From assembly GCF_038446525.1 (NCBI RefSeq), contig NZ_CP151792.1, positions 1,054,001 to 1,118,000 on the forward strand: 64,000 bases of DNA, given 5' to 3'. The position numbers and the translations under genes are program-made. Numbering within the stretch: position 1 is the first letter of the stretch; each line of letters opens with the position of its first letter. The stretch is from Methanolobus sp. ZRKC5 (GTDB lineage: Archaea > Halobacteriota > Methanosarcinia > Methanosarcinales > Methanosarcinaceae). Positions 1 to 64,000 of this stretch are shown one piece after another. The notes beneath the pieces are model-generated. The model saw only the letters and a list, made by a program, of their open reading frames with translations, made no database searches and was not told the DNA's origin.

Positions 1-302
1 ATGTAATCAAGGCCCAACTTTGCAAGTTCTTGCTTTTTGAATTCCTCGATCTCTTCACGAGTAATCAGAGGAGGTAGAAGAGCGGACCCTATGGTGTGGA
101 TGGTACGAGTGGGGGTTAAAGAAGGGTCCGCCTTTTCATTGGAAAGTGTAGCCTCTAACCTGGCCTGCAGGATAGAAAAGAATGCATTCAGGTTTGCAGT
201 TTTTAAATTAATTTCTGAAATCAATACATCAAAGTTTTCATTCGATACAAGAGCACTAGCATGAGAACCAGAGCTATCGCTATTCGTATTATTTGCCTTC
301 AT
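1..302 (-). CDS. hypothetical protein, N-terminal part (runs off the left edge)
   Basis: An open frame reads leftward from an ATG at 300-302 and leaves the window without a stop, giving about 100 residues. The start is preceded by AAGTGAAG, a plausible ribosome-binding site. The first 20 residues are rich in Asn, Ser and Ala, as in a disordered leader. Then follows a probably helical stretch (FDVLISEINLKTANLNAFFS), a Pro/Thr-rich linker and a charged segment (TREEIEEFKKQELAKLGLDY). I do not recognise the family. No signal peptide or membrane segment is visible. A 75-residue frame on the opposite strand is its shadow. Confidence 0.55.
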   Translation of the reverse strand, partial: MKANNTNSDSSGSHASALVSNENFDVLISEINLKTANLNAFFSILQARLEATLSNEKADPSLTPTRTIHTIGSALLPPLITREEIEEFKKQELAKLGLDY

Positions 303-963
303 TTTGTCTTCACTTCTTAAATTCGTTAGTTGTCAGGTCGTTAAATCTGACACAAAACTGTTTGAAGTATTTCTATATAAGAATTACTCTACACAAGTGT
401 TTTATTGAGGACGAACAAACCACAACAAAAAGTATAAATCAATGAGCAGCATAAAGAATTATTGTACCTCCATTATGGGGAGTCGTTAACCCCTACAAAC
501 ACTAGGCAGTTTTTTTGTCTTCGCGCTGTTTAGCTCAATATCATGGAGGAAGCATGCACGGTGGGATTACAATGAGCCTCATCACTGGGGTTCGAATCCC
601 CATCGGAGCACTATTCTACTTTTTTAGTGTATTTTACTCCAAATATAAGTTACCTTTTTGATTTTTAGATTTATGGAAATAATTTAATCCAATCTTTTTG
701 CAATGTCATTTTTGGCGAGGCAGATGTGAGAATCCCAGCCAGATGATACAGAACAAACTGATAGGATACGTTACACGGTTTTCAGGCATCCGAATCTGTG
801 CGTCATTTTGATAATGTCTCCAATGTTGTTCATTGGCAAGCAGGAAAAACACTACTGTATATGGTCATTGAAACAAAGACCATCGATTTCAAAAATAATC
901 TGGTATAACAAAATATTGGAGGAACAATCAAAATCCAGTATTTGATTTTATAAAGCTAAAAGC
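303..963. other. intergenic region, no protein gene seen
   Basis: This 660-base stretch separates two minus-strand genes. Its only recognisable content is a tRNA-like segment near 523-610 followed by a T-rich run (616-624). From about 640 to 960 I see no open frame with a credible start. Confidence 0.5.
523..610 (+). tRNA. tRNA-like segment or tRNA pseudogene (3' half convincing, 5' half not)
   Basis: Bases 586-602 form a canonical T arm: TGGGG, the loop TTCGAAT, then CCCCA. It is followed by a 7-base acceptor-like strand TCGGAGC and an A. A D-arm-like TAGCTCAA lies at 531-538, and the span of about 88 bases would suit a class II tRNA with a short variable arm (ATGA-GCC-TCAT). However, the 5' acceptor GCGCTGT pairs imperfectly, and I find no anticodon arm with U33 and five pairs. 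It may be a decayed tRNA, an intron-containing tRNA I cannot fold by eye, or the tRNA 3'-end copy left by an integrated element. CCA is not encoded. Confidence 0.3.
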
Positions 964-3081
964 TCATGCAGAACATTGCATTGGAATAGTAAACTCAAAT
1001 GTACTCCCTTTACCAATTTCACTCTCCAACCGGATATTGCCTCCCTGGACCTCAACAAATTCTTTTACAAGCGCAAGCCCAAGGCCTGCACCTCCGTTTT
1101 TACGATTCAGAACCGGTTCCAGCTGCACAAAAGGTTTAAAAAGCAGTACCTGATCCTCTTCCGATATCCCAATTCCCGTATCTTTGACGCTAATATGGAG
1201 ACTTTGGTTTGTATGCTGCATAGCATCTACAGTTACTGCCCCACCATTTTGAGTGAATTTTATAGCATTGCTTATTAGGTTGAGTAATATAATCTTAAGC
1301 TTGGATCGGTCAGCATTTACATTATCAATATTAAAGTCAACCTTGAATTTGAGGTATATGTTCTTTTTTGCAGCCATTGAACCTGTGATCTTTTGAATTT
1401 CTGAGATGAGAGATAATAATGAGAACTCGGTAATATCAAGTTCCATTTTACCCCCTTCTATTTCAGCAACATAATTCAGAGAGGTTAGTAATTCTAATAA
1501 TTTAGAACCTGCATCCAGTATTGTTTCAGCACATTTTGCCTGATTTGTATTAAGAGTACCATAATACCCCTCTAAAAGAACTTCGGAATATCCCATAACA
1601 TGAGTCAAGGGAGTACGCAATTCATGGTTCACTATTGATAGAAATTCGCTTTTTGTGTTCGATGCATTCTCAAGCAGCAGTTTTGCTTTTATAAGCATCT
1701 TTTCTATGTTCTTGACCTCTGTAAAATCACGTACAACACCTGCCATTTTTTCTGGTTTACCATCAGCTCCGTAAACCAGATGAGTATTTGCAGATAAATG
1801 TATCAAGTTTCCATTTTTATTTTTAAGCTGAATATCGTAGTTAGTCAAATGTCCTGAAACTTTCAGCGCATCAAGCACATTCTGCCGTTCTTGGGGAGTA
1901 CTATATAATGCACCTATTGAATTACCGATCAATTCCTCAGGTTCAAATCCTAGATGCGAGGTTATGGATGGACTAAGGGTTATTATAGTCCCATCAATCT
2001 TCGTTTCAAAGTAAATATCATGCATCTCTTCAAATATCCGCCTGTATTTACACTCACTTTCCTTAATTTTAGATTCTTTACGTTTATGTTCAAGTGTATT
2101 TGCAAATACCTCACCCATCAACTTGAGAATTTTCAGGTACCCTTCCGGCCATTTTTTGATACTTGAATATGCTAAACACAAATTACCCATGATTTTCCCA
2201 CGGTACGCCATTGGCACAACTAATAAGGAAACTGTATTCGTTTCTCTTAACACTGTTTTTTCAAGAATGGCTTCCGGAGGCAGGTCTTCAATATTATTTA
2301 TAAAAAATGGTTCTTCCTTGAACACATTTTTTATCCACCAGGAATGTGCACTTATAGATAAATTATCGAAATATTTAATGTCAGATTCAATGCCTTCCGC
2401 ACACCACTCATGAATTCCATTAACAGACATGTAATCACCAGAGAACATGAAAATCCCGACTTTTTCTACCCTTGTCATTTCACCTATTTTTCCCAGGGTT
2501 TCATTAATGGATTCATCTATTTTTTCAGGTTCCATACCTATAAAATTAGTGGATATCTCAGAAAGCAATTTTCCAAACATAAGTAGACTATTTAATTTAG
2601 CTTCAACCTTATTGCGTACAATTATACTTTCCACGTGTGCAATGATCGTCTCAAGTACAATCATGACATGTTCAGGAATTTCGCTAATGGAATGAGAACA
2701 AATACTCATTACAGCTATAACTTCATCATTTCGCTTTATCGGATAAAACAATATTACACACAGATTCTCAGAAGAACAACTCTCGCATACGCCTGAAGAT
2801 TTTATATCCGGGCCTTTGGTAACAGAGGGTTTGCCAGACATCACTGACTTCATAATAGGAGTTGGTTTTTTTATTTCATTCAGATATTTATTGAATTCTG
2901 GTGAAAAACCCTTAGATGCAACAAACTCAAGATAACCAGTATGTTCATAAATAAAATGGATTGCTCCTGAATCAACTGCATCAAATTCAAGCATATCATC
3001 AAGAAGCACGTTTAAGTTTTCATGAAGGCTGTTTGTGGAACTTAAGACCACATCATGTTGAATACGTAGAATATCGATCAT
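964..3081 (-). CDS. GAF-GAF-PAS sensor histidine kinase
   Basis: This 705-residue protein is a soluble sensor kinase; no membrane span is visible. Two GAF-like domains occupy about residues 15-155 and 180-335. The first carries a CESCSSENLC cysteine cluster that could hold a cofactor or sense redox. A PAS domain follows (about 343-460). The HisKA dimerisation domain has the H-box NHELRTPL with the phospho-accepting His near 486. The catalytic ATPase domain has the N-box LLNLISNAIKF near 600, the DTGIGI G1 box near 635 and GAGLGLAL G2. It probably autophosphorylates and passes phosphate to a separate response regulator; no receiver domain is fused and none is encoded beside it. Methanosarcinales have many such orphan kinases. 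The start ATG at 3079-3081 has only a weak ribosome-binding site. The ligand is unknown. Confidence 0.9.
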   Translation of the reverse strand: MIDILRIQHDVVLSSTNSLHENLNVLLDDMLEFDAVDSGAIHFIYEHTGYLEFVASKGFSPEFNKYLNEIKKPTPIMKSVMSGKPSVTKGPDIKSSGVCESCSSENLCVILFYPIKRNDEVIAVMSICSHSISEIPEHVMIVLETIIAHVESIIVRNKVEAKLNSLLMFGKLLSEISTNFIGMEPEKIDESINETLGKIGEMTRVEKVGIFMFSGDYMSVNGIHEWCAEGIESDIKYFDNLSISAHSWWIKNVFKEEPFFINNIEDLPPEAILEKTVLRETNTVSLLVVPMAYRGKIMGNLCLAYSSIKKWPEGYLKILKLMGEVFANTLEHKRKESKIKESECKYRRIFEEMHDIYFETKIDGTIITLSPSITSHLGFEPEELIGNSIGALYSTPQERQNVLDALKVSGHLTNYDIQLKNKNGNLIHLSANTHLVYGADGKPEKMAGVVRDFTEVKNIEKMLIKAKLLLENASNTKSEFLSIVNHELRTPLTHVMGYSEVLLEGYYGTLNTNQAKCAETILDAGSKLLELLTSLNYVAEIEGGKMELDITEFSLLSLISEIQKITGSMAAKKNIYLKFKVDFNIDNVNADRSKLKIILLNLISNAIKFTQNGGAVTVDAMQHTNQSLHISVKDTGIGISEEDQVLLFKPFVQLEPVLNRKNGGAGLGLALVKEFVEVQGGNIRLESEIGKGSTFEFTIPMQCSA

Positions 3082-3316
3082 TATTTCACAACTATTTTAT
3101 GAATGTAACTTGTATATATTGATTTCTATATATATATACCGAGTTTAAAGTGAAAACACCAACTGAGTCCCTGCTCCAAAAAAAAAAAAAAAAAAATGGA
3201 ACAATACTACAAAGTTCAATAGTATGATACTATTTTATACATTCTTTTGAAGTATCTTGTTAGTAAACCAACCTTAAGCTTCCTGAATACTACAAAGATG
3301 CCATGTAATCAATTGA

Positions 3317-3339
3317 GGCAGCTCTGTAGAAGAGCTGCC
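3317..3339 (-). terminator. hairpin 3' of the chemotaxis gene
   Basis: A perfect 9-bp stem, GGCAGCTCT and AGAGCTGCC, encloses five bases just downstream of the minus-strand chemotaxis gene. Outer CAATTGA/TCAATTG-like bases could lengthen it. There is no long U run, so it may protect the 3' end rather than terminate by itself. An uninterrupted run of 19 A lies nearby at 3178-3196. Confidence 0.45.
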
Positions 3340-3380
3340 ATATTTAACAATTGATCCTGCAATGAGAGAGTTTCACCGCA

Positions 3381-5852
3381 TCAAACTAATGCATTCTTTA
3401 AAAGCTCGGAAGGTTCTGACTTCATCTTTGAAGACACCGGGTTTTCCCTTTTGCCACTACCCTCACTACCTGACTCCATGAGTACATCTGCACCTGCAGT
3501 GTCCAGGCGGAATTTAGACACTACCAGCTGCATATTGGCTGCCACACCCGCAAGTTCCTGGGCAGAGTTTGAGAGCTCTTGCATAGAAGCGGTCTGTTCT
3601 TCTACAGAAGCAGAAGCTTCCTGCGCCTCTGCTGCAGATTGCTCAGAGATAGCAGATACTTCTTCAACAGAAGATGTGACCTCTTCAATTGAAGCGGACT
3701 GCTCTTCTGCAGCCGCGGCAATTTCCTGCACCATCTTGGCTATAGTATCTCCGCCTTCAACAACCTTTCCTATCGCAAGAACCGACTTCTCAAGAGAAAC
3801 TGCTCCTGTATCGACCTCATCTAAACCTTTCCCCATAGAGGAAACCGCATCCTGGGTTCCGGCCTGCATCTGATCGATCAGTTGTGCTATCTGCTTGGCT
3901 GCATTGCCGGAATCTTCTGCCAGTTTTCTCACTTCATCAGCCACTACGGCAAATCCACGACCATGCTCCCCTGCTCTTGCAGCCTCAATCGCTGCATTAA
4001 GGGCAAGCAGGTTGGTCTGATCGGCAATACTTGTGATAAGATTGACGATCTCACCGATCTGTTTAGATTTCTCATCGAGTTCATTGATGACATCTGAAGA
4101 CTCTCCAACTGCAGATTTTATACTTTCCATCATTAATTTGAGGTCCTGGGACATTTCGCCAAGACCCTGTATGAGGGTGTTGGCTTCGATAGCATTTTGT
4201 GCTGCATTCCCTGAGTTAGTAGCTACTTCCTGAACAGTGAGACTCATATCATCCATTGCTCTTGAGACCTCTACAGCTTTTCCGGACTGCGCCTGTGTAC
4301 CTTTTGATATCTCAGATATAGTGCCGGATATTTGTTCTGCAGTAGCTGTCAATTCCTCGCTGGCTGCAGACATTTCCTGAGCAGTGGAAGCGATATTTTC
4401 AGCATTCTCTGTCACAAGAGTGACGACCTCATTCAGTGATAACCTGCAATTCTCCACACCTTCAGTGAGTTGTACGAAATCTCCAACTCCATGAACACTG
4501 ACTTTCTTTGTCAGATCATTGGATGAAATGGAAGCAAGGACTTCGCATGAATCATTGATGATGCTCTGTAGTGTATCGCCAAAACCATCCAGTGTATCAC
4601 CTAATAGTTTGAAGTCACCTTTTGCATCTATTGTTCCTCTGGTGCTCAAATCTCCTTCTGCATAGGAGTTAATAACCCTTGCAGCTTCGTTCAAAGGAAC
4701 TACAACAGCCTCTAATACCTGATTAAAACCTCTGGGTATTGCTTCAAAGTCAATAGCTACGTTGGTATCTGCTCTTCTGTCAAGCTTACCTGCAAGAGTA
4801 TCTTTTGCAAGATCATCAAAGTCTTTAACGATACCTTCAATTGGTTTAGTAACAGATCGTGCTATGAGGAAAGCAATTCCAGCCATTGCAATGATTGCAA
4901 CTAAAGAAATAATTATCAATTGGTCCCTAAGGGCTACTGCATTTGCAATCATTTCATCATATGGAGTGACAAGGACGAATGCAAAATCTGCGGTTTCCAT
5001 AGGTTCGTAAGTCATACTTACTTCCTTGCCGGTTATAGGATCAATGATACCTATTCTGCCTCCTTTCCCATTTTTGATGTCAATTGTCATCTGATCCATA
5101 ACAGGATCATTGAAATCAGTAAGGGACATGGTGCCAATCCATTCTTTTTCTGTAGGACTTGAGATGAGCAGGCCAGAATTACTCACTATGAAAGCGTAGC
5201 CGGTATCTAAGAATTTGACTTGTGATACTTCTTCATCAATATAGTCCAGTGAAACATCTACGCCTGAAATTCCTATGAAATCTCCATTTTTGATAACCGG
5301 GGAAACATAGCTGACCATCATCTCTCCATCGTATAGGAAAGGTTCAAGAATAACATCCTGTTTCTGAGATTTTGGTAACTGATAATAGTCATCGGTCTCA
5401 TATCCCGCAAGCGGTGCAAGAGCAACAGAACTACCACTTCTGGACCAGTAGGGTATAAATCGTCCTGTGGTGTCATGTCCCTGTGTATTTGCAAACTCTG
5501 CATCCATTCCATCGAAGGCATTGTTCTCGTATGCAACATAGGTCCCCAATATCCCCTGGTTTTCTTCCAGCAAACTTTTGAGAATGGTATTTACTTCATT
5601 TCTGTTGTTTGAGTCATAGTTTTCCATAGTGTGTGCAAGGGTTTGCGCAAGCAACTGGTTTGACCGCATGTCGCTGTCATATTGGAACGAATAACTTTTA
5701 GCAACACTTTCGGCTTCTGAATAAGCCGCGTTGATTTGCTGCTCTGTCACCTTGTCAACTGTTATATAGGTACTTGTGGCCATCAGTATGGTCACACTTA
5801 GAACTATGTATAAGAGTAATCTGGTTTTAATATTAATTTTGTCAAAATTCAT
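3381..5852 (-). CDS. methyl-accepting chemotaxis protein, dCache type
   Basis: This is a membrane chemoreceptor of about 823 residues. TM1 is at about 9-27. An extracellular dCache ligand-binding domain spans about 35-300 and TM2 about 308-330. A HAMP domain follows, with a HAMP-like linker. The long cytoplasmic signalling hairpin carries the conserved tip [22 protein letters not shown] near residues 615-650, which binds CheA/CheW. Glu/Gln-rich methylation helices flank it. The C-terminus (SELLKNALV) is not a CheR-tethering pentapeptide. I prefer the ATG at 5850-5852, preceded by AGAGAGAG, over an in-frame TTG eight codons upstream. No che genes are nearby. It presumably steers archaellum-driven motility, which fits the ArlD/E-like protein at 20.2-23.1 kb. 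The ligand cannot be predicted. Confidence 0.93.
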
Positions 5853-6402
5853 AAGTCTCTCTCTTTTAGGTTTCAATCCCTCAGTATTTGTGCAACATTG
5901 TCACACTCCGGGTAAATAGACAATCATTGTATTTAAAACATAGTATATTTAGTAAGCTCTGAAAATAAGAGATATACTGCACTTATATTTTGCAAGTACC
6001 GGTTCTGTAAAAATCATATTTAAATCGACATCTTTCGAACAAATTCACCAAGTATCTTCAATGTTGTGCAATATATTTTGAATTATTGAGGATTTTATTT
6101 TTGTCTGAATATTGAGGATTTCTACGGAACCTAAATACCAGCATTCTAAAGTAGATATTAATTCAAGATGCCTTGAAAAAATCATTCCGTCTATTATCTA
6201 TTGCTGGACAAAAGTCGGATATATATATATAATTTTAATTATTTACCTGCTGTGACCAAAAAATAATAACAACAGATATAATTTATCCAGTTAAGAGCAC
6301 AAAATCTTGCCACCATATACTTGAATCACAGTTGCAAAAAACAAATTGGAGAATAATTAATAACACGAAAGATATTAAACATATTACTCTACTTTACCTT
6401 CC
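5853..6402. other. intergenic region between divergent genes
   Basis: About 550 AT-rich bases lie between the divergent chemotaxis and FmdE genes, so promoters for both should be here. TATA-like runs occur at 6222-6240. The 11-mer ATTGAGGATTT occurs twice, at 6085-6095 and 6111-6121. No open frame with a credible start is seen. Confidence 0.5.
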
Positions 6403-6411
6403 GTGATAAAT

Positions 6412-7053
6412 ATGCCATCCAAACCTTCAACCCAAACCACATCTCGTCAAATACCCACTTTTGAAGAAGCCGCAAAATTTCACGGACATGTCTGCCCCGG
6501 ACTTACTATTGGCTACATTGCTGCCAAAGCAGGAATCGAAAAGCTGGAGACTGAGAGAGACATAGATGAGGAGCTCGTTACCATCGTAGAGAACGATGCA
6601 TGTGGAGTAGATGCAGTGCAGGTCCTCACAGGATGTACGATCGGGAAAGGCAATCTCATTTACAAAGACCACGCCAAGCAAGTCTTCACATTCATATGCA
6701 GAGACAGCAACAAAGCAGTCAGGGTTGCCCTGAAAGCAAGTTTCAACATCGAAGCCATTGACCCTGAAATGAACAAACTGCGTCCAAAAGTTATGGGCGG
6801 TACAGCCACAGAAGAAGAAATAAAAGAATACAGTAAGTGCAGGGACGGAGTGTCCATAACCATGAGGAACACCCCCGTTGAAGAAATGTTTGACATCAAA
6901 TTTGTTGATGCTAAGATTCCCGTAAAAGCAAGGATATTCAACTCAATCAAATGTGCGAAGTGTGGAGAGATGATGGCAGAATCCCGTGCAAGAGTCCAGA
7001 ATGGAGAAATAGTCTGCATCCCTTGCTTTGAGGATTATAACAGAGGATGGTAA
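6412..7053 (+). CDS. FmdE family protein with C-terminal zinc ribbon
   Basis: This protein of about 213 residues has the FmdE fold, named from the molybdenum formylmethanofuran dehydrogenase operon. The signature HGHVCPG is at about residues 24-30, followed by a region with ENDACGVDAVQVLTGCTIGKGN, typical of the family. The C-terminus carries a zinc ribbon, CAKC ... CIPC (about 177-200). FmdE proteins bind metals and occur in most methanogens, but their role in the formylmethanofuran step is unsettled and they are not core catalytic subunits. An in-frame GTG lies three codons upstream. I prefer the ATG at 6412 because GTGAT then acts as the ribosome-binding site. It stands alone, with no fwd/fmd catalytic genes beside it. 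Family assignment is firm; function is open. Confidence 0.85.
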   Translation: MPSKPSTQTTSRQIPTFEEAAKFHGHVCPGLTIGYIAAKAGIEKLETERDIDEELVTIVENDACGVDAVQVLTGCTIGKGNLIYKDHAKQVFTFICRDSNKAVRVALKASFNIEAIDPEMNKLRPKVMGGTATEEEIKEYSKCRDGVSITMRNTPVEEMFDIKFVDAKIPVKARIFNSIKCAKCGEMMAESRARVQNGEIVCIPCFEDYNRGW

Positions 7054-7135
7054 CAGACAACTAAAAATATAAAAATAGTTGAAATGGCTGGAATAATTCC
7101 AAACATTTCTCTATTGATTTCTTTTTTTACATTTA

Positions 7136-8452
7136 CTATTTCGTATTTTCGTATTTCCTAATCCCCAATGCTCCTAAAAGTCCCAGAAGACAAAGAAGAA
7201 GCTCAAATCCCGGAGCTGCTACAGAACTTTGCACCACATCACCACCAGTATCTTCAGCACTCATCGAAAAATCAGTGTAGTCTTTAACACTGCCCACATT
7301 TTCAGTTTCAGTTTCCTCTTCAGCCATATCCACAACAACGATATCATTGTCGTTCCCTACACTTACATCCCCTTCCTCTGTAACTGTATCTGCAACTGTA
7401 ATAGTACATGTCTTCCAAAGAGTCATTTTCAGGCATGACCCGCTTGTGTCCTCTGTTTTAAGGTATATACCACCATAAAGGTCGATCACCTCATTAGGAC
7501 CAAGAGTGATACCATCATTGCTTGACATTACAAGTGCATCATCCCCTGTGTAAAGAACAGTCCCACTACCGCTTCCTACATAATCAGTACCATTCATGAC
7601 AGCAGGAATCTCAAATCCCTGTACATCAAATACGCCATAAGTATCCCCACTTTCAATAGTAGTAATATCACCTACAAGGAAAGCATATTTGAAAACCACA
7701 AAGTCATCGCTTGTTCCCTTAAAAATTGAATCGACATAACAGTAGAACATAGGGTTGTCATCACTATCTTTGTATAGATACGTCCTTTCAGGTTTGGTCA
7801 GGTTCATATCACCTGACACCACAGCACTGTCTACTTCTTCGCCATTCCTGTTCAGCTGTATCCATACCTTGTTACCTTCAACATCTACCTGTTGCACCAC
7901 AAGTGACCAGCCATCTGTAAGGTCCCATTCTTCTTTAGAGAACATCTGTTTTTTATCATCACTGCTAAATTGCAGCAGTATCTTTGCTATTTCATCCGGC
8001 TTGCAACCTGCTGAAAGGTCAGATGAATCTTCAGGCATTGCAACATACTGGGAACCAAACAAGCCCATAAGATAGTATTTTTTCAGGTCAACCTCATCAA
8101 CAATATAAGTGGCCCCATCATCAGAACCACCAATTTTGGTCTTCTTTGCCTGAGGTTTGCTTACATAATAGAGATCACCTTCGTCAATCTCATCCCTAAG
8201 TTGAATAGTTGATGAAGAATTTACACTATTATGAATGTAAATGATCTCACTTGAAAGACCTGGTTTTATTTGGTACCAGAATCCTGAAAAACTGTTGGCA
8301 TCCCAATAGAAATCACCAGCTGGTGTGTACGAATCGGTGTTGTCATATACAGTACTTCTGATCTTGTAAGTTACATCTAATGCATTTACAGGCATTGTGA
8401 CCAAAACCAAAATTGCAGCAAATACAATCATTATCCATGTCATTTTTTTCAT
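7136..8452 (-). CDS. S-layer family protein with one duplication domain and C-terminal anchor
   Basis: This secreted protein has about 438 residues. The N-terminus MKKMTWIMIVFAAILVLV is a signal peptide with probable cleavage after VNA. The body matches one Methanosarcina S-layer duplication domain (about 25-290), with its typical YKIRSTVYD opening and GDTYGVFDVQGFEIPAVM segment. An acidic, Thr/Glu-rich tail follows. The end (APGFELLLCLLGLLGALGIRKYENTK) is a PGF-type archaeosortase signal: motif, hydrophobic helix, basic tail. The start at 8450-8452 is set by AGGAG a few bases upstream; the longer frame from 8521 has no such site. Major Methanosarcina S-layer proteins usually have two such domains, so this is probably a minor or accessory surface protein. 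A T-rich run (7118-7130) lies at the convergent end with FmdE. Confidence 0.85.
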   Translation of the reverse strand: MKKMTWIMIVFAAILVLVTMPVNALDVTYKIRSTVYDNTDSYTPAGDFYWDANSFSGFWYQIKPGLSSEIIYIHNSVNSSSTIQLRDEIDEGDLYYVSKPQAKKTKIGGSDDGATYIVDEVDLKKYYLMGLFGSQYVAMPEDSSDLSAGCKPDEIAKILLQFSSDDKKQMFSKEEWDLTDGWSLVVQQVDVEGNKVWIQLNRNGEEVDSAVVSGDMNLTKPERTYLYKDSDDNPMFYCYVDSIFKGTSDDFVVFKYAFLVGDITTIESGDTYGVFDVQGFEIPAVMNGTDYVGSGSGTVLYTGDDALVMSSNDGITLGPNEVIDLYGGIYLKTEDTSGSCLKMTLWKTCTITVADTVTEEGDVSVGNDNDIVVVDMAEEETETENVGSVKDYTDFSMSAEDTGGDVVQSSVAAPGFELLLCLLGLLGALGIRKYENTK

Positions 8453-8598
8453 TATTATATCTCCTGACAAGAAAATCACGCAACTTCCCATGCTGAAACT
8501 ATGAAAAGGGAATAATACCAATCCAACCAGACACGTTGTTTACTTATACAAATTCACATTTTTTATGATTTTCTTGCACTTTCGTGATACCCGATAGA

Positions 8599-8611
8599 TT
8601 AGCTTAGCTAA
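8599..8611. promoter_or_regulatory. candidate metal-regulator operator
   Basis: A palindrome, TTAGCT-T-AGCTAA, lies about 107 bases before the metal ABC importer operon and in the shared region with the S-layer gene. With its flanks it reads TTAGCTTAGCTAACTTA, which resembles the TTAGGTTAGSCTAACCTAA boxes of DtxR/IdeR-type iron repressors. Archaeal DtxR homologues regulate such importers. The assignment is inference from the pattern and position. Confidence 0.4.
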
Positions 8612-8717
8612 CTTATGACATAAAATAATAACCATAACAGTTTATGTTACTAAATAGTAATATTTTAATACTAAATACGCAATACCCACATATTATTACG
8701 AAAATGGAGACAAATAA

Positions 8718-9890
8718 ATGAAAGAAATTAGAATAGAGACCATAGCATTTTTACTAATGCTAATAGTCGTTTCAACGTTGATTTCAGGTTGCATGGACAG
8801 TACATCAATGTCCCAGAGCCTCCAGACACAGGAACAAACAACAACATTCACTGTTACAGATGCGCTTGGCAGGACAGTAGAAGTCCCCGAATCACCTGAG
8901 CATGTAATATGTTCAGGATCAGGAGCCCTCAGGCTTCTAACATATCTTGAAGAAGAGGATAAAATAATCGCAGTGGACAGTATCGAAGCAAGAGATTCAC
9001 TATACGATGCAAGACCTTACGCCCTCGCAAATCCACATTTCAGTACGAATTACACTATTTTTGGAGAATTCAGGGGAAATGACAATCCGGAAAAGATACT
9101 TGCACTTGACCCACAACCTGATGTTATACTCAAGACATATTCAACCTCAGGCTATGACCCGGCAGAACTTCAGGAAAAAACAGGCATTCCTGTGATTGTA
9201 CTCAACTATGGAGACATGGTAAACAACAGGGAAAGTATGTACCAGAGTCTGAGGATAATAGGCGAGGTAATGGATAAAGAAGAGCGTGCTGAAGAAGTTA
9301 TCTCATTCTTTGACGAGACCATGGCAGACCTCAATGAACGCACTGCAAGTGTGCCTGAAGATGAGAAAACTACATGCTATATAGGCGGTATTGCACGCGC
9401 AGGACCACATGGTCTTCAGTCCACCGAACCAACATATCCACCATTTCTTTTCACCAACGCACTGAATGTTGCATATGACGACATGGACCTCAGCACTGCA
9501 GAAGTTGCCAGGGAGAAAATTATTGAGTGGGACCCGGAGATTATATTTGTTGATCTGTCCACACTGCAATCAGAAGATGAGAACAGTGCCCTTTGCCAGT
9601 TGCAGAATGATAAGTCTTACCAACAACTTCAGGCAGTGCAATCAGGTAACGTGTACGGAATGCTACCTTATAACTGGTACACACAGAACTTTGGTTCAGT
9701 GCTTGCGGATTCATACTTCGCAGGAAAGTTACTCTATCCTGACAAGTTTGAGGACGTTGACCTTGAAGAAAAAACAACAGATATCTACACATTCCTGGTG
9801 TGTGATGGAGATGAGGAACTCGGAAAGGAAGTGTGTGCTCAAATGATCAACGCCTTTGGAACTCCTGCATTCACAGAACTGGATGTCTGA
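8718..9890 (+). CDS. ABC importer substrate-binding lipoprotein (iron-siderophore/cobalamin type)
   Basis: This 390-residue lipoprotein captures a metal complex outside the membrane. The N-terminal helix ends in the lipobox LISGC (Cys near residue 25). The FecB/BtuF-like domain starts with the typical TVTDALGRTVEVPESPEHVI and continues through two lobes joined by a long helix. ALDPQPDVIL and EWDPEIIFVD are characteristic turns. It is the first gene of an operon with the permease (26 bases on) and the ATPase. Substrate is most likely an iron chelate; corrinoid is possible. The palindrome at 8599 supports metal regulation. Confidence 0.9.
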   Translation: MKEIRIETIAFLLMLIVVSTLISGCMDSTSMSQSLQTQEQTTTFTVTDALGRTVEVPESPEHVICSGSGALRLLTYLEEEDKIIAVDSIEARDSLYDARPYALANPHFSTNYTIFGEFRGNDNPEKILALDPQPDVILKTYSTSGYDPAELQEKTGIPVIVLNYGDMVNNRESMYQSLRIIGEVMDKEERAEEVISFFDETMADLNERTASVPEDEKTTCYIGGIARAGPHGLQSTEPTYPPFLFTNALNVAYDDMDLSTAEVAREKIIEWDPEIIFVDLSTLQSEDENSALCQLQNDKSYQQLQAVQSGNVYGMLPYNWYTQNFGSVLADSYFAGKLLYPDKFEDVDLEEKTTDIYTFLVCDGDEELGKEVCAQMINAFGTPAFTELDV

Positions 9891-9924
9891 GTAACCGTAA
9901 AGCTAAGAGAAAACGGTGAAAGGA

Positions 9925-10989
9925 ATGACTGGAACAGAAGGTGAAATAGCCCGTCGTTACAGAGAGCACACCGGCAGGAAAACTACATACATCCTGTCAG
10001 CAGTCGTGCTTCTGTTTGTAATGATGATAATCTCCATCTCAGTAGGACCCGTAGATATCCCACTACTGGAAGTTATACAGACACTCACAGGACACAACGA
10101 TAGATGGACTAGTATCATATGGAACATACGTCTGCCACAGGTACTCACAGCCATCGTTGCAGGAGCTGGCCTGTCTGTAGCCGGGGTGGTAATGCAGTCA
10201 ATACTCAGAAACCCACTTGGTTCTCCTTTCACCCTGGGAATATCAAATGCTGCAGCCTTTGGCGCAGCTTTATCAGTGATGGTTCTTGGAACAGGTTCCA
10301 CACACAGCCATGTTGGTGATGCAGTGAGTATTAGCAATCCATATACTACTACTGCTGTGGCTTTTGTGTTTGCACTCCTGGTAACAGTCGTCATTCTGGC
10401 ATTCTCAAGGATCAGAGGGAACACACCTGAAATAATGATCCTTGTGGGTGTGGCTATGGGTTCCCTTTTCTCAGCAGGGACAATGTTCCTGCAATATTTC
10501 GCCGATGACGTACAGCTTGCATCCATGGTCTTCTGGACCTTTGGAGATGTTTCAAGGGCAAGCTGGGAAGAACTGGGACTGATAACTGTCATTGTGGCAG
10601 GGTCGATACTCTACTTTACCTTGAATCGATGGAAATACAATGCCATCGATGCCGGTGATGAAACTGCAAAAGGACTGGGCGTGAATGTAGAAAAAGTAAG
10701 GATCAAAGGGATGATGTGCGCCTCCCTGGTAACGGCCATAATTGTTGCATTCCTTGGTGTTATCGGTTTTGTCGGATTGATATGCCCACATATGGCACGC
10801 CGGATTATCGGTGATGATCATCGTTTCCTGATAACAGGAAGTCTGCTCATAGGGGCACTACTTCTGCTTTGTGCCGATACCGTAGCAAGGGTAATGATTG
10901 AACCATATCAGTTACCAGTTGCGGTTCTTACATCATTTTTAGGTGCACCCACATTTATTTACCTGATACTTGGAGGGAGAAGAATATGA
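9925..10989 (+). CDS. FecCD/BtuC-family ABC permease
   Basis: This is the membrane subunit of the importer, about 354 residues with roughly ten helices. Recognisable FecCD features include WNIRLPQVLTAIVAGAGLSVAGVVMQSILRNPL, GTPEIM-like NTPEIMILVGVAMGSLF, and FLGVIGFVGLICPHMARRIIGDDHR, the coupling helix that contacts the ATPase. I prefer the ATG at 9925, with GGTGA six bases upstream, over a GTG at 9916. It overlaps the ATPase gene by four bases (ATGA), so the two are translationally coupled. Confidence 0.92.
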   Translation: MTGTEGEIARRYREHTGRKTTYILSAVVLLFVMMIISISVGPVDIPLLEVIQTLTGHNDRWTSIIWNIRLPQVLTAIVAGAGLSVAGVVMQSILRNPLGSPFTLGISNAAAFGAALSVMVLGTGSTHSHVGDAVSISNPYTTTAVAFVFALLVTVVILAFSRIRGNTPEIMILVGVAMGSLFSAGTMFLQYFADDVQLASMVFWTFGDVSRASWEELGLITVIVAGSILYFTLNRWKYNAIDAGDETAKGLGVNVEKVRIKGMMCASLVTAIIVAFLGVIGFVGLICPHMARRIIGDDHRFLITGSLLIGALLLLCADTVARVMIEPYQLPVAVLTSFLGAPTFIYLILGGRRI

Positions 10990-11738
10990 TACTTGATGTA
11001 GACGGAGTGGAATTCCAATATAAAAGTAAGGAAGTACTGAAGGATATCAAATTCCAGCTTAAAAGGAATGAGATATTATCAATACTCGGACCTAATGGTG
11101 TCGGAAAAACCACACTGCTGAAATGCATGAATGCGATTCTTAAACCAAAGAGAGGAACTGTCCTTATAGAAGACGAGGATATCCTCAAGCTGGAACAGAT
11201 AGAGATTGCAAGAAGACTTGGATATGTCCCACAGAGATGCGAACCTGCCAGACTGACTGCTTTTGATGCGATACTTCTTGGAAGGATGCCACATATGAAA
11301 TGGAACATTAGCCCGGAAGATGTAATGATCGTAGAAGATACTATTAAGAAACTACATCTTGACGACATGGCTCTGAGGTACATAGATGAACTCAGCGGAG
11401 GAGAACTTCAGAAAGTTGGCATCGCACGTGCAATCGCACAGAATCCTAAACTGCTTTTGCTGGACGAACCCACAAGTAGCCTTGACCTTAAGAACCAGCT
11501 TGAGATACTTGACACAGTAAGAGACGTTGTAAAGAAAGAAAATGTGTCTGCAATCATGACGATGCACGACCTTAACCTTGCCTTCAGATATTCTGATAAA
11601 TTCCTGTTCCTGAAAAATGGCAGCATCTTTGCAGCAGGTAGTATGGGAGACATTACACCGGAAATTATCAAAGAGGTGTACGGAGTACCTGTAACTATAC
11701 AAAACTACCAGAATGTGTCAGTGGTAATACCAGTTTAA
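10986..11738 (+). CDS. ABC importer ATPase (FecE/BtuD type)
   Basis: This 250-residue ATPase powers the importer. Walker A is GPNGVGKT (about 35-42), the Q-loop YVPQ (about 80-83), the signature LSGGE (about 136-140), Walker B LLLLDEP with Glu near 161, and the switch His in MTMHDLN near 194. The ribosome-binding site GGAGG lies within the end of the permease gene. All catalytic motifs are intact. A MITE begins 13 bases after the stop and separates this operon from the methyltransferase gene downstream. Confidence 0.93.
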   Translation: MILDVDGVEFQYKSKEVLKDIKFQLKRNEILSILGPNGVGKTTLLKCMNAILKPKRGTVLIEDEDILKLEQIEIARRLGYVPQRCEPARLTAFDAILLGRMPHMKWNISPEDVMIVEDTIKKLHLDDMALRYIDELSGGELQKVGIARAIAQNPKLLLLDEPTSSLDLKNQLEILDTVRDVVKKENVSAIMTMHDLNLAFRYSDKFLFLKNGSIFAAGSMGDITPEIIKEVYGVPVTIQNYQNVSVVIPV

Positions 11739-11751
11739 GAAAAAATAAATG

Positions 11752-11945
11752 GTAACTATTCAGCCTACCACAATTAGCCTATTGATACTGATTTAATCAA
11801 AACGGAGATGTTTGCTCACTAACAACCTAAGAATCAAAAAAGCAATCAATGGCAACAATCAAAATTAATGATCCTAATAAAATGTAGGTCTCAACTTTTT
11901 GTCAAGATTGCTATTGATAGTGTTTTTATCAGGCTGAATAGTTAC
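11752..11945 (+). mobile_element. 194-bp MITE (copy 1)
   Basis: This non-coding element is bounded by GTAACTATTCAGCCT and its inverse, the terminal repeat shared with the IS66-type elements at 18.3 and 23.4 kb. By eye it is identical, in inverse orientation, to the copy at 16577-16770. AAATAAAT flanks it on both sides, but the left copy is separated from the end by one G, so the 8-bp duplication is slightly imperfect. It contains no open frame of note. Confidence 0.88.
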
Positions 11946-11978
11946 AAATAAATTAACAAAAAATAAAAGAGAATCATC

Positions 11979-12821
11979 ATGGACTATAATAGTATAGATT
12001 GGAGCGATGTCTGGATAGAGCAAATGGAAAGACATCTTGAAAGCGGGAACAAAAAGAAAGCTTCAATATGGGAAGATAAAGAGAGTGCTAAAAGGTTCTG
12101 GGAAATGTCACAGAAAGATAACCAGAAGCGAGCCAGAGAAACTCTCAAAAGCCTCCATATCACCCCGCAATCCAGAGTACTCGATATCGGAGCGGGACCA
12201 GGAACACTCGCAATTCCCATTTCAGAAAATGTGAAACACGTAACAGCTATTGAGCCTTCAAAAGGTATGATAGAAGTCATGGAAGAGAACATATCCGATT
12301 ATGGACGTGATAATATATCCATTGTCAAAAAGAGATGGGAAGACATTGATGTTGAAAATGACCTCGATGAACCTTATGATATAATTCTTGCATCATTCTC
12401 CCTTAGTATGCCCGACATCCGCAAAGCAATTGAGGATATGCAGGCAGCAGCTTCAGGATATATCTACCTATACTGGTTTGCCGGTGATACATCATGGGAC
12501 ATGCATTCAAAAGAAATATGGCCCCAACTGCACGGAAAGGAATATCACTGCACACCTAAATGCGATATTATCTATAACTTACTGTACCAAATGGGAATCT
12601 ACCCCAATATGGAAACCTTCACACTTGGACGCACTGAAATATACGCAGACATGGATGAAGCAATAGATGATTTGGCAAATCACTTCTCACTAACAACAGA
12701 AAAACAGCGTGAAATACTCGAACAATATCTGGAAGAGAATCTCAGAAAGGAGAATGGCAATTACATTTATGATGCACGTTCCACAAGGGTGAAAATGTGG
12801 TGGAACACACGGGATGAGTGA
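11979..12821 (+). CDS. class I SAM-dependent methyltransferase
   Basis: This 280-residue protein has a Rossmann-type methyltransferase domain. Motif I is VLDIGAGPGTLAIP (about 67-80), followed by the acidic AIEPS after the second strand. The N-terminal helix (SDVWIEQMERHLESG) and the Trp/Tyr-rich C-terminal half (YIYLYWFAGDTSWDMHSKEIWPQL) are outside the core and probably bind the substrate. Similar genes accompany metal-chelate or corrinoid importers in Methanosarcinales, suggesting the same operon before the MITE came between them. That link is inference; the substrate is unknown. Confidence 0.8.
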   Translation: MDYNSIDWSDVWIEQMERHLESGNKKKASIWEDKESAKRFWEMSQKDNQKRARETLKSLHITPQSRVLDIGAGPGTLAIPISENVKHVTAIEPSKGMIEVMEENISDYGRDNISIVKKRWEDIDVENDLDEPYDIILASFSLSMPDIRKAIEDMQAAASGYIYLYWFAGDTSWDMHSKEIWPQLHGKEYHCTPKCDIIYNLLYQMGIYPNMETFTLGRTEIYADMDEAIDDLANHFSLTTEKQREILEQYLEENLRKENGNYIYDARSTRVKMWWNTRDE

Positions 12822-12835
12822 TATTCATCTGGCTT

Positions 12836-13369
12836 TCATCTGATATTTGTATCATTATCTGCATCATTTTCTGGCAAGACTTTTGCCATTATCTTTTTTG
12901 CAACGTCCACTAATTTATCTTTTCTGCCAACTTCAATAACGTGATCTGCAAATGACCTGTAAAGGACAGTCCTTTCACCATACAAACCACTCAATCCTTT
13001 TTCTTTCAGACCTACTACGCCCCTTGTAGCAAGATTGGACAGCCTCATTACAATGGTACCAAAGGGAACATCCAGATACACGACAACTGACCTTGACTTT
13101 AGAAATTGCATTGCTTTTTCAGAATAAACGACACTTCCACCTGTTGCAATGATGCAATTGTCCTTCAGATCAAGTCCAAGTATACTTTGCTCTTCTGCCC
13201 TTATAAGAGCCATATCACCCAGATCATTGACAATGTTCTGCAGACCTGTACCTGATCCACCTATCACAAGTTTATCTGTATCGATAAACTCATAATCCAG
13301 AAGAGATGCAAGCTTCTGTCCTGCCGAACTCTTGCCTGCACCAGGCATACCTATCAGAGTGATTATCAT
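12836..13369 (-). CDS. shikimate-kinase-like P-loop kinase (AroK type)
   Basis: This 177-residue kinase has the Walker A loop GMPGAGKS (about 7-14), DTD near residue 31 and the substrate-binding segment ATGGSVVYSE, where shikimate kinases have GGG. A lid region (RGVVGLKEKGLSGLYGERTVLYRSFADHVIEV) follows. It is a bacterial-type fold, whereas most archaea use a GHMP-family shikimate kinase, so it may act on shikimate or on another small hydroxylated substrate. It lies 36 bases after the DUF711 gene on the same strand and is probably co-transcribed. It converges with the methyltransferase gene at 12821. Confidence 0.75.
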   Translation of the reverse strand: MIITLIGMPGAGKSSAGQKLASLLDYEFIDTDKLVIGGSGTGLQNIVNDLGDMALIRAEEQSILGLDLKDNCIIATGGSVVYSEKAMQFLKSRSVVVYLDVPFGTIVMRLSNLATRGVVGLKEKGLSGLYGERTVLYRSFADHVIEVGRKDKLVDVAKKIMAKVLPENDADNDTNIR

Positions 13370-13405
13370 GTGAACGTCTCATGTACTTATTAAAGGGTTG
13401 GGGAT

Positions 13406-14767
13406 TCAATTTGTAAGTGACTGTATAGGAGCAGGTATTCGACCACCTCTTGAGATGAACTGCTCTGAACTGAACTTATGTACCGGCATAACCGGAGCAG
13501 TTCCAAGAAGACCGCCAAACTCGATCATATCTCCTACTTTTGTCCCTGGTGCAGGTATTACCCTTACAGCAGTTGTCTTCCTGTTGATCATTCCTATTGC
13601 CATCTCATCTGCAATTATAGCAGCCAGGGTTGAAGAAGGAGTATCACCCGGAACTGCGATCATATCAAGACCGACAGAGCATACACTGGTCATTGCCTCA
13701 AGTTTATCCAGTGAAAGGGAGCCACGTTGTACAGCCCGTATCATGCCTTCATCCTCACTCACAGGAATGAATGCACCACTGAGTCCACCAACGGAAGATG
13801 ATGCCATTGATCCTCCTTTTTTGACCGCATCATTAAGAAGAGCAAGTGCGGCAGTGGTTCCATGAGTTCCACAGCTCTCCAGCCCCATAGCTTCCAGGAT
13901 GGCGGCAACACTATCACCCACAGCAGGAGTTGGTGCAAGAGACAGATCCAGCACACCAAACTGTGCATGGAGTCTGCGGGCAGCTTCTTTGCCTACCATT
14001 TCACCCATTCTTGTAATCTTGAAAGCAGTCTTTTTAATGCACTCTGAAATATCCCCAAGTGTTGGGTCTTTGAGCGCGCGCACTGCAGAGTTAACAACCC
14101 CGGGACCGCTTACACCTACATTAATAACACAATCAGGTTCGCCAATTCCGTGGAAAGCACCGGCCATGAACGGATTATCTTCAGGAGCATTGGCAAAGAC
14201 AACAAGTTTAGCGCAGCCGATGCCTGAATTATCTTTTGTCATCTCAGCGGTCTCTTTTATAACTTTACCCATCAGAGCGACAGCATCCATATTGATGCCT
14301 GCTTTAGTTGTTGCCACGTTTACAGAAGAACAGACTTTATTAGTACTTGCAAGAGCCCGGGGAATAGAATTTATAAGTTTCATGTCACCAGGAGTCATTC
14401 CTTTCTGAACAAGAGCACTGAAACCACCTATGAAATCAACACCTGTATCTTCGGCAGCCCTGTCCAGTGTCTGAGCAACAGATGTGAAGTCTGTAGCGTC
14501 ACAGCTTTCCGCAACAATTGCAATTGGAGTCACTGATATTCTTTTATTGATTATTGGGATTCCGTAAAGGTTCTGTATTTCATTGGTTGTCTTCACGAGG
14601 TCCTTTGCATAATACATTATCCTGTTGTAGACATTCTCATTGAAAGTATCTATATCAGGGTGACTACAACCTCGCAAATTGATGCCCATGGTGACAGTCC
14701 GTATGTCAAGATTCTCGTTGCTCACCATTTTAATTGTTTCAAGTATTTCTTCAGGATGGATCAGCAT
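13406..14767 (-). CDS. DUF711 / UPF0210 (PFL-like) family protein
   Basis: This is a cytosolic protein of about 453 residues. It matches the UPF0210 family along its whole length, for instance [14 protein letters not shown] near the N-terminus, [14 protein letters not shown] in the middle and [20 protein letters not shown] near the end. The family is distantly related to pyruvate formate-lyase folds but its reaction is unknown. The start is best placed at the second ATG (14765-14767), because GAGGTG sits seven bases before it. The upstream neighbour, an ACT-domain protein, ends 11 bases earlier. This ACT-DUF711 pairing is conserved in bacteria and archaea, so the ACT protein probably regulates or partners it. 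Confidence 0.85.
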
Positions 14768-14778
14768 GGACATACACC

Positions 14779-15057
14779 TCAGATCCTATGCATGAAATGG
14801 AATGCATCTTCATGCTGGACTTTTACCTCAACACCAAACTCTGCACCTTTATCAGACATAGCCTGCTGGAAAGCTGCCAGGTCAAAGTTCTCTTCTTTTA
14901 TCTGCGCCAGCATTATCATTGTGAACAGGTCGTCCATGATAGTCTGGCTGATGTCCACAATGTTGACATTATATAGTGCCATGACCTGCGTGATGCCCGC
15001 AACGATACCAATCTTATCAATACCAATAACTGTGATTATAAAACGACTAGATGACAT
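14779..15057 (-). CDS. ACT-domain protein (UPF0237 family)
   Basis: This 92-residue protein is a single ACT domain. It begins [37 protein letters not shown], the classic beta-alpha-beta opening with the ligand-binding GIVAGI turn. Such stand-alone ACT proteins are small-molecule sensors. The ribosome-binding site AAGGA precedes the ATG. It is the first gene of the minus-strand set ACT, DUF711, P-loop kinase. Confidence 0.87.
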
Positions 15058-15491
15058 GAATGTTCCTTCTTTGAATAATTTTTAAGAGGCTACCAGATAG
15101 CATAATAGACAGGATGCTATTTTGACTTTGCTAATGAAATACTCTGTTAAAAAGATGTCCTTAAACAGGCTCAAATAAAAATACCTTTGCTACCAACAGA
15201 ATCATTTAAGGTTAAAGAAAAACAAAATCATTCTGATGGACTAACCACATCTATATGAATAATATATATGAAACCAATGAAAAGTATGAATATTTTGATT
15301 TATTTTATACGAATAAATTCACAAACTGAATATATTAGTATAAATATATAATAACATACGCAAAAGAAAGGGCCTTAACAAACCTAATTGAACATAGGCA
15401 ACAAAGTTTATATATAAATTTCATTATGATTATTATGATGATGGTTTGAAAGAATATGTTCATCAGATGATTCAAACAATCAGGAGATACA
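15058..15491. other. divergent promoter region, ACT and pilin operons
   Basis: This 434-base AT-rich region holds the promoters of the leftward ACT gene and the rightward DUF5371/pilin genes. An inverted repeat, ATAGCAT and ATGCTAT with ten bases between, lies at 15099-15122. A TATA element is at 15407-15417. No further gene is seen. Confidence 0.5.
15407..15417 (+). promoter_or_regulatory. TATA-box-like promoter element
   Basis: The run TTTATATATAA, preceded by ACAAAG as a BRE-like purine stretch, lies 75 bases before the ATG at 15492. It is a good archaeal promoter for the DUF5371-like and pilin genes, implying a leader of about 50 bases. Confidence 0.5.
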
Positions 15492-15698
15492 ATGGTCAAA
15501 ATTGTACACGCACAAACTGTACTTACGGAAGATGAACTTGCGGCTTTAAAGAAGAAATGTAATGAGTCGTCAACTAAAGAAGCCCTGAGTATGGCGGTGC
15601 AACATTATCTCGAGTGCGAATATACCGACCTCGACGATAAAATGTGGACCAAGAAACTTGAAAAAGTGGTCCAAAAAAAGAAACAGAAGAAACTATAA
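15492..15698 (+). CDS. small DUF5371-like protein
   Basis: This 68-residue protein reads MVKIVHAQTVLTEDELAALKKK at its start and resembles a short family found in Methanosarcinales (DUF5371, from memory). The middle (STKEALSMAVQHYLECEY) looks like a ribbon-helix-helix-type helix pair, and the C-terminus is very basic (KKLEKVVQKKKQKKL). It may bind nucleic acid, which is inference. CAGGAG precedes the ATG. It ends 25 bases before the pilin gene and probably shares its promoter. Confidence 0.72.
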   Translation: MVKIVHAQTVLTEDELAALKKKCNESSTKEALSMAVQHYLECEYTDLDDKMWTKKLEKVVQKKKQKKL

Positions 15699-15723
15699 CT
15701 TCTGAACAAGAGAGGAACAAACT

Positions 15724-16212
15724 ATGAGTAAAGCAAACCAATTTTTAGATGAGGATGCAGTATCCCCGGTCATTGGCGTTATCCTGATGGTCGCAATCAC
15801 TGTAATCCTTGCTGCAGTTATCGCAGCATTCGTATTCGGCATGGGCCCACCAGAACAGGCACCACAGGCAAGCTTGAGAGCAAGCGCTGACAACATCGAC
15901 AGCGGCATCACAGGCATTAAGCTTGAGCATCAAGGTGGAGACGCTGTTGTTATATCAGATTCAAGAACAAAGCTTACACTTGATGGCACAGCTGTAACGA
16001 TTCTACTTGATGACACTAATCAATCATTTGATGCTGGAGAAGTAATGTATGTGACAAAAGATGACAATGGATTCTACATTGACAACTTTAAGAATACATC
16101 ATCAAGTTTCACAAATCAGTCAAATATCGTCACAGCAGGTGAAACGGCCAACCTCAAGATAATTGATGTGACCAGCCAGCAACTTATTACTGACATAGAA
16201 GTCAGATTCTAA
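15724..16212 (+). CDS. archaeal type IV pilin (DUF1628 type)
   Basis: This 162-residue protein has a class III prepilin signal. A short charged leader ([11 protein letters not shown]) is followed by [28 protein letters not shown], with predicted cleavage by the archaeal prepilin peptidase between Asp11 and Ala12. The hydrophobic helix forms the filament core. The remaining 120 residues form a beta-rich, Asp/Thr-rich globular domain exposed on the filament. Function is probably surface adhesion or a pilus-like structure. GAGAGGA precedes the ATG. No pilus ATPase or platform gene is nearby. Confidence 0.88.
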
Positions 16213-16223
16213 ACTTAAATTTA

Positions 16224-16257
16224 ATGACGCATCTTGCGTCATCTTTTCTTTTTTTGC
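16224..16257 (+). terminator. hairpin terminator after the pilin gene
   Basis: A perfect 8-bp stem, ATGACGCA and TGCGTCAT with a 3-base loop, is followed by CTTTTCTTTTTTT. It lies 11 bases after the pilin stop codon. Confidence 0.75.
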
Positions 16258-16266
16258 ACTCCGATT

Positions 16267-16382
16267 ATTTTAGGTAAATATATATAGTTTCCAGATACAC
16301 ACATTCTTGTAAATAATTATATTCAGGAAGTACCATATTTAATTATGAATATTTATTAAAGAATTCCTGAAATGTCATTAAG
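16267..16382 (+). pseudogene. decayed promoter and 5' end copy of the membrane-protein gene at 17099
   Basis: This stretch aligns base by base with 17030-17147, which is the promoter and first 16 or so codons of the intact gene at 17099. Matching landmarks are TATATATA, TTCCAGATACA, AATAATTATATTCAGGAAGT and AAAGAA-TCCTG. Here the start ATG has become ATA and codon 12, TGG in the intact gene, is TGA, so it cannot be expressed. The rest of the gene is missing: similarity jumps directly to the leader of the DUF4870 gene. It is the scar of a tandem duplication followed by an internal deletion. Confidence 0.75.
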
Positions 16383-16413
16383 GACATGATATACATTTAT
16401 AAGGAGAATTATT

Positions 16414-16966
16414 ATGAGTAAAACTAAAATTGGAGTCAATGAGAACATAGCTGGAGTTATAGCCTACATTCTTGGGTGGATTACAGGCCTCATTTTATTA
16501 TTTGTAGAAAAGGAAAATAAATTCGTACGTTTCCATGCAGCTCAGTCTACTGTATTGTCTGCTGGATTGTTTATTTGTAACTATTCAGCCTGATAAAAAC
16601 ACTATCAATAGCAATCTTGACAAAAAGTTGAGACCTACATTTTATTAGGATCATTAATTTTGATTGTTGCCATTGATTGCTTTTTTGATTCTTAGGTTGT
16701 TAGTGAGCAAACATCTCCGTTTTGATTAAATCAGTATCAATAGGCTAATTGTGGTAGGCTGAATAGTTACGTTTATTTTAAATATTGTTCTTGGTTTTCT
16801 TGATGGCATAGCATATATTGGATTTATTTTTTCATTAATATCAATGCTTGTGGCATTACTATACTTTGTACTATGGATATTCCTTATGTATAAAGCCTTT
16901 AAGGGCGAGATGTACAGACTGCCAGTAATTGCAGACTATGCTGACAAATTGGAAGCAATGTTCTGA
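16414..16966 (+). pseudogene. DUF4870 membrane protein gene split by a MITE
   Basis: The gene starts ATG at 16414 with AAGGAG upstream. It encodes MSKTKIGVNENIAGVIAYIL and is a clear paralogue of the intact gene at 17909. A MITE at 16577-16770 enters after codon 54, and translation stops inside it at TGA 16591-16593, leaving 59 residues. Removing the MITE and one copy of the 8-bp repeat GTTTATTT restores a continuous 116-codon frame ending at 16964-16966, exactly the length of the paralogue. No other disabling change is seen, so the insertion is recent. The intact product would be a small three-helix membrane protein. Confidence 0.9.
16577..16770 (+). mobile_element. 194-bp MITE (copy 2), inside the DUF4870 gene
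   Basis: It has the terminal inverted repeats GTAACTATTCAGCCT and AGGCTGAATAGTTAC. Perfect 8-bp target duplications, GTTTATTT, flank it at 16569-16576 and 16771-16778. It is identical by eye to copy 1 in inverse orientation, which supports very recent movement. Confidence 0.93.
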
Positions 16967-17000
16967 GATCTGCAATTAAACTTTGATAAAATTGTATAAT

Positions 17001-17034
17001 GTTTGCTGACCAGTCCGGTCTGCAAACCTATTTT
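17001..17034 (+). terminator. hairpin terminator after the split gene
   Basis: An 11-base stem with one T-T mismatch, GTTTGCTGACC and GGTCTGCAAAC around AGTCC, is followed by CTATTTTA. It lies 35 bases after the old stop codon. A related hairpin follows the paralogue at 18292. Confidence 0.65.
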
Positions 17035-17098
17035 AGATAAGTATATATACATTCCAGATACATAACTTCTTTGTTAATAATTATATTCAGGAAGTGGT

Positions 17099-17641
17099 AT
17101 GTTGGATTATGAAGTAGCTTTAAAGAACTCCTGGAATGTTGTGAAAGATAACCTCGTAACATTTATAGTTGGTTTATTGATAGCCGCTTTAGGCTCAATA
17201 TTGATAGTTACCATTGCACCTCTTGCCTATGGATTTACTTCCATGGCAGTAAAGGGAGCAAGGGGAGAAACAATAGAGATCAGTGATGTATTTGCAGGTT
17301 TCAACAAGGATGATTTTATCAGAAGCTGGGTATATATGCTGATCTACTTAGTCATTGCCGGAATACTTGGACAGATCGCATCCATACTCTCAACGATAGT
17401 AGGAATACTTTTCATGTTCGCACTGCCTTTACTCGTAATAAAAGGATATGGTGGCATTGAAGCAATAACAGAGAGTATTGAAATTATCAAAGCTAATCCT
17501 GTTGAAAGCTTAGTAGTATATGCCATAACGCTTGTCTTTTTTGTAATCGGAATGATTCTTCTGGGATTCGGTGTGCTTATTACAGGACCTATTGCTACAG
17601 TATTCCTTGCAAATGCAACATTTGAGCTTGCAGAGAATTGA
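17099..17641 (+). CDS. small integral membrane protein (DUF4013-like)
   Basis: This 180-residue protein begins LDYEVALKNSWNVVKDNLVTFIVGLLIAALGSILIVTI, a start typical of DUF4013/DUF975-like membrane proteins in archaea. About four to five hydrophobic helices are visible (roughly 20-45, 78-100, 102-118 and 140-170), separated by short loops. No catalytic motif is seen and the function is unknown. GGAAGTGG precedes the ATG, and TATATATA at 17042-17049 is the likely promoter. A decayed copy of this promoter and 5' end lies at 16267-16382. Confidence 0.75.
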   Translation: MLDYEVALKNSWNVVKDNLVTFIVGLLIAALGSILIVTIAPLAYGFTSMAVKGARGETIEISDVFAGFNKDDFIRSWVYMLIYLVIAGILGQIASILSTIVGILFMFALPLLVIKGYGGIEAITESIEIIKANPVESLVVYAITLVFFVIGMILLGFGVLITGPIATVFLANATFELAEN

Positions 17642-17662
17642 GTAAAATAAAAATATCAAAAT

Positions 17663-17695
17663 GCTGTAAGCATTCGTTTACAGCTATTTATTTTA
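17663..17695 (+). terminator. hairpin terminator
   Basis: The stem GCTGTAA and TTACAGC around eight bases is followed by TATTTATTTTATT. It lies 22 bases after the membrane-protein stop codon. Confidence 0.6.
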
Positions 17696-17908
17696 TTAAT
17701 CAATCATTAGATAAGTTCAAATCACAAAATTGCAGAATTTTTTCAATGATATGAATTACATAAATGATTTTAGATGGGTTTTAATAGTACCTTGGTACAA
17801 AGTGCTTAAAAATTATATTTAAATATGTCGTTGTTCTTCTTATTGTGATTTTAGCTCAATGAAAAAGAAACTAATGACAACATATACAGATCTATAAGGA
17901 GAATTATT

Positions 17909-18259
17909 ATGAGTGAAACTAAATTAGGTGTAAGTGAAAACATAGCTGGAGTAATAGCCTATCTTTTTGGCTTAATTTCCGGTATACTTTTATTAGTTAT
18001 TGAAAAAGACAACAAATTTGTACGTTTCCATGCAGCTCAGTCCACAGTCCTGAGCATAGCCATAATTATATTTTCAATTGTAATTATGATGGTCGGTTGG
18101 ATACCAATTATTGGATGGTTAATTGCACTTTTGTCGATATTTGTGTACCTGGCTATATTCGTGCTATGGATATTCCTCATGTACAAAGCATTTACTGGTG
18201 AAATGTACAGGCTACCAATACTGGCAAATTATGCTGACAAATTGGAAGCAATGTTCTAA
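17909..18259 (+). CDS. DUF4870 family membrane protein
   Basis: This 116-residue protein is the intact paralogue of the gene split by the MITE. It starts SETKLGVSENIAGVIAYLFGLISGILLLVIEKDNKFVRFHAAQS, the hallmark of DUF4870/UPF0132 proteins: a first helix, the conserved KFVRFHAAQS loop and two more helices. The C-terminus (MYKAFTGEMYRLPILANYADKLEAMF) is also conserved between the two. The cellular role is unknown. AAGGAG precedes the ATG. Confidence 0.87.
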   Translation: MSETKLGVSENIAGVIAYLFGLISGILLLVIEKDNKFVRFHAAQSTVLSIAIIIFSIVIMMVGWIPIIGWLIALLSIFVYLAIFVLWIFLMYKAFTGEMYRLPILANYADKLEAMF

Positions 18260-18291
18260 ACAAAAATTACAACTTTAAAAAATAATAAAAT

Positions 18292-18328
18292 GTTTCTGGC
18301 CAAACTGGCCTCAAACATCTATTTTATT
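18292..18328 (+). terminator. hairpin terminator after the DUF4870 gene
   Basis: GTTTCTGGCC and GGCCTCAAAC pair around AAACT with two internal mismatches, followed by ATCTATTTTATT. It is the counterpart of the hairpin at 17001. Confidence 0.6.
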
Positions 18329-18340
18329 AAAAAAAGATTG

Positions 18341-19962
18341 GTAACTATTCAGCCTGACTGTTTTAATGATGCAAAAAACAATATACTATGGCTTCATTCT
18401 ATGTGTTAAAAAATATTCAGTAAAATATCATAAAAAACGTCTATCAATCTGAGGGGATTTGTATAGACCGCGAAGAAATACTTGCAGTTTATGAAGCTGG
18501 TCCAGAAGCAGTAGTAGAACTTGTAACTCGATTACTTGGGATAATTGAACATCAATCTCTCCAAATTGCACAACTTGAAGAGCGTGTCAGGCATTTGGAA
18601 GAAATGCTTGAAAAGAATAGTCGCAACAGTAGCAAACCACCTTCTACTGATTCTTATGCACGGAATAAACCAACCGTTAAAAGTCAAAGAAAAAAGACCA
18701 ATAAGCATGTAGGTGGTCAAAACGGTCATCCTGGTACTACATTAAGAATAAATGATGATCCGGATGAAGTTATTGTTCATCCTGTTAATCAATGCGTCAA
18801 TTGTGGGAGATCGTTAGCTTCTGTTCCCTCTAACTATGAAAGAAGACAGGTCTTTGACATTCCTCCTATAACTATCAATTGCATTGAACATCGTTGCGAG
18901 ATTAAAACATGTCCCAAATGTTCTCATGTAAACAAAGCTCTTTTTCCAGATGGTGTAACTCAGCCGACTCAATACGGTCATCGAGTTAAGTCATTTGCAG
19001 TTTATTTGCACACTTACCAATTACTTCCTTATCAGCGTGTTACCAAGTTGTTCTCTGATATTTTGGGATGCAAGATAAGTCCTGCTACTTTGGTGAACAC
19101 GGAACGTAGTTGTTTTGAGAAGCTTGGAGCTTTTGAAAATACAGTGAAACATCTCCTGAAAGAATCTCCTGTCATCAATCTGGATGAAACAGGAATGAGA
19201 ATAAATGCAGTTCGTAATTGGCTTCATGTGGCAGGTACAGACAAACTGACCTATTATTTTGCACATCGCAAAAGGGGCTCAGAAGCAATGGATGCTATGG
19301 GCATATTACCAGGTTACACTGGTGTTGCAACACATGATTTTTGGAAACCGTACAACAAATATGAATGTCAACATTCATTATGTAATGCACATTTATTACG
19401 AGAGTTAACTGGAGCTTCCGAAAACAGGGATCAACAGTGGCCAAAGATAATGAGTGATCTCTTGATATGCATTAAACATCATGTTGATAATGATCTTTTA
19501 GATACTGAGCTAATTCAAAGGTTCAGTGAGGATTATGATCACATAACTTGTTTAGGAGTGAATGAAAATCCTCCTGATCCGGAATCAAATGTGCGGTCTA
19601 AAAAACGAGGACGTAAGAAGCAGACCACGGTAAAGAATTTGCTGGATAGGTTTATTGGCCATAAAGAGGATATCTTACGATTTATGTACGACCAAAACGT
19701 TCCGTTTGATAACAATCAGGCTGAAAGAGATATCAGAATGACGAAAGTACAGCAGAAGATATCAGGTACTTTCCGCAGTGAACAGGGTGCAAAAAATTTC
19801 TGCCGTATAAGAGGATACGTGTCTACTGTTAATAAGAATTCTGAATCTGTTATCGATGCAATTAGTGCAATATTTTATGGCAATTCATTTGTTCCAAAGT
19901 TGCAGAATTGATCGTGGATGAAGAAATCAGCTTGGTGGAAGTGAGCTAGGCTGAATAGTTAC
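18341..19962 (+). mobile_element. IS66-family insertion sequence, ISBst12-like (copy 1)
   Basis: This 1622-bp element is bounded by GTAACTATTCAGCCT and its inverse. The 8-bp duplication AAAGATTG lies at 18333-18340 and again at 19963-19970; the last G of the right copy is also the first base of the MITE at 19970. It carries a single transposase gene without the accessory tnpA/tnpB of classical IS66, as in the ISBst12 subgroup. It differs from copy 2 at only about six bases seen by eye. Confidence 0.93.
18463..19911 (+). CDS. IS66-family transposase (copy 1)
   Basis: The conserved reading frame starts at an ATA codon (18463), five bases after GAGGGGA, and encodes 482 residues. The first canonical start is a TTG at 18595, which would give 438 residues and lose DREEILAVYEAGPEAVVELVTRLL, a segment typical of the family. 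After a leucine-rich helix comes NSSKPPSTD, then the zf-IS66 zinc finger (CVNC ... CPKC), then the DDE domain: first Asp in INLDETGM, second in GVATHDFWKPY followed by CNAHLLREL, and the Glu in FDNNQAERDIR. The motifs are intact. It should cut and paste this element, and perhaps the MITEs with the same ends. Confidence 0.92.
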   Translation: MDREEILAVYEAGPEAVVELVTRLLGIIEHQSLQIAQLEERVRHLEEMLEKNSRNSSKPPSTDSYARNKPTVKSQRKKTNKHVGGQNGHPGTTLRINDDPDEVIVHPVNQCVNCGRSLASVPSNYERRQVFDIPPITINCIEHRCEIKTCPKCSHVNKALFPDGVTQPTQYGHRVKSFAVYLHTYQLLPYQRVTKLFSDILGCKISPATLVNTERSCFEKLGAFENTVKHLLKESPVINLDETGMRINAVRNWLHVAGTDKLTYYFAHRKRGSEAMDAMGILPGYTGVATHDFWKPYNKYECQHSLCNAHLLRELTGASENRDQQWPKIMSDLLICIKHHVDNDLLDTELIQRFSEDYDHITCLGVNENPPDPESNVRSKKRGRKKQTTVKNLLDRFIGHKEDILRFMYDQNVPFDNNQAERDIRMTKVQQKISGTFRSEQGAKNFCRIRGYVSTVNKNSESVIDAISAIFYGNSFVPKLQN

Positions 19963-19969
19963 AAAGATT

Positions 19970-20163
19970 GTAACTATTCAGCCTGATAAAAACGCTATCA
20001 ATAACAATCTTGACAAAAAGTTGAAACGTAAATTTCATTAGGATCATTTATTTTGATTGTTGCTATTGATTGCTTTTTTGATTGTTAGATTGTTAGTGAG
20101 CAGACATCTCTATTTCGATGAAATCAGTACCAATAGGCAAATCGTGCCAGGCTGAATAGTTAC
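19970..20163 (+). mobile_element. 194-bp MITE (copy 3), abutting the IS66 copy
   Basis: It has the same ends as the other copies and is identical by eye to copy 4 (34661) in inverse orientation. Its original 8-bp duplication, AAAAGATT, survives to the right at 20164-20171; the left copy is now beyond the IS66 element, at 18332-18339. It ends nine bases from the stop codon of the ArlD/E-like gene. Confidence 0.92.
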
Positions 20164-20172
20164 AAAAGATTT

Positions 20173-23070
20173 TCATATTCCGTATATTTCAGATCCCTTT
20201 TTAACCTTCTCAATGTCTCGTTCGATGACAGAAAGCCTGTTCTTATCAACTTTCATACCTGCAAGGCTCTCGATGAACCAGATTGATTTAACATGATCAT
20301 CAGGTGTGAGCTTCCAGTCAGGTTTTTCCATATAGAAATCAATTCCATCGGCATAGTGGAGCAATTCCATTCTCACTTTTTCAGTTATCCATCCAAGCTC
20401 CTCATAGTATGAGAGTATGTCAGGAAGGTTATTGCGACCGACAAGTTCCATCAAAAACTCGAGCCACTCCATACAGAGTTTCATATTGCCTGAATTTTTG
20501 ATTATGTTAGAAAGGTGGACATTTTGCCCGAATCCCTTGTAACTCCTCGCGCCAAGTTTTTTCAATTCACTTTCCACATACTCTGTAGTAGAATTGATCT
20601 TTTCAAGCATTGCAGCATTCTTCTGCTCAGATTTCTGCCTGAACTCCTGGAACTCAGAAGAGATATTACCCATATTATCGATCAATGAAGATATCGACCT
20701 TGAAAATTCCATTGAAGTTGATTTTGCATCGTCACTCGATTTTTCCATGGAAGTTATACTTGAAGCAATTGTATCCAGCTTACCTGAAACTTCATCGATA
20801 CGGGAAAATTTTGATTCATTTTCCTGTAAGGATTCATGCAATTGAGCAAGAAGTGCAGTATAAGAATTCACAAGTCCGGAAATATCATCCTCCATCCGGG
20901 ACAGATCAGAACTAACAGACGAATTGCCAGATTCTATTGCAACAAGAGTTGATTCAAAATCACTAAGCTTCTGAGCAACTATTCCAATATTAGATTCAAG
21001 TTCACCGACTTTCCCATTGTCCTGAGACAGAATCTCTTCATTAGCTTTTACAAGAGAAGATAAGGTCATATCCATACCTGAAAATTTACTTGAAAAGGTT
21101 TCTACTTCAGCACGGATAGAGCTAACTTGTAAACCCATGTCCCCAATATTGTCTTTTAAAATGTTGATATCGTTTTCTATCTCACCATACCTCTCATCTG
21201 CAACCTTCATACCATTTGGTTCTACTGAAAAAACCTCTGGTTGCGATTCAATTCCAAAAGAAGGAACATTAGGCTCAATATGAGAAACTAATTTCTCAAT
21301 AGACAATACAGGTTCATCCTGATGCCTTACAATTTCATCTGCTATGACCATCTCAGGGTTACTATCCGGCAGTATCACCGAATCAGGAAAAACATCATTA
21401 CCTACATCATTATCCACACCACTGACTACGAAATCAACAACCGGTGTGAATTTTACAAGCTCAGAATCAACACCTAAAAACCCAGGATCATCAGCCGGAA
21501 CTGTGCCCAGAACATTATCAGAGGAAACAACTTCATCAATGGAATATTTATCATCCATTTCCATAATCGGATCATCTATGGGAGTTATTTTCCTGATATT
21601 CTCAACTGGTGCACGCCCCACTTCAACCTCAAAAGGATTTACCTGCGCATTATCCGTTGCTTTCTTTAAAGGTTCTGCAGGCGAAGAAAAGGAAGTAGCA
21701 GGAGAGGAAATGAAAGGATTGACGGAACTAACTGATTCATTTTCAAATGGTGACTGAGGTGAGGATGGATCATCAGGACCATTATAATAAGACTCATCTG
21801 ATGTTGTATCTCCCTTCATATCCTCCATTCTTTCAATAAGACTCTTCCCTTTTGTCAGGTTTTTAATAAACCCTCTGGCAACTACAGATATTTCTTCAAT
21901 GTTTTTCTTAAATGCAGCTACATTAACAGGGGACTTAGTTGATCCCTTCATGCCAGAATTATCATTTGGAGAAAATTGTTCATTACTGTGTAAATGTTCG
22001 CCAAATGGATTGGCCCCTATAATGGGACTGCCACCAAATGGGCTGGCTTCAACAATAGAAGTAGGTTCAAATGGATTTACACTAGCTACATGACCACCAT
22101 CGAATGGATTGGAAACGGCTGCAGGGCTACCACCAAAAGGAGGAGATTCAGCAACAGGACTAGGGTCGAATGGATTGGAAACAACTGAAGGACTACCACC
22201 TAAAGGAGGAGAGTCAGTAGCCGGAGTAGGTTCAAATGGGTTGGAAACAGCGGCAGGACTACCACCAAAAGGAGGAGAGTTAACAACCGGAGTAGGTTCA
22301 AATGGGTTGGAAACAGCAGTAGGACTACCAGCAAAAGGAGGAGAGTTAACAACCGGAGTAGGATCGAATGGATTGGAAGCAACTGCAGGATTGGCACCAT
22401 TAGCAAGAGCAGTAGCAAATTGATCAGGAACAGCCAAATTTCCATCGGATGGTACTAATGAGGGAAAAGAAGGAGGAGCATTTTGTTCAGACTCCTGTAA
22501 ATTTGGCACCGATGTCTCAAGACCCTCTAAATGCTCTGTGCTGGTATTTTCAGGAGTGAATAGCTCAAATAGTGGAGGAGGAGAGCGCTTGTTATCAAAA
22601 TCACGTGAATTAGCAGCAGTAGCCACAGAATGATCTGTATTCATGCCGGAAAGCTCAGGATTAAACAACGATTTAGAAATATCAGAAGCAATATTTTCTT
22701 TTTCATCTGATATGCCAGAAATGTTGGGAGTGTTCATGAATGGAGGTAAAGCAGATGGTAAAGAAATATTTTCTAAATTTAATTTTGTACCCTCACTCTT
22801 AATTTGGCCCAAAGCAGATAAATCGGGTAAATCTCCAAATGGAGTACTTGCCTCTGGAATCAAACCTGCCCCTACATCAGAAATGGGCTCATGAACCTCG
22901 ATTTTTGCCTCTTCCATTGGAATATCAGCAAAAGCACTTGCTAATATATCAGGAATTTGTGGAGTTGAGCTCTTTTTTTTCTCAGAAACATCTGGTGACA
23001 TCTCTACCTCATCAACTACAGATGACATAATCTCTGCTATTTTTTTATTCTCCCAGGGAAGTTCACTCAT
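20173..23070 (-). CDS. large ArlD/E (FlaD/E)-like archaellum accessory protein with NPF/Pro-rich repeats
   Basis: This protein of 965 residues has no signal peptide or membrane span. The N-terminal 220 residues are acidic and low in complexity. About residues 225-360 hold a proline-rich repeat of 20-22 residues (NPFxPTPVVxSPPFGGSPxAVS), and at least nine NPF tripeptides occur up to about residue 490. A coiled coil follows (about 625-845, heptad-like, starting ERYGEIENDINILKDNI). The last 120 residues form an Arch_fla_DE-type domain: KLCMEWLEFLMELVGRNNLPDILSYYEELGWITEKVRMELLHYADGI. ArlC/D/E proteins form the ring that links the archaellum motor to chemotaxis through CheF. Usual ArlD/E proteins are about 150-400 residues, so this one is exceptionally long. 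No arl operon is present. I prefer the ATG at 23068-23070 over a TTG three codons upstream. Confidence 0.8.
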   Translation of the reverse strand: MSELPWENKKIAEIMSSVVDEVEMSPDVSEKKKSSTPQIPDILASAFADIPMEEAKIEVHEPISDVGAGLIPEASTPFGDLPDLSALGQIKSEGTKLNLENISLPSALPPFMNTPNISGISDEKENIASDISKSLFNPELSGMNTDHSVATAANSRDFDNKRSPPPLFELFTPENTSTEHLEGLETSVPNLQESEQNAPPSFPSLVPSDGNLAVPDQFATALANGANPAVASNPFDPTPVVNSPPFAGSPTAVSNPFEPTPVVNSPPFGGSPAAVSNPFEPTPATDSPPLGGSPSVVSNPFDPSPVAESPPFGGSPAAVSNPFDGGHVASVNPFEPTSIVEASPFGGSPIIGANPFGEHLHSNEQFSPNDNSGMKGSTKSPVNVAAFKKNIEEISVVARGFIKNLTKGKSLIERMEDMKGDTTSDESYYNGPDDPSSPQSPFENESVSSVNPFISSPATSFSSPAEPLKKATDNAQVNPFEVEVGRAPVENIRKITPIDDPIMEMDDKYSIDEVVSSDNVLGTVPADDPGFLGVDSELVKFTPVVDFVVSGVDNDVGNDVFPDSVILPDSNPEMVIADEIVRHQDEPVLSIEKLVSHIEPNVPSFGIESQPEVFSVEPNGMKVADERYGEIENDINILKDNIGDMGLQVSSIRAEVETFSSKFSGMDMTLSSLVKANEEILSQDNGKVGELESNIGIVAQKLSDFESTLVAIESGNSSVSSDLSRMEDDISGLVNSYTALLAQLHESLQENESKFSRIDEVSGKLDTIASSITSMEKSSDDAKSTSMEFSRSISSLIDNMGNISSEFQEFRQKSEQKNAAMLEKINSTTEYVESELKKLGARSYKGFGQNVHLSNIIKNSGNMKLCMEWLEFLMELVGRNNLPDILSYYEELGWITEKVRMELLHYADGIDFYMEKPDWKLTPDDHVKSIWFIESLAGMKVDKNRLSVIERDIEKVKKGSEIYGI
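22005..22395 (-). repeat. in-gene tandem repeat, about 60-66 bp unit
   Basis: About six units of 60-66 bases encode the NPF-x-PTP...SPPFGGSP repeat of the ArlD/E-like protein. Unit-to-unit similarity is high at DNA level (GGTTCAAATGGGTTGGAAACAG and AAAGGAGGAGAG recur on the plus strand), suggesting expansion by slippage or recombination. Opposite-strand open frames here are by-products of the repeat. Confidence 0.85.
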
Positions 23071-23373
23071 ATAAACCAACTATTGATCAAAAAGTATTAT
23101 TATAATCTCACGAATATTATATGCGCGATATTTATATAAAAGTTGCTCTTGACAGAAATAATATTATTAAAATGTAACTCTTTGATCCAATAACAAAAGA
23201 GTCTCAAAAAGAGTTTAGGCGAACGGGAATGATTGAGGGAATGGACGAGAGATGAAGAATGAAATTTGTGCTTAATTTAATTTGCTTTGAGTTTGTACGC
23301 CTTAAATGTGCATTGTTGATAATTATATATAAACAGTTTGTATTATTTCAAGCAGAATAATATATATTAAAAT
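23071..23373 (-). promoter_or_regulatory. upstream region of the ArlD/E-like gene with TATA-like element
   Basis: On the minus strand TTTATATAAA (23131-23140) lies about 60 bases before the start codon and is a plausible promoter. An inverted repeat CTCTT/AAGAG occurs near 23179-23203. The rest, up to the IS66 copy 2 at 23374, shows no gene. Confidence 0.45.
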
Positions 23374-24995
23374 GTAACTATTCAGCCTAACTGTTTTAAT
23401 GATGCAAAAAACAATATACTATGGCTTCATTCTATGTGTTAAAAAATATTCAGTAAAATATCATAAAAAACGTCTATCAATCTGAGGGGATTTGTATAGA
23501 CCGCGAAGAAATACTTGCAGTTTATGAAGCTGGTCCAGAAGCAGTAGTAGAACTTGTAACTCGATTACTTGGGATAATTGAACATCAATCTCTCCAAATT
23601 GCACAACTTGAAGAGCGTGTCAGGCATTTGGAAGAAATGCTTGAAAAGAATAGTCGCAACAGTAGCAAACCACCTTCTACTGATTCTTATGCACGGAATA
23701 AACCAACCCTTAAAAGTCAAAGAAAAAAGACCAATAAGCATGTAGGTGGTCAAAACGGTCATCCTGGTACTACATTAAGAATAAATGATGATCCGGATGA
23801 AGTTATTGTTCATCCTGTTAATCAATGCGTCAATTGTGGGAGATCGTTAGCTTCTGTTCCCTCTAACTATGAAAGAAGACAGGTCTTTGACATTCCTCCT
23901 ATAACTATCAATTGCATTGAACATCGTTGCGAGATTAAAACATGTCCCAAATGTTCTCATGTAAACAAAGCTCTTTTTCCAGATGGTGTAACTCAGCCGA
24001 CTCAATACGGTCATCGAGTTAAGTCATTTGCAGTTTATTTGCACACTTACCAATTACTTCCTTATCAGCGTGTTACCAAGTTGTTCTCTGATATTTTGGG
24101 ATGCAAGATAAGTCCTGCTACTTTGGTGAACACGGAACGTAGTTGTTTTGAGAAGCTTGGAGCTTTTGAAAATACAGTGAAACATCTCCTGAAAGAATCT
24201 CCTGTCATCAATCTGGATGAAACAGGAATGAGAATAAATGCAGTTCGTAATTGGCTTCATGTGGCAGGTACAGACAAACTGACCTATTATTTTGCACATC
24301 GCAAAAGGGGCTCAGAAGCAATGGATGCTATGGGCATATTACCAGGTTACACTGGTGTTGCAACACATGATTTTTGGAAACCGTACAACAAATATGAATG
24401 TCAACATTCATTATGTAATGCACATTTATTACGAGAGTTAACTGGAGCTTCCGAAAACAGTGATCAACAGTGGCCAAAGATAATGAGTGATCTCTTGATA
24501 TGCATTAAACATCATGTTGATAATGATCTTTTAGATACTGAGCTAATTCAAAGGTTCAGTGAGGATTATGATCACATAACTTGTTTAGGAGTGAATGAAA
24601 ATCCTCCTGATCCGGAATCAAATGTGCGGTCTAAAAAACGAGGACGTAAGAAGCAGACCACGGTAAAGAATTTGCTGGATAGGTTTATTGGCCATAAAGA
24701 GGATATCTTGCGATTTATGTACGACCAAAACGTTCCGTTTGATAACAATCAGGCTGAAAGAGATATCAGAATGACGAAAGTACAGCAGAAGATATCAGGT
24801 ACTTTCCGCAGTAAACAGGGTGCAAAAAATTTCTGCCGTATAAGAGGATACGTGTCTACTGTTAATAAGAATTCTGAATCTGTTATCGATGCAATTAGTG
24901 CAATATTTTATGGCAATTCATTTGTTCCAAAGTTGCAGAATTAATCGTGGATGAAGAAATCAGCTTGGTGGAAGTGAGCTAGGCTGAATAGTTAC
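23374..24995 (+). mobile_element. IS66-family insertion sequence, ISBst12-like (copy 2)
   Basis: This 1622-bp element is in the same orientation as copy 1 and nearly identical to it. Perfect 8-bp duplications, ATTAAAAT, flank it at 23366-23373 and 24996-25003. It sits about 300 bases upstream of the ArlD/E-like gene. Confidence 0.95.
23496..24944 (+). CDS. IS66-family transposase (copy 2)
   Basis: This is the same 482-residue frame as in copy 1, again with GAGGGGA before an ATA codon (23496) and a first canonical start only at TTG 23628. It differs from copy 1 at three residues seen by eye: Leu for Val in NKPTxKSQ, Ser for Arg in ASENxDQQW, and Lys for Glu in TFRSxQGAK. The stop is TAA rather than TGA. 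The zinc finger and DDE residues are intact. Confidence 0.92.
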   Translation: MDREEILAVYEAGPEAVVELVTRLLGIIEHQSLQIAQLEERVRHLEEMLEKNSRNSSKPPSTDSYARNKPTLKSQRKKTNKHVGGQNGHPGTTLRINDDPDEVIVHPVNQCVNCGRSLASVPSNYERRQVFDIPPITINCIEHRCEIKTCPKCSHVNKALFPDGVTQPTQYGHRVKSFAVYLHTYQLLPYQRVTKLFSDILGCKISPATLVNTERSCFEKLGAFENTVKHLLKESPVINLDETGMRINAVRNWLHVAGTDKLTYYFAHRKRGSEAMDAMGILPGYTGVATHDFWKPYNKYECQHSLCNAHLLRELTGASENSDQQWPKIMSDLLICIKHHVDNDLLDTELIQRFSEDYDHITCLGVNENPPDPESNVRSKKRGRKKQTTVKNLLDRFIGHKEDILRFMYDQNVPFDNNQAERDIRMTKVQQKISGTFRSKQGAKNFCRIRGYVSTVNKNSESVIDAISAIFYGNSFVPKLQN

Positions 24996-25120
24996 ATTAA
25001 AATTACAATGAAACCGATAGCATCTACCATAACATAGAAATGAAATATAATAAAAAAATATAAACTTTTAAATGTATAACTATGCAAATTAATAGCATAC
25101 AAATAAAGGTCAAACCCGTG

Positions 25121-26296
25121 TCAAATTTCTAAATTCGTAACTCTGGCATTTTCCATAGATTTTTTAACAAGTTCATCAATATCAATTTTTTCCTCTTCCA
25201 TAAGAAGAGAGTCAAAACCAGCTTTTACCTCAGGGTACATTGGAACTGCTGCACAACTTCCTGCAGGCTGGATGGATATGTCAAAAGTACCTATATTCCT
25301 TGCAATATCAATGATCTCATTTTTATCAAGACCTATCAAAGGATGATATATAGGAAGACAAAGTCCGTGAATTTCAGCATGCATATTAGCTGCAGTCTGG
25401 GAAGCTACCTGGCCAAGAGATGAACCGGTAATTATGCCTGAAGCACCTTCTTTTTTCATTACTTCAGCAGCTATCCTGTACATGGTCCTCTTACATAGAA
25501 GACATGTTTTGTTCCTGGAACACTTGTCTATAAAAATCCCGAGATTAGAACCGTTTGGAACCTCATATACCTTGAACGGATGACTTGGACACCATTCCTG
25601 AAGCGCTTTTATGCAATCCATTGTGCGCTTATGAGCAGGGTCTTCATTGTAGGGAGAATTATTACAATAAACATGCACTATCTCCACACCCCTTTTCATT
25701 AAAAGCCAGGTGGAAACCGGAGAATCAATACCTCCTGAGATAAGAGAGACCATTTTACCCTGAGTACCCATAGGAAGTCCACCCACACCTTTCACGGCTT
25801 CTGTGAAAACATATGCTTTGCTCTGGCGCATTTCCACGAAAATTTCCCTGTCAGGATTTGAGAGATCCACAGAAGGTGTAATGCCTTTTGATTCGAGCAT
25901 ACTCCATACTGCATCGCCGCATCCCATCCCAATATCACGTGACGAAAAACTATGGTTTCCCGTACGTCTGGCCCTGATTGCAAATGACTGGCCTTCAATA
26001 ACAAAACTATCAGCAAGTTTTGCACACAATGCACCTGCAGACTCAATGGTAGCATCAGCCACCTGTGCAAAAGAAGTAGAAACCACTCCAAAAACATCCG
26101 CTGCTGCCTTTGCAGCTCGCGTATCATCAGTTTCAATGAAAATTCTTCCCCATTCGCGCATTATGCGGGAATACGGGATACCGCGATGTTCCAGCATTGC
26201 TGAGATATTGTTCACCAAAGTCTTCTCATACCAGTTACGAACACCTGTGCTCTTTAAGGCAAGTTCACCATACCTTACAATGATTATGTTTCCCAT
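25121..26296 (-). CDS. thiI: tRNA 4-thiouridine synthase ThiI
   Basis: This 391-residue enzyme adenylates and thiolates U8 of tRNA. It has the N-terminal ferredoxin-like and THUMP region (about 1-165) that binds tRNA, then the PP-loop SGGIDSP (187-193) that binds ATP. CLLC is at 265-268; in Methanococcus maripaludis ThiI a CxxC at the same place is needed for sulfur transfer. There is no C-terminal rhodanese domain, as in other archaeal ThiI. The ATG start at 26294-26296 begins MGNIIIVRYGELALKS, a typical start. It is the last gene of a minus-strand run with acylphosphatase and thrS. Confidence 0.95.
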   Translation of the reverse strand: MGNIIIVRYGELALKSTGVRNWYEKTLVNNISAMLEHRGIPYSRIMREWGRIFIETDDTRAAKAAADVFGVVSTSFAQVADATIESAGALCAKLADSFVIEGQSFAIRARRTGNHSFSSRDIGMGCGDAVWSMLESKGITPSVDLSNPDREIFVEMRQSKAYVFTEAVKGVGGLPMGTQGKMVSLISGGIDSPVSTWLLMKRGVEIVHVYCNNSPYNEDPAHKRTMDCIKALQEWCPSHPFKVYEVPNGSNLGIFIDKCSRNKTCLLCKRTMYRIAAEVMKKEGASGIITGSSLGQVASQTAANMHAEIHGLCLPIYHPLIGLDKNEIIDIARNIGTFDISIQPAGSCAAVPMYPEVKAGFDSLLMEEEKIDIDELVKKSMENARVTNLEI

Positions 26297-26373
26297 TAAT
26301 AAAGAATCAGTAATAGGACTATTAAAGTTAATCGGAGAAAGTCATCTCAAAATAAGAAGACAGTAGATTGACC

Positions 26374-26682
26374 TTACCTTTTAATATCGAAATCTGAATA
26401 TTCTGAAGAAAATGAAGACCATGATATGTCCAAATCATCAACTCTGGCTAAAGCCGGACCTATATCCAAATAATTTATCAATTTTTGAATAGAGGGGGTT
26501 TTCCCCTCAGCAAAAACCTTGACCCTGCCATCTGGCAGATTCTGTGCAAAACCTGTAAGACCAAGTTTTTTGGCATTTTCCATGGTGAATTTACGGAAAT
26601 AAACACCCTGAACTTTCCCTTTAACAAGTATGATTGCAGAGGAAAATTCCTCTGCGTAGGATTTGTCGTCCTGCATACCCAT
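26374..26682 (-). CDS. acyP: acylphosphatase
   Basis: This 102-residue enzyme hydrolyses carboxyl-phosphate anhydrides. The core is about 88 residues: VKGKVQGVYFRKFTMENAKKLGLTGFAQNLPDGRVKVFAEG. The catalytic Arg is near residue 30 and the Asn near residue 48. A short extra N-terminal segment (MGMQDDKSYAEEFSS) precedes it, and a start at the second Met is possible. It lies 17 bases downstream of thrS. Confidence 0.93.
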   Translation of the reverse strand: MGMQDDKSYAEEFSSAIILVKGKVQGVYFRKFTMENAKKLGLTGFAQNLPDGRVKVFAEGKTPSIQKLINYLDIGPALARVDDLDISWSSFSSEYSDFDIKR

Positions 26683-26699
26683 TTATTTGTATGAAAGGC

Positions 26700-28610
26700 T
26701 TATATGAATTTTGGCCTCTTACTAAGCATTTTTGCAAGACATAGTCCTTTATATGGCATCCCTTCAACCTCAGAAGAGATTCTGGAATTAAGTTCTTCAG
26801 GAGCCATCTCCACCTTTACCGGCTTCTTAGGTTGTGATTCTGCACGGATGGTCACATTGATAGTACCATTTTCCACTTCGCTGTCACCAACAACCACAAC
26901 ATAAGGAATCCATTCACGACCAGCCTCACGTATTTTCTTACCTACTGTGTCATCCCTGTCATCAATATCAACACGGAAATTAAGTTGCTCAGATACCTTT
27001 AGAGCATAATCCATGTGCTTTTCTGCTATGGGTATAACCCTTACCTGAGTGGGGGAAAGCCATAAAGGCAAAATTGGAACTCCACCCTCTTCAGCCTTCA
27101 TTGCCTCTTTTTCAAGCAGCCCATAGATACAGCGTTCAATTGCACCACTTGGGGAACAGTGAAGGATCACAGGTTTGTTGGCATTTCCATTGGAGTCGAT
27201 ATAGTTGATATCGTACCTTTCAGCATTCTCAACATCTATCTGTACAGTTGAAAGTGCACTTGCCTTTGCAAGAGCATCGACGAAATTGAACTCGAATTTA
27301 AGCACGAAATAGAAGAAACGGGTATCCCACATTTCAATAAGCACCGGCTTATCAACAGTCTTTGCAAGATTTGTTATGAAATCCTTATTCTCATTGTAGA
27401 AATCCCTGGTAAACCTGATTGCAACTTCAAAGTCATCCACCTTGATACCAATTTTATCAAGAACAGAGATACACATGTTATACTGATCATCGAACTGGGA
27501 TATTGCCTGCTCCATATCAGTACACAGGCTGTGCATGTCCGGCATTGTGAAAGCACGCAGACGTCTCAGACCCACAAGTTCTCCACGCTGCTCCTTCCTG
27601 AAGCTGTACCTGGTCATCTCTATCATTTTCAATGGCAGGTTCTTGTAGGAGATGGTCATATCATGATTCATGAGGAACTGACCGAAACATGCGGCGAACC
27701 TGAGGAAAAGCTGCCTTTTGTCAGATTCAATGGAATACTGACGTGCAGGGAACCTGTCAAGGTATTTCTTCAGGGTCGGATGATTCATATCATACATTAT
27801 AGGTGTTTCTACCTCCATGGCCCCAACCTTTGAAGACTCCTCAAGCACATAGTTCTCGAGCAATGATTTCATCAGACGACCCTTTGGATAATAGCGCATA
27901 TTACCCGAATCAGATCCTGGCTCATAGTCTGCCAGTTCCAGCCTGCGCATCAGCTCAACATGTGGAGGTGCCTTCTCAACAGCTCGCTTCTTGGATATCT
28001 CATAATCCACAAACTTCTCGAGATTCTCATGCCCTGTAAAATCAAAACTAGTTGCGTCGTGCAGAGTGCCATCCGGTGTAAGGACGTGCCAGTATGACTT
28101 AGCAGTACTCTCAGCTTTGAGAGCTTCGGAGACTACTTCTTCCTTCACAGATGCAAGACAGGAGGAGGTTTCGGACCCTGGTACCGCTTCATCGGGGACG
28201 ATTGAACGTGAAAGTTCAGAAAGTGGGTGGCCTTTGCAGCTTATCTTGAAAGCCTTGTACCATCCAAATGGAGCCCTCATTACAGTGAATTCTCCGGAAA
28301 GTGCTTTTTCTATTCCTTTAAGGACGGCAACGCCAGACTTGGGAGAGGATAGGTCAGAACTCAGATGAGCATATGGATAGACCATTATGCTTTCAGCTTT
28401 AACCTGTGAAGCCACATTTTTTATCTCATCTACAGCTTTTGAGATAGTACCTTCAACGTTTGACTCATCAACCTTTTCCACTGCAATGAATGCAGTAAGA
28501 GCTTCTTCGAGTCTGCCTTTTTTAAAGGACTCTTCTATTTTTTCAGCAACCGGAGTGCTCTTTTTCACTTCATACTCAATATAATCAGAATGTATCAGTA
28601 ATAATTGCAT
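26700..28610 (-). CDS. thrS: threonyl-tRNA synthetase, archaeal type
   Basis: This 636-residue class II synthetase charges tRNA-Thr. The first 140 residues ([15 protein letters not shown]...) are the archaeal editing domain, related to D-aminoacyl-tRNA deacylase, which removes mischarged Ser. The catalytic core has motif 2 ([31 protein letters not shown]), the zinc-binding Cys in FAACFGQFL and motif 3 ([16 protein letters not shown]). The anticodon-binding domain begins at [21 protein letters not shown] sits six bases before the ATG, a strong start signal. Confidence 0.96.
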
Positions 28611-28729
28611 AAATTCACCTTTATGATATCTGCTACCTTAATTAGACCAATCGTTAATAACCTTTTTCAAGCACCATTCAGGAACAAATATAGACCCAGT
28701 AACAGAAAACGAAGTCCTTTAAAAGCCTT

Positions 28730-29842
28730 TCAATCTGCAACTTCTTTTTCGCAAAAAGAAGCATCTTTTTGCACACAAACCGGCCCATCATTGCCTGTAT
28801 AAACCCGGTATGCTGCAACTATTGAACCCAGCACGATAGGAGCCATGAAGAAACCTGCAATACCCCCTACAAATGCACCACCTGCAAATGCAAGAAGAAT
28901 AAGAAAAGGATGTATTTGAGACTTTATACTTGCAAGGTAAGGACGCAGAAAGAGTTCAGGAGGACCATAGATGATTATGGATGAAACTACGAAAAACACA
29001 ATTGCACTTTCAAGCCCCTGGCCCAGGTAACGATATAAGCACAAAACAAGCAAAACCATGTAACCGGCAAACAGGGGAATGACAGATGCTACGAATATAA
29101 GAGTGGACAAAGCAAGAATATGAGTAAAACCAAATGCATAGAATACTATCAGAGAAAGAACACTGGCAATCAATGCAGCTGATGCATTTCCTATGAAAAC
29201 ACCCTGTAAGATAACATCAAGGTGGAATATATATCGAACCACGGCAGACTTATGTTCACTTGGAACCACCCGCAATACGGAATTATAAAGACTGCTACCA
29301 TCTGCAAGTAAAAAATAGCAGAGGAATATTGCAATAAGCAAGTTTATAGCGAACATCATCAGATTTTGGGCATAAGCTACAATTCCGATCTTACTAAGCA
29401 AGGGGAAGAATGAACTGGAAATATTCCATACCATTTGTTGTACATCAGCACTGTACTTTTCAGGTATGTCTATGGACCTGAAAAAATCAAACGTTGTATT
29501 GATGACATACGCCTGGTTCTCAATTATCCACACTATCTGACGAAGTATTTCCACAACCCCGGAACCTATTATGAAAACAACAGGAACAACTATACACATC
29601 GTTGCTACAAGGGCTGCAGCCTTCCTGAATCGTTTCATCTTTAGGAAGATCGGACGGGCAATATAAGCAAATACAAGACCAAGAACGATACCATCGGCAA
29701 GAGGAAAAAGTATGTACACGAATAGAACTGACATGAAAAAAATTGCCACAAGAGAAACTAGTTTCCACTTGCTATCTATTATTCTTGAAAGCCCATCCTT
29801 TCCTGTTGTAACCATTTTCACCATTTGACCGTTCTTTTTCAT
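28730..29842 (-). CDS. AI-2E-type (PerM/UPF0118) family transporter
   Basis: This 370-residue membrane protein has about eight helices, beginning SLVAIFFMSVLFVYILFPLADGIVLGLVFAYIARPIF. The family's conserved later region is present (FGFTHILALSTLIFVASVIPLFAGYMVLL and ILLAFAGGAFVGGIAGFFMAPIVLGSIVAAY). Members transport small molecules or ions; autoinducer-2 export is known only for some bacterial members, so the substrate here is open. It has its own intergenic spaces and is probably monocistronic. Confidence 0.88.
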   Translation of the reverse strand: MKKNGQMVKMVTTGKDGLSRIIDSKWKLVSLVAIFFMSVLFVYILFPLADGIVLGLVFAYIARPIFLKMKRFRKAAALVATMCIVVPVVFIIGSGVVEILRQIVWIIENQAYVINTTFDFFRSIDIPEKYSADVQQMVWNISSSFFPLLSKIGIVAYAQNLMMFAINLLIAIFLCYFLLADGSSLYNSVLRVVPSEHKSAVVRYIFHLDVILQGVFIGNASAALIASVLSLIVFYAFGFTHILALSTLIFVASVIPLFAGYMVLLVLCLYRYLGQGLESAIVFFVVSSIIIYGPPELFLRPYLASIKSQIHPFLILLAFAGGAFVGGIAGFFMAPIVLGSIVAAYRVYTGNDGPVCVQKDASFCEKEVAD

Positions 29843-29896
29843 TTATATAATATACTAACCTATTAATAACTCACCGTAAAAAACAATATGCGTAGT

Positions 29897-31933
29897 TCAG
29901 GATAGTTTGCCTGCATATTTGAGCACTACGCATGAATCCGTGCATTTACCACACCTGACGCAACTAGCATTTATCTGCACAGAGCCATCTTTGATAGTAA
30001 TAGCACTTACTGGGCATGCTTTGAGGCATATACCACATCCTGTACACTTATGAGCCTTTAATAACTGGCTTGAGACCTCCTTAAAAAGAGAATCTGCAAT
30101 ATCCTTATTTTCAGAATTTATTACAAGACTTCCGGATGAAAATATCTTTACAGTGGATGAATCAGTCTTTAGCATCAGAAGACCAAGCTCTTCTGAAAAA
30201 ACCATCTTTCCAATAATGTTCATTACATCCATGGTTCGTTTCATTGAAAAACCATGTATCGAGGCTTCAATACTATAACCTCCGGCTTTACATGGAGATA
30301 TTCCTGAAGTGATGTTTACACCAAACGATGAATTACTAACACTTGCTGATGAAGAGATTCCCATTTCCTCGCAGAGTTTTATCATCTTGGGAGGAAGTTC
30401 CTTCCATCTCCACAAACCATGCTCAATGAATTGCTCAGACAAACCATTACTTTCTGCCCACTGCATAAGGAATGATTCCCAACGCTCATGTAACTGAGGA
30501 TGCAGGTCCTTTAACCGATTATATTCTGCCGAAAGAGCCGCTGGACACAAATAACACCCTACCCTTTCAAAACCAAGATCATAAAGAGGGTTGTATTCGA
30601 GTTTTCTCCAATGGATGTACAACCAGACTTCTATTGCTTTCCAGTCTTTTATAGGGAAAATATTAAGCTGACCCGGAACAAAAGGATTTTTTTCACTTGT
30701 GGAAATATTCGCTCTGGAAAATGACTCATACCTTCTTTTCCCATCCACGGTTATGCATGTGGGAGCTTCCTCAAGACACTCCTCTATAGCTGCATTTGCC
30801 GGAGCAAGTTTGCATATTTTACAGCACCAGCGAAAATCCTTTGCTGGAGGACCAAATGCATCCACATTGTCCCAGAAATCAGAAACTGCCTTTTTTTCGA
30901 TCAGTTCGATGTTGTTATCCCTGCAATATTTATGAGCAAATTCCACAGTTTCAGGGAACTCAATACCGGTATTGAGAAAAAATGCCTGAACTTTCCTGTT
31001 CTTTAGTGCGCTGATGGTCAGGTCAAGTATCACAAGACTATCCTTTCCACCACTGAATGATACATTGACAGGCAGACCTTTGTGATCTTTCTGGTTTGCA
31101 ATGCCTTTTATTGTGTTGATGGCGTTCTTACCAAGTTTGCGCATATGAACAACGTTTGCAGTCACTACATCATCCATTGTAGCAACCTTTACATTCAACG
31201 AAACCTGCTGTGAATCGATCTTCCTGACCCTCAGTACCGGACCATCTACAGAAGATGCATCCTTTGCATCGCAGTATGCTATCCCAAATCCACTAAGGTT
31301 TCCAGATCTTACAAGTACAATGTCATTTTCCCGGACATCGGGAGAAATAGATTCTACCAGATCATAGTTCACTTTTTTGCCGTTAAGGTGCCTGGAATTC
31401 TTTTTCAGCACTATCGTTTTCTGGCTAGTATACTCCTGAAGGATGCTGGCACCCAAAACAGATGGTTCGAAAACGTAGTCCATTTTGTGCATATCAAAGC
31501 GGAGGATTCCAAAAAACAGACCGTCAACTATAACCTCATCAGTCTTATCGTCCCCGGGGATCTTATTTAGGAGAATAACCCGCTCACCCAATGGATCACA
31601 TGAAAATAAAGATAAAAGCAGGTCGTGAAGGATACTTCGTTCATAAGGAGAACAAAAACGCACATCTGCAGGTTGAGAAAGGTTTATCTTTTCCCCTTCA
31701 TTTCCACAATTATTGCAGCCCTTTTCTATAAGTGGAACATTGCAGTCCCTGCACCAAAAAATATAGTCCTTTTCGTTGCTTGCATATCTTTGACCGGACT
31801 TTTTTTGAGTAGGACTCTTCTTTGGCATCTTGTTCCCGGAAACTTTGTTTCTGTCAGAAGAATTGTTCACACTTTTCATGTGTGACTTTTTGGGTTTGCT
31901 TGGAAAAGAACTGCCTTTTTTCATTGATACCAT
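29897..31933 (-). CDS. PAPS-reductase-family protein with zinc ribbon and ferredoxin domain
   Basis: This 678-residue multidomain protein starts with a basic Ser/Lys-rich tail, then a zinc ribbon (CRDCN ... CNNCG, about 58-78). A PUA-like region lies near 165-245. The PP-loop domain has VSFSGGKDSLVI near 290 and the PAPS-reductase/ATP-pyrophosphatase signature FRWCCKICKLAP near 365. CYLCPAALSAEY near 465 is a second cysteine site. The C-terminus is a two-cluster ferredoxin (CTGCGICLKACP and CVRCGKCTDSC). It is a methanogen-typical fusion. Sulfate is not their usual sulfur source, so it may thiolate a substrate rather than reduce PAPS. The start is either the first ATG or the one four codons in. 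Confidence 0.83.
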   Translation of the reverse strand: MVSMKKGSSFPSKPKKSHMKSVNNSSDRNKVSGNKMPKKSPTQKKSGQRYASNEKDYIFWCRDCNVPLIEKGCNNCGNEGEKINLSQPADVRFCSPYERSILHDLLLSLFSCDPLGERVILLNKIPGDDKTDEVIVDGLFFGILRFDMHKMDYVFEPSVLGASILQEYTSQKTIVLKKNSRHLNGKKVNYDLVESISPDVRENDIVLVRSGNLSGFGIAYCDAKDASSVDGPVLRVRKIDSQQVSLNVKVATMDDVVTANVVHMRKLGKNAINTIKGIANQKDHKGLPVNVSFSGGKDSLVILDLTISALKNRKVQAFFLNTGIEFPETVEFAHKYCRDNNIELIEKKAVSDFWDNVDAFGPPAKDFRWCCKICKLAPANAAIEECLEEAPTCITVDGKRRYESFSRANISTSEKNPFVPGQLNIFPIKDWKAIEVWLYIHWRKLEYNPLYDLGFERVGCYLCPAALSAEYNRLKDLHPQLHERWESFLMQWAESNGLSEQFIEHGLWRWKELPPKMIKLCEEMGISSSASVSNSSFGVNITSGISPCKAGGYSIEASIHGFSMKRTMDVMNIIGKMVFSEELGLLMLKTDSSTVKIFSSGSLVINSENKDIADSLFKEVSSQLLKAHKCTGCGICLKACPVSAITIKDGSVQINASCVRCGKCTDSCVVLKYAGKLS

Positions 31934-32011
31934 TTAGCGTATACCAGCTTAAAAAGGTGTTCAGGAAAAAATAATAAAAAAAAGGGTTCCGGACAAAGCC
32001 GGATAACAAAA

Positions 32012-33382
32012 TTAGTCAGTCAGATATTCATTTATGGCCTGCGCAGCGATCTTGCCTGCTCCCATGGCACTGATAACCGTTGCAGCACCCGTCACAGCAT
32101 CCCCGCCTGCATAGACATTGTCAAGAGAGGTCTTTCCGGAACCATCAACTATAATGGTCCCTCTTGAATTGGTTTCCAGACCGGTTGAACCTGAGAATAT
32201 CATAGGGTTGGGTGATGTACCAATCGCAATGATAACAATATCAGCATCCAACACATGTTCAGAACCTCCCACAGGAACAGGACTCCTGCGTCCGGAATCA
32301 TCAGGCTCTCCAAGTTCCATTTTGATGCATTCCACACCATTAACTGTCATGTTCTCGCCTTCAAGAATACGTACAGGATTGCTGAGCAGTCTGAACACAA
32401 TACCTTCTTCCTTTGCGTTCTCCACTTCTTCCTTCCTTGCAGGGAGTTCGGCCTCGCTTCGGCGGTATACTATACTTACCTCATCAGCGCCAAGGCGAAG
32501 TGCACTGCGTGCGGCATCCATTGCAACATTACCGCCACCAACTACAATGACCTTCTTCCCTCTTTTGATAGGTGTATCGTAATTTGGGAACTGGTATGCC
32601 TTCATCAGGTTAACCCTGGTCAGGAACTCGTTCGCGGAGTAAACACCATTGAGATTTTCGCCTTCAATACCCATGAATCTTGGTAATCCCGCACCAGTTC
32701 CAAGGAAAACAGCATCGAATGCATTCGCAAGTTCATCCAGGGTCTTTATTTTCCCGATGACGTAATCAACTTTAACCTCAACACCAAGCTGCTTGATGTA
32801 TTCAACTTCTTCCTTTACTATTGCCTTTGGAAGCCTGAACTCAGGAATTCCATAGGTCAATACGCCGCCAGTATCATGGAGTGATTCGAATATTGTAACT
32901 TCATGGCCTTCTTTTGCAAGATCTGCTGCTGCCGTAAGACCTGCAGGTCCGGCACCGATAACTGCGACTTTTTTACCTGTGGACTCAGCACGTACAGGAG
33001 GAGTTACACCTCTTTTCCTCTCATAGTCTGCACAGAAACGTTCGAGCCTTCCGATTGCAACAGGCTTACTCTTCTTTGCGAGTATACAGTGTAGTTCACA
33101 CTGGGCTTCCTGAGGACAGACACGTCCACATACTGCAGGAAGTGCATTGGTAAGTTTAATAGTATCAATTGCCCTGTCAAAGTCCCCTTCCTTTATACTG
33201 ACAATAAAACCGGGTATATCAATATTTACAGGACAGCCTTCCACACATTGAGGAGTCTTGCACTCAAGACATCTTGAAGCTTCAGCATGTGCCTGTTCAT
33301 CGTTATAACCCAGTGCAACTTCATTGAAGTTTTGTGCCCTCTCTTTAGGGTCCTGTAATGGCATTGCCTGTCTTTCAACCAT
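32012..33382 (-). CDS. gltA: NADPH-dependent glutamate-synthase-like oxidoreductase (SudA/NfnB type)
   Basis: This flavoprotein of about 456 residues has an N-terminal iron-sulfur region (CLECKTPQCVEGCP and CGRVCPQEAQCELHC), then the FAD loop GAGPAGLTAAADLAKEGHEVTIFE and the NADP-binding VVGGGNVAMDAARSALRLGA. A C-terminal GDAVTGAATVISAMGAGKIAAQAI closes the FAD site. No glutamate synthase large subunit is beside it. With the adjacent FAD/NAD subunit it forms an NfnAB/sulfide-dehydrogenase-like pair that would move electrons between NAD(P)H and ferredoxin. The start is the ATG whose A is the last base of the neighbour's TAA stop (TAATG at 33380-33384), with GGGGCGAG just before it, not the frame's earlier ATG at 33406. 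Confidence 0.92.
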   Translation of the reverse strand: MVERQAMPLQDPKERAQNFNEVALGYNDEQAHAEASRCLECKTPQCVEGCPVNIDIPGFIVSIKEGDFDRAIDTIKLTNALPAVCGRVCPQEAQCELHCILAKKSKPVAIGRLERFCADYERKRGVTPPVRAESTGKKVAVIGAGPAGLTAAADLAKEGHEVTIFESLHDTGGVLTYGIPEFRLPKAIVKEEVEYIKQLGVEVKVDYVIGKIKTLDELANAFDAVFLGTGAGLPRFMGIEGENLNGVYSANEFLTRVNLMKAYQFPNYDTPIKRGKKVIVVGGGNVAMDAARSALRLGADEVSIVYRRSEAELPARKEEVENAKEEGIVFRLLSNPVRILEGENMTVNGVECIKMELGEPDDSGRRSPVPVGGSEHVLDADIVIIAIGTSPNPMIFSGSTGLETNSRGTIIVDGSGKTSLDNVYAGGDAVTGAATVISAMGAGKIAAQAINEYLTD

Positions 33383-34230
33383 TAGTTCTCGCCCCTGCAG
33401 GTGCATTTATGGTTATGATGATCGAGACACTTTGCCTCTTCATCCTTGTAAAGACCAAGGCGGCTCATCAAAAGATTGAAATCTACTTTATGAGCATCAA
33501 ATTCAGGACCATCCACACAAGCGAACTTTGTCTCGCCACCCACAGAAACCCTGCATCCACCACACATGCCAGTACCATCGATCATAATAGGATTTAGGCT
33601 TACAAGTGTTTCAACACCGTAAGGTTCCAACATACCGGCTGCCACACGCATGAGAATTGGAGGACCTATGACAACTACTCTTGCAACCTTTTCACCGCTG
33701 TCAAGAATATTATTTACAACATCCGTTACAAAACCGTGGTGACCTTTAGAACCATCATCTGTTGCAACATGGAGCTCATCACTTGCGGCCTTCATCTCAT
33801 CTTCGAAGATAAGGAGGCTTTCGTTCCTCGCACCGATCACAGATATTACTTTGTTACCTGCCTTGCGGTATGCCTTAGCCTGTGGATATATAGGAGCTAT
33901 ACCGATTCCACCACCTACAAGGATAACTGTGCCGAGTTCCTTCACATCAGCAGGTGTTCCAAGAGGACCAACAAAGTCCTGAAGTTCATCTGAAGTTGTC
34001 AGCTTTGCAAGCTTTTTTGTAGTCTTGCCCATTTCCTGGAAGATTATTGTGATTGTACCTTCAGTTGCATCAAAATCAGCAATTGTTAGTGGTATTCTTT
34101 CACTGGTCTCATCAATACGTAGTATAATGAACTGGCCTGCCTTTGCAGCTTTAGCAACGTCAAGTGCCAGAATTTTCATCTGGTGCACATTAGGAGCTAG
34201 TTCCTCTTTTTCGATAATTTTGTATGACAT
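33382..34230 (-). CDS. sulfide/dihydroorotate dehydrogenase-like FAD/NAD-binding subunit (SudB/NfnA type)
   Basis: This 282-residue protein has a ferredoxin-NADP reductase fold. The FAD domain contains AGQFIILRIDETSERIPLTIADFD, and the NAD domain begins LVGGGIGIAPIYPQAKAYRKAGN. A C-terminal [2Fe-2S] motif follows, DGTGMCGGCRVSVGGETKFACVDGPEFD. A further HHNHKCTC tail is unusual. It is translated just before, and coupled to, the GltA-like subunit, as in NfnAB and SudAB pairs. Electron bifurcation is known for bacterial Nfn; in this archaeon it is inference. Confidence 0.92.
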   Translation of the reverse strand: MSYKIIEKEELAPNVHQMKILALDVAKAAKAGQFIILRIDETSERIPLTIADFDATEGTITIIFQEMGKTTKKLAKLTTSDELQDFVGPLGTPADVKELGTVILVGGGIGIAPIYPQAKAYRKAGNKVISVIGARNESLLIFEDEMKAASDELHVATDDGSKGHHGFVTDVVNNILDSGEKVARVVVIGPPILMRVAAGMLEPYGVETLVSLNPIMIDGTGMCGGCRVSVGGETKFACVDGPEFDAHKVDFNLLMSRLGLYKDEEAKCLDHHNHKCTCRGEN

Positions 34231-34660
34231 ACGATCACGTTGTAGAAGTAGATGGGATGGTTAGATTTTTTGATATGATTGAGTTAATAGTACTTAAAAA
34301 TTGAGATAAGGATAATATTGGAAAAAACAGAACTTTGGAACAATATTTATTTAAACAGATATTCAGACATAATCCTCAAATGTATAAATGAAAACATACC
34401 CTCACCATCAATTAATACTGTGGTCAGTGATGATATTATTCTGCCCCATTAATAAAATACAATTATTTTATATATTTGTATGTTCATTTGTAGACATAAA
34501 CATATGAAAACTCTAAATATATAAATAAAGACGTTTTTATCAAATCTATCATACTTGCTGGCGGCTCTGGCACACGCCTATGACCCTTAAGCCGGGAAAA
34601 ATATCCAAAATAAGTCCAACAGCATCAAATTATTAGATATTAAGTAATTCAAAAATATCC
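34231..34660. other. intergenic region at the edge of the glycan island
   Basis: About 430 AT-rich bases lie between the divergent SudB gene and the glycan genes. TATA-like TTTATATATTTG is at 34468-34479. The only gene trace is a short relic of a mannose-1-phosphate guanylyltransferase start at 34539-34613. A MITE adjoins it on the right. Confidence 0.5.
34539..34613 (+). pseudogene. relic of a mannose-1-phosphate guanylyltransferase (ManC-like) N-terminus
   Basis: The plus strand reads I-K-S-I-I-L-A-G-G-S-G-T-R-L-stop-P-L-S-R-E-K-Y-P-K-stop. This is the nucleotide-binding signature that opens ManC/AlgA enzymes, which have Trp where the TGA stands here. The start codon position holds ATC. 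Nothing of the rest of the gene is recognisable before the MITE at 34661. It is a remnant of about 24 codons, left by deletion at the border of the glycan island. Confidence 0.75.
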
Positions 34661-34854
34661 GTAACTATTCAGCCTGGCACGATTTGCCTATTGGTACTGA
34701 TTTCATCGAAATAGAGATGTCTGCTCACTAACAATCTAACAATCAAAAAAGCAATCAATAGCAACAATCAAAATAAATGATCCTAATGAAATTTACGTTT
34801 CAACTTTTTGTCAAGATTGTTATTGATAGCGTTTTTATCAGGCTGAATAGTTAC
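34661..34854 (+). mobile_element. 194-bp MITE (copy 4)
   Basis: It has the terminal repeats GTAACTATTCAGCCT and AGGCTGAATAGTTAC, with perfect 8-bp duplications AAATATCC at 34653-34660 and 34855-34862. It is identical by eye to copy 3 in inverse orientation. It lies 55 bases before the nucleotidyltransferase start and may supply or displace its promoter. Confidence 0.93.
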
Positions 34855-34909
34855 AAATATCCCTTATTTATCAAACATTATACATTACTTTTTAAAAAGG
34901 AGACTATAA

Positions 34910-35920
34910 ATGAAAGTAATCATCCCTGCAGCAGGTACTGGAACACGCTTGTTTCCGCACACTCACACCAAACCAAAACCCATGGTATACATAGCAGGTA
35001 AACCTATTATAGGGCACATCCTTGACAGAATGATAGATCTTGAACCAGAAGAGATAATACTTGTTGTCGGTTATCATAAAGAGCAGTTGATATCATACGT
35101 CAACAAGCACTATCAAAGTATATTCAACATCAGGTATGTAGAACAGGTAAACAGACTTGGTCTTGGGCACTCTGTGTATATAACACGCGAATATGCAAGA
35201 GGTTCAGATATCATGATAGCTCTTGGAGATATGATCTTTAAATCAGGATATTTTGATTTCTACAAAATGCACGCTGAAAATGAAAAATGCGCAGGTTCAA
35301 TTGGCGTAAGGGAAGTTGAAGAACCCAGAAAATATGGAATTGTTGAGCTAGAGCAGACCTCACCTTGCATCAAGAAGCTTGAAGAAAAACCAGAAAGACC
35401 AGCATCAAATCTGGGAATTGCAGGAGTGTACTTTATAAAGGACACACCTATGCTGTTTGAAGTCCTTGAGCAGATGATAAAGAATGATAAAAGATCACGT
35501 GGAGAATACCAGTTAACAGATGCACTTCAGGAAATGATTAAACAAGGCAGCAGGTTGAAGACATTTGAGGTTTCCAGCTGGTACGACTGTGGTCATGCAA
35601 AATCACTCCTTGAAACAAATCAGGTATTATTGAATGAAAAAGAGAACATCGACCTTGATCATAAAAGTGTTGATTCTGTAATAATACACCCAGTAGCAAT
35701 CGGAAAGAATGTGAAAATACTCAATTCTGTGGTTGGGCCCTATGCATCTATTGCTGAGGAAACAACCGTGGAGAGTTCCATAATATCAGACAGCGTCATT
35801 GGTTCACGCACGCATATATCAAAAGTGAACCTGCAGTCCTCAATAGTAGGAGACGATGCAAATGTCATTGGCAAGCACAATTCATTAAATATAGGAGACT
35901 CATCTTCAATAGAGTTCTAG
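34910..35920 (+). CDS. sugar-1-phosphate nucleotidyltransferase with left-handed beta-helix
   Basis: This 336-residue enzyme makes an activated sugar from NTP and a sugar-1-phosphate. The N-terminal Rossmann-like domain opens [22 protein letters not shown], with GTGTR binding the nucleotide and the second Lys-Pro contacting phosphate. LGDMIF near residue 105 carries the metal-binding Asp. The C-terminal 90 residues have hexapeptide-type repeats ([28 protein letters not shown]). This arrangement suits glucose-1-phosphate thymidylyl- or uridylyltransferases of archaea. AAGGAG precedes the ATG. It is the first gene of the glycan island and lies 11 bases before the decarboxylase-like gene. Confidence 0.85.
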
Positions 35921-35931
35921 AGTGTGATAAC

Positions 35932-36861
35932 ATGAGATCAATAGTAACTGGTGGTGCAGGTTTTTTAGGGTCACATTTATGTGACTTTTTGCTTGAGAAA
36001 GGTAACGAAGTCATTTGCATAGATAATCTTGTGACAGGAAATACAAAAAATATAGATCATATGACCTCAGATAAATTCACATATTTAAAACATGACATTA
36101 CTAAACCAATATATTTTGGAGACGAGATAGATTACATATTCCATCTTGCAAGTCCTGCATCTCCTGTTGATTACCTCGAATTGCCAATTCAAACACTTAA
36201 AGTTGGATCTTTGGGCACTTACAACATGCTTGGACTTGCAAAGGAAAAAAAAGCAAGGTTGTTAATTGCTTCTACTTCTGAAGTCTACGGAGATCCATTG
36301 GTTAACCCACAACCTGAAACATACTGGGGAAACGTAAATCCAATTGGGCCAAGAGGAGTATACGATGAAGCAAAAAGATATGCTGAAGCGATAACAATGG
36401 CTTATCACAGATATCATGGCATTGATACGAGGATCGTTCGTATATTCAATACTTATGGACCACGTATGCGTGCAAACGATGGAAGGGTCGTTCCTAATTT
36501 CATAAATCAGGCTCTGAAAGGTGAGGATATCACGGTATACGGAGATGGCTCACAGACACGCTCTTTCTGCTATGTTTCGGATCTCATAGAGGGCATATAC
36601 AGATTGATGATGTCGGACTTTAATGAGCCTGTAAATATTGGAAATCCTTCGGAAATGTCTATATTGGATTTTGCAAAATCAGTTATTGAAATAACAGAAT
36701 CCCATTCAGAGATTATTTTTGAAAGTTTGCCAGTCGATGATCCTAAAGTAAGGAGACCTGATATCACACAGGCAAAGAAGGTATTGGAATGGGAACCAAA
36801 AGTTGATTTAATCAATGGGCTTTCAAAAACAGTGCAGTATTTCATGGAACAAATAGATTGA
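35932..36861 (+). CDS. UDP-glucuronate decarboxylase-like SDR
   Basis: This 309-residue short-chain dehydrogenase starts with the NAD loop [77 protein letters not shown] and [22 protein letters not shown] are near-perfect signatures of UDP-xylose synthase (UXS), including the catalytic Tyr-x-x-x-Lys (YDEAK). The expected reaction is UDP-glucuronate to UDP-xylose and CO2. It is co-transcribed with the upstream nucleotidyltransferase, which may supply its precursor nucleotide sugar. No UDP-glucose dehydrogenase is in the window. Confidence 0.9.
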
Positions 36862-36946
36862 TAATTACTTTGGGACGTACTTTTACAATCCAAAATACTT
36901 GTTCGTAGTATACTGATAATTGAATCAATGCAATAAAAGCAAAGAT

Positions 36947-38422
36947 ATGTTTCTAAATAAAATATATTCTATGATTCTAGGTATCGGAGAAGTTCAAAGA
37001 CAGAGCATAGCAGCTTTTTTAAGTCAGATTTCCTTTACAATGATGGGATTTTTTAGTACAATGTACTTCGCCCATACAGTAGGAGCAAGCATTCTTGGAG
37101 GGTATTTTCTTTTCATTGCATATTATGGAATAATTAATATGATAACAGATGGTGGGCTAGGTGGAGCAGCAATAAAAAGAATTAGTGAAGGAGATGAACA
37201 GAATGCTTACTTCACTACTTTTTTTGTTCTGCGCTGCCTTTTTGTAACCATCGTAATATCTTTATTAATAGCTTTTAGAGAGAGTTTTATAGAATTCAAT
37301 GAAGCAGGAACATTTAATTGGCTTATACTTGCGCTGCTGGTATCACTATTCCACGGTTTAGTAACAAACGGTATATCTGGAAATGGAAAAGTAGGTATAT
37401 ATGCAGTAAGCAACTTCATGAATAATGCATCAAGAATTGCTATCCAAGTAATAGGAATATTTCTTGGATATGGTGTTGCCGGACTAACAGGAGGTTTTAT
37501 TGCAGGCTTGCTAGTTTCCACGGTGATAGCATTGCGTTTTTTAGATTTAGGATTTTCACCGTTTAAATGGGTTCACATTAAAAGGTTAACAGCATTTTCT
37601 TTCTGGTTATTTTTAACTTCAACTGGAGTACTACTTTATTCCCAGACAGATACAATTATGATTGGATATTTTATGGATAACTTTGATGTAGGAGTCTACA
37701 GAGTTGTGTTCCAATTCACAACTTTGGCAACAATTGCAACAACCGCTTTCAGGTTGACCTTGTGGCCGAAAGTTAGCAAATGGAGTAAAAAAGATGAAAA
37801 TGGACTAATTGAGGAATCTTTATCCAAAGCATGTACTTATTCGCTTACAATAGCAATTCCCATATTTGCAGGAGGTATTTTACTTGGAGACCAATTACTA
37901 TACTTTTTCTATGGTCAGGACTTTGCAAGTGGGTACTATACATTTGTAATATTACTTTTCGTTCAAATAGTCAATATTTACCAATTCTTCTTTACGATGT
38001 ACCTAGGAGCGCAGGACCGACAGAAAGATTCATTCAAAGTAACTGCTGCAGCTGCCATTACTAATGTGTTGTTAAATTTCATATTAATACCCATAATTGG
38101 AATATTAGGAGCTGCCATTGCAACTCTATTTACTATGGGATTAAACGCTCTTTTAGCCCGGAAAATTTTATCAAAAATGATTACAATCAAAATTGAATAT
38201 GATAGTTTGCTAAATACCTTGAAAGCTGCTACAGTTATGGCATTGTTAATAGGAGTATATCGTGCAATAATCCCATTATCCAATATTTGGATTACATTGA
38301 TACCAGTGTTTTTGGGAGGAGCTACATACAGTATTTTAGTATTGAAATTTGATCATAAAATAAATGAGGAGTTAAAAGGTATATTGGGACAAATGAACAT
38401 ACCATGGCCATCCTGGTTATAA
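36947..38422 (+). CDS. oligosaccharide flippase (Wzx/MATE-like)
   Basis: This is a membrane protein of about 491 residues with some 12-14 helices. It begins with VQRQSIAAFLSQISFTMMGFFSTMYFAHTVGASILGGYFLF, the standard start of polysaccharide flippases, and ends with a polysaccharide_synt_C-like half. It probably moves lipid-linked oligosaccharide across the membrane for S-layer or exopolysaccharide glycosylation. I chose the ATG at 36947; an in-frame TTG at 36920 is possible, and neither has a strong ribosome-binding site. Confidence 0.88.
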   Translation: MFLNKIYSMILGIGEVQRQSIAAFLSQISFTMMGFFSTMYFAHTVGASILGGYFLFIAYYGIINMITDGGLGGAAIKRISEGDEQNAYFTTFFVLRCLFVTIVISLLIAFRESFIEFNEAGTFNWLILALLVSLFHGLVTNGISGNGKVGIYAVSNFMNNASRIAIQVIGIFLGYGVAGLTGGFIAGLLVSTVIALRFLDLGFSPFKWVHIKRLTAFSFWLFLTSTGVLLYSQTDTIMIGYFMDNFDVGVYRVVFQFTTLATIATTAFRLTLWPKVSKWSKKDENGLIEESLSKACTYSLTIAIPIFAGGILLGDQLLYFFYGQDFASGYYTFVILLFVQIVNIYQFFFTMYLGAQDRQKDSFKVTAAAAITNVLLNFILIPIIGILGAAIATLFTMGLNALLARKILSKMITIKIEYDSLLNTLKAATVMALLIGVYRAIIPLSNIWITLIPVFLGGATYSILVLKFDHKINEELKGILGQMNIPWPSWL

Positions 38423-38464
38423 CACAACCAACTAACAACAGTATCAATTAATTCCATACAATTT

Positions 38465-39136
38465 TCAGTAGTCAGTTTCCAGCAAAGCAATCACAGGAGT
38501 AGCATCAATTTTGGAAACAACCCAAGGATAAAGACGTAAAACAATACTATTTTCTACTATTTCAGGGTTTGAGAGATCCATGTCTTCAATCAATAATATA
38601 GGAGACTTATTGCACAGGAATGATTTGTGGGCAATATGACCCTCTGCCCTATGAGATGGATTTGAAATGGAAATTGTATCTAGCCCCACTATTTTTAGAT
38701 TCGGACATGTTTCCCTCAAATAAACTGGGACTTCTGGATGCACCCATGGATGAGATTGACTATACACATCAGGCTGTGATATTCTGTATTCATAAAACCC
38801 AGTTCTAAGCAAGAGTGCTTCCGCATTTGCAATTTGTTCTGAAAATAGCAATAGATCATCTGCAGAAATGTATGAGCCAGGTGATTTTGGAAGATCAATG
38901 CAAACCACAGGAGAATATACATTTTCTGTTTTCAGCATATCGGCAACTGAAGGACCTTTATCACAAAAATGTAATGGTGCATCAACATGGGTTCCAGAAT
39001 GATTACTAAAAGATAATAAACTTGTATTTGCAGAATCATTGTTTGCCATTGATCTTACCCTATCAAACACGATATCAGGAGAGCCCGGGTACAAAGGACA
39101 ATCTTTTGTCAGGGAGTAGGATATGCATGTTAGCAA
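38465..39136 (-). CDS. cyclase-family hydrolase (kynurenine-formamidase-like)
   Basis: This 223-residue metal hydrolase carries the family motif HSGTHVDAPLHF (about 47-58), whose His and Asp residues bind metal, and HRAEGHIAHKSFL further on. Members hydrolyse formamides or cyclise small molecules; the substrate here is unknown. The start is a TTG at 39134-39136, because GGAGGAG lies five bases before it, inside the end of the HAD gene. The two genes overlap by seven bases and are translationally coupled. They are transcribed against the flippase. Confidence 0.82.
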   Translation of the reverse strand: MLTCISYSLTKDCPLYPGSPDIVFDRVRSMANNDSANTSLLSFSNHSGTHVDAPLHFCDKGPSVADMLKTENVYSPVVCIDLPKSPGSYISADDLLLFSEQIANAEALLLRTGFYEYRISQPDVYSQSHPWVHPEVPVYLRETCPNLKIVGLDTISISNPSHRAEGHIAHKSFLCNKSPILLIEDMDLSNPEIVENSIVLRLYPWVVSKIDATPVIALLETDY

Positions 39137-39798
39137 TACAACTCCTCCAGATAGGAACTCAATTCAACAAGATCAGAAACAACGAGCTCAACATTACCCA
39201 TTTCAGAAAAAATATCTTCATCAGTAGGATTTACCCGTCCAATAAAACGTACACCTGTTTGTTTTGCTGCCTTATAGTCATTTAAGGCATCCCCTACAAA
39301 AATAGTATGGCTTGTTGAACTGTTATTGTTGATCATTATTTCTTCAATACATTCGGATTTTGTTCTGGGAGAACCGTAAATACCTTTGAAATACTGCATT
39401 ATGTTCCGATGGAGAATAATATCCTCCAGTTCTGCAACCGGTGTCGCGGAAACTATAAATAAAGATGTTAGTGATGACCAGGATTCTAAGAATTCTAATG
39501 CACCACAAACAAATTCAGCTTGCAATACACCCTCAAAAACAAGCTCATAGAAACGGTTGCACAAAAAATCATATTGTTCATCAGGTAATGGTTCTTTTAG
39601 AATATTCTTGTAAAAGTATCTGAATTTATCAAACCTTGACATACCACCGTTATGCATATGAAAATCAACTATTTCATCCACATGATCAGGTACAAACTGG
39701 AATAAAGTCTCGAAAGCATGAGTTTTTACATCTACAGATTCCAGAATTACACCGTCAAAATCAAGCATAATTATTGGAATATTATTCATTTTCACCAT
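39130..39798 (-). CDS. HAD-superfamily phosphatase
   Basis: This 222-residue protein has HAD motif I in MLDFDGVILES (nucleophile Asp near residue 13), motif II VSATP near 118, the Lys in SPRTKSE near 145, and motif IV GDALNDYKAAKQTG near 175. The helical cap lies between motifs I and II. It resembles phosphoglycolate-phosphatase-like enzymes and probably dephosphorylates a small sugar or acid phosphate, perhaps with its coupled cyclase-family partner. Confidence 0.85.
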   Translation of the reverse strand: MVKMNNIPIIMLDFDGVILESVDVKTHAFETLFQFVPDHVDEIVDFHMHNGGMSRFDKFRYFYKNILKEPLPDEQYDFLCNRFYELVFEGVLQAEFVCGALEFLESWSSLTSLFIVSATPVAELEDIILHRNIMQYFKGIYGSPRTKSECIEEIMINNNSSTSHTIFVGDALNDYKAAKQTGVRFIGRVNPTDEDIFSEMGNVELVVSDLVELSSYLEELYC

Positions 39799-39894
39799 AT
39801 TTCATTCAATTAGAGATTATTCTTTAAAAACATCACTATTTATAGCTGATTTTGATTAAAATGTGCTACTATAGATATTTAAATAAGAATAGTA

Positions 39895-40634
39895 GGCATT
39901 GTTAATTAAACATAGCTAGTTCTTTATTCCTATATTTCATCAAGAGCAAAACGGAGATTTTTAGCATTTCAAGACTTTTAGTATAACACTTTGACTTTCT
40001 CCTTAGTCTTGCCAGGAAATGCCTAAATATGCTGTTGTATCCTTCAACAGTATATGTTTCTGCTTTTGATCGAGTATGGATGTTTCTGGGGACTAACTTG
40101 GCATATGCCCTCCAATAATCCGTCATTACTTCCCCAACCTCTTTTGTCTTTAACTTTTTCCAGAGTTTTTGTCCTGTTTTTGTTCCTCTGCTGCCAAAAG
40201 AGCAATCGATGAATTTCTTCCCATATCTATCAACAGCAATCCATATCCAGCAGTAGTTTTTTTATTCCCAATATAAGTATGCATCTCGTCCAATTCCACA
40301 ACAGAAATCTCATTTTCACTTTTTAGATCCTCTAATTCACTACCAAATTTTCGAATCCATTTTTGAACAGAAACATGACTAACGCCCAAAAAACGTCCAA
40401 TTGAACGAAATCCCAACCCCTCCAGATAGAGTTGTAAAGCCTGTCGCTTAACAGATACGGGGCTAGCGGTGGATTTTATATCTACTGAATAGTTGTATCC
40501 ACAATCATGGCATTTGTAGCGTTGTCGACCATCAATCCTACCGTTCTTCTTATGACTGGAACTCTTACACTTTGGACAATTCATATATAAAAAGAGGCCA
40601 TCATATTATATAACGATGTTTAATTACCAAAGCC
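39895..40634 (-). mobile_element. IS1-family insertion sequence
   Basis: This 740-bp element has imperfect terminal inverted repeats GGCATTGTTAATTAAACATAG (left) and GGCTTTGGTAATTAAACATCG (right, inverted). Perfect 8-bp duplications, GAATAGTA, flank it at 39887-39894 and 40635-40642. Length, gene layout and frameshift site fit IS1. It separates the HAD/cyclase pair from the next glycan gene. Confidence 0.93.
39902..40584 (-). CDS. IS1-family transposase, two frames joined by -1 frameshifting
   Basis: The first frame (40584 to 40150) encodes an InsA-like part: zinc finger CPKC ... CHDCG, a helix-turn-helix (GFRSIGRFLGVSHVSVQKWIRKFG) and the start of the catalytic domain (VVELDEMHTYIGNKK). At a run of seven A on the minus strand (40257-40263), a -1 shift joins this to the frame reading NYCWIWIAVDRYGKKFIDCSFGSRGT and onward through MTDYWRAYAKLVP to the stop at 39902. 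This is how IS1 makes its InsAB' transposase, so the element is probably intact, not broken. Without the shift the product ends at 40150 (144 residues). Confidence 0.85.
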
Positions 40635-40762
40635 GAATAGTAAAATAGTTAAGCATAGCAAAAGGTTCTATATTAAATCATATATATTGAATGAAACACA
40701 AAACATGTAAGATTCTAATAAAATCAACGTGACCTTTTAATCATTCCTTGAGGAAGTTGAAA

Positions 40763-42184
40763 ATGGAAAAGAAAAATATAATGTTCATTGTACACCATAA
40801 TAACGACTTTGATCATTTTCTACCACTTATTATACACTTAAAAGAAAAAAAGAACATGGAATGTAAAATTGTTGCATTTTATACTGAGAATGAAATTCTG
40901 AAAAACAAATTACACAAACATATTTGCAATTTGCATGGCATTAAATTTAGCTCCATGATTGACATATCATATTTAAAAAAGTTAAATCGAGCCATAAATA
41001 AAATGTATAGGTATGTTATATTTAAAAGAGGGTTATCCAATCCCAGTGGAAGAAAGACACCTAATTTAAAGAGGAAACATGCAAAAAACAGCAATTATAA
41101 AGTGGTTCAATCAGTCGTATTCAATCTATTAGATTTTATTTTAATCAGGTACCTGGTATTATATTCTATATTTTTACTTTCAGACAAAAAGATGAGAGAA
41201 TATATTGGTAAGAATAACACCGATATTGCTGTCATTGATCACAGAAAAATCGAAAAAATGTTTTTAAATTCAGGTCCATTGAAACGGTTTTATTATGTGT
41301 ATAAAGGAAAAGTGGACCCAATGGATCTTGTTCTTTTCAGATTTGCAAAAGCTGCCAAAGACCTAAATATCCCTATTTTCATGGTACCCCACGGGACACA
41401 GCCTATTTTAATACCCGATGGAGATAACAATAAATTAGAAAATCCATTCAATCCTGACTTTTTAGTTGTTTCTTCGGAAAATGACCTGATAGTTCATCGC
41501 TTCATGCAAAGCACAAAATCAACACTCTTTTTAGGAGATCCAAGATTTGACATCGATTGGATAAATTATTTAGAAAAATGTGCTTTAGCAGTTTATAAAG
41601 ATATTGTTAAAAAACCAGAAGATAAAACTGTTTTACTTTATCTCATAGACAATGCCGTTTATTCCCAAGATAAAGAGTATAAATTAAAACTCCATGAAGA
41701 TATAATATCAGTAGTGAATGACATAGATAAAATAGAAATATGGATCAAACATCACCCTAGGCATGTATTTGAAATCAATCTTGGTGCTATTGTTAAAGAT
41801 AACTTGAAGGAAAACATAAAACAATTTGGGAATAGTGTCGATACGAATATTTTAATTTACAATGCAGATATATGTATTTCTACAGGGTCTACAACTTTAA
41901 TTGCTCCTGTTTTGCAAAAGAAACCAGTTATTCTTTATAAAAGATGGAAGGAAATACATGATGCTCCAACTATTTATGATTGCCTTAATTTTAATGCTTC
42001 CTCTAAAGAAGAATTAGTTGAAAAATGCAAAAGGGTAATTAATGGAGAATATAATGTCGAAGAATCTGTTTTAGAAGGATTTTACAGAAATGTTTTTACT
42101 GGAAATTACTTGTATGAAAACATGACTGAAAAATACGGGAATGCAATTGAAGAGATAATTTCTAACAACACTAAAACTGTGTGA
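40763..42184 (+). CDS. surface-polysaccharide synthesis protein (GT-B / CDP-glycerol transferase-like)
   Basis: This protein of about 473 residues begins NIMFIVHHNNDFDHFLPLIIHLKEKKN, a Rossmann-type start of GT-B-like proteins. The C-terminal half contains KIEIWIKHHPRH and the donor-site-like ADICISTGSTTLIAPVLQKKPVILYKRW, as in CDP-glycerol glycerophosphotransferase and capsule-transferase families. The gene at the right edge of the window has the same signature. The first helical part is Lys-rich. The ATG at 40763 is preceded by GAGG; a TTG lies five codons upstream. Exact donor and acceptor are unknown. Confidence 0.65.
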   Translation: MEKKNIMFIVHHNNDFDHFLPLIIHLKEKKNMECKIVAFYTENEILKNKLHKHICNLHGIKFSSMIDISYLKKLNRAINKMYRYVIFKRGLSNPSGRKTPNLKRKHAKNSNYKVVQSVVFNLLDFILIRYLVLYSIFLLSDKKMREYIGKNNTDIAVIDHRKIEKMFLNSGPLKRFYYVYKGKVDPMDLVLFRFAKAAKDLNIPIFMVPHGTQPILIPDGDNNKLENPFNPDFLVVSSENDLIVHRFMQSTKSTLFLGDPRFDIDWINYLEKCALAVYKDIVKKPEDKTVLLYLIDNAVYSQDKEYKLKLHEDIISVVNDIDKIEIWIKHHPRHVFEINLGAIVKDNLKENIKQFGNSVDTNILIYNADICISTGSTTLIAPVLQKKPVILYKRWKEIHDAPTIYDCLNFNASSKEELVEKCKRVINGEYNVEESVLEGFYRNVFTGNYLYENMTEKYGNAIEEIISNNTKTV

Positions 42185-42259
42185 TGATTTTCTATAAGAA
42201 AATAAACTATCATAAATGCAAAATAATACGTTCAGATTTAACAGAATGAGAGTAATATC

Positions 42260-43030
42260 ATGAAAGTAGTCATCCTCTGCGGAGGTCTTGGAACCCGCTT
42301 GAAAGAAGAGACAGAGTATCGCCCGAAACCAATGGTAAAGATTGGAAAAGAACCGATACTTCTGCACATAATGAGAAAGTATAGTCATTATGGATTTAAA
42401 GATTTCATCTTATGTCTTGGATACAAAGGAGAAGTCATCAAAGAATATTTTTATAATTATGAAATACTCAACAATGATTTCACTATCGAATTAGGAAAAC
42501 ACAATAAAATAACCACCCATGATTCCCACAATGAAATCGGATGGAAAGTTACGTTGGTGGATACTGGGCAAAAAACACTAAAAGGTGCACGTTTAAAGAA
42601 AATAGAAAAATATGTCGATTCTGATATTTTCATGGTAACTTATGGAGATGGGGTTGCAGATGTCAACATCCGTGATCTAATTGACTTCCATCAAAAACAT
42701 GGTAAAATTGCAACACTAACTGGAGTCATGCCACCTTCCAGATTTGGAACACTTGCTATAGATGGGGATAACGTGACAAATTTTAGCGAAAAACCTCAAA
42801 CCACAGAAGGCCTGATAAATGGAGGTTTCTTCATCTTCAATAAGAAAATATTTAGTTATCTGACAGAAGAAGATTCATGTGACCTTGAGATAGGAGTTTT
42901 AGATAAACTAGCTGACGAAGGGGAATTAATGGTATATAGACATTCTGGGAACTGGGTATGCATGGATACAGTAAGAGATATGGAATATTTGAATGAACTG
43001 TGGGATACAGGTAAAGCATTCTGGAAATAG
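42260..43030 (+). CDS. rfbF: glucose-1-phosphate cytidylyltransferase
   Basis: This 256-residue enzyme makes CDP-glucose. It opens VVILCGGLGTRLKEETEYRPKPMVKIG and contains DFTIELGKHNKITTHDSHNEIGWKVTLVDTG, MVTYGDGVADVNI and GVMPPSRFGTLAIDGDNVTNFSEKPQTTEGLINGGFFIF, all diagnostic of RfbF/DdhA. It heads a run of five genes (to 46777) with tight spacing that would lead to a CDP-linked deoxyhexose. Confidence 0.94.
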   Translation: MKVVILCGGLGTRLKEETEYRPKPMVKIGKEPILLHIMRKYSHYGFKDFILCLGYKGEVIKEYFYNYEILNNDFTIELGKHNKITTHDSHNEIGWKVTLVDTGQKTLKGARLKKIEKYVDSDIFMVTYGDGVADVNIRDLIDFHQKHGKIATLTGVMPPSRFGTLAIDGDNVTNFSEKPQTTEGLINGGFFIFNKKIFSYLTEEDSCDLEIGVLDKLADEGELMVYRHSGNWVCMDTVRDMEYLNELWDTGKAFWK

Positions 43031-43041
43031 GAGTTAATAAA

Positions 43042-44064
43042 ATGAAAGTTATGGTTACAGGACATAATGGATACATTGGATCCGTACTTTGTGAAATGTT
43101 GATTAAAGAAGGATATAGTGTTGTTGGATTTGACACGAATTATTATTCAGAATGCACACTATTTGACTACAAAAATGATATTGAGGAAATCAATAAAGAT
43201 ATCAGAGATGTAGATGCAAATGATCTTAAAGAAATTGATGCTATAATACATTTAGCTGCATTATCGAATGATCCTATGGGAGCCCTTGATGAAAAACTTA
43301 CCGAAGATATAAACTATCGTTCAACCATAAAACTTGCTGAAACTGCCAAAAAAGTGGGGGTCAGAAGATTTTTGTACTCATCCTCATGCAGTATGTATGG
43401 TGTTGCTGATGGAAAAGCACTGAATGAGAGCTCACCGTTAAATCCTGTAACAGCCTATGCAAAATCAAAAGTTGATTCGGAATTGTCACTAGCAAAAATA
43501 GCAGATGATAAGTTCTCACCTGTGTACTTAAGAAACAGTACTGCATATGGTTTGTCTCCTAAAATGCGTTTTGACCTTGTTCTGAACAACTTTGTCGGAT
43601 GGGCGTACACAACAAGCTCTATCAAAATAATGAGTGATGGAACACCATGGCGGCCATTAGCCCATATAAGGGACATATCAGCTGCCTTTATAGCGGCCCT
43701 TGATGCCCCAATTGAAAATATCCATAATCAAGCATTCAATGTGGGAAGCAATTCAGAAAACTACCAGATAAAAGATGTTGCAGAAATTGTAAAGAAGATT
43801 GTACCTAATTGCGAAATAACCTACACCAATGAGCATGGTTCAGATTCTAGGACATACAATGTCAACTTTGATAAAATAAAGGAACACATGCCAAGCTTTA
43901 AGCCAGAATGGAATGTGAAAAAAGGAGCAAAGGAAATCTATGATGCTCTTCGCAAGAATGAAGTCTCTTTTGAAGAATTTAATGGAGACAAATATACAAG
44001 GCTAAAGACACTAAAGAAGCTTATGGAATCTAACAGAATAGAAGAAAAATTATACTGGACATAA
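43042..44064 (+). CDS. NAD-dependent sugar epimerase/dehydratase (SDR)
   Basis: This 340-residue SDR starts VMVTGHNGYIGSVLCEMLI. It has AAIIHLAALSNDP-type and SSSCSMYGV segments and the catalytic YAKSK near residue 146. It does not match the RfbG opening usual for CDP-glucose 4,6-dehydratase, although its position right after rfbF is where that enzyme is expected. It may perform the dehydration or epimerise a later intermediate. It overlaps the next gene's first ATG (TAATG). Confidence 0.82.
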   Translation: MKVMVTGHNGYIGSVLCEMLIKEGYSVVGFDTNYYSECTLFDYKNDIEEINKDIRDVDANDLKEIDAIIHLAALSNDPMGALDEKLTEDINYRSTIKLAETAKKVGVRRFLYSSSCSMYGVADGKALNESSPLNPVTAYAKSKVDSELSLAKIADDKFSPVYLRNSTAYGLSPKMRFDLVLNNFVGWAYTTSSIKIMSDGTPWRPLAHIRDISAAFIAALDAPIENIHNQAFNVGSNSENYQIKDVAEIVKKIVPNCEITYTNEHGSDSRTYNVNFDKIKEHMPSFKPEWNVKKGAKEIYDALRKNEVSFEEFNGDKYTRLKTLKKLMESNRIEEKLYWT

Positions 44065-44081
44065 TGAGGGGGAGAATGACT

Positions 44082-44531
44082 ATGATAGAAGGTGTTGAAG
44101 TAATACCACTGAGAAAAATACCTGATGAACGTGGAAAAATAATGCATATGCTAAGAGTTGATGACAAGCATTTCGAGAAATTTGGGGAGATTTATTTTTC
44201 TATGGCATATCCAAGTGTAATAAAAGGATGGCATTTACACACACAAATGACTCTTAACTACGCAGTAATACAAGGGATGATTAAGCTTGTTCTTTTTGAT
44301 CAAAGAGAGAATTCTGAAACAAAAGGATTATTGCAAGAATTATTTATTGGAGAAGATAACTACTGCCTTGTTAAAATTCCACCAGGTATTGCGAATGGTT
44401 ACAAAGTATACGGAACTGAGTCAGCAATAGTCGCTAATTGTGCTTCCCACCCACATGACCCTGAAGAAATGATCCGAATCGATCCATTTTCAAAGGAAAT
44501 GCCTTACAATTGGGATTTAGTCCACAAATAA
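44082..44531 (+). CDS. cupin sugar epimerase, RmlC-like
   Basis: This protein of about 149 residues is a dTDP-4-dehydrorhamnose 3,5-epimerase-like cupin. It reads EVIPLRKIPDERGKIMHMLRVDDKHFEKFGEIYFSMAYPSVIKGWHLHTQMTLNYAVIQGMIKLVLFD, with the DERG and GWHLH landmarks of the family. It is shorter than RmlC (about 180), as in several CDP- or GDP-sugar loci. The ATG at 44082 has GGGGGAGA seven bases before it. An upstream ATG at 44064 overlaps the previous stop. Confidence 0.85.
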   Translation: MIEGVEVIPLRKIPDERGKIMHMLRVDDKHFEKFGEIYFSMAYPSVIKGWHLHTQMTLNYAVIQGMIKLVLFDQRENSETKGLLQELFIGEDNYCLVKIPPGIANGYKVYGTESAIVANCASHPHDPEEMIRIDPFSKEMPYNWDLVHK

Positions 44532-44574
44532 TATCATTATTTAAATGTCACTATATCAACAGGAGTTTGATAAG

Positions 44575-45483
44575 ATGAAAGTTCTGATAATTGGAGCTTC
44601 CGGTTTAGTAGGAAATACTATTTACAATGAATTTTCAAAAAATTCCAAATACGAAGTCTATGGAACTTATTATTCATATGAATGTGATAATTTGTTTTAT
44701 TTGGATATGACAAATAAATCAGACGTAGACACAATAATAAATAGTGTGAACCCCGACATAATAATTCATCCTGCAGCTAATCCTAATGTCGAATATTGTG
44801 AGCAAAATCCAGAAGAGACATGGAATGTTAATGTCGAAGGGAGTCGAAATCTGATAGAAGCTGCTAAAAATAATGAATCAAAATTCATCTTTTTTTCTTC
44901 AGATTATGTATTCGATGGTAATAATGGACCATACACAGAAACAGACCTCCCGAATCCCATTAATGAATATGGAAAACAAAAATTAGCAGTTGAGAAACTT
45001 ATTGAAGAAATACTTACTGATTTCCTGATAATAAGAATTACTGTAGTATATGGATGGGAACATCGTGGGAAAAATTTTACAATGGGCCTTATAGAAAAAC
45101 TAAAAAATGGAAAAGGAATGAATGTCCCTCACGACCAGTTAGGCTCACCAACCTATGTAAATAATATGGTACAAGCCGTTAAAATACTCATTGAGAACGA
45201 TAAAAAAGGAATGTACAATGTTGTGGGAACTGATACAATTGATAGATATCGTTTTGCACAGAATGTGGCAAAAGTGTTTGATCTTGATGAAAGCCTCTTA
45301 ACTCCAATAAGCACAGATAACCTTTCCCAGAAAGCTAAGAGGCCCCTGAAAGCAGGAATGAAAGTAGATAAGATACAAAAAGAACTTTCAGTAAACTTAA
45401 TGAGTGTAATCGAAGGATTAGAAGCTATGAAACAGAATAGAATGGAGGGACAATATGAAAACTCAGGAACAAATTCAAAATGA
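44575..45483 (+). CDS. dTDP-4-dehydrorhamnose-reductase-like SDR
   Basis: This reductase of about 302 residues opens [97 protein letters not shown] and the RITVVYGWE segment match RfbD/RmlD. The catalytic Tyr-x-x-x-Lys is EYGKQK. In this setting it probably reduces a CDP-linked 4-keto sugar. GGAG lies ten bases before the chosen ATG. Its end overlaps the rfbH-like gene by 29 bases. Confidence 0.87.
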
Positions 45484-46777
45484 TATTTTTCAACTGGTCA
45501 AAGAACTATATGAACTGAAAGAAATTGAAAAAAAACCTTTCGTAAAAGGTGAATCTTATATTCCTTATGCAGGAAGAGTCTATGATGAGAGAGAAGTCAT
45601 ATCCCTTGTAGATTCATCACTTGAATTCTGGCTTACATCTGGAAGATATGCTGCCAAATTTGAGAAGGAATTTGCTGATTTTTTAGGTGTTAAGCATTGC
45701 ATGCTAACTAATTCCGGTTCATCTGCTAATCTTCTTGCAATCTCTGCACTTACATCACCAAAACTTCGTGAAAAAAGATTGAAACCTGATGATGAGGTAA
45801 TTACCGTTGCTGCAGCATTCCCAACCACCGTTAATCCCATTGTACAGAATGGTCTTGTACCTGTCTTTGTTGATGTGGAGTTGGGGACCTACAACATCCA
45901 GGTAGAGAAAATCGAAGCTGCCATATCTGATAAAACCCGCGCAATTTTCATTGCACATACACTTGGTAATCCATTTGACATAAAAGCAGTAATGGAAATT
46001 GCGGAAAAATATGACTTGTGGATCATAGAAGATAACTGTGATGCACTTGGTTCAAAGTACAATGGACAGTACACAGGAACCTTTGGACATATTGCCACAT
46101 TCAGTTTTTATCCACCTCACCACATGACCATGGGAGAAGGTGGAGCACTGGTAACCAACAACACCCAATTAAAACGGCTTATAGAATCATTCAGAGACTG
46201 GGGACGTGACTGTTGGTGCGGATCTGGATGTGACAATAGCTGTGGAAAACGTTTTGAGTGGCAATTGGGTGATTTACCTTATGGGTATGATCACAAATTT
46301 ATATATTCACATATCGGTTACAATTTGAAAATTACAGACATGCAGGCATCGATTGGAGTAGAGCAACTTAAGAAGCTCCCAACTTTTATCGAAGCACGAA
46401 AAAATAACTTCAGAATGTTATATGATGGATTAAAAAAATATGATAATCACTTCATATTGCCGTTAGTCAAACCAGAGGCAGATCCAAGCTGGTTTGGGTT
46501 CTTGATTACGGTTCGTGAAGATGCAGGATTTACCAAAAACGATATTGTGAAGTATCTTGAAGAAAACAAAATTGCAACTCGGATGTTGTTTGCAGGGAAT
46601 GTTACAAAACATCCTTGTTTTGAAAATGTTAAATATCGGGTTTATAGGAATCTTGTAAATACGGACCGTGTTATGAATGATACGTTTTGGATTGGAGTGT
46701 ATCCAGGGTTAACGGATGAGATGATTAGTTATGTGCTAACGGTATTTGATGACTATATAAGTAATAGACCAAAATAA
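45455..46777 (+). CDS. rfbH: CDP-4-keto-6-deoxyglucose 3-dehydrase (RfbH/E1 type)
   Basis: This 440-residue enzyme has the aminotransferase fold but removes the C3 hydroxyl using PMP and an iron-sulfur centre. The usual Lys is replaced by His in [14 protein letters not shown] (His222/223), as in E1. C253, C255, C259 and C263 ([16 protein letters not shown]) bind the [2Fe-2S] cluster. [13 protein letters not shown] near 88 binds the cofactor phosphate. Its partner reductase RfbI/E3 is not visible nearby. The product would be a CDP-3,6-dideoxyhexose precursor (abequose, paratose, tyvelose or ascarylose type). Confidence 0.94.
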
Positions 46778-46849
46778 TGCTACTCGAATATTTACTTTAC
46801 AAAGCATAAAACATTTCATTCAAGCAATGCTATTACATAGGAGATAAAT

Positions 46850-47806
46850 ATGGATCAGAATTGCTCACCCAAAATATCAATTTGTATTCCAACATTAAAT
46901 CGTATGGATTATCTTAAAGTTGCAATTAAATCTTGCTTATCACAAACATATCACAATTTTGAAATAGTGATTTCAGATAATAACTCTGATGATAGTACAG
47001 AACAGATGGTTAGTTCGTTTTCCGACAGCCGTATTAAGTATGTAAAACATGGCCAACGTGTACCACTGGTTGCAAACTTGAATAGATGCATCGAGCAAGC
47101 ATCCGGTGATTTCCTAACTTTTTTGTGTGATGATGATTATTTAGATAAACAATATCTTGAGGAGCTATCTAACTTGTTATATCTAAATCCTACAGCTGAA
47201 TTAGCCCAATGTGGGTGCAAATATGTAGATGCTGCCGGGGTTACCAAAGAAGTATATGAAGACGTCCCTCCTCAAAGAAACAGTGTGGACCTGTTATATA
47301 ATATCGTAGAAATGCACAATTCTGTAGGGCTTGTTAGAAATTTATGCCGTAGAGAGATATTTGTAAAAGTGGGTGGGTTTGTTGATCTTGGAATACCAAC
47401 TGGTTTTTATTCCGATACTGTTTCTTTTACAAAAGTAGCACTTGAAGGAAAAATTGTAGTTGGCACTAAACTGCCTCTATATAACTTTCGATGGCATGAT
47501 AAAAATGCTTCTGAAGCAATCGTAGGAGAATTGGAGGATTATCTATCACCTGTACCACAATTCAGATCTTTGTTAACTGATTTATTATTAAAACACCAAT
47601 GTCAAATTGAAAAGTCAAAATTAGATGAATGGGAAATGAATTTGTATGCAGCTTGGGTACTACTCGACATAAAACCTCGCAGATCGAACATTTCCATGTG
47701 GAAACGTACCAAAAAACTACCAGCCTATTTTTACCTTATTAATAAATATATGGTACGCTCAAAGTATAGTCAGTTCTTGAAGTATACCATAAGCAAATTG
47801 ATGTAA
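46850..47806 (+). CDS. family 2 glycosyltransferase
   Basis: This 318-residue GT-A enzyme begins KISICIPTLNRMDYLKVAIKSCLSQTYHNFEIVISDNNSDDSTEQM. The metal-binding DDD is in FLTFLCDDDYLD near residue 95. It has no membrane span and probably adds one sugar to a lipid-linked glycan. AGGAG precedes the ATG. The C-terminal 60 residues are basic. Confidence 0.9.
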   Translation: MDQNCSPKISICIPTLNRMDYLKVAIKSCLSQTYHNFEIVISDNNSDDSTEQMVSSFSDSRIKYVKHGQRVPLVANLNRCIEQASGDFLTFLCDDDYLDKQYLEELSNLLYLNPTAELAQCGCKYVDAAGVTKEVYEDVPPQRNSVDLLYNIVEMHNSVGLVRNLCRREIFVKVGGFVDLGIPTGFYSDTVSFTKVALEGKIVVGTKLPLYNFRWHDKNASEAIVGELEDYLSPVPQFRSLLTDLLLKHQCQIEKSKLDEWEMNLYAAWVLLDIKPRRSNISMWKRTKKLPAYFYLINKYMVRSKYSQFLKYTISKLM

Positions 47807-47885
47807 TATTTTTTGAAAATTGGAGAGACAAACTAGAAAACAATAGCATTAGATGAGAATAGCTACAGTTCATTAAATATCAACA

Positions 47886-48841
47886 TTACTTCAAATAATC
47901 TTCTGGTGTCTTTAATGCAAACGCAGGCACCTCAACATCTATTCTCCTCCCTTTTTTGGTATTTTCTCTAAACTGTTTATGATAACCTTCATTTAAAAAA
48001 CGAGTATCATGCTCAATTTCTTTATCTGAGCGGAGGAATTTTGTATGGAAGTATATTGGTTCAACATAAGAATATCCCTACCAAGAATCAAATTTTTCAT
48101 GCACTGCATCTGCTGGATAGGAAATAGAAAATAATTTTCCAGCATTTTCAACTGGACTATAGAAGACCGATATGAAACAATATCCAGAAGATACTTATTT
48201 CCAGCAAAATACAGATGTTTGTCAGCTTTATAAAAACGGGGATGACTACTGTGTATAGGAGACTTTTCTGATAAATACATGTAGTCTTCTGTCACTACAT
48301 TGTATCCTGAAACCCGAATATGATCTTTAGAAAGAATAAACTCTTTGAATTCTTCTGTTGCAAATTCCGGCCTCAATATATGGTCAGCATCCCATTGAGG
48401 AGTAACATGAGATAATGTTGTCTTCGACATTCCAAAATTAGTTAAGTAGCTTATCGTATGAACAGATCCTCTTTTAAACTCAGGTGATACAAAAAGCTCA
48501 GACAGAGAATCTAGCTTTTGATGCATTTTATTTTTATAAATTGGTGCTTCTACCTGATCTAAGCTAAAAGGATAGTTGTAAATCTTTATTTTTGGAGATT
48601 TGAAGCTTCTTACAATTTCCTCAGTCCTGTCTCCTTCTATTTTTACAATAACTACGACTATTTCGTCAAACAGAGGAAGGCAACTTTCTATGCATGGACC
48701 AATCCATCTTTCATCGCCGAAACATCTTATTACAGCAGACAGACCTTTTTTTCGGTTTTTATACCAGTTACGATCTATGTTAAACTCTTTGTATCCTTCT
48801 ATGTTTTCTGTAATCATTCGATAATTCTCAAAAGCCATCAT
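47886..48841 (-). pseudogene. glycosyltransferase-like gene with a frameshift near its 3' end
   Basis: The frame from ATG 48841 encodes a GT2-like protein (LSAVIRCFGDERWIGPCIESCLPLFDEIVVVIVK, with HVTPQWDADHILRPEF as the acidic metal site). It continues to about 48080 and then runs into unrelated residues and a stop at 47993. The normal C-terminus lies in another frame: SYVEPIYFHTKFLRSDKEIEHDTRFLNEGYHKQFRENTKKGRRIDVEVPAFALKTPEDYLK, ending TAA at 47886-47888. The offset corresponds to loss of one base (or gain of two) near 48070-48085. Either the gene is newly broken or the sequence has an error there. Confidence 0.78.
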
Positions 48842-48917
48842 TTAAAACTCACACCCTGTCATATCGCATGTAGACAAATATACCAATTACAACTAATAGA
48901 ATACAATATATTATCAA

Positions 48918-49610
48918 TTATTGTTTCCTTTCATTTGTGAGAAAATTGTATACAGCCTCGGCAATAACAAAATCTTCAGGCTCATCGATGTCTATACTTT
49001 CAATTTTCGGAATATCTACAAAAAGAGGGTTTTTCCCAACACGTTTTTTATCATTCATAAAATTCTCAATTGAAATTATATAAAAATTAGAATTATCCTC
49101 GTATAAAGGAATCATATCCTGTGAAGGAAGCATAATATTGGGATCATGATTAACAGGATTTTTATTGTGGTCGTAGAACCGTGTTTGATATTTTGTCACA
49201 CCCATAACTGAATCAAAACCATTTTTCAATCCTTCAAAATAGGACTTTATTGCATTATCTATGGTACCTGACTTAAGAAGTGGATTAGTCGCATGTGTTT
49301 GCAAAAAATGGCTGGTTTTGACATGTTTAAGGTCATGATCAATTATAGAAGTCATTGGTACTTTGTCACCCAATAAATAATCAGGACGTTCAAGTATAAG
49401 TACATCAGGAAAGTTTTCTTCTATTAAAGACATAATTTTATGGCTGTCAGTGTCCACAAGAATCTGACTTACCTGATCCGCAGACTCCAGGCTTCTCAGT
49501 ATGTGGAAAAATAGAGGGTCTTTCCCAAAAGTCCTTGTATTCTTAGATGGCACACGTTCACTATGCCCTTTCATCGGCAGCAGTGCAGTTATAGAGTAAT
49601 CATTACGCAT
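48918..49610 (-). CDS. CMP-sugar synthetase (NeuA/PseF/KdsB-like cytidylyltransferase)
   Basis: This 230-residue enzyme activates an acidic nonulosonic-type sugar with CTP. It opens ITALLPMKGHSERVPSKNTRTFGKDPLFFHILRSL, the P-loop-like signature, and contains QILVDTDS, FLQTHATNPLLKSGTIDNAI and a late IESIDIDEPEDFVIAEAVY, whose Asp residues bind metal. It could serve the PseI-type product made at 60.6 kb, or a product of the adjacent HpcH-type aldolase block. It is transcribed alone on the minus strand. Confidence 0.87.
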   Translation of the reverse strand: MRNDYSITALLPMKGHSERVPSKNTRTFGKDPLFFHILRSLESADQVSQILVDTDSHKIMSLIEENFPDVLILERPDYLLGDKVPMTSIIDHDLKHVKTSHFLQTHATNPLLKSGTIDNAIKSYFEGLKNGFDSVMGVTKYQTRFYDHNKNPVNHDPNIMLPSQDMIPLYEDNSNFYIISIENFMNDKKRVGKNPLFVDIPKIESIDIDEPEDFVIAEAVYNFLTNERKQ

Positions 49611-49872
49611 TTGTAATCACTTTTGTGAATAATTGTTTTTAAAATCCAGCATTTATAGTCTATTCATTTGTCTATATGAATCTCATTATAAAACCGCACC
49701 GATATTAGTAGCTTCACTTAAATAATATGACCTAACAAATAAATATTTATCCACGCCTGTGGTATCAACAGACTATTTAAATATACTAAAAAGAATATAC
49801 CGGTAACAATCTGAGTTAAATAGACATGCCATAATAAATAAACTGTTCTTAAAGACAAATTACGTGATTATC

Positions 49873-51363
49873 ATGACAAATTACAATAAAGATGATTTTC
49901 GGATACTTTTTGTATATCCAAATGTGATGCTGCAGAACATGATGCCAATAAATCTATCACTTCTGTCAGCCTGCCTGAAAGAAGCAGGATTTAATAATGT
50001 GAAATTATTCGATACCACTCTTTATAGGACTCAGGAAAAAAGCGGTGACGAGATAAGAGCAGAATTCTTGCAATTACGTAAATGGAATATGGATGAAGTA
50101 GGAATACAAATCAAAGAGACAGATGTTTATGATGATTTTGAAAAAGTTATCGACAGCTACAAACCCCACCTTATTGCTGTCACAATGACCGAAGTAACAT
50201 ACGAAATTGCTTTAAGACTGTTGGAAAAAATAAAAGATTTAAAGATACCAACGTTTGCTGGAGGAGCATACCCTTCCTTTTCTCCAGAAGATGTACTTGC
50301 CAATGACTGCATAGATATGGTTTGTGTAGGTGAAGGCGAAAAATCAATGGTAGAATTATGCGAGAAATTATCTCAGGGAAAAGACATCTCAGATATTCCG
50401 AATATATGGTTGAAGTCTGAAAAAGGAATAGTAAAGAACAAAATGAGAGAACTGGTAAATCTTGATGAACTACCATTCCTAGATTTTACCATATATGAAG
50501 AACAAAGATTCTACAGACCTAACCGTGGAAAACTCTTCAAAACACTCCCTATTGAGATTAGCAGAGGTTGTCCCTATAACTGCACATTTTGTTGTGCATC
50601 ATCATACAGAAAAATGTATGACAACAACTATCTAAGATTTAAGGATGTATCAATAGTATTTGATGAGCTGAAACATCAAAAAGAGAAGTATGGTCTTGAA
50701 TTTGTCTACTTTACATCTGAATCTTTTCTTTCAATGCCGGAAAAAAAACTGAGAGAGTTTATGGAAAAATACAAGGAAATAGATCTCCCATTTTTCTTCC
50801 AGACAAGGCCAGAATCGATTACTTATGATAGACTGAAAATACTGGAAGGTTTTGATTTCCGTTTAAGTATAGGAATTGAAAGTGGAAACGAAAAAATACG
50901 TCGTGAAGTACTTAACAGAAAAGTGTCAAATGAAACTATCAAAAAAGCCACAGGTATTTTGAATGACTTGGACATCAAATACGGTACAAATAACATGATT
51001 GGAATCCCCGGAGAAACAAGGGATGATATATTTGACACAATCAATCTGAACAGGGAATGTGAAGCAAAGGATTTGAATATTTTTATTTTCACCCCGTTTA
51101 GAGGAACAAAACTACACACTGTATGTGTTGAAGAAGGCTATATTCCAGCAGACCACATCACACAAGAACATTCAATGATGTCCTCTTTAAAAATGCCACA
51201 CATTAGCAGTGAAGATCTACATGGATTGTTGAGAACTTTCCCACTATATGTTAAAATGCCAAAGGATAAGTGGCCATTAATCAAAAAAGCAGAAAAGTTT
51301 GATGATGAAGGAAACCGCATATACGAAGAGTTATCAGACGTGTACAGAGAACATTATATGTAA
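49873..51363 (+). CDS. B12-binding radical SAM protein
   Basis: This protein of about 496 residues has an N-terminal cobalamin-binding fold (ILFVYPNVMLQNMMPINLSLLSACLKEAGF, then AGGAYPSFSPEDVLAND). The radical SAM domain has CPYNCTFC (Cys 233, 237, 240) for the 4Fe-4S cluster, followed by a TIM-barrel-like region (RLSIGIESGNEKIRREVLNRKV). Class B members methylate unactivated carbon or rearrange carbon skeletons. In a glycan island it may C-methylate a sugar or modify its lipid carrier, which is inference. I prefer the ATG at 49873 over a GTG three codons earlier. Confidence 0.87.
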   Translation: MTNYNKDDFRILFVYPNVMLQNMMPINLSLLSACLKEAGFNNVKLFDTTLYRTQEKSGDEIRAEFLQLRKWNMDEVGIQIKETDVYDDFEKVIDSYKPHLIAVTMTEVTYEIALRLLEKIKDLKIPTFAGGAYPSFSPEDVLANDCIDMVCVGEGEKSMVELCEKLSQGKDISDIPNIWLKSEKGIVKNKMRELVNLDELPFLDFTIYEEQRFYRPNRGKLFKTLPIEISRGCPYNCTFCCASSYRKMYDNNYLRFKDVSIVFDELKHQKEKYGLEFVYFTSESFLSMPEKKLREFMEKYKEIDLPFFFQTRPESITYDRLKILEGFDFRLSIGIESGNEKIRREVLNRKVSNETIKKATGILNDLDIKYGTNNMIGIPGETRDDIFDTINLNRECEAKDLNIFIFTPFRGTKLHTVCVEEGYIPADHITQEHSMMSSLKMPHISSEDLHGLLRTFPLYVKMPKDKWPLIKKAEKFDDEGNRIYEELSDVYREHYM

Positions 51364-51425
51364 ACATTTTAAAAAAAGTAGGAAGATCGGAAGTTCAATA
51401 CAAATTATATTTTTGAACATCCATC

Positions 51426-52208
51426 TTAATTTCTTATTTTTTCCAGGTCACTTCGACATGTTTCAGCTAGGAACAATGAATCAAGACTGTAAGCTAAAAA
51501 GCGATAACCTTCGCCAATCTTATCTTTTAGTTGACTGGGTTCTGGTGGAACCACATGAAAACCAGATATTATGTTAATTTTCTTAGCTGCTTTTTTGACA
51601 ATTTCAAGTGCTTCACAAACCTCTGGTTCGTTAAAATCTCCTGGCATTCCCAGAGATCCAGACAGATCATAGGGTCCAATGATAAAACCATCAACACCTT
51701 CTGTTAGCAGAATTTCCTCGATATTATTCACAGCATCTATGTGCTCTATCTGAACTATCACAATACTTTCTTTTTCAACCCATTCCTTATAGTTCTCAAA
51801 ATCCACTCCATATCCCTGTGCCCTTGCAAGACCAACGCCGCGTGTACCCACAGGTGGATATTTTACTGCTTTCACAGCCGCTTCAGCATCTTTCGCAGAA
51901 TTCACCATTGGTACAATAACACCATGTGAACCGGCGTCCATAACACGTTTAATGAGATTTGGATCATTACTTCCTACTCGGACAAGAGGCACACACCCAG
52001 ACAATTCAATTACCTGAATTAGTTGCTGTGCCTCAGTTAACGTGATAGCACTATGTTCCATATCAACTGTCAGCCAATCAAATCCACTTTGAGCCATAAT
52101 CTCAGCAATAGCAGGATGACCAAGTGTAATCCAGGAACCTATTGTCAAAGTATTGGTCTGTAATTTTTGCTTCAAACTCATATTACTATCTGTTTTAGTA
52201 GCCATCAT
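51426..52208 (-). CDS. HpcH/HpaI-type class II aldolase
   Basis: This aldolase of about 260 residues opens LTIGSWITLGHPAIAEIMAQSGFDWLTVDMEHSAI, with the family's DMEH catalytic segment. VRVGSNDPNLIKRVMDAGSHGVIVPMVNSAKDAEAAV and IVQIEHIDAVNNIEEIL (metal-binding Glu) follow. Members join or cleave pyruvate (or oxaloacetate) and an aldehyde, giving 2-keto-3-deoxy acids. The start is one of two adjacent ATG codons at 52206-52208 and 52203-52205. GGAG lies ten bases before, within the end of the upstream SDR gene, which it overlaps. Confidence 0.87.
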   Translation of the reverse strand: MMATKTDSNMSLKQKLQTNTLTIGSWITLGHPAIAEIMAQSGFDWLTVDMEHSAITLTEAQQLIQVIELSGCVPLVRVGSNDPNLIKRVMDAGSHGVIVPMVNSAKDAEAAVKAVKYPPVGTRGVGLARAQGYGVDFENYKEWVEKESIVIVQIEHIDAVNNIEEILLTEGVDGFIIGPYDLSGSLGMPGDFNEPEVCEALEIVKKAAKKINIISGFHVVPPEPSQLKDKIGEGYRFLAYSLDSLFLAETCRSDLEKIRN

Positions 52209-53103
52209 TATTTTCAATCTCCATCTGTACCTCTTTCAGACAATCGAGTATCCCTTCATTAATATCGATATACGTTGACAAATTAACCCTGAGAGGAATA
52301 TCTGGCTCAAAAGAATAAGGAGTTATTTTGTAATGACTGTTCTTGTCTTTGTTTTCAAATATAATTTTGATGTCACGACCAAGAATCTCCTGTATCATAT
52401 TGAAGAATTCCTTATGTGACATTCGCTGGTGACCAGTAATTAATGCTGCCTTATTCTTAAAATTATCATTTATGGCAATGTTCACTGTTTCGCGGGCTGC
52501 ATCGGCTATGTGAATATATTCACGTAAAGAATCAGGAGAACCATAATAAGTATACTCTTTGTTCAATAACAAATTTTTTAGGACACCATACAGGAAATTC
52601 CAGTTATTTGCTTCTCTTCCATACAAACTCCCATACCTGATAATACTAAAATTAAGATCAAACTCATGGGAATATGTCTTGCAAAGAGATTCACCTGTTT
52701 GTTTTGATATCCTATAGAATGATCCCCAGTTACCCCCCACATAAACAGAACTTGCAAAAATAAAACGATCTATTTTTTGCTTTCTTGCTGCTTCAAGGCA
52801 AATTGCAGTACCCATCACATTTACTTCCATTGTTTCAACAGGATGTTGTAATGCATCCTCCAGATTTGCAATGGCAGCTGTATGAAAAATAACATCACAT
52901 CCTTTCATAGCAGCTTCCAATTTTTTACTATCAAGGATATTGCCTTTAACAAATGAAATTGATTCGGTTTTGCTCATTTCATCAACCAGAGAAGATTGAT
53001 TAATATCGTAAACGATTGTTTCGATTCCCCTATTCGATAGTTCTCTGGCAATGTGATGCCCCAAAAAACCATTTCCACCCGTGACAAGTGCTTTTTTTAT
53101 CAT
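52195..53103 (-). CDS. NAD-dependent sugar epimerase/reductase (SDR)
   Basis: This 302-residue extended SDR starts ALVTGGNGFLGHHIARELSNRG, with the NAD loop GGNGFLG. VIFHTAAIANLEDALQHPVETMEVNVMGT, FIFASSVYVGG and the catalytic YRISKQTGE are standard. RYGSLYGREANNWNFL and REYIHIADAARETV place it among nucleotide-sugar epimerases. It overlaps the dehydrogenase gene before it by four bases and the aldolase after it, so the three form one coupled operon. Confidence 0.87.
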   Translation of the reverse strand: MIKKALVTGGNGFLGHHIARELSNRGIETIVYDINQSSLVDEMSKTESISFVKGNILDSKKLEAAMKGCDVIFHTAAIANLEDALQHPVETMEVNVMGTAICLEAARKQKIDRFIFASSVYVGGNWGSFYRISKQTGESLCKTYSHEFDLNFSIIRYGSLYGREANNWNFLYGVLKNLLLNKEYTYYGSPDSLREYIHIADAARETVNIAINDNFKNKAALITGHQRMSHKEFFNMIQEILGRDIKIIFENKDKNSHYKITPYSFEPDIPLRVNLSTYIDINEGILDCLKEVQMEIENNDGY

Positions 53104-54023
53104 AGTTCCCTCAATGCATTGATTAAATTATTAATTGCTTCTTTTTCCATTTCTTGCCTTGATTCTATCGTATTGGATGCAACATGCGGAGTTGAGACTA
53201 TTTGTGAATAAGCAAGTAAATTCCCAGAGTATGGTTCCACAGGAAATACATCTAACCCTGCGCCCCATACTACTCCTTCATCTATTGCCTTTGAAAGAGC
53301 TCTCTCATCTATAAGAGAACCACGTGATGTATTAATAATAATTGTGCCTTTCTTGCAATTACTAAATTCCTTGCTACCCATAAGAGGGGTTTCATCTGAA
53401 AGAGGAGGAGCGTGCAAGGTTACAATATCAACACACTGGAGGAGATTGTTTAATGAAGACATGCAAATCCACTTTGTGCTAAAATCATCTGGTAGGAAAG
53501 GATCATAATAATAAATCCTGCAACCCAACGCATCAAACATATCAGCAACTTTCCTGCCTACTCTACCAAGACCAACAATACCAACAGCACGACCAGAGAG
53601 CAACAAGCAGGATTCGATGGAAAAATCATTTTTCCTCATATTCTCATTGTAGATTGTTATTCGTTTAATAGCTGCAAAAGTTAATGCTAGAGTATGTTCT
53701 GCAACAGCCAATGATGGCGAATTTGGGGTATTTAAGATAGTAATACCATGTTCCCTAGCAGCCTCATGATCAATATTATCAACCCCAACACCTACACGGG
53801 AAATTACACGCAAATATGGCGAGGATTCAAATACACGTCTGGTAAATTTTTCAGTCCCTGCAACTACTCCATGAATTTTTGCAAGTATATTACATAATTC
53901 ATCTTCAGTGAGTCTGACCCCTGAAGTATTTATGTATGTTGTTTCCCCTATATCATTTAAAGACGAGGATAGCAATTCAGTTGAAGAAAAAGAACGAATT
54001 GTTATTGCTACTTTTGCAGTCAA
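53100..54023 (-). CDS. D-2-hydroxyacid dehydrogenase (SerA-like)
   Basis: This 307-residue NAD-dependent dehydrogenase has a split substrate-binding domain and a central NAD domain opening GRAVGIVGLGRVGRKVADMF (about 140-160). The catalytic Arg lies in INTSRGSLID, Glu in the DVFPVEP turn, and His in STPHVASNT near 280. It lacks the C-terminal ACT domain of true SerA, so it probably acts on another 2-keto acid, possibly one linked to the aldolase two genes on. Confidence 0.9.
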   Translation of the reverse strand: MTAKVAITIRSFSSTELLSSSLNDIGETTYINTSGVRLTEDELCNILAKIHGVVAGTEKFTRRVFESSPYLRVISRVGVGVDNIDHEAAREHGITILNTPNSPSLAVAEHTLALTFAAIKRITIYNENMRKNDFSIESCLLLSGRAVGIVGLGRVGRKVADMFDALGCRIYYYDPFLPDDFSTKWICMSSLNNLLQCVDIVTLHAPPLSDETPLMGSKEFSNCKKGTIIINTSRGSLIDERALSKAIDEGVVWGAGLDVFPVEPYSGNLLAYSQIVSTPHVASNTIESRQEMEKEAINNLINALREL

Positions 54024-54199
54024 TTTATATCATGCCTCAATTAGGAAAGAGATTTTATGATTTATTTAATGCTATAGATATATAAATGTACGGGATTCTA
54101 GCATATTTATTCATCGAATAATAAAAGTCAGAACCGAGCTTTATATAATAAAATGTTCATAATAAGTAAATATATCCATAATCTTGAGTTGATAGACAT

Positions 54200-55183
54200 A
54201 TGCAGAATAAAATTGATGAATCTTTATTTGATGGAAAAAATATCCTTCTCACAGGTGGAACAGGTTCTTTTGGTAAAAAATTTACCGAAATAATTCTACG
54301 TGAATTTAACCCAAATAGCTTGAGAATATATTCCAGAGGAGAATTTAATCAATATCAAATGAAACAAGAATTTAGTGATAAACGTCTCAGGTTCCTGATT
54401 GGCGACGTTCGGGACAGGGAAAGGCTATATCGTGCAATGAATGGGATAGACATCGTTGTCCATGCAGCAGCACTAAAACAAGTTCCTGCCTGCGAATACA
54501 ACCCAATAGAAGCAGTGAAGACCAATATTGACGGCTCTGTCAATGTAATTGATGCGGCCATTGATAATTCCGTTGAAAATGTAATGGCTATTAGCACAGA
54601 CAAAGCCGTTCATCCTGTGAATCTTTACGGAGCGACAAAAATGGTTGCTGAAAAAATGTTCGTTCAGGGTAACACCTATACCGGAAAAGGGAAAACAAAG
54701 TTTAGCTGTGTAAGATATGGAAATGTAATTGGTAGCCGTGGAAGCGTAATACCATTGTTCAATGAACAGAAAAAAGAAGGTGTTCTGACAATTACCGATG
54801 ACAGAATGACACGTTTCTGGCTAACTCTTGATCAGGGTGTTAATTTTGTACTAAATTCGATACAAAGAATGCGAGGGGGAGAAATTTTTATCCCAAAAAT
54901 AGCCAGTATGAAAATAACAGATCTGGCAGGTGCAATTGCTCCTGAAGCAAAAAAGAAATTCACCGGTATCAGACCAGGGGAAAAACTGCACGAAATTATG
55001 ATTACTGAGGATGAATCAAGACATGCAAAAGAGTTTGATGATTACTTTGTAATTGAACCTGAGTATCCATTCTGGAAAAAGGAAACTACTTCTTCAGGTA
55101 GGAAGCTCCCCGATAACTACAGATACTCCAGTGAGAACAATGACAAATGGCTCACAACTGATGAACTAAAGCAAATGTTATAA
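54200..55183 (+). CDS. pseB: UDP-N-acetylglucosamine 4,6-dehydratase (PseB-like)
   Basis: This 327-residue SDR is the first enzyme of pseudaminic-acid-type synthesis. It opens LFDGKNILLTGGTGSFGKKFTEIIL and contains YSRGEFNQYQMKQEF, HAAALKQVPACEYNPIEAVKTNIDGSVNVIDAAI, AISTDKAVHPVNLYGATKMVAEKMF and CVRYGNVIGSRGSVIPLF, which is the PseB/FlaA1 pattern with its altered catalytic triad. It converts UDP-GlcNAc to a 4-keto-6-deoxy sugar, inverting C5 in PseB. It starts a long plus-strand operon that runs to 62719. Confidence 0.92.
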   Translation: MQNKIDESLFDGKNILLTGGTGSFGKKFTEIILREFNPNSLRIYSRGEFNQYQMKQEFSDKRLRFLIGDVRDRERLYRAMNGIDIVVHAAALKQVPACEYNPIEAVKTNIDGSVNVIDAAIDNSVENVMAISTDKAVHPVNLYGATKMVAEKMFVQGNTYTGKGKTKFSCVRYGNVIGSRGSVIPLFNEQKKEGVLTITDDRMTRFWLTLDQGVNFVLNSIQRMRGGEIFIPKIASMKITDLAGAIAPEAKKKFTGIRPGEKLHEIMITEDESRHAKEFDDYFVIEPEYPFWKKETTSSGRKLPDNYRYSSENNDKWLTTDELKQML

Positions 55184-55258
55184 TATCTTATGTTATATGA
55201 CAAACTGCCACGGATAAAACATGAAAGGGAGGATGGATGACTCTCAGAGATTGTATCA

Positions 55259-55591
55259 ATGAACTACGAAGACGAGCCATTCAACTGCGTGCATACCTAT
55301 GTGGTATCTATCAAACCCATGAAGACCAGAGCCAATCATTATCATAAAAACAAGGAAGAATGGATAGCATTGGCTACAGGAAAGATCAAGTTGTGTTTAA
55401 AGGATGTGGATTCCGATGAATATGAAGAAATTATTTTGGATTCGGAATCAAGTAACTATGAAGTAATCTACATCCCACAATATGTGGCTCATGCGGTTAA
55501 AAACATTTCAACTTGTGAAGCAAGCATAATAGTGTTCAGTAAAAATCCCGAGGAAAAAGAGGATACAATTCCATATGAGGTTGGATTATGA
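55259..55591 (+). CDS. small cupin protein (sugar isomerase-like)
   Basis: This 110-residue protein is a single cupin: TRANHYHKNKEEWIALATGKIKLCL holds the metal-binding His-x-His and Glu, and YIPQYVAHAVKNIS the last His. Such cupins in nucleotide-sugar loci isomerise or epimerise keto sugars. It overlaps pseC by four bases (ATGA). The ATG at 55259 has a poor ribosome-binding site, whereas GGGAGG followed by ATGACTCTCAGAG at 55236 is strong but one frame off, so the N-terminus may be altered (see findings). Confidence 0.72.
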   Translation: MNYEDEPFNCVHTYVVSIKPMKTRANHYHKNKEEWIALATGKIKLCLKDVDSDEYEEIILDSESSNYEVIYIPQYVAHAVKNISTCEASIIVFSKNPEEKEDTIPYEVGL

Positions 55592-56727
55592 TTCCTTATG
55601 GACACCAAACTATAGATGACGAAGATATAGAAGAAGTAGTAAAGGTTTTGAAAAGTGATTGGTTAACGACAGGTCCAAAGGTATCAGAATTTGAGAGGGC
55701 TATTTGTGACTATATTGGATGCAACTATGCCATAGCTGTAAACAGCGGTACCAGTGCACTTGACATCGCAGTAGCATCACTTGATCTACCTGAAGGTTCA
55801 GAGGTTATTACCACTCCATTCACATTTGCTGCCACCAGCAATGCACTTCTTTACAATGGCCTTAAACCTATTTTTGCAGATATAGACAGAGAGACACGTA
55901 ACATCGATCTAAAGGACATTGGACGGAAGATCACATCAAGAACAAAGGCAATAATCTATGTAGATTACGCTGGACATCCCTGTGACATAGAAGAGATACA
56001 AAACATTGCAAATGAAAATGACCTTTATTTGATCGAAGACGCCTGTCACTCTTTTGGGGCGAGTTATCATGGTAAAAAAGTAGGCAATTTTGCAGATATC
56101 ACAGTCTTCAGTTTTCATCCGGTCAAACCTATAACTACAGGAGAAGGAGGAGCGGTAGTAACCAATGATCCGGAACTGGCACAAAAAGCAAGAATGCTTC
56201 ATAGCCATGGAATAGATAAGGATGCAATATCCCGCTACGGACCAAATGCTGGATGGGCATACGATATGAAAATGCTTGGCCGGAATTATCGTATGACAGA
56301 TATTCAAGCAGCTCTGGGAATATCCCAGCTAAAAAAGATCGACCGTTTTATAGAAAAAAGGAACGATATAGCCTCATATTATGAGGAATTACTTCAAGAT
56401 ACAAATTTATTAAGCCTTCCCACTGTAAAAGAAGGAATAAAACACGGATGGCACATTTATACTGTCTTACTTGATGCAACAGTAAACAGAGATGAACTTT
56501 TTAAATATCTGCGGACAGAAAAAAACATTGGGACAAATGTTCATTACATACCTGTTTACAGACATACTTACTACCAAGATACATTTGGTTTTCAACAAAA
56601 AGACTATCCTGTAACTGAAGATATTTTTAAGAGAATAATTACATTACCATTATACCCTGGCATGGAAAAGAAAGATGTAGAATACGTTGCATCTTCAATA
56701 TCGGATTTTCTCAAAGATAAAAAGTAA
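55588..56727 (+). CDS. pseC: PLP-dependent sugar 4-aminotransferase (PseC-like, DegT family)
   Basis: This 379-residue aminotransferase places an amino group on the 4-keto sugar made by PseB. It opens IPYGHQTIDDEDIEEVVKVLKSDWLTTGPKVSEFE. The cofactor Lys is K180 in FSFHPVKPITTGEGGA, and SGTSALDIA near 53-61 binds the phosphate. YVDYAGHPCDIEEI is typical of PseC. It overlaps the cupin gene by four bases. Confidence 0.92.
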   Translation: MIPYGHQTIDDEDIEEVVKVLKSDWLTTGPKVSEFERAICDYIGCNYAIAVNSGTSALDIAVASLDLPEGSEVITTPFTFAATSNALLYNGLKPIFADIDRETRNIDLKDIGRKITSRTKAIIYVDYAGHPCDIEEIQNIANENDLYLIEDACHSFGASYHGKKVGNFADITVFSFHPVKPITTGEGGAVVTNDPELAQKARMLHSHGIDKDAISRYGPNAGWAYDMKMLGRNYRMTDIQAALGISQLKKIDRFIEKRNDIASYYEELLQDTNLLSLPTVKEGIKHGWHIYTVLLDATVNRDELFKYLRTEKNIGTNVHYIPVYRHTYYQDTFGFQQKDYPVTEDIFKRIITLPLYPGMEKKDVEYVASSISDFLKDKK

Positions 56728-56737
56728 GGTGTTCAAT

Positions 56738-57472
56738 ATGAAAATTGTGGCAATCGTTCAAGCAAGGATGGGATCCACCCGCCTTCCCGGAAAAGTTATG
56801 AGAACTATCCTGGATAAACCTATAATACTGTGGGACATCGATAGAATATCTAACTCCTCATTAATAGATGAGATTGTCATCGCTATACCATATGATCATG
56901 GAAACGACATTATTGAAAGCGCGATAAAACAATATAATGAAAAAATCATCGTTTTCAGAGGAAATGAGAATGATGTTCTGGACAGATACTATAAAGCTGC
57001 TGTACAGACTAAAGCCGATATAATAATTAGAATCACATCCGATTGCCCATTAATCGACCCCACCATAATAGATAAGGTTATTGAAGAATTTCAGAATAAC
57101 AAATGTGATTACTGTTCTAACACTTTAAAACTTACATATCCAAGAGGAATGGATACAGAAATTTTTACTTTCAATGTTCTTGAAAAAGCATGGAACGAAG
57201 CAAAGGAAGATTATGAAAGAGAACATGTAACGCCATATATAAGAGAACAACCCAATATTTTTAAGCAATGTAATGTATCTAATGAAGAGGATTTGAGTCA
57301 TTTACGACTTACACTGGACACTGCAGAAGATTTTGACTTGATCAAAAAAATCTACCAACACCTGTACCCTGCAAAAAAAATGTTTTTACTAAAAGATATA
57401 AAAGAATTATTAGATAAACAACCGGATTTAATAAATATAAATAAACATATTATGCAAAAAACAGTACATTGA
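56738..57472 (+). CDS. cytidylyltransferase, SpsF/PseF-like
   Basis: This protein of about 244 residues opens MKIVAIVQARMGSTRLPGKVMRTILDKPIILWDIDRI, the SpsF/KdsB-type nucleotide-binding start. It has RITSDCPLIDPTIIDKVIEEF and LRLTLDTAEDFDLIKKIY, the metal-binding segments. In pseudaminic loci SpsF-like proteins accompany PseG and PseI. The start with GGTG upstream is ATG 56738; an overlapping upstream extension is unlikely. Confidence 0.87.
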   Translation: MKIVAIVQARMGSTRLPGKVMRTILDKPIILWDIDRISNSSLIDEIVIAIPYDHGNDIIESAIKQYNEKIIVFRGNENDVLDRYYKAAVQTKADIIIRITSDCPLIDPTIIDKVIEEFQNNKCDYCSNTLKLTYPRGMDTEIFTFNVLEKAWNEAKEDYEREHVTPYIREQPNIFKQCNVSNEEDLSHLRLTLDTAEDFDLIKKIYQHLYPAKKMFLLKDIKELLDKQPDLININKHIMQKTVH

Positions 57473-57521
57473 TAGTAAAAATATAAGGTTTTTTGTAAAA
57501 CATAATTAAGGAGATTTGGTC

Positions 57522-58058
57522 TTGAGAGCTAAAATATTAGAGGCAGATGGTTTATACTTATCAAACATAGAATTTGAGGATCTGGAAAATATTAAAAAAT
57601 GGCGCAATGAGCAAATGCCCATACTCCGTCAATGGAAACCTCTTACAGACAAGAACCAAGATGAATACTGGAAAATCATTGCCAATAGCAATGATTCAAT
57701 TCTTTTTTCAATAATTGATGATAATGAAAAAATGTGTGGTTACTGTGGTCTTACCAATATCGACTACATATCATCCAGAGGAGAATTGTCTTTTTTATTA
57801 GACACTGATCTTGACCGCGACAATGACGTACACGATAAAACACTGATCATAGTCCTCAAAATGCTCTCAAAATATGGATTCAACCAGCTCAATTTGAATA
57901 AAATATATACCGAGACCTACATTTACAGAGAAGACCACGTCAGTACATTGGAAAACTTTGGACTGAAGAAAGATGGTATCCTCAGAAAACATGTTTTCAA
58001 GAATGGTGAGTACCATGACAGCGTTATACATTCGATATTAAGGTCTGAATATTTATAA
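57522..58058 (+). CDS. GNAT N-acetyltransferase (PseH-like)
   Basis: This protein of about 178 residues has the GNAT fold seen in PseH: DLENIKKWRNEQMPILRQWKPLTDKNQDEYWKII, then ISSRGELSFLLDTDL and LNKIYTETYIYREDHVSTLENFGLKKDGILRKHVFKNGEYHDSVIHSIL. It is expected to acetylate the 4-amino group left by PseC, with acetyl-CoA. The TTG at 57522 has GGAG eight bases before it; another TTG at 57516 is too close. Confidence 0.85.
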   Translation: MRAKILEADGLYLSNIEFEDLENIKKWRNEQMPILRQWKPLTDKNQDEYWKIIANSNDSILFSIIDDNEKMCGYCGLTNIDYISSRGELSFLLDTDLDRDNDVHDKTLIIVLKMLSKYGFNQLNLNKIYTETYIYREDHVSTLENFGLKKDGILRKHVFKNGEYHDSVIHSILRSEYL

Positions 58059-58068
58059 GGTGAATATC

Positions 58069-59004
58069 ATGCTTTTCAAGAACAAAAGAGTATTAGTGAC
58101 CGGTGGAGCAGGAGTAATTGGAAAAGAACTTATTGACATGCTTAGAAAGCAGGAAGCCATAATAAGATGTGTGGATTTCCAAGAAAAGCCTTCTGAACTG
58201 AGTGATATAGAATATTTCCAGATGGATCTTTCAAAACCTGATAACCAGTTCCTTTTTCGCTTTGAACCGGAATACGTTTTTCATTTAGCTGCTGATTTTG
58301 AAAGAACTGAAGAAAGAAAGGATTTTTGGGAATCAAATTATAAGAATAATATCCTTGCATCCCATAATCTGATTGACCAAATCATCAAATGTCCCTCCCT
58401 TAAGAAAGTGATCTTTGCATCCAGTTATCTGATCTACGACGAAAAGCAGTATAACAACATCGAAGAACAAAACCTTTTGAATGAAAGTTCTACCATAAAC
58501 CCCAGGAACACGGTTGGTGTGGCAAAGCTCCAGACCGAGGCAGATCTGGAATTCCTTAGTAGGAATAATGAATATCCCTTCGATTGCGTATCTGCAAGGA
58601 TATTCAGAGTATATGGAAAGGGATCACGTGATGTAATTTCCAGATGGGTCCGGGCCATACTTCAGAAAGAAGATATTACATTGTTTAATGAAAACAACCG
58701 TTTTGACTACATATTTGCAAGGGATGTGGCTGCAGGACTGTTAAAATTAGGTGAGAATGATACTGCAAAAGGTATCTACAATCTTGGAACGGGGGTATCC
58801 TCAAGAGTAAAAGACGTTGTTATAGTTCTGAAAAATAACCTAGGGAATTTCGATATCAAGACAATAGAATCCAGAGAAGAATTATTTGAATCCAGTTGTG
58901 CGGACATCAGTAAACTGAGAAATGAACTTTCCTGGTCCCCAGAATATGATCTCGAATCTGGTATAAAAGAAATAATCACTCATGAAAAGAAAAGGAATCA
59001 CTGA
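58069..59004 (+). CDS. NAD-dependent epimerase (SDR)
   Basis: This SDR of about 311 residues opens LFKNKRVLVTGGAGVIGKELIDML. VFHLAADFERTEERKDFWESNYKNNILASHNLID, FASSYLIYDE and RIFRVYGKGSRDVISRWVRAIL follow. The usual Tyr-x-x-x-Lys is not obvious: TVGVAKLQTEADLEFL stands in its place, with Val for Tyr, so catalysis may differ. AGGTGA lies five bases before the ATG at 58069. It ends two bases before the ATP-grasp gene and is part of the same operon. Confidence 0.83.
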   Translation: MLFKNKRVLVTGGAGVIGKELIDMLRKQEAIIRCVDFQEKPSELSDIEYFQMDLSKPDNQFLFRFEPEYVFHLAADFERTEERKDFWESNYKNNILASHNLIDQIIKCPSLKKVIFASSYLIYDEKQYNNIEEQNLLNESSTINPRNTVGVAKLQTEADLEFLSRNNEYPFDCVSARIFRVYGKGSRDVISRWVRAILQKEDITLFNENNRFDYIFARDVAAGLLKLGENDTAKGIYNLGTGVSSRVKDVVIVLKNNLGNFDIKTIESREELFESSCADISKLRNELSWSPEYDLESGIKEIITHEKKRNH

Positions 59005-59006
59005 AG

Positions 59007-59981
59007 ATGACTGAAACTACAGTCTTGATAACCAGTGTTTCTACAAAAGTACTGCTTGTAAAAGAGTTCAAAAAAGCACTTGCTGAAGAGGAAGACGAAG
59101 GCAAAGTTATCGGAATAGATATTGACCCACTTTCTGCAGCACTTTATTTCTGTGATGAATATGCCATCTGCCCCAGACTTGATAGTCCGGACTATCTGAA
59201 TTACATAGAGAAACTATGTATCGAAAAAAAAGTACGACTTATTGTTGCGACAAGAGATGAAGATGTCCTTTACCTGTCAAAACATAAAAAACACATTGAG
59301 AACAGAACTATGGCAAAGGTCATGGTCCCCGATATTGAGATTGCAAAAATATGTTCTGATAAATTCGATTTCTTCAGATTTCTGCAGGAACATGACCTGC
59401 CAGCAATAATATCATGGACAGAAATATGCGATAATATCACATATCCATGTGCACTTAAGTCGAGATCAGGTGCAGGTGCCAGGAAATTCTATATCGCCAA
59501 AGACAAAGAAGATTTGAGCAAACTCATTGGCAATATAGAAGACCCTATTATACAGGAATATGTAGAAGGAACAGAGTACAGTATCGATTATTTTTCAGAT
59601 TTTGACGGGAACTATATCAGTCTGGTCCCCAGAGTAAGAATAAAAGTGGTTTCAGGGGAATCAAAAATAGGAATCACAGTGAATGATCAGGAAATAAACG
59701 ACCTGTGCATTTCACTTGCCACTAAAATGAAATTGACAGGACATAATGTAATTCAATGCTTTAGAACAGCATTAGGAGACGTAAAATTCATCGAAGTAAA
59801 TCCGCGTTTTGGTGGAGCCTCTAATTTAAGTTTCGCTGCTGGAAGGAGCACTCCCCTGTATCTTATCAAACTATTGAATAAAAACGAGATTGATGTGAAA
59901 CCTTTCAAAGAAGGTCTCAAGATGCTGCGTTATAGTGAAGACATATTTATTGATGCGCATGACAAAAGTAATAATCTTTGA
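59007..59981 (+). CDS. ATP-grasp (CarB-like) ligase
   Basis: This 324-residue enzyme has the ATP-grasp fold: a pre-grasp Rossmann part (TVLITSVSTKVLLVKEFKKAL), then SDKFDFFRFLQEHDLPAI, YPCALKSRSGAGARKFYIAKD (ATP-binding Lys and glycine loop), PIIQEYVEGTEYSIDYF and CFRTALGDVKFIEVNPRFGGASNLSFAAG (metal-binding Glu and Asn). Members ligate a carboxylate to an amine through an acylphosphate. Here the carboxylate could be an amino acid or the sugar acid itself, so it may decorate the glycan. That is inference from context. Confidence 0.85.
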   Translation: MTETTVLITSVSTKVLLVKEFKKALAEEEDEGKVIGIDIDPLSAALYFCDEYAICPRLDSPDYLNYIEKLCIEKKVRLIVATRDEDVLYLSKHKKHIENRTMAKVMVPDIEIAKICSDKFDFFRFLQEHDLPAIISWTEICDNITYPCALKSRSGAGARKFYIAKDKEDLSKLIGNIEDPIIQEYVEGTEYSIDYFSDFDGNYISLVPRVRIKVVSGESKIGITVNDQEINDLCISLATKMKLTGHNVIQCFRTALGDVKFIEVNPRFGGASNLSFAAGRSTPLYLIKLLNKNEIDVKPFKEGLKMLRYSEDIFIDAHDKSNNL

Positions 59982-60591
59982 TTTAGACAACACGCTGTAC
60001 AATGAGAAAGAATACGTCATCAGCGGGTTTAAAGCCGTTGCCCTTTTCTTAGCCAGAGAAAAGTCTCTAGACTATTGCACAGTTTACTCTTCACTGCTAG
60101 AATCATTCACAATCAATGGAAGAGGGAACAACTTCGAATACCTATGTAATAAACTGGACATTGGCAATCACATCATCAGCAGGCTAGTGAAGGTCTATAG
60201 AGAGCACTGCCCTGAAATAACCCTGAGGGAAGATATTGAAATGTTCCTCTGGGAACTGTCCAAAGAATATAAACTCTGCCTGCTCACCAACGGATGGTTG
60301 ATACCCCAGAAAATGAAAGTAGAATCTTTGAGACTTGACAGATATTTTGATACGATTTTTTATTCACAGCAGGACGGATTGGACTTCGCAAAACCCCATC
60401 CTAAATACTTCATGCAGATTCTGCAATTCTACAAGATAGAAACTTCTGAAGCCCTGATGATAGGAGATGACCCAGTCACAGATATACAGGGAGCAAAGAA
60501 TCTGAACATGCCTCATTTACAGGTAAGCAATGAGCTGGATAACAACGAAAAACAGCAAATCATGCAGTTTTTGAATAACAATGTACAATGA
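59959..60591 (+). CDS. HAD-superfamily hydrolase
   Basis: This hydrolase of about 210 residues opens VIIFDLDNTLYNEKEYVISGFKAV (nucleophile Asp near residue 8). LLTNGW near 112 is motif II, KPHPKYF motif III and MIGDDPVTDIQGAKNL motif IV. It overlaps the ATP-grasp gene by 23 bases and the PseI gene's upstream frame. A phosphatase is needed after PseI/NeuB-type condensation when the product is a 9-phosphate, but classical PseI needs none. The substrate is open. Confidence 0.87.
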   Translation: MTKVIIFDLDNTLYNEKEYVISGFKAVALFLAREKSLDYCTVYSSLLESFTINGRGNNFEYLCNKLDIGNHIISRLVKVYREHCPEITLREDIEMFLWELSKEYKLCLLTNGWLIPQKMKVESLRLDRYFDTIFYSQQDGLDFAKPHPKYFMQILQFYKIETSEALMIGDDPVTDIQGAKNLNMPHLQVSNELDNNEKQQIMQFLNNNVQ

Positions 60592-60641
60592 TGAAAACAG
60601 AAAATATCAATTTACAAATAATCAATATCAATGAGGGAAAC

Positions 60642-61688
60642 ATGGAAATCAGAATTGGTGACAGATACATTGGTGAAAAACATCCGGTATTCATAATCGC
60701 GGAGATTTCAGCAAATCATCTTCAGAATTTTGACCTTGCGGTCAATACAATAATAGCTATCAAAGAATCTGGTGCAGATGCTGTAAAGCTCCAGACATAT
60801 ACACCTGATACCATCACGATTGACTGTGATAATAAGTTATTTCAGATCGAGCATGGAACTCTGTGGGATGGAAAGACACTTTATAATCTCTACAAAGAAG
60901 CATACACTCCATGGGAATGGCAACCGGAGCTGAAAAGAATAGCAGAAAAGCTTGGACTTATCTGTTTCTCTTCTCCTTTTGATACAACTGCAGTTGATCT
61001 TCTTGAAGAGATGGAAGTTCCTGCCTACAAGATTGCATCATTTGAGATAACAGATATTCCTCTCATAGAATATGTTGCATCAAAAGGAAAAACGGTAATC
61101 ATATCCACTGGAATTGCAACACTTTCCGACATTGAGGAAGCTATTACTGCATGTAAACGAATGGGAAATGAGCAGATAGCACTTTTGAAATGCACATCAG
61201 CATATCCTGCACCTCTTGAAGAACTTAATTTGAACACGATACCAAATCTGAAAGAAACATTCAAAACAGTAGTAGGACTCTCTGACCATACTCCAGGGAC
61301 AACCGTACCAATAGCAGCTGTAGCCCTTGGAGCGAGAATAATTGAAAAACACTTTATTCTGGATAGAAACATGGGCGGACCGGATGCCGCTTTCTCACTT
61401 GAATCCCAAGAATTCAAAGCAATGGTTGAATCTGTAAGAGAAACTGAAAAAGCACTTGGTGAAATCAGCTATGAATTGACTGAAAAGGCAAAAAAGAGCA
61501 GAGATTTTTCAAGATCTCTTTTTGTTGTGCAAGATATAAAAGCCGGGGAAAATTTCACAAAAGATAATGTAAGGTCTATACGACCTGGTTTTGGATTACA
61601 CACCAGATATTTAAATGAAGTTCTGTGCCGAAAAGCAAGAAATGATCTTAAAAAGGGAACGCCTTTAAGTTGGGATATCATACAATAA
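60642..61688 (+). CDS. pseI: pseudaminic-acid synthase (PseI/NeuB family)
   Basis: This enzyme of about 348 residues condenses a hexosamine with phosphoenolpyruvate to make a nonulosonic acid. It begins EIRIGDRYIGEKHPVFIIAEISANHLQNFDLAVNTIIAIKESGADAVKLQTYTPDTITID. YKIASFEITDIPLIEYVASKGKTVIISTGIATLSDIEEAI and GLSDHTPGTTVPIAAVALGARIIEKHF (metal-binding His) form the TIM barrel; a SAF domain ends it (RSLFVVQDIKAGENFTKDNVRSIRPGFGL). TLWDGKTLYNLYKEAYTPWEW is characteristic of PseI. The ATG at 60642 has GAGGGA upstream. Confidence 0.92.
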   Translation: MEIRIGDRYIGEKHPVFIIAEISANHLQNFDLAVNTIIAIKESGADAVKLQTYTPDTITIDCDNKLFQIEHGTLWDGKTLYNLYKEAYTPWEWQPELKRIAEKLGLICFSSPFDTTAVDLLEEMEVPAYKIASFEITDIPLIEYVASKGKTVIISTGIATLSDIEEAITACKRMGNEQIALLKCTSAYPAPLEELNLNTIPNLKETFKTVVGLSDHTPGTTVPIAAVALGARIIEKHFILDRNMGGPDAAFSLESQEFKAMVESVRETEKALGEISYELTEKAKKSRDFSRSLFVVQDIKAGENFTKDNVRSIRPGFGLHTRYLNEVLCRKARNDLKKGTPLSWDIIQ

Positions 61689-61813
61689 CCATGTAATTAA
61701 TTAGATAGGAGAGAATGCTGAAAATCAAAATTGGCTCAAACAATTAACCACAATAAATTATAAAATTATATTTTTCAATAATTACTATCAAATTAACTTG
61801 ATGAGGGAAAACT

Positions 61814-62719
61814 GTGCATAAAGGAAAAATTGTAGTAAAAGATGGAAAAACTGAAGTAATTGACTGTGAACTTTGCGGATTTAAACATTTACAACCAATA
61901 CCATCTAGAGAAGAAATTAAAAAATACTACGAAAAACAATATTATCAGAATACAAAACCAAATCTTCTAGATTATGAAAAAGAAATTAGGGAAACACAAT
62001 GGTCAAACTTGTGGTATAAGGATAAACTGGACATAGTAAACAAGTATGTCAATGAGCATAGTGAAACTAAGAGACTATTAGATGTTGGTTGTGGAAATGG
62101 ACTCTTACTTAAGTTTATGAATGATAATGGATGGGAAGCAACCGGAATAGAACCTTCATGTACAGCAAGTGAAAGAGCTAATTATTTAACCATCAATGTA
62201 AACAATACAACGCTTGAAGATTTTGTTGAAGACAAGTGGCATGGATATTTTGATTTTATTAATTTGAAATGGGTTCTGGAACATGTACCAAACCCAACCG
62301 AAATAATAAATATTTGTAAAGATTTGCTTAAAGAAGGAGGAATGATTTGTATAGAAGTTCCAAATGATTTCAATACACTTCAGCTAGAAACACAAAGATC
62401 AAAACTGTGCAAATCCCATTATTGGTTGACAATACCTGATCACATTAACTACTTTGAGTTTTCCAGCTTAACTCAGTTATTAAAAAAATGCGGATTTGAC
62501 ATTTATTTGCAGACTGCGGATTTTCCAATGGAATTCTTTCTGCTCATGGAAGATAACTATGTCGACAATAAGGAACTCGGAAGTAAATGTCATGAAAGAA
62601 GAATGAATTTTGAAGTAAACATGAATGATGAAGTTCGAAGAAAAATATACAATTCAATGGCAAAATTAGGCATTGGAAGGACTTGCATAATATATGCGAC
62701 ATTGAATCCAGATAAATAA
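61814..62719 (+). CDS. class I SAM-dependent methyltransferase
   Basis: This 301-residue protein has a small N-terminal region with CELCGFKH, possibly half a zinc site, and SREEIKKYYEKQYYQ, common in sugar-locus methyltransferases. Motif I is LLDVGCGNGLLLKFM near 95, and WVLEHVPNPTEII follows. It probably O- or C-methylates a glycan. The GTG at 61814 is preceded by GAGGG. An AT-rich gap of 125 bases separates it from pseI. Confidence 0.82.
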   Translation: MHKGKIVVKDGKTEVIDCELCGFKHLQPIPSREEIKKYYEKQYYQNTKPNLLDYEKEIRETQWSNLWYKDKLDIVNKYVNEHSETKRLLDVGCGNGLLLKFMNDNGWEATGIEPSCTASERANYLTINVNNTTLEDFVEDKWHGYFDFINLKWVLEHVPNPTEIINICKDLLKEGGMICIEVPNDFNTLQLETQRSKLCKSHYWLTIPDHINYFEFSSLTQLLKKCGFDIYLQTADFPMEFFLLMEDNYVDNKELGSKCHERRMNFEVNMNDEVRRKIYNSMAKLGIGRTCIIYATLNPDK

Positions 62720-62771
62720 TAATGTATAATGATTATGTAATTTATATTTGTCATCACATTTTAAGGTTACT

Positions 62772-64000
62772 ATGAAAATACTTATCTACATGCCGTTTGC
62801 CGATTGGGTACCCCATCTTGCAACCGATCTTGAAATAGCCATCAAGCACATTGAAGCAGGGGATGAGGTACACATTATACAGTGTTCTGGAGATTTACCG
62901 GCTTGTGAACCAAACCCAAACCATCTTAAACTCACATGTTTTCTGTGCAAATCACGAAGAGATAAAGGGTTAGGTATTATAAAGCTCCCGGAAGAAAACC
63001 GACATGAGCTTGCTCTGGGTAGTTTTACAGAAAATATTGATATACCTGATTTTTCATCCATGGAAGAACTAAAGAGCTTTGAAGTTGATGGATTCGATGT
63101 TGGAATGGCAGTTGCTTCTTCACTTATCAGTATGGTGCGCGAACCTAGTCCTAATGTAATACAATACAAGCCATTTGTAAAAAAGAACCTGTTAATGGCA
63201 ATAGCCGTTTATAGAGCAACCAAACACCACCTTAAGCAAATAAATCCTGATGTATTCTACCTATTCAATGGAAGATATGCACCACTAAGACCTGCATTAA
63301 GAGCCGCACAGGATATGAAAATAAAAACGTATGTCCATGAGAGAGCAGGTGTTCTGAAAAAGTATTCACTAACTGAAGATACATATCCGCATGATATTGA
63401 ATACCAGAAGAAACAAATAGAGAAATATTGGGATAGAAATTCAGATAATACAAAAAAGAATGAAATTGCAATCAAATGGTTTGGAGACCGCAGAGGTGGA
63501 AAAGATCAAAGTTGGTATTCATTTACTAAATCTCAGGTAAAAGGAAATTTGCCAGAAGGTTTTGACCCCTCAAAAAGAAATATTGCAATTTACATTTCTT
63601 CCCAGGATGAATTTGAAGCCATAACTGGATGGAAAAACCAATTATATAGAAACCAGACAGAAGCACTAAAAGAACTTATTAATTTCAAAATCGATGATAA
63701 TATAATGTTCTATTTGAGAATACATCCTAATTTGAAAGGTTTGAAGAATACACAAACAAGAGAATTAACGGAATTAAGAGCTAAAAACCTGCATGTCATT
63801 CCTGCAGATTCTAAAATAGATTCATATGAATTAATGGACGCATGTGAAAAGATAATAACATTTGGGTCAACTGTTGGAATAGAAAGTGTATTCTGGGGCA
63901 AACCATCCATACTTATCGGTAGAGCAGTCTATGAGGACATAAAAGTATGCTATATACCATCTAACCATGAAGAACTTATTAATCTCATTAATCAAAAATT
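62772..64000 (+). CDS. surface-polysaccharide synthesis protein, GT-B-like (runs off the right edge)
   Basis: The frame opens ATG at 62772, with AAGG upstream, and continues to the window end without a stop, giving 409 residues so far. The start (MKILIYMPFADWVPHLATDLEIAIKHIEAGDEVHII) is a Rossmann-type GT-B opening. CFLCKSRR near residue 57 and VHERAG near 190 are typical of a family of archaeal and bacterial capsule-locus proteins. The donor-like segment TFGSTVGIESVFWGKPSILIGRAVYED near 360-390 resembles that of the gene at 40763. Function is probably glycosyl or phosphoglycosyl transfer. Confidence 0.7.
   Translation, partial: MKILIYMPFADWVPHLATDLEIAIKHIEAGDEVHIIQCSGDLPACEPNPNHLKLTCFLCKSRRDKGLGIIKLPEENRHELALGSFTENIDIPDFSSMEELKSFEVDGFDVGMAVASSLISMVREPSPNVIQYKPFVKKNLLMAIAVYRATKHHLKQINPDVFYLFNGRYAPLRPALRAAQDMKIKTYVHERAGVLKKYSLTEDTYPHDIEYQKKQIEKYWDRNSDNTKKNEIAIKWFGDRRGGKDQSWYSFTKSQVKGNLPEGFDPSKRNIAIYISSQDEFEAITGWKNQLYRNQTEALKELINFKIDDNIMFYLRIHPNLKGLKNTQTRELTELRAKNLHVIPADSKIDSYELMDACEKIITFGSTVGIESVFWGKPSILIGRAVYEDIKVCYIPSNHEELINLINQK

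Follow-up and report, generated by a model that had tools for sequence, protein, structure and literature searches.

The window analysed here is the 64,000-nucleotide stretch of the Methanolobus sp. ZRKC5 genome at G000:C1:1054001-1118000. Its minus strand carries a single-frame ORF at positions 20173–23070 (stop codon 20173–20175) that encodes 965 aa from an ATG, and comparison with relatives marks it as a giant paralogue of the archaellum protein ArlCE (hereafter, the giant). The ATG matches the MSELPW/MTEFPW beginning shared by the relatives in an N-terminal alignment. Because the relatives begin at this same point, a TTG upstream of the ATG at 23079 is probably not the start. A TATA-like box (TTTTATATAAA, read from the sequence on the minus strand, 23131–23141) lies ∼60 nt upstream of the ATG, and with this predicted element the gene probably has its own promoter.

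Mobile elements, which we place outside the system, lie on both sides of the gene. Two plus-strand copies of an IS66-family element are found at 18341–19962, with the target duplication AAAGATTG at 18333–18340 and 19963–19970, and at 23374–24995, with the target duplication ATTAAAAT at 23366–23373 and 24996–25003. The duplications are 8 bp long, and each copy has its own, different pair. A 194-bp MITE-like element with the same ends as IS66 occupies 19970–20163 and stops ∼10 bp before the stop codon of the giant. The IS66 element is 1622 bp in length and is present genome-wide in 34 full or near-full copies at 98–100% identity, which indicates a recent burst. A composite transposon carrying the giant was considered and rejected, since the target duplications differ, the genome holds 34 copies, and relatives have no IS66 at this site.

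An earlier note, made from the sequence alone, had assigned the C-terminus to the ArlD/E domain, and a Pfam profile search bore this out. PF04659 (Arch_fla_DE) matched residues 849–938 (20257–20526, minus strand) with 94.5 bits and an E-value of 3.9e-27, well above the curated cut-off of 21, and the conserved block runs on to the C-terminus at residue 965. A whole-genome profile search detected exactly two DE proteins in the source genome, the ArlCE of the arl operon and the giant. An NCBIfam search of the giant returned just generic coiled-coil matches far under their cut-offs, and no transmembrane-like hydrophobic stretch was detected (maximum Kyte-Doolittle 19-residue mean 1.23). A fold search of the C-terminal model against the PDB gave no match (best E 1.1, TM 0.09). 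Among solved structures, the C-terminal 140 residues matched only pentatricopeptide-repeat proteins, which were not credible as relatives (E 0.009). A literature search found no paper describing the giant, with the proviso that the supplement of Makarova et al. 2016 (PMC4858521) may already list it among divergent FlaC/D/E components.

The acidic region, the NPF/SPPFGGSP repeats, and the long coiled coil that the same note had described ahead of the DE domain were all seen in the composition, the repeat analysis, and the structure models. The N-terminus ahead of the repeats is rich in Pro and Ser and is acidic. It opens with the motif MSELPWENKK (residues 1–10; 23041–23070, minus strand), identified by alignment; most giants have its [LF]PW[ED] part close to their own N-terminus. 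A segment at residues 39–57 (IPDILASAFADIPMEEAKI; 22900–22956, minus strand) is conserved within Methanolobus and can still be made out in several further genera. The sequence TPFGDLPDLSA (residues 76–86; 22813–22845, minus strand) contains a short motif in common with GSIPDLSA of ArlCE and was the top match of an ArlCE N-terminal profile across the entire giant, a result that is suggestive only (P 0.01). The top three matches of the ArlCE N-terminal profile to the whole giant profile, with residue numbers shifted by 3 to fit the ATG start, fell on PDLS (76–86), on a predicted helix (391–410), and on SPF (435–459), all weak at P 0.01–0.14; the helix likewise resembles the ArlCE N-terminus only weakly (P about 0.02–0.03). 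These matches hint that the giant may comprise an entire ArlCE-like protein preceded by an extra N-terminal arm.

Self-comparison identified repeats of 22 aa (66 nt) containing NPF and SPPFGGSP at 22034–22429 on the minus strand, with a register of five 132-nt windows at 66-nt spacing; these repeats are Methanolobus-specific. Residues 200–500 contain nine NPF tripeptides against 0.25 expected, and the maximum in 5,000 residue shuffles was 4. Most lie inside the repeats, with two further copies at residues 451 and 478. Full-length Methanolobus giants have 3–11 NPF each and those of other genera examined 0–1. An excess of the broader motif [SND]PF is found in Methanolobus, g11, g2, and g14; it is weak elsewhere and absent in some genera. 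The linkers of ArlCE also bear SPF or DPF. Given the confinement of multiple NPF to Methanolobus and this broader pattern, NPF itself is not the conserved feature.

Downstream of the repeats, AlphaFold2 predicts a helix at residues 384–420 (21811–21921, minus strand) that contains a conserved LT-GKSLIERME block. The helix carries net positive charge in 27/29 relatives and is amphipathic beyond shuffles, at the nominal 5% level, in 16 of the 29 sequences. The block around residues 400–417 and the coil-DE part are common to nearly all giants. Residues 500–625 (21196–21573, minus strand) form an acidic segment with 22% D+E and 4% K+R that is disordered as judged by composition and model.

Single-chain AlphaFold2 models were made of the full-length giant alongside 15 other sequences (14 orthologues and one ArlCE). 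In the full-length model pLDDT was <50 across almost all of residues 1–382 and 421–622, and the remainder consisted of an isolated helical island at 384–420, long helices at 622–680 and 688–839, and a helical C-terminus. Models and sequence together place two long helices or a coiled coil at residues 622–839 (20554–21207, minus strand). A model of the last 340 residues agreed with the full-length one (mean pLDDT 74); its pTM was only 0.32, and thus the arrangement of the C-terminal parts is not reliable. A putative FlaC-like segment at about residues 694–737 (20860–20991, minus strand) was positioned from weak matches in orthologues and their distance to the DE domain. Many giants weakly match positions 1–44 of FlaC_arch (PF05377, cut-off 27.8), starting ∼155 residues before the DE domain, where ArlCE matches strongly. 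Several orthologues scored 28–36 bits against this profile and others 21–27; no match was reported for the giant of the source genome.

The earlier note had proposed a survey for the same architecture, and the same N-to-C order of parts in one frame was indeed found in Methanolobus, Methanococcoides, Methanosalsum, and further genera of the Methanosarcinaceae. The relatives range from about 430 to 1057 aa. In their alignment the DE part has 79–89% consensus, whereas the disordered part has 12–50%. The giants form one clade in DE-domain trees (support 100/99 and 100/100), beside the ArlCE proteins of the Methanosarcinales and inside the region that these occupy. The trees show that the giant and the ArlC-ArlE fusion encoded in the operon are paralogues; judged by them, the giant is not orthologous to haloarchaeal ArlD and falls outside ArlD sensu stricto. 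The haloarchaeal DE proteins form a separate group (99/93), a placement limited by long branches. Approximately unbiased (AU) p values of 0.44 and 0.32 favour neither a duplication within the family nor one before it. Second DE proteins are present in many genomes of other Methanosarcinales families, none of them near the ArlCE loci fetched.

Profile matches were counted by hand in 112 Methanosarcinaceae genomes, which share ancestry, so that the counts are not independent: ArlCE was found in 58, the giant in 55, and both in 54. A 150-aa fragment in a genome with no ArlCE (G036) and a divergent weak match (G108) were left out of the giant counts. ArlCE was found without a detected giant in four genomes (G003, G052, G053, and G111), some of them fragmented assemblies. 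One exception to the pairing runs the other way: G037, a 99% complete genome, encodes a 478-aa giant (L072, G037:C9) and has no detected ArlCE. In G073 there are two giants and two ArlCE copies. Four genomes (G022, G031, G034, and G038) have neither ArlCE nor giant and yet keep DUF7287; the absences in G031, G034, and G038, which have their genus in common, may represent one loss. Both of the giant-less, ArlCE-less genomes examined, G022 and G034, hold decayed remnants of the giant. In G022, which belongs to g7, the genus group of Methanococcoides, only residues 1–45 and about 660–706 remain, with a deletion between them, and the site lies between atpD and DUF7287 with the pilin-like row intact. 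In G034 a C-terminal fragment is found at L075:13955-14109. Such decay is stronger evidence for the link to the archaellum than the counts are. The giant is kept and lost together with ArlCE, occurring in 54/58 ArlCE genomes with four joint absences and the exception of G037, and most genera of the family with archaella possess it.

That the gene lies alone, as the earlier note stated, is correct for Methanolobus and g11 but often not for the other genera examined, nor is the arl operon remote. The arl operon (ArlCE, F, G, H, I, J; about G000:C1:1124487-1130840), whose ArlCE is an ArlC-ArlE fusion, begins just past the window end and ∼55 kb from the giant. The giant lies outside the operon, and near a copy of ArlCE only in Methanosalsum and g12: ∼2.3 kb separates the two genes, which share a strand, in Methanosalsum (L056) and in G073 (L066). 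In Methanococcoides the giant is situated between atpD and the pilin-like row DUF7287-7288-7261-7266-7289. There and in several other genera it is directly upstream of this operon on the same strand, with a gap of 35 bp in L057. The setting is similar in L061–L065, L067, and L069, and variations include an inserted gene, an inverted operon (L071), and no adjoining operon (L058, L070, and L072). In Methanolobus and g11 the giant instead lies between thiI and a GPDPase_memb-type gene, away from the pilin-like operon. Elsewhere a GPDPase_memb-type gene comes after the pilin-like row, and for this reason Methanolobus appears to retain the old locus minus the pilin row; the solitary place in Methanolobus and g11 is probably derived. 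The source genome has two tandem copies of the row, DUF7287-7288-7261-7266-7289-7289/7308, at 1.87 Mb (L073:3883-13400).

The earlier note had also proposed a polar scaffold that joins chemosensory arrays to the motor or to another structure of the cell pole, and the chemotaxis genes bear on this proposal. CheW-domain genes and MCPs are present in the source genome, and CheW-domain genes occur across Methanolobus. Two large minus-strand ORFs lie at 964–5876 of the window, the second of which (3381–5876) encodes an MCP with dCache and HAMP domains. A profile search of the source genome gave no match to CheF, and BLAST against the che loci of G017 and G033 revealed no CheF-like gene in the four CheW/MCP regions examined, a search that a very divergent CheF would escape. 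Methanolobus has CheW-domain proteins, MCPs, and arl genes, but no clear CheF. Among the 54 genomes with giant and ArlCE, a clear CheF match was found in two (G017 and G033), and a few others gave partial matches of 19–28 bits. In 12 genomes with giant and ArlCE (G002, G016, G018, G020, G023, G024, G026, G032, G035, G105, G107, and G109), three of them <80% complete, there was no CheW match. The giant therefore cannot depend on chemosensory arrays in general. Near the arl operon, two response-regulator genes and a gene for a GvpD/KaiC-like ATPase are found at L034:14017-16956; between them and arlCE lies a 339-aa ORF of opposite orientation.

As the giant is kept or lost with the archaellum, this second, greatly enlarged copy of a switch protein is probably a working part of the motor. 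In Haloferax, ArlCE interacts with ArlD, and CheF and ArlH are binding partners of ArlCDE (PMC8978795). Deletion of FlaD abolishes motility, archaella are generally gone, and FlaD-GFP is polar (PMC6509185). On balance the rather probable explanation is that the Methanosarcinaceae archaellum has two D/E-domain subunits in its cytoplasmic ring (switch complex) and that the giant is the second of them, with an ArlD-like role and a long disordered arm. The ratio of roughly one giant per ArlCE copy speaks for such a subunit; the position of the gene beside a pilin-like operon in several genera, rather than in the arl operon, speaks against it, as do the unpaired genomes (G037, and the four with ArlCE alone) and the lack of orthology with haloarchaeal ArlD. 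By analogy with ArlD and ArlCE in Haloferax, the DE domain and FlaC-like coil would pair with ArlCE at the motor base. More tentatively, the flexible N-terminal half, with the helix at 384–420 and the [SND]PF, LPWE, and PDLS motifs, may extend from the ring as far as the membrane or other proteins of the pole, and the arm could thereby anchor or position the ring. The NPF repeats would then be a genus-level elaboration of the flexible part and not its core function.

A somewhat unlikely alternative, although one not mutually exclusive with a ring subunit, is that the giant is mainly structural, its DE domain holding motors in a polar cap or cone so that archaella are clustered and positioned without any part in switching. 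Its extreme length, mostly disordered chain, and coiled coil would suit such a role, as would the close tie of the polar cap, most likely proteinaceous, to the motor (PMC8978795). CheF went undetected in most of the genomes that carry a giant, and CheW gave no match in 12 of them, which fits a role needing no switching input. The DE domain and FlaC-like coil are, however, parts of ring proteins, and the near-equal copy number with ArlCE again suggests a subunit. As for the polar scaffold of the earlier note, the protein belongs with the archaellum, and a scaffold at the motor or pole is possible; a necessary link to arrays is not supported, given the 12 genomes without a CheW match.

It is also conceivable, but improbable, that in Methanosarcinaceae, where CheF is mostly undetectable, signals enter through the enlarged second switch protein, which would have acquired this task along with anchoring. 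The arm would tether the motor ring to membrane and pole and receive regulatory input directly, for example from the nearby response regulators or the GvpD/KaiC-like ATPase, by a route unlike that through CheY and CheF.

We think it quite improbable that the giant is part of the pilin-like system DUF7287-7288-7261-7266-7289, for instance as a cytoplasmic adaptor. Such a link is suggested by Methanococcoides and several further genera, in which the giant immediately precedes that operon on the same strand. Against this, genomes that lack ArlCE keep the operon and have lost the giant, as the remnants in G022 and G034 testify, and in Methanolobus and g11 the giant is apart from the operon, which the source genome holds elsewhere in two copies.

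Very little speaks for NPF motifs as docking sites on a scaffold between arrays and motor, as first envisaged, even though ArlCDE of Haloferax are the entry point of chemotaxis signals through CheF (PMC8978795) and the source genome has CheW-domain genes and MCPs. The genomes without a CheW match and the lack of a CheF match in the source genome speak against a necessary link to arrays, and the positions of array and archaellum are independent in Haloferax (PMC6509185). A role of the NPF motifs as EH-type ligands fares no better: no PF12763 match was found genome-wide at E ≤ 10, and multiple NPF are limited to Methanolobus.

Finally, an artefact in which IS activity or a faulty assembly fused a repeat gene with an arl gene, suggested by the two bracketing IS66 copies and by relatives split at contig ends (L039/L054 and L041/L055), can be dismissed for practical purposes, since full-length relatives without these IS copies have the parts in the same order and one frame, the sole frame break is in a MAG (L050), and the target duplications of the two IS copies differ.

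ArlCDE have been described as having no membrane tether (PMC12024892), which leaves the question of what keeps the cytoplasmic ring in place. The giant is a concrete candidate for this missing tether: it occurs across the family, its flexible arm is long, its predicted helix is conserved, and it is lost with the archaellum. The giant, and the apparent absence of CheF from most of these swimmers, also raise the question of how their motors are controlled.

Several known systems invite comparison. The giant resembles the NPF/EH-domain networks of eukaryotes in having multiple NPF tripeptides in a disordered chain, but the source genome has no EH domain and the repeats are not conserved outside Methanolobus. 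ArlX, the ring protein of Crenarchaeota, has likewise been proposed to act in the cytoplasmic ring (PMC8978795). ArlX has a transmembrane domain, however, and the giant has no such hydrophobic stretch. Separate enlargement of the DE family is seen in haloarchaeal proteins of 728–951 aa (L077, L078, and L079) with a long C-terminal extension; in these long proteins (family f22) the DE domain is mid-protein and the extension C-terminal, unlike in the giant. The ArlD (FlaD) of Haloferax and other haloarchaea is, like the giant, a second DE protein beside ArlCE in a two-DE system, but it belongs to the separate haloarchaeal DE group, and the short haloarchaeal DE proteins sampled are of 156–170 aa. 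A further counterpart is ArlCE itself, the FlaC-FlaE fusion (432 aa in the source genome, L034:11542-12840), which has the same C-terminal Arch_fla_DE domain after a coiled coil, falls in the same region of the tree, and has a Pro/Phe-rich N-terminal linker with [SD]PF and PDLS. The giant differs from it in being twice as long, in lying outside the arl operon in the source genome, in having a degenerate FlaC segment that lacks, where the two align, the NPF present in FlaC, and in bearing a disordered N-terminal extension of roughly 390 residues.
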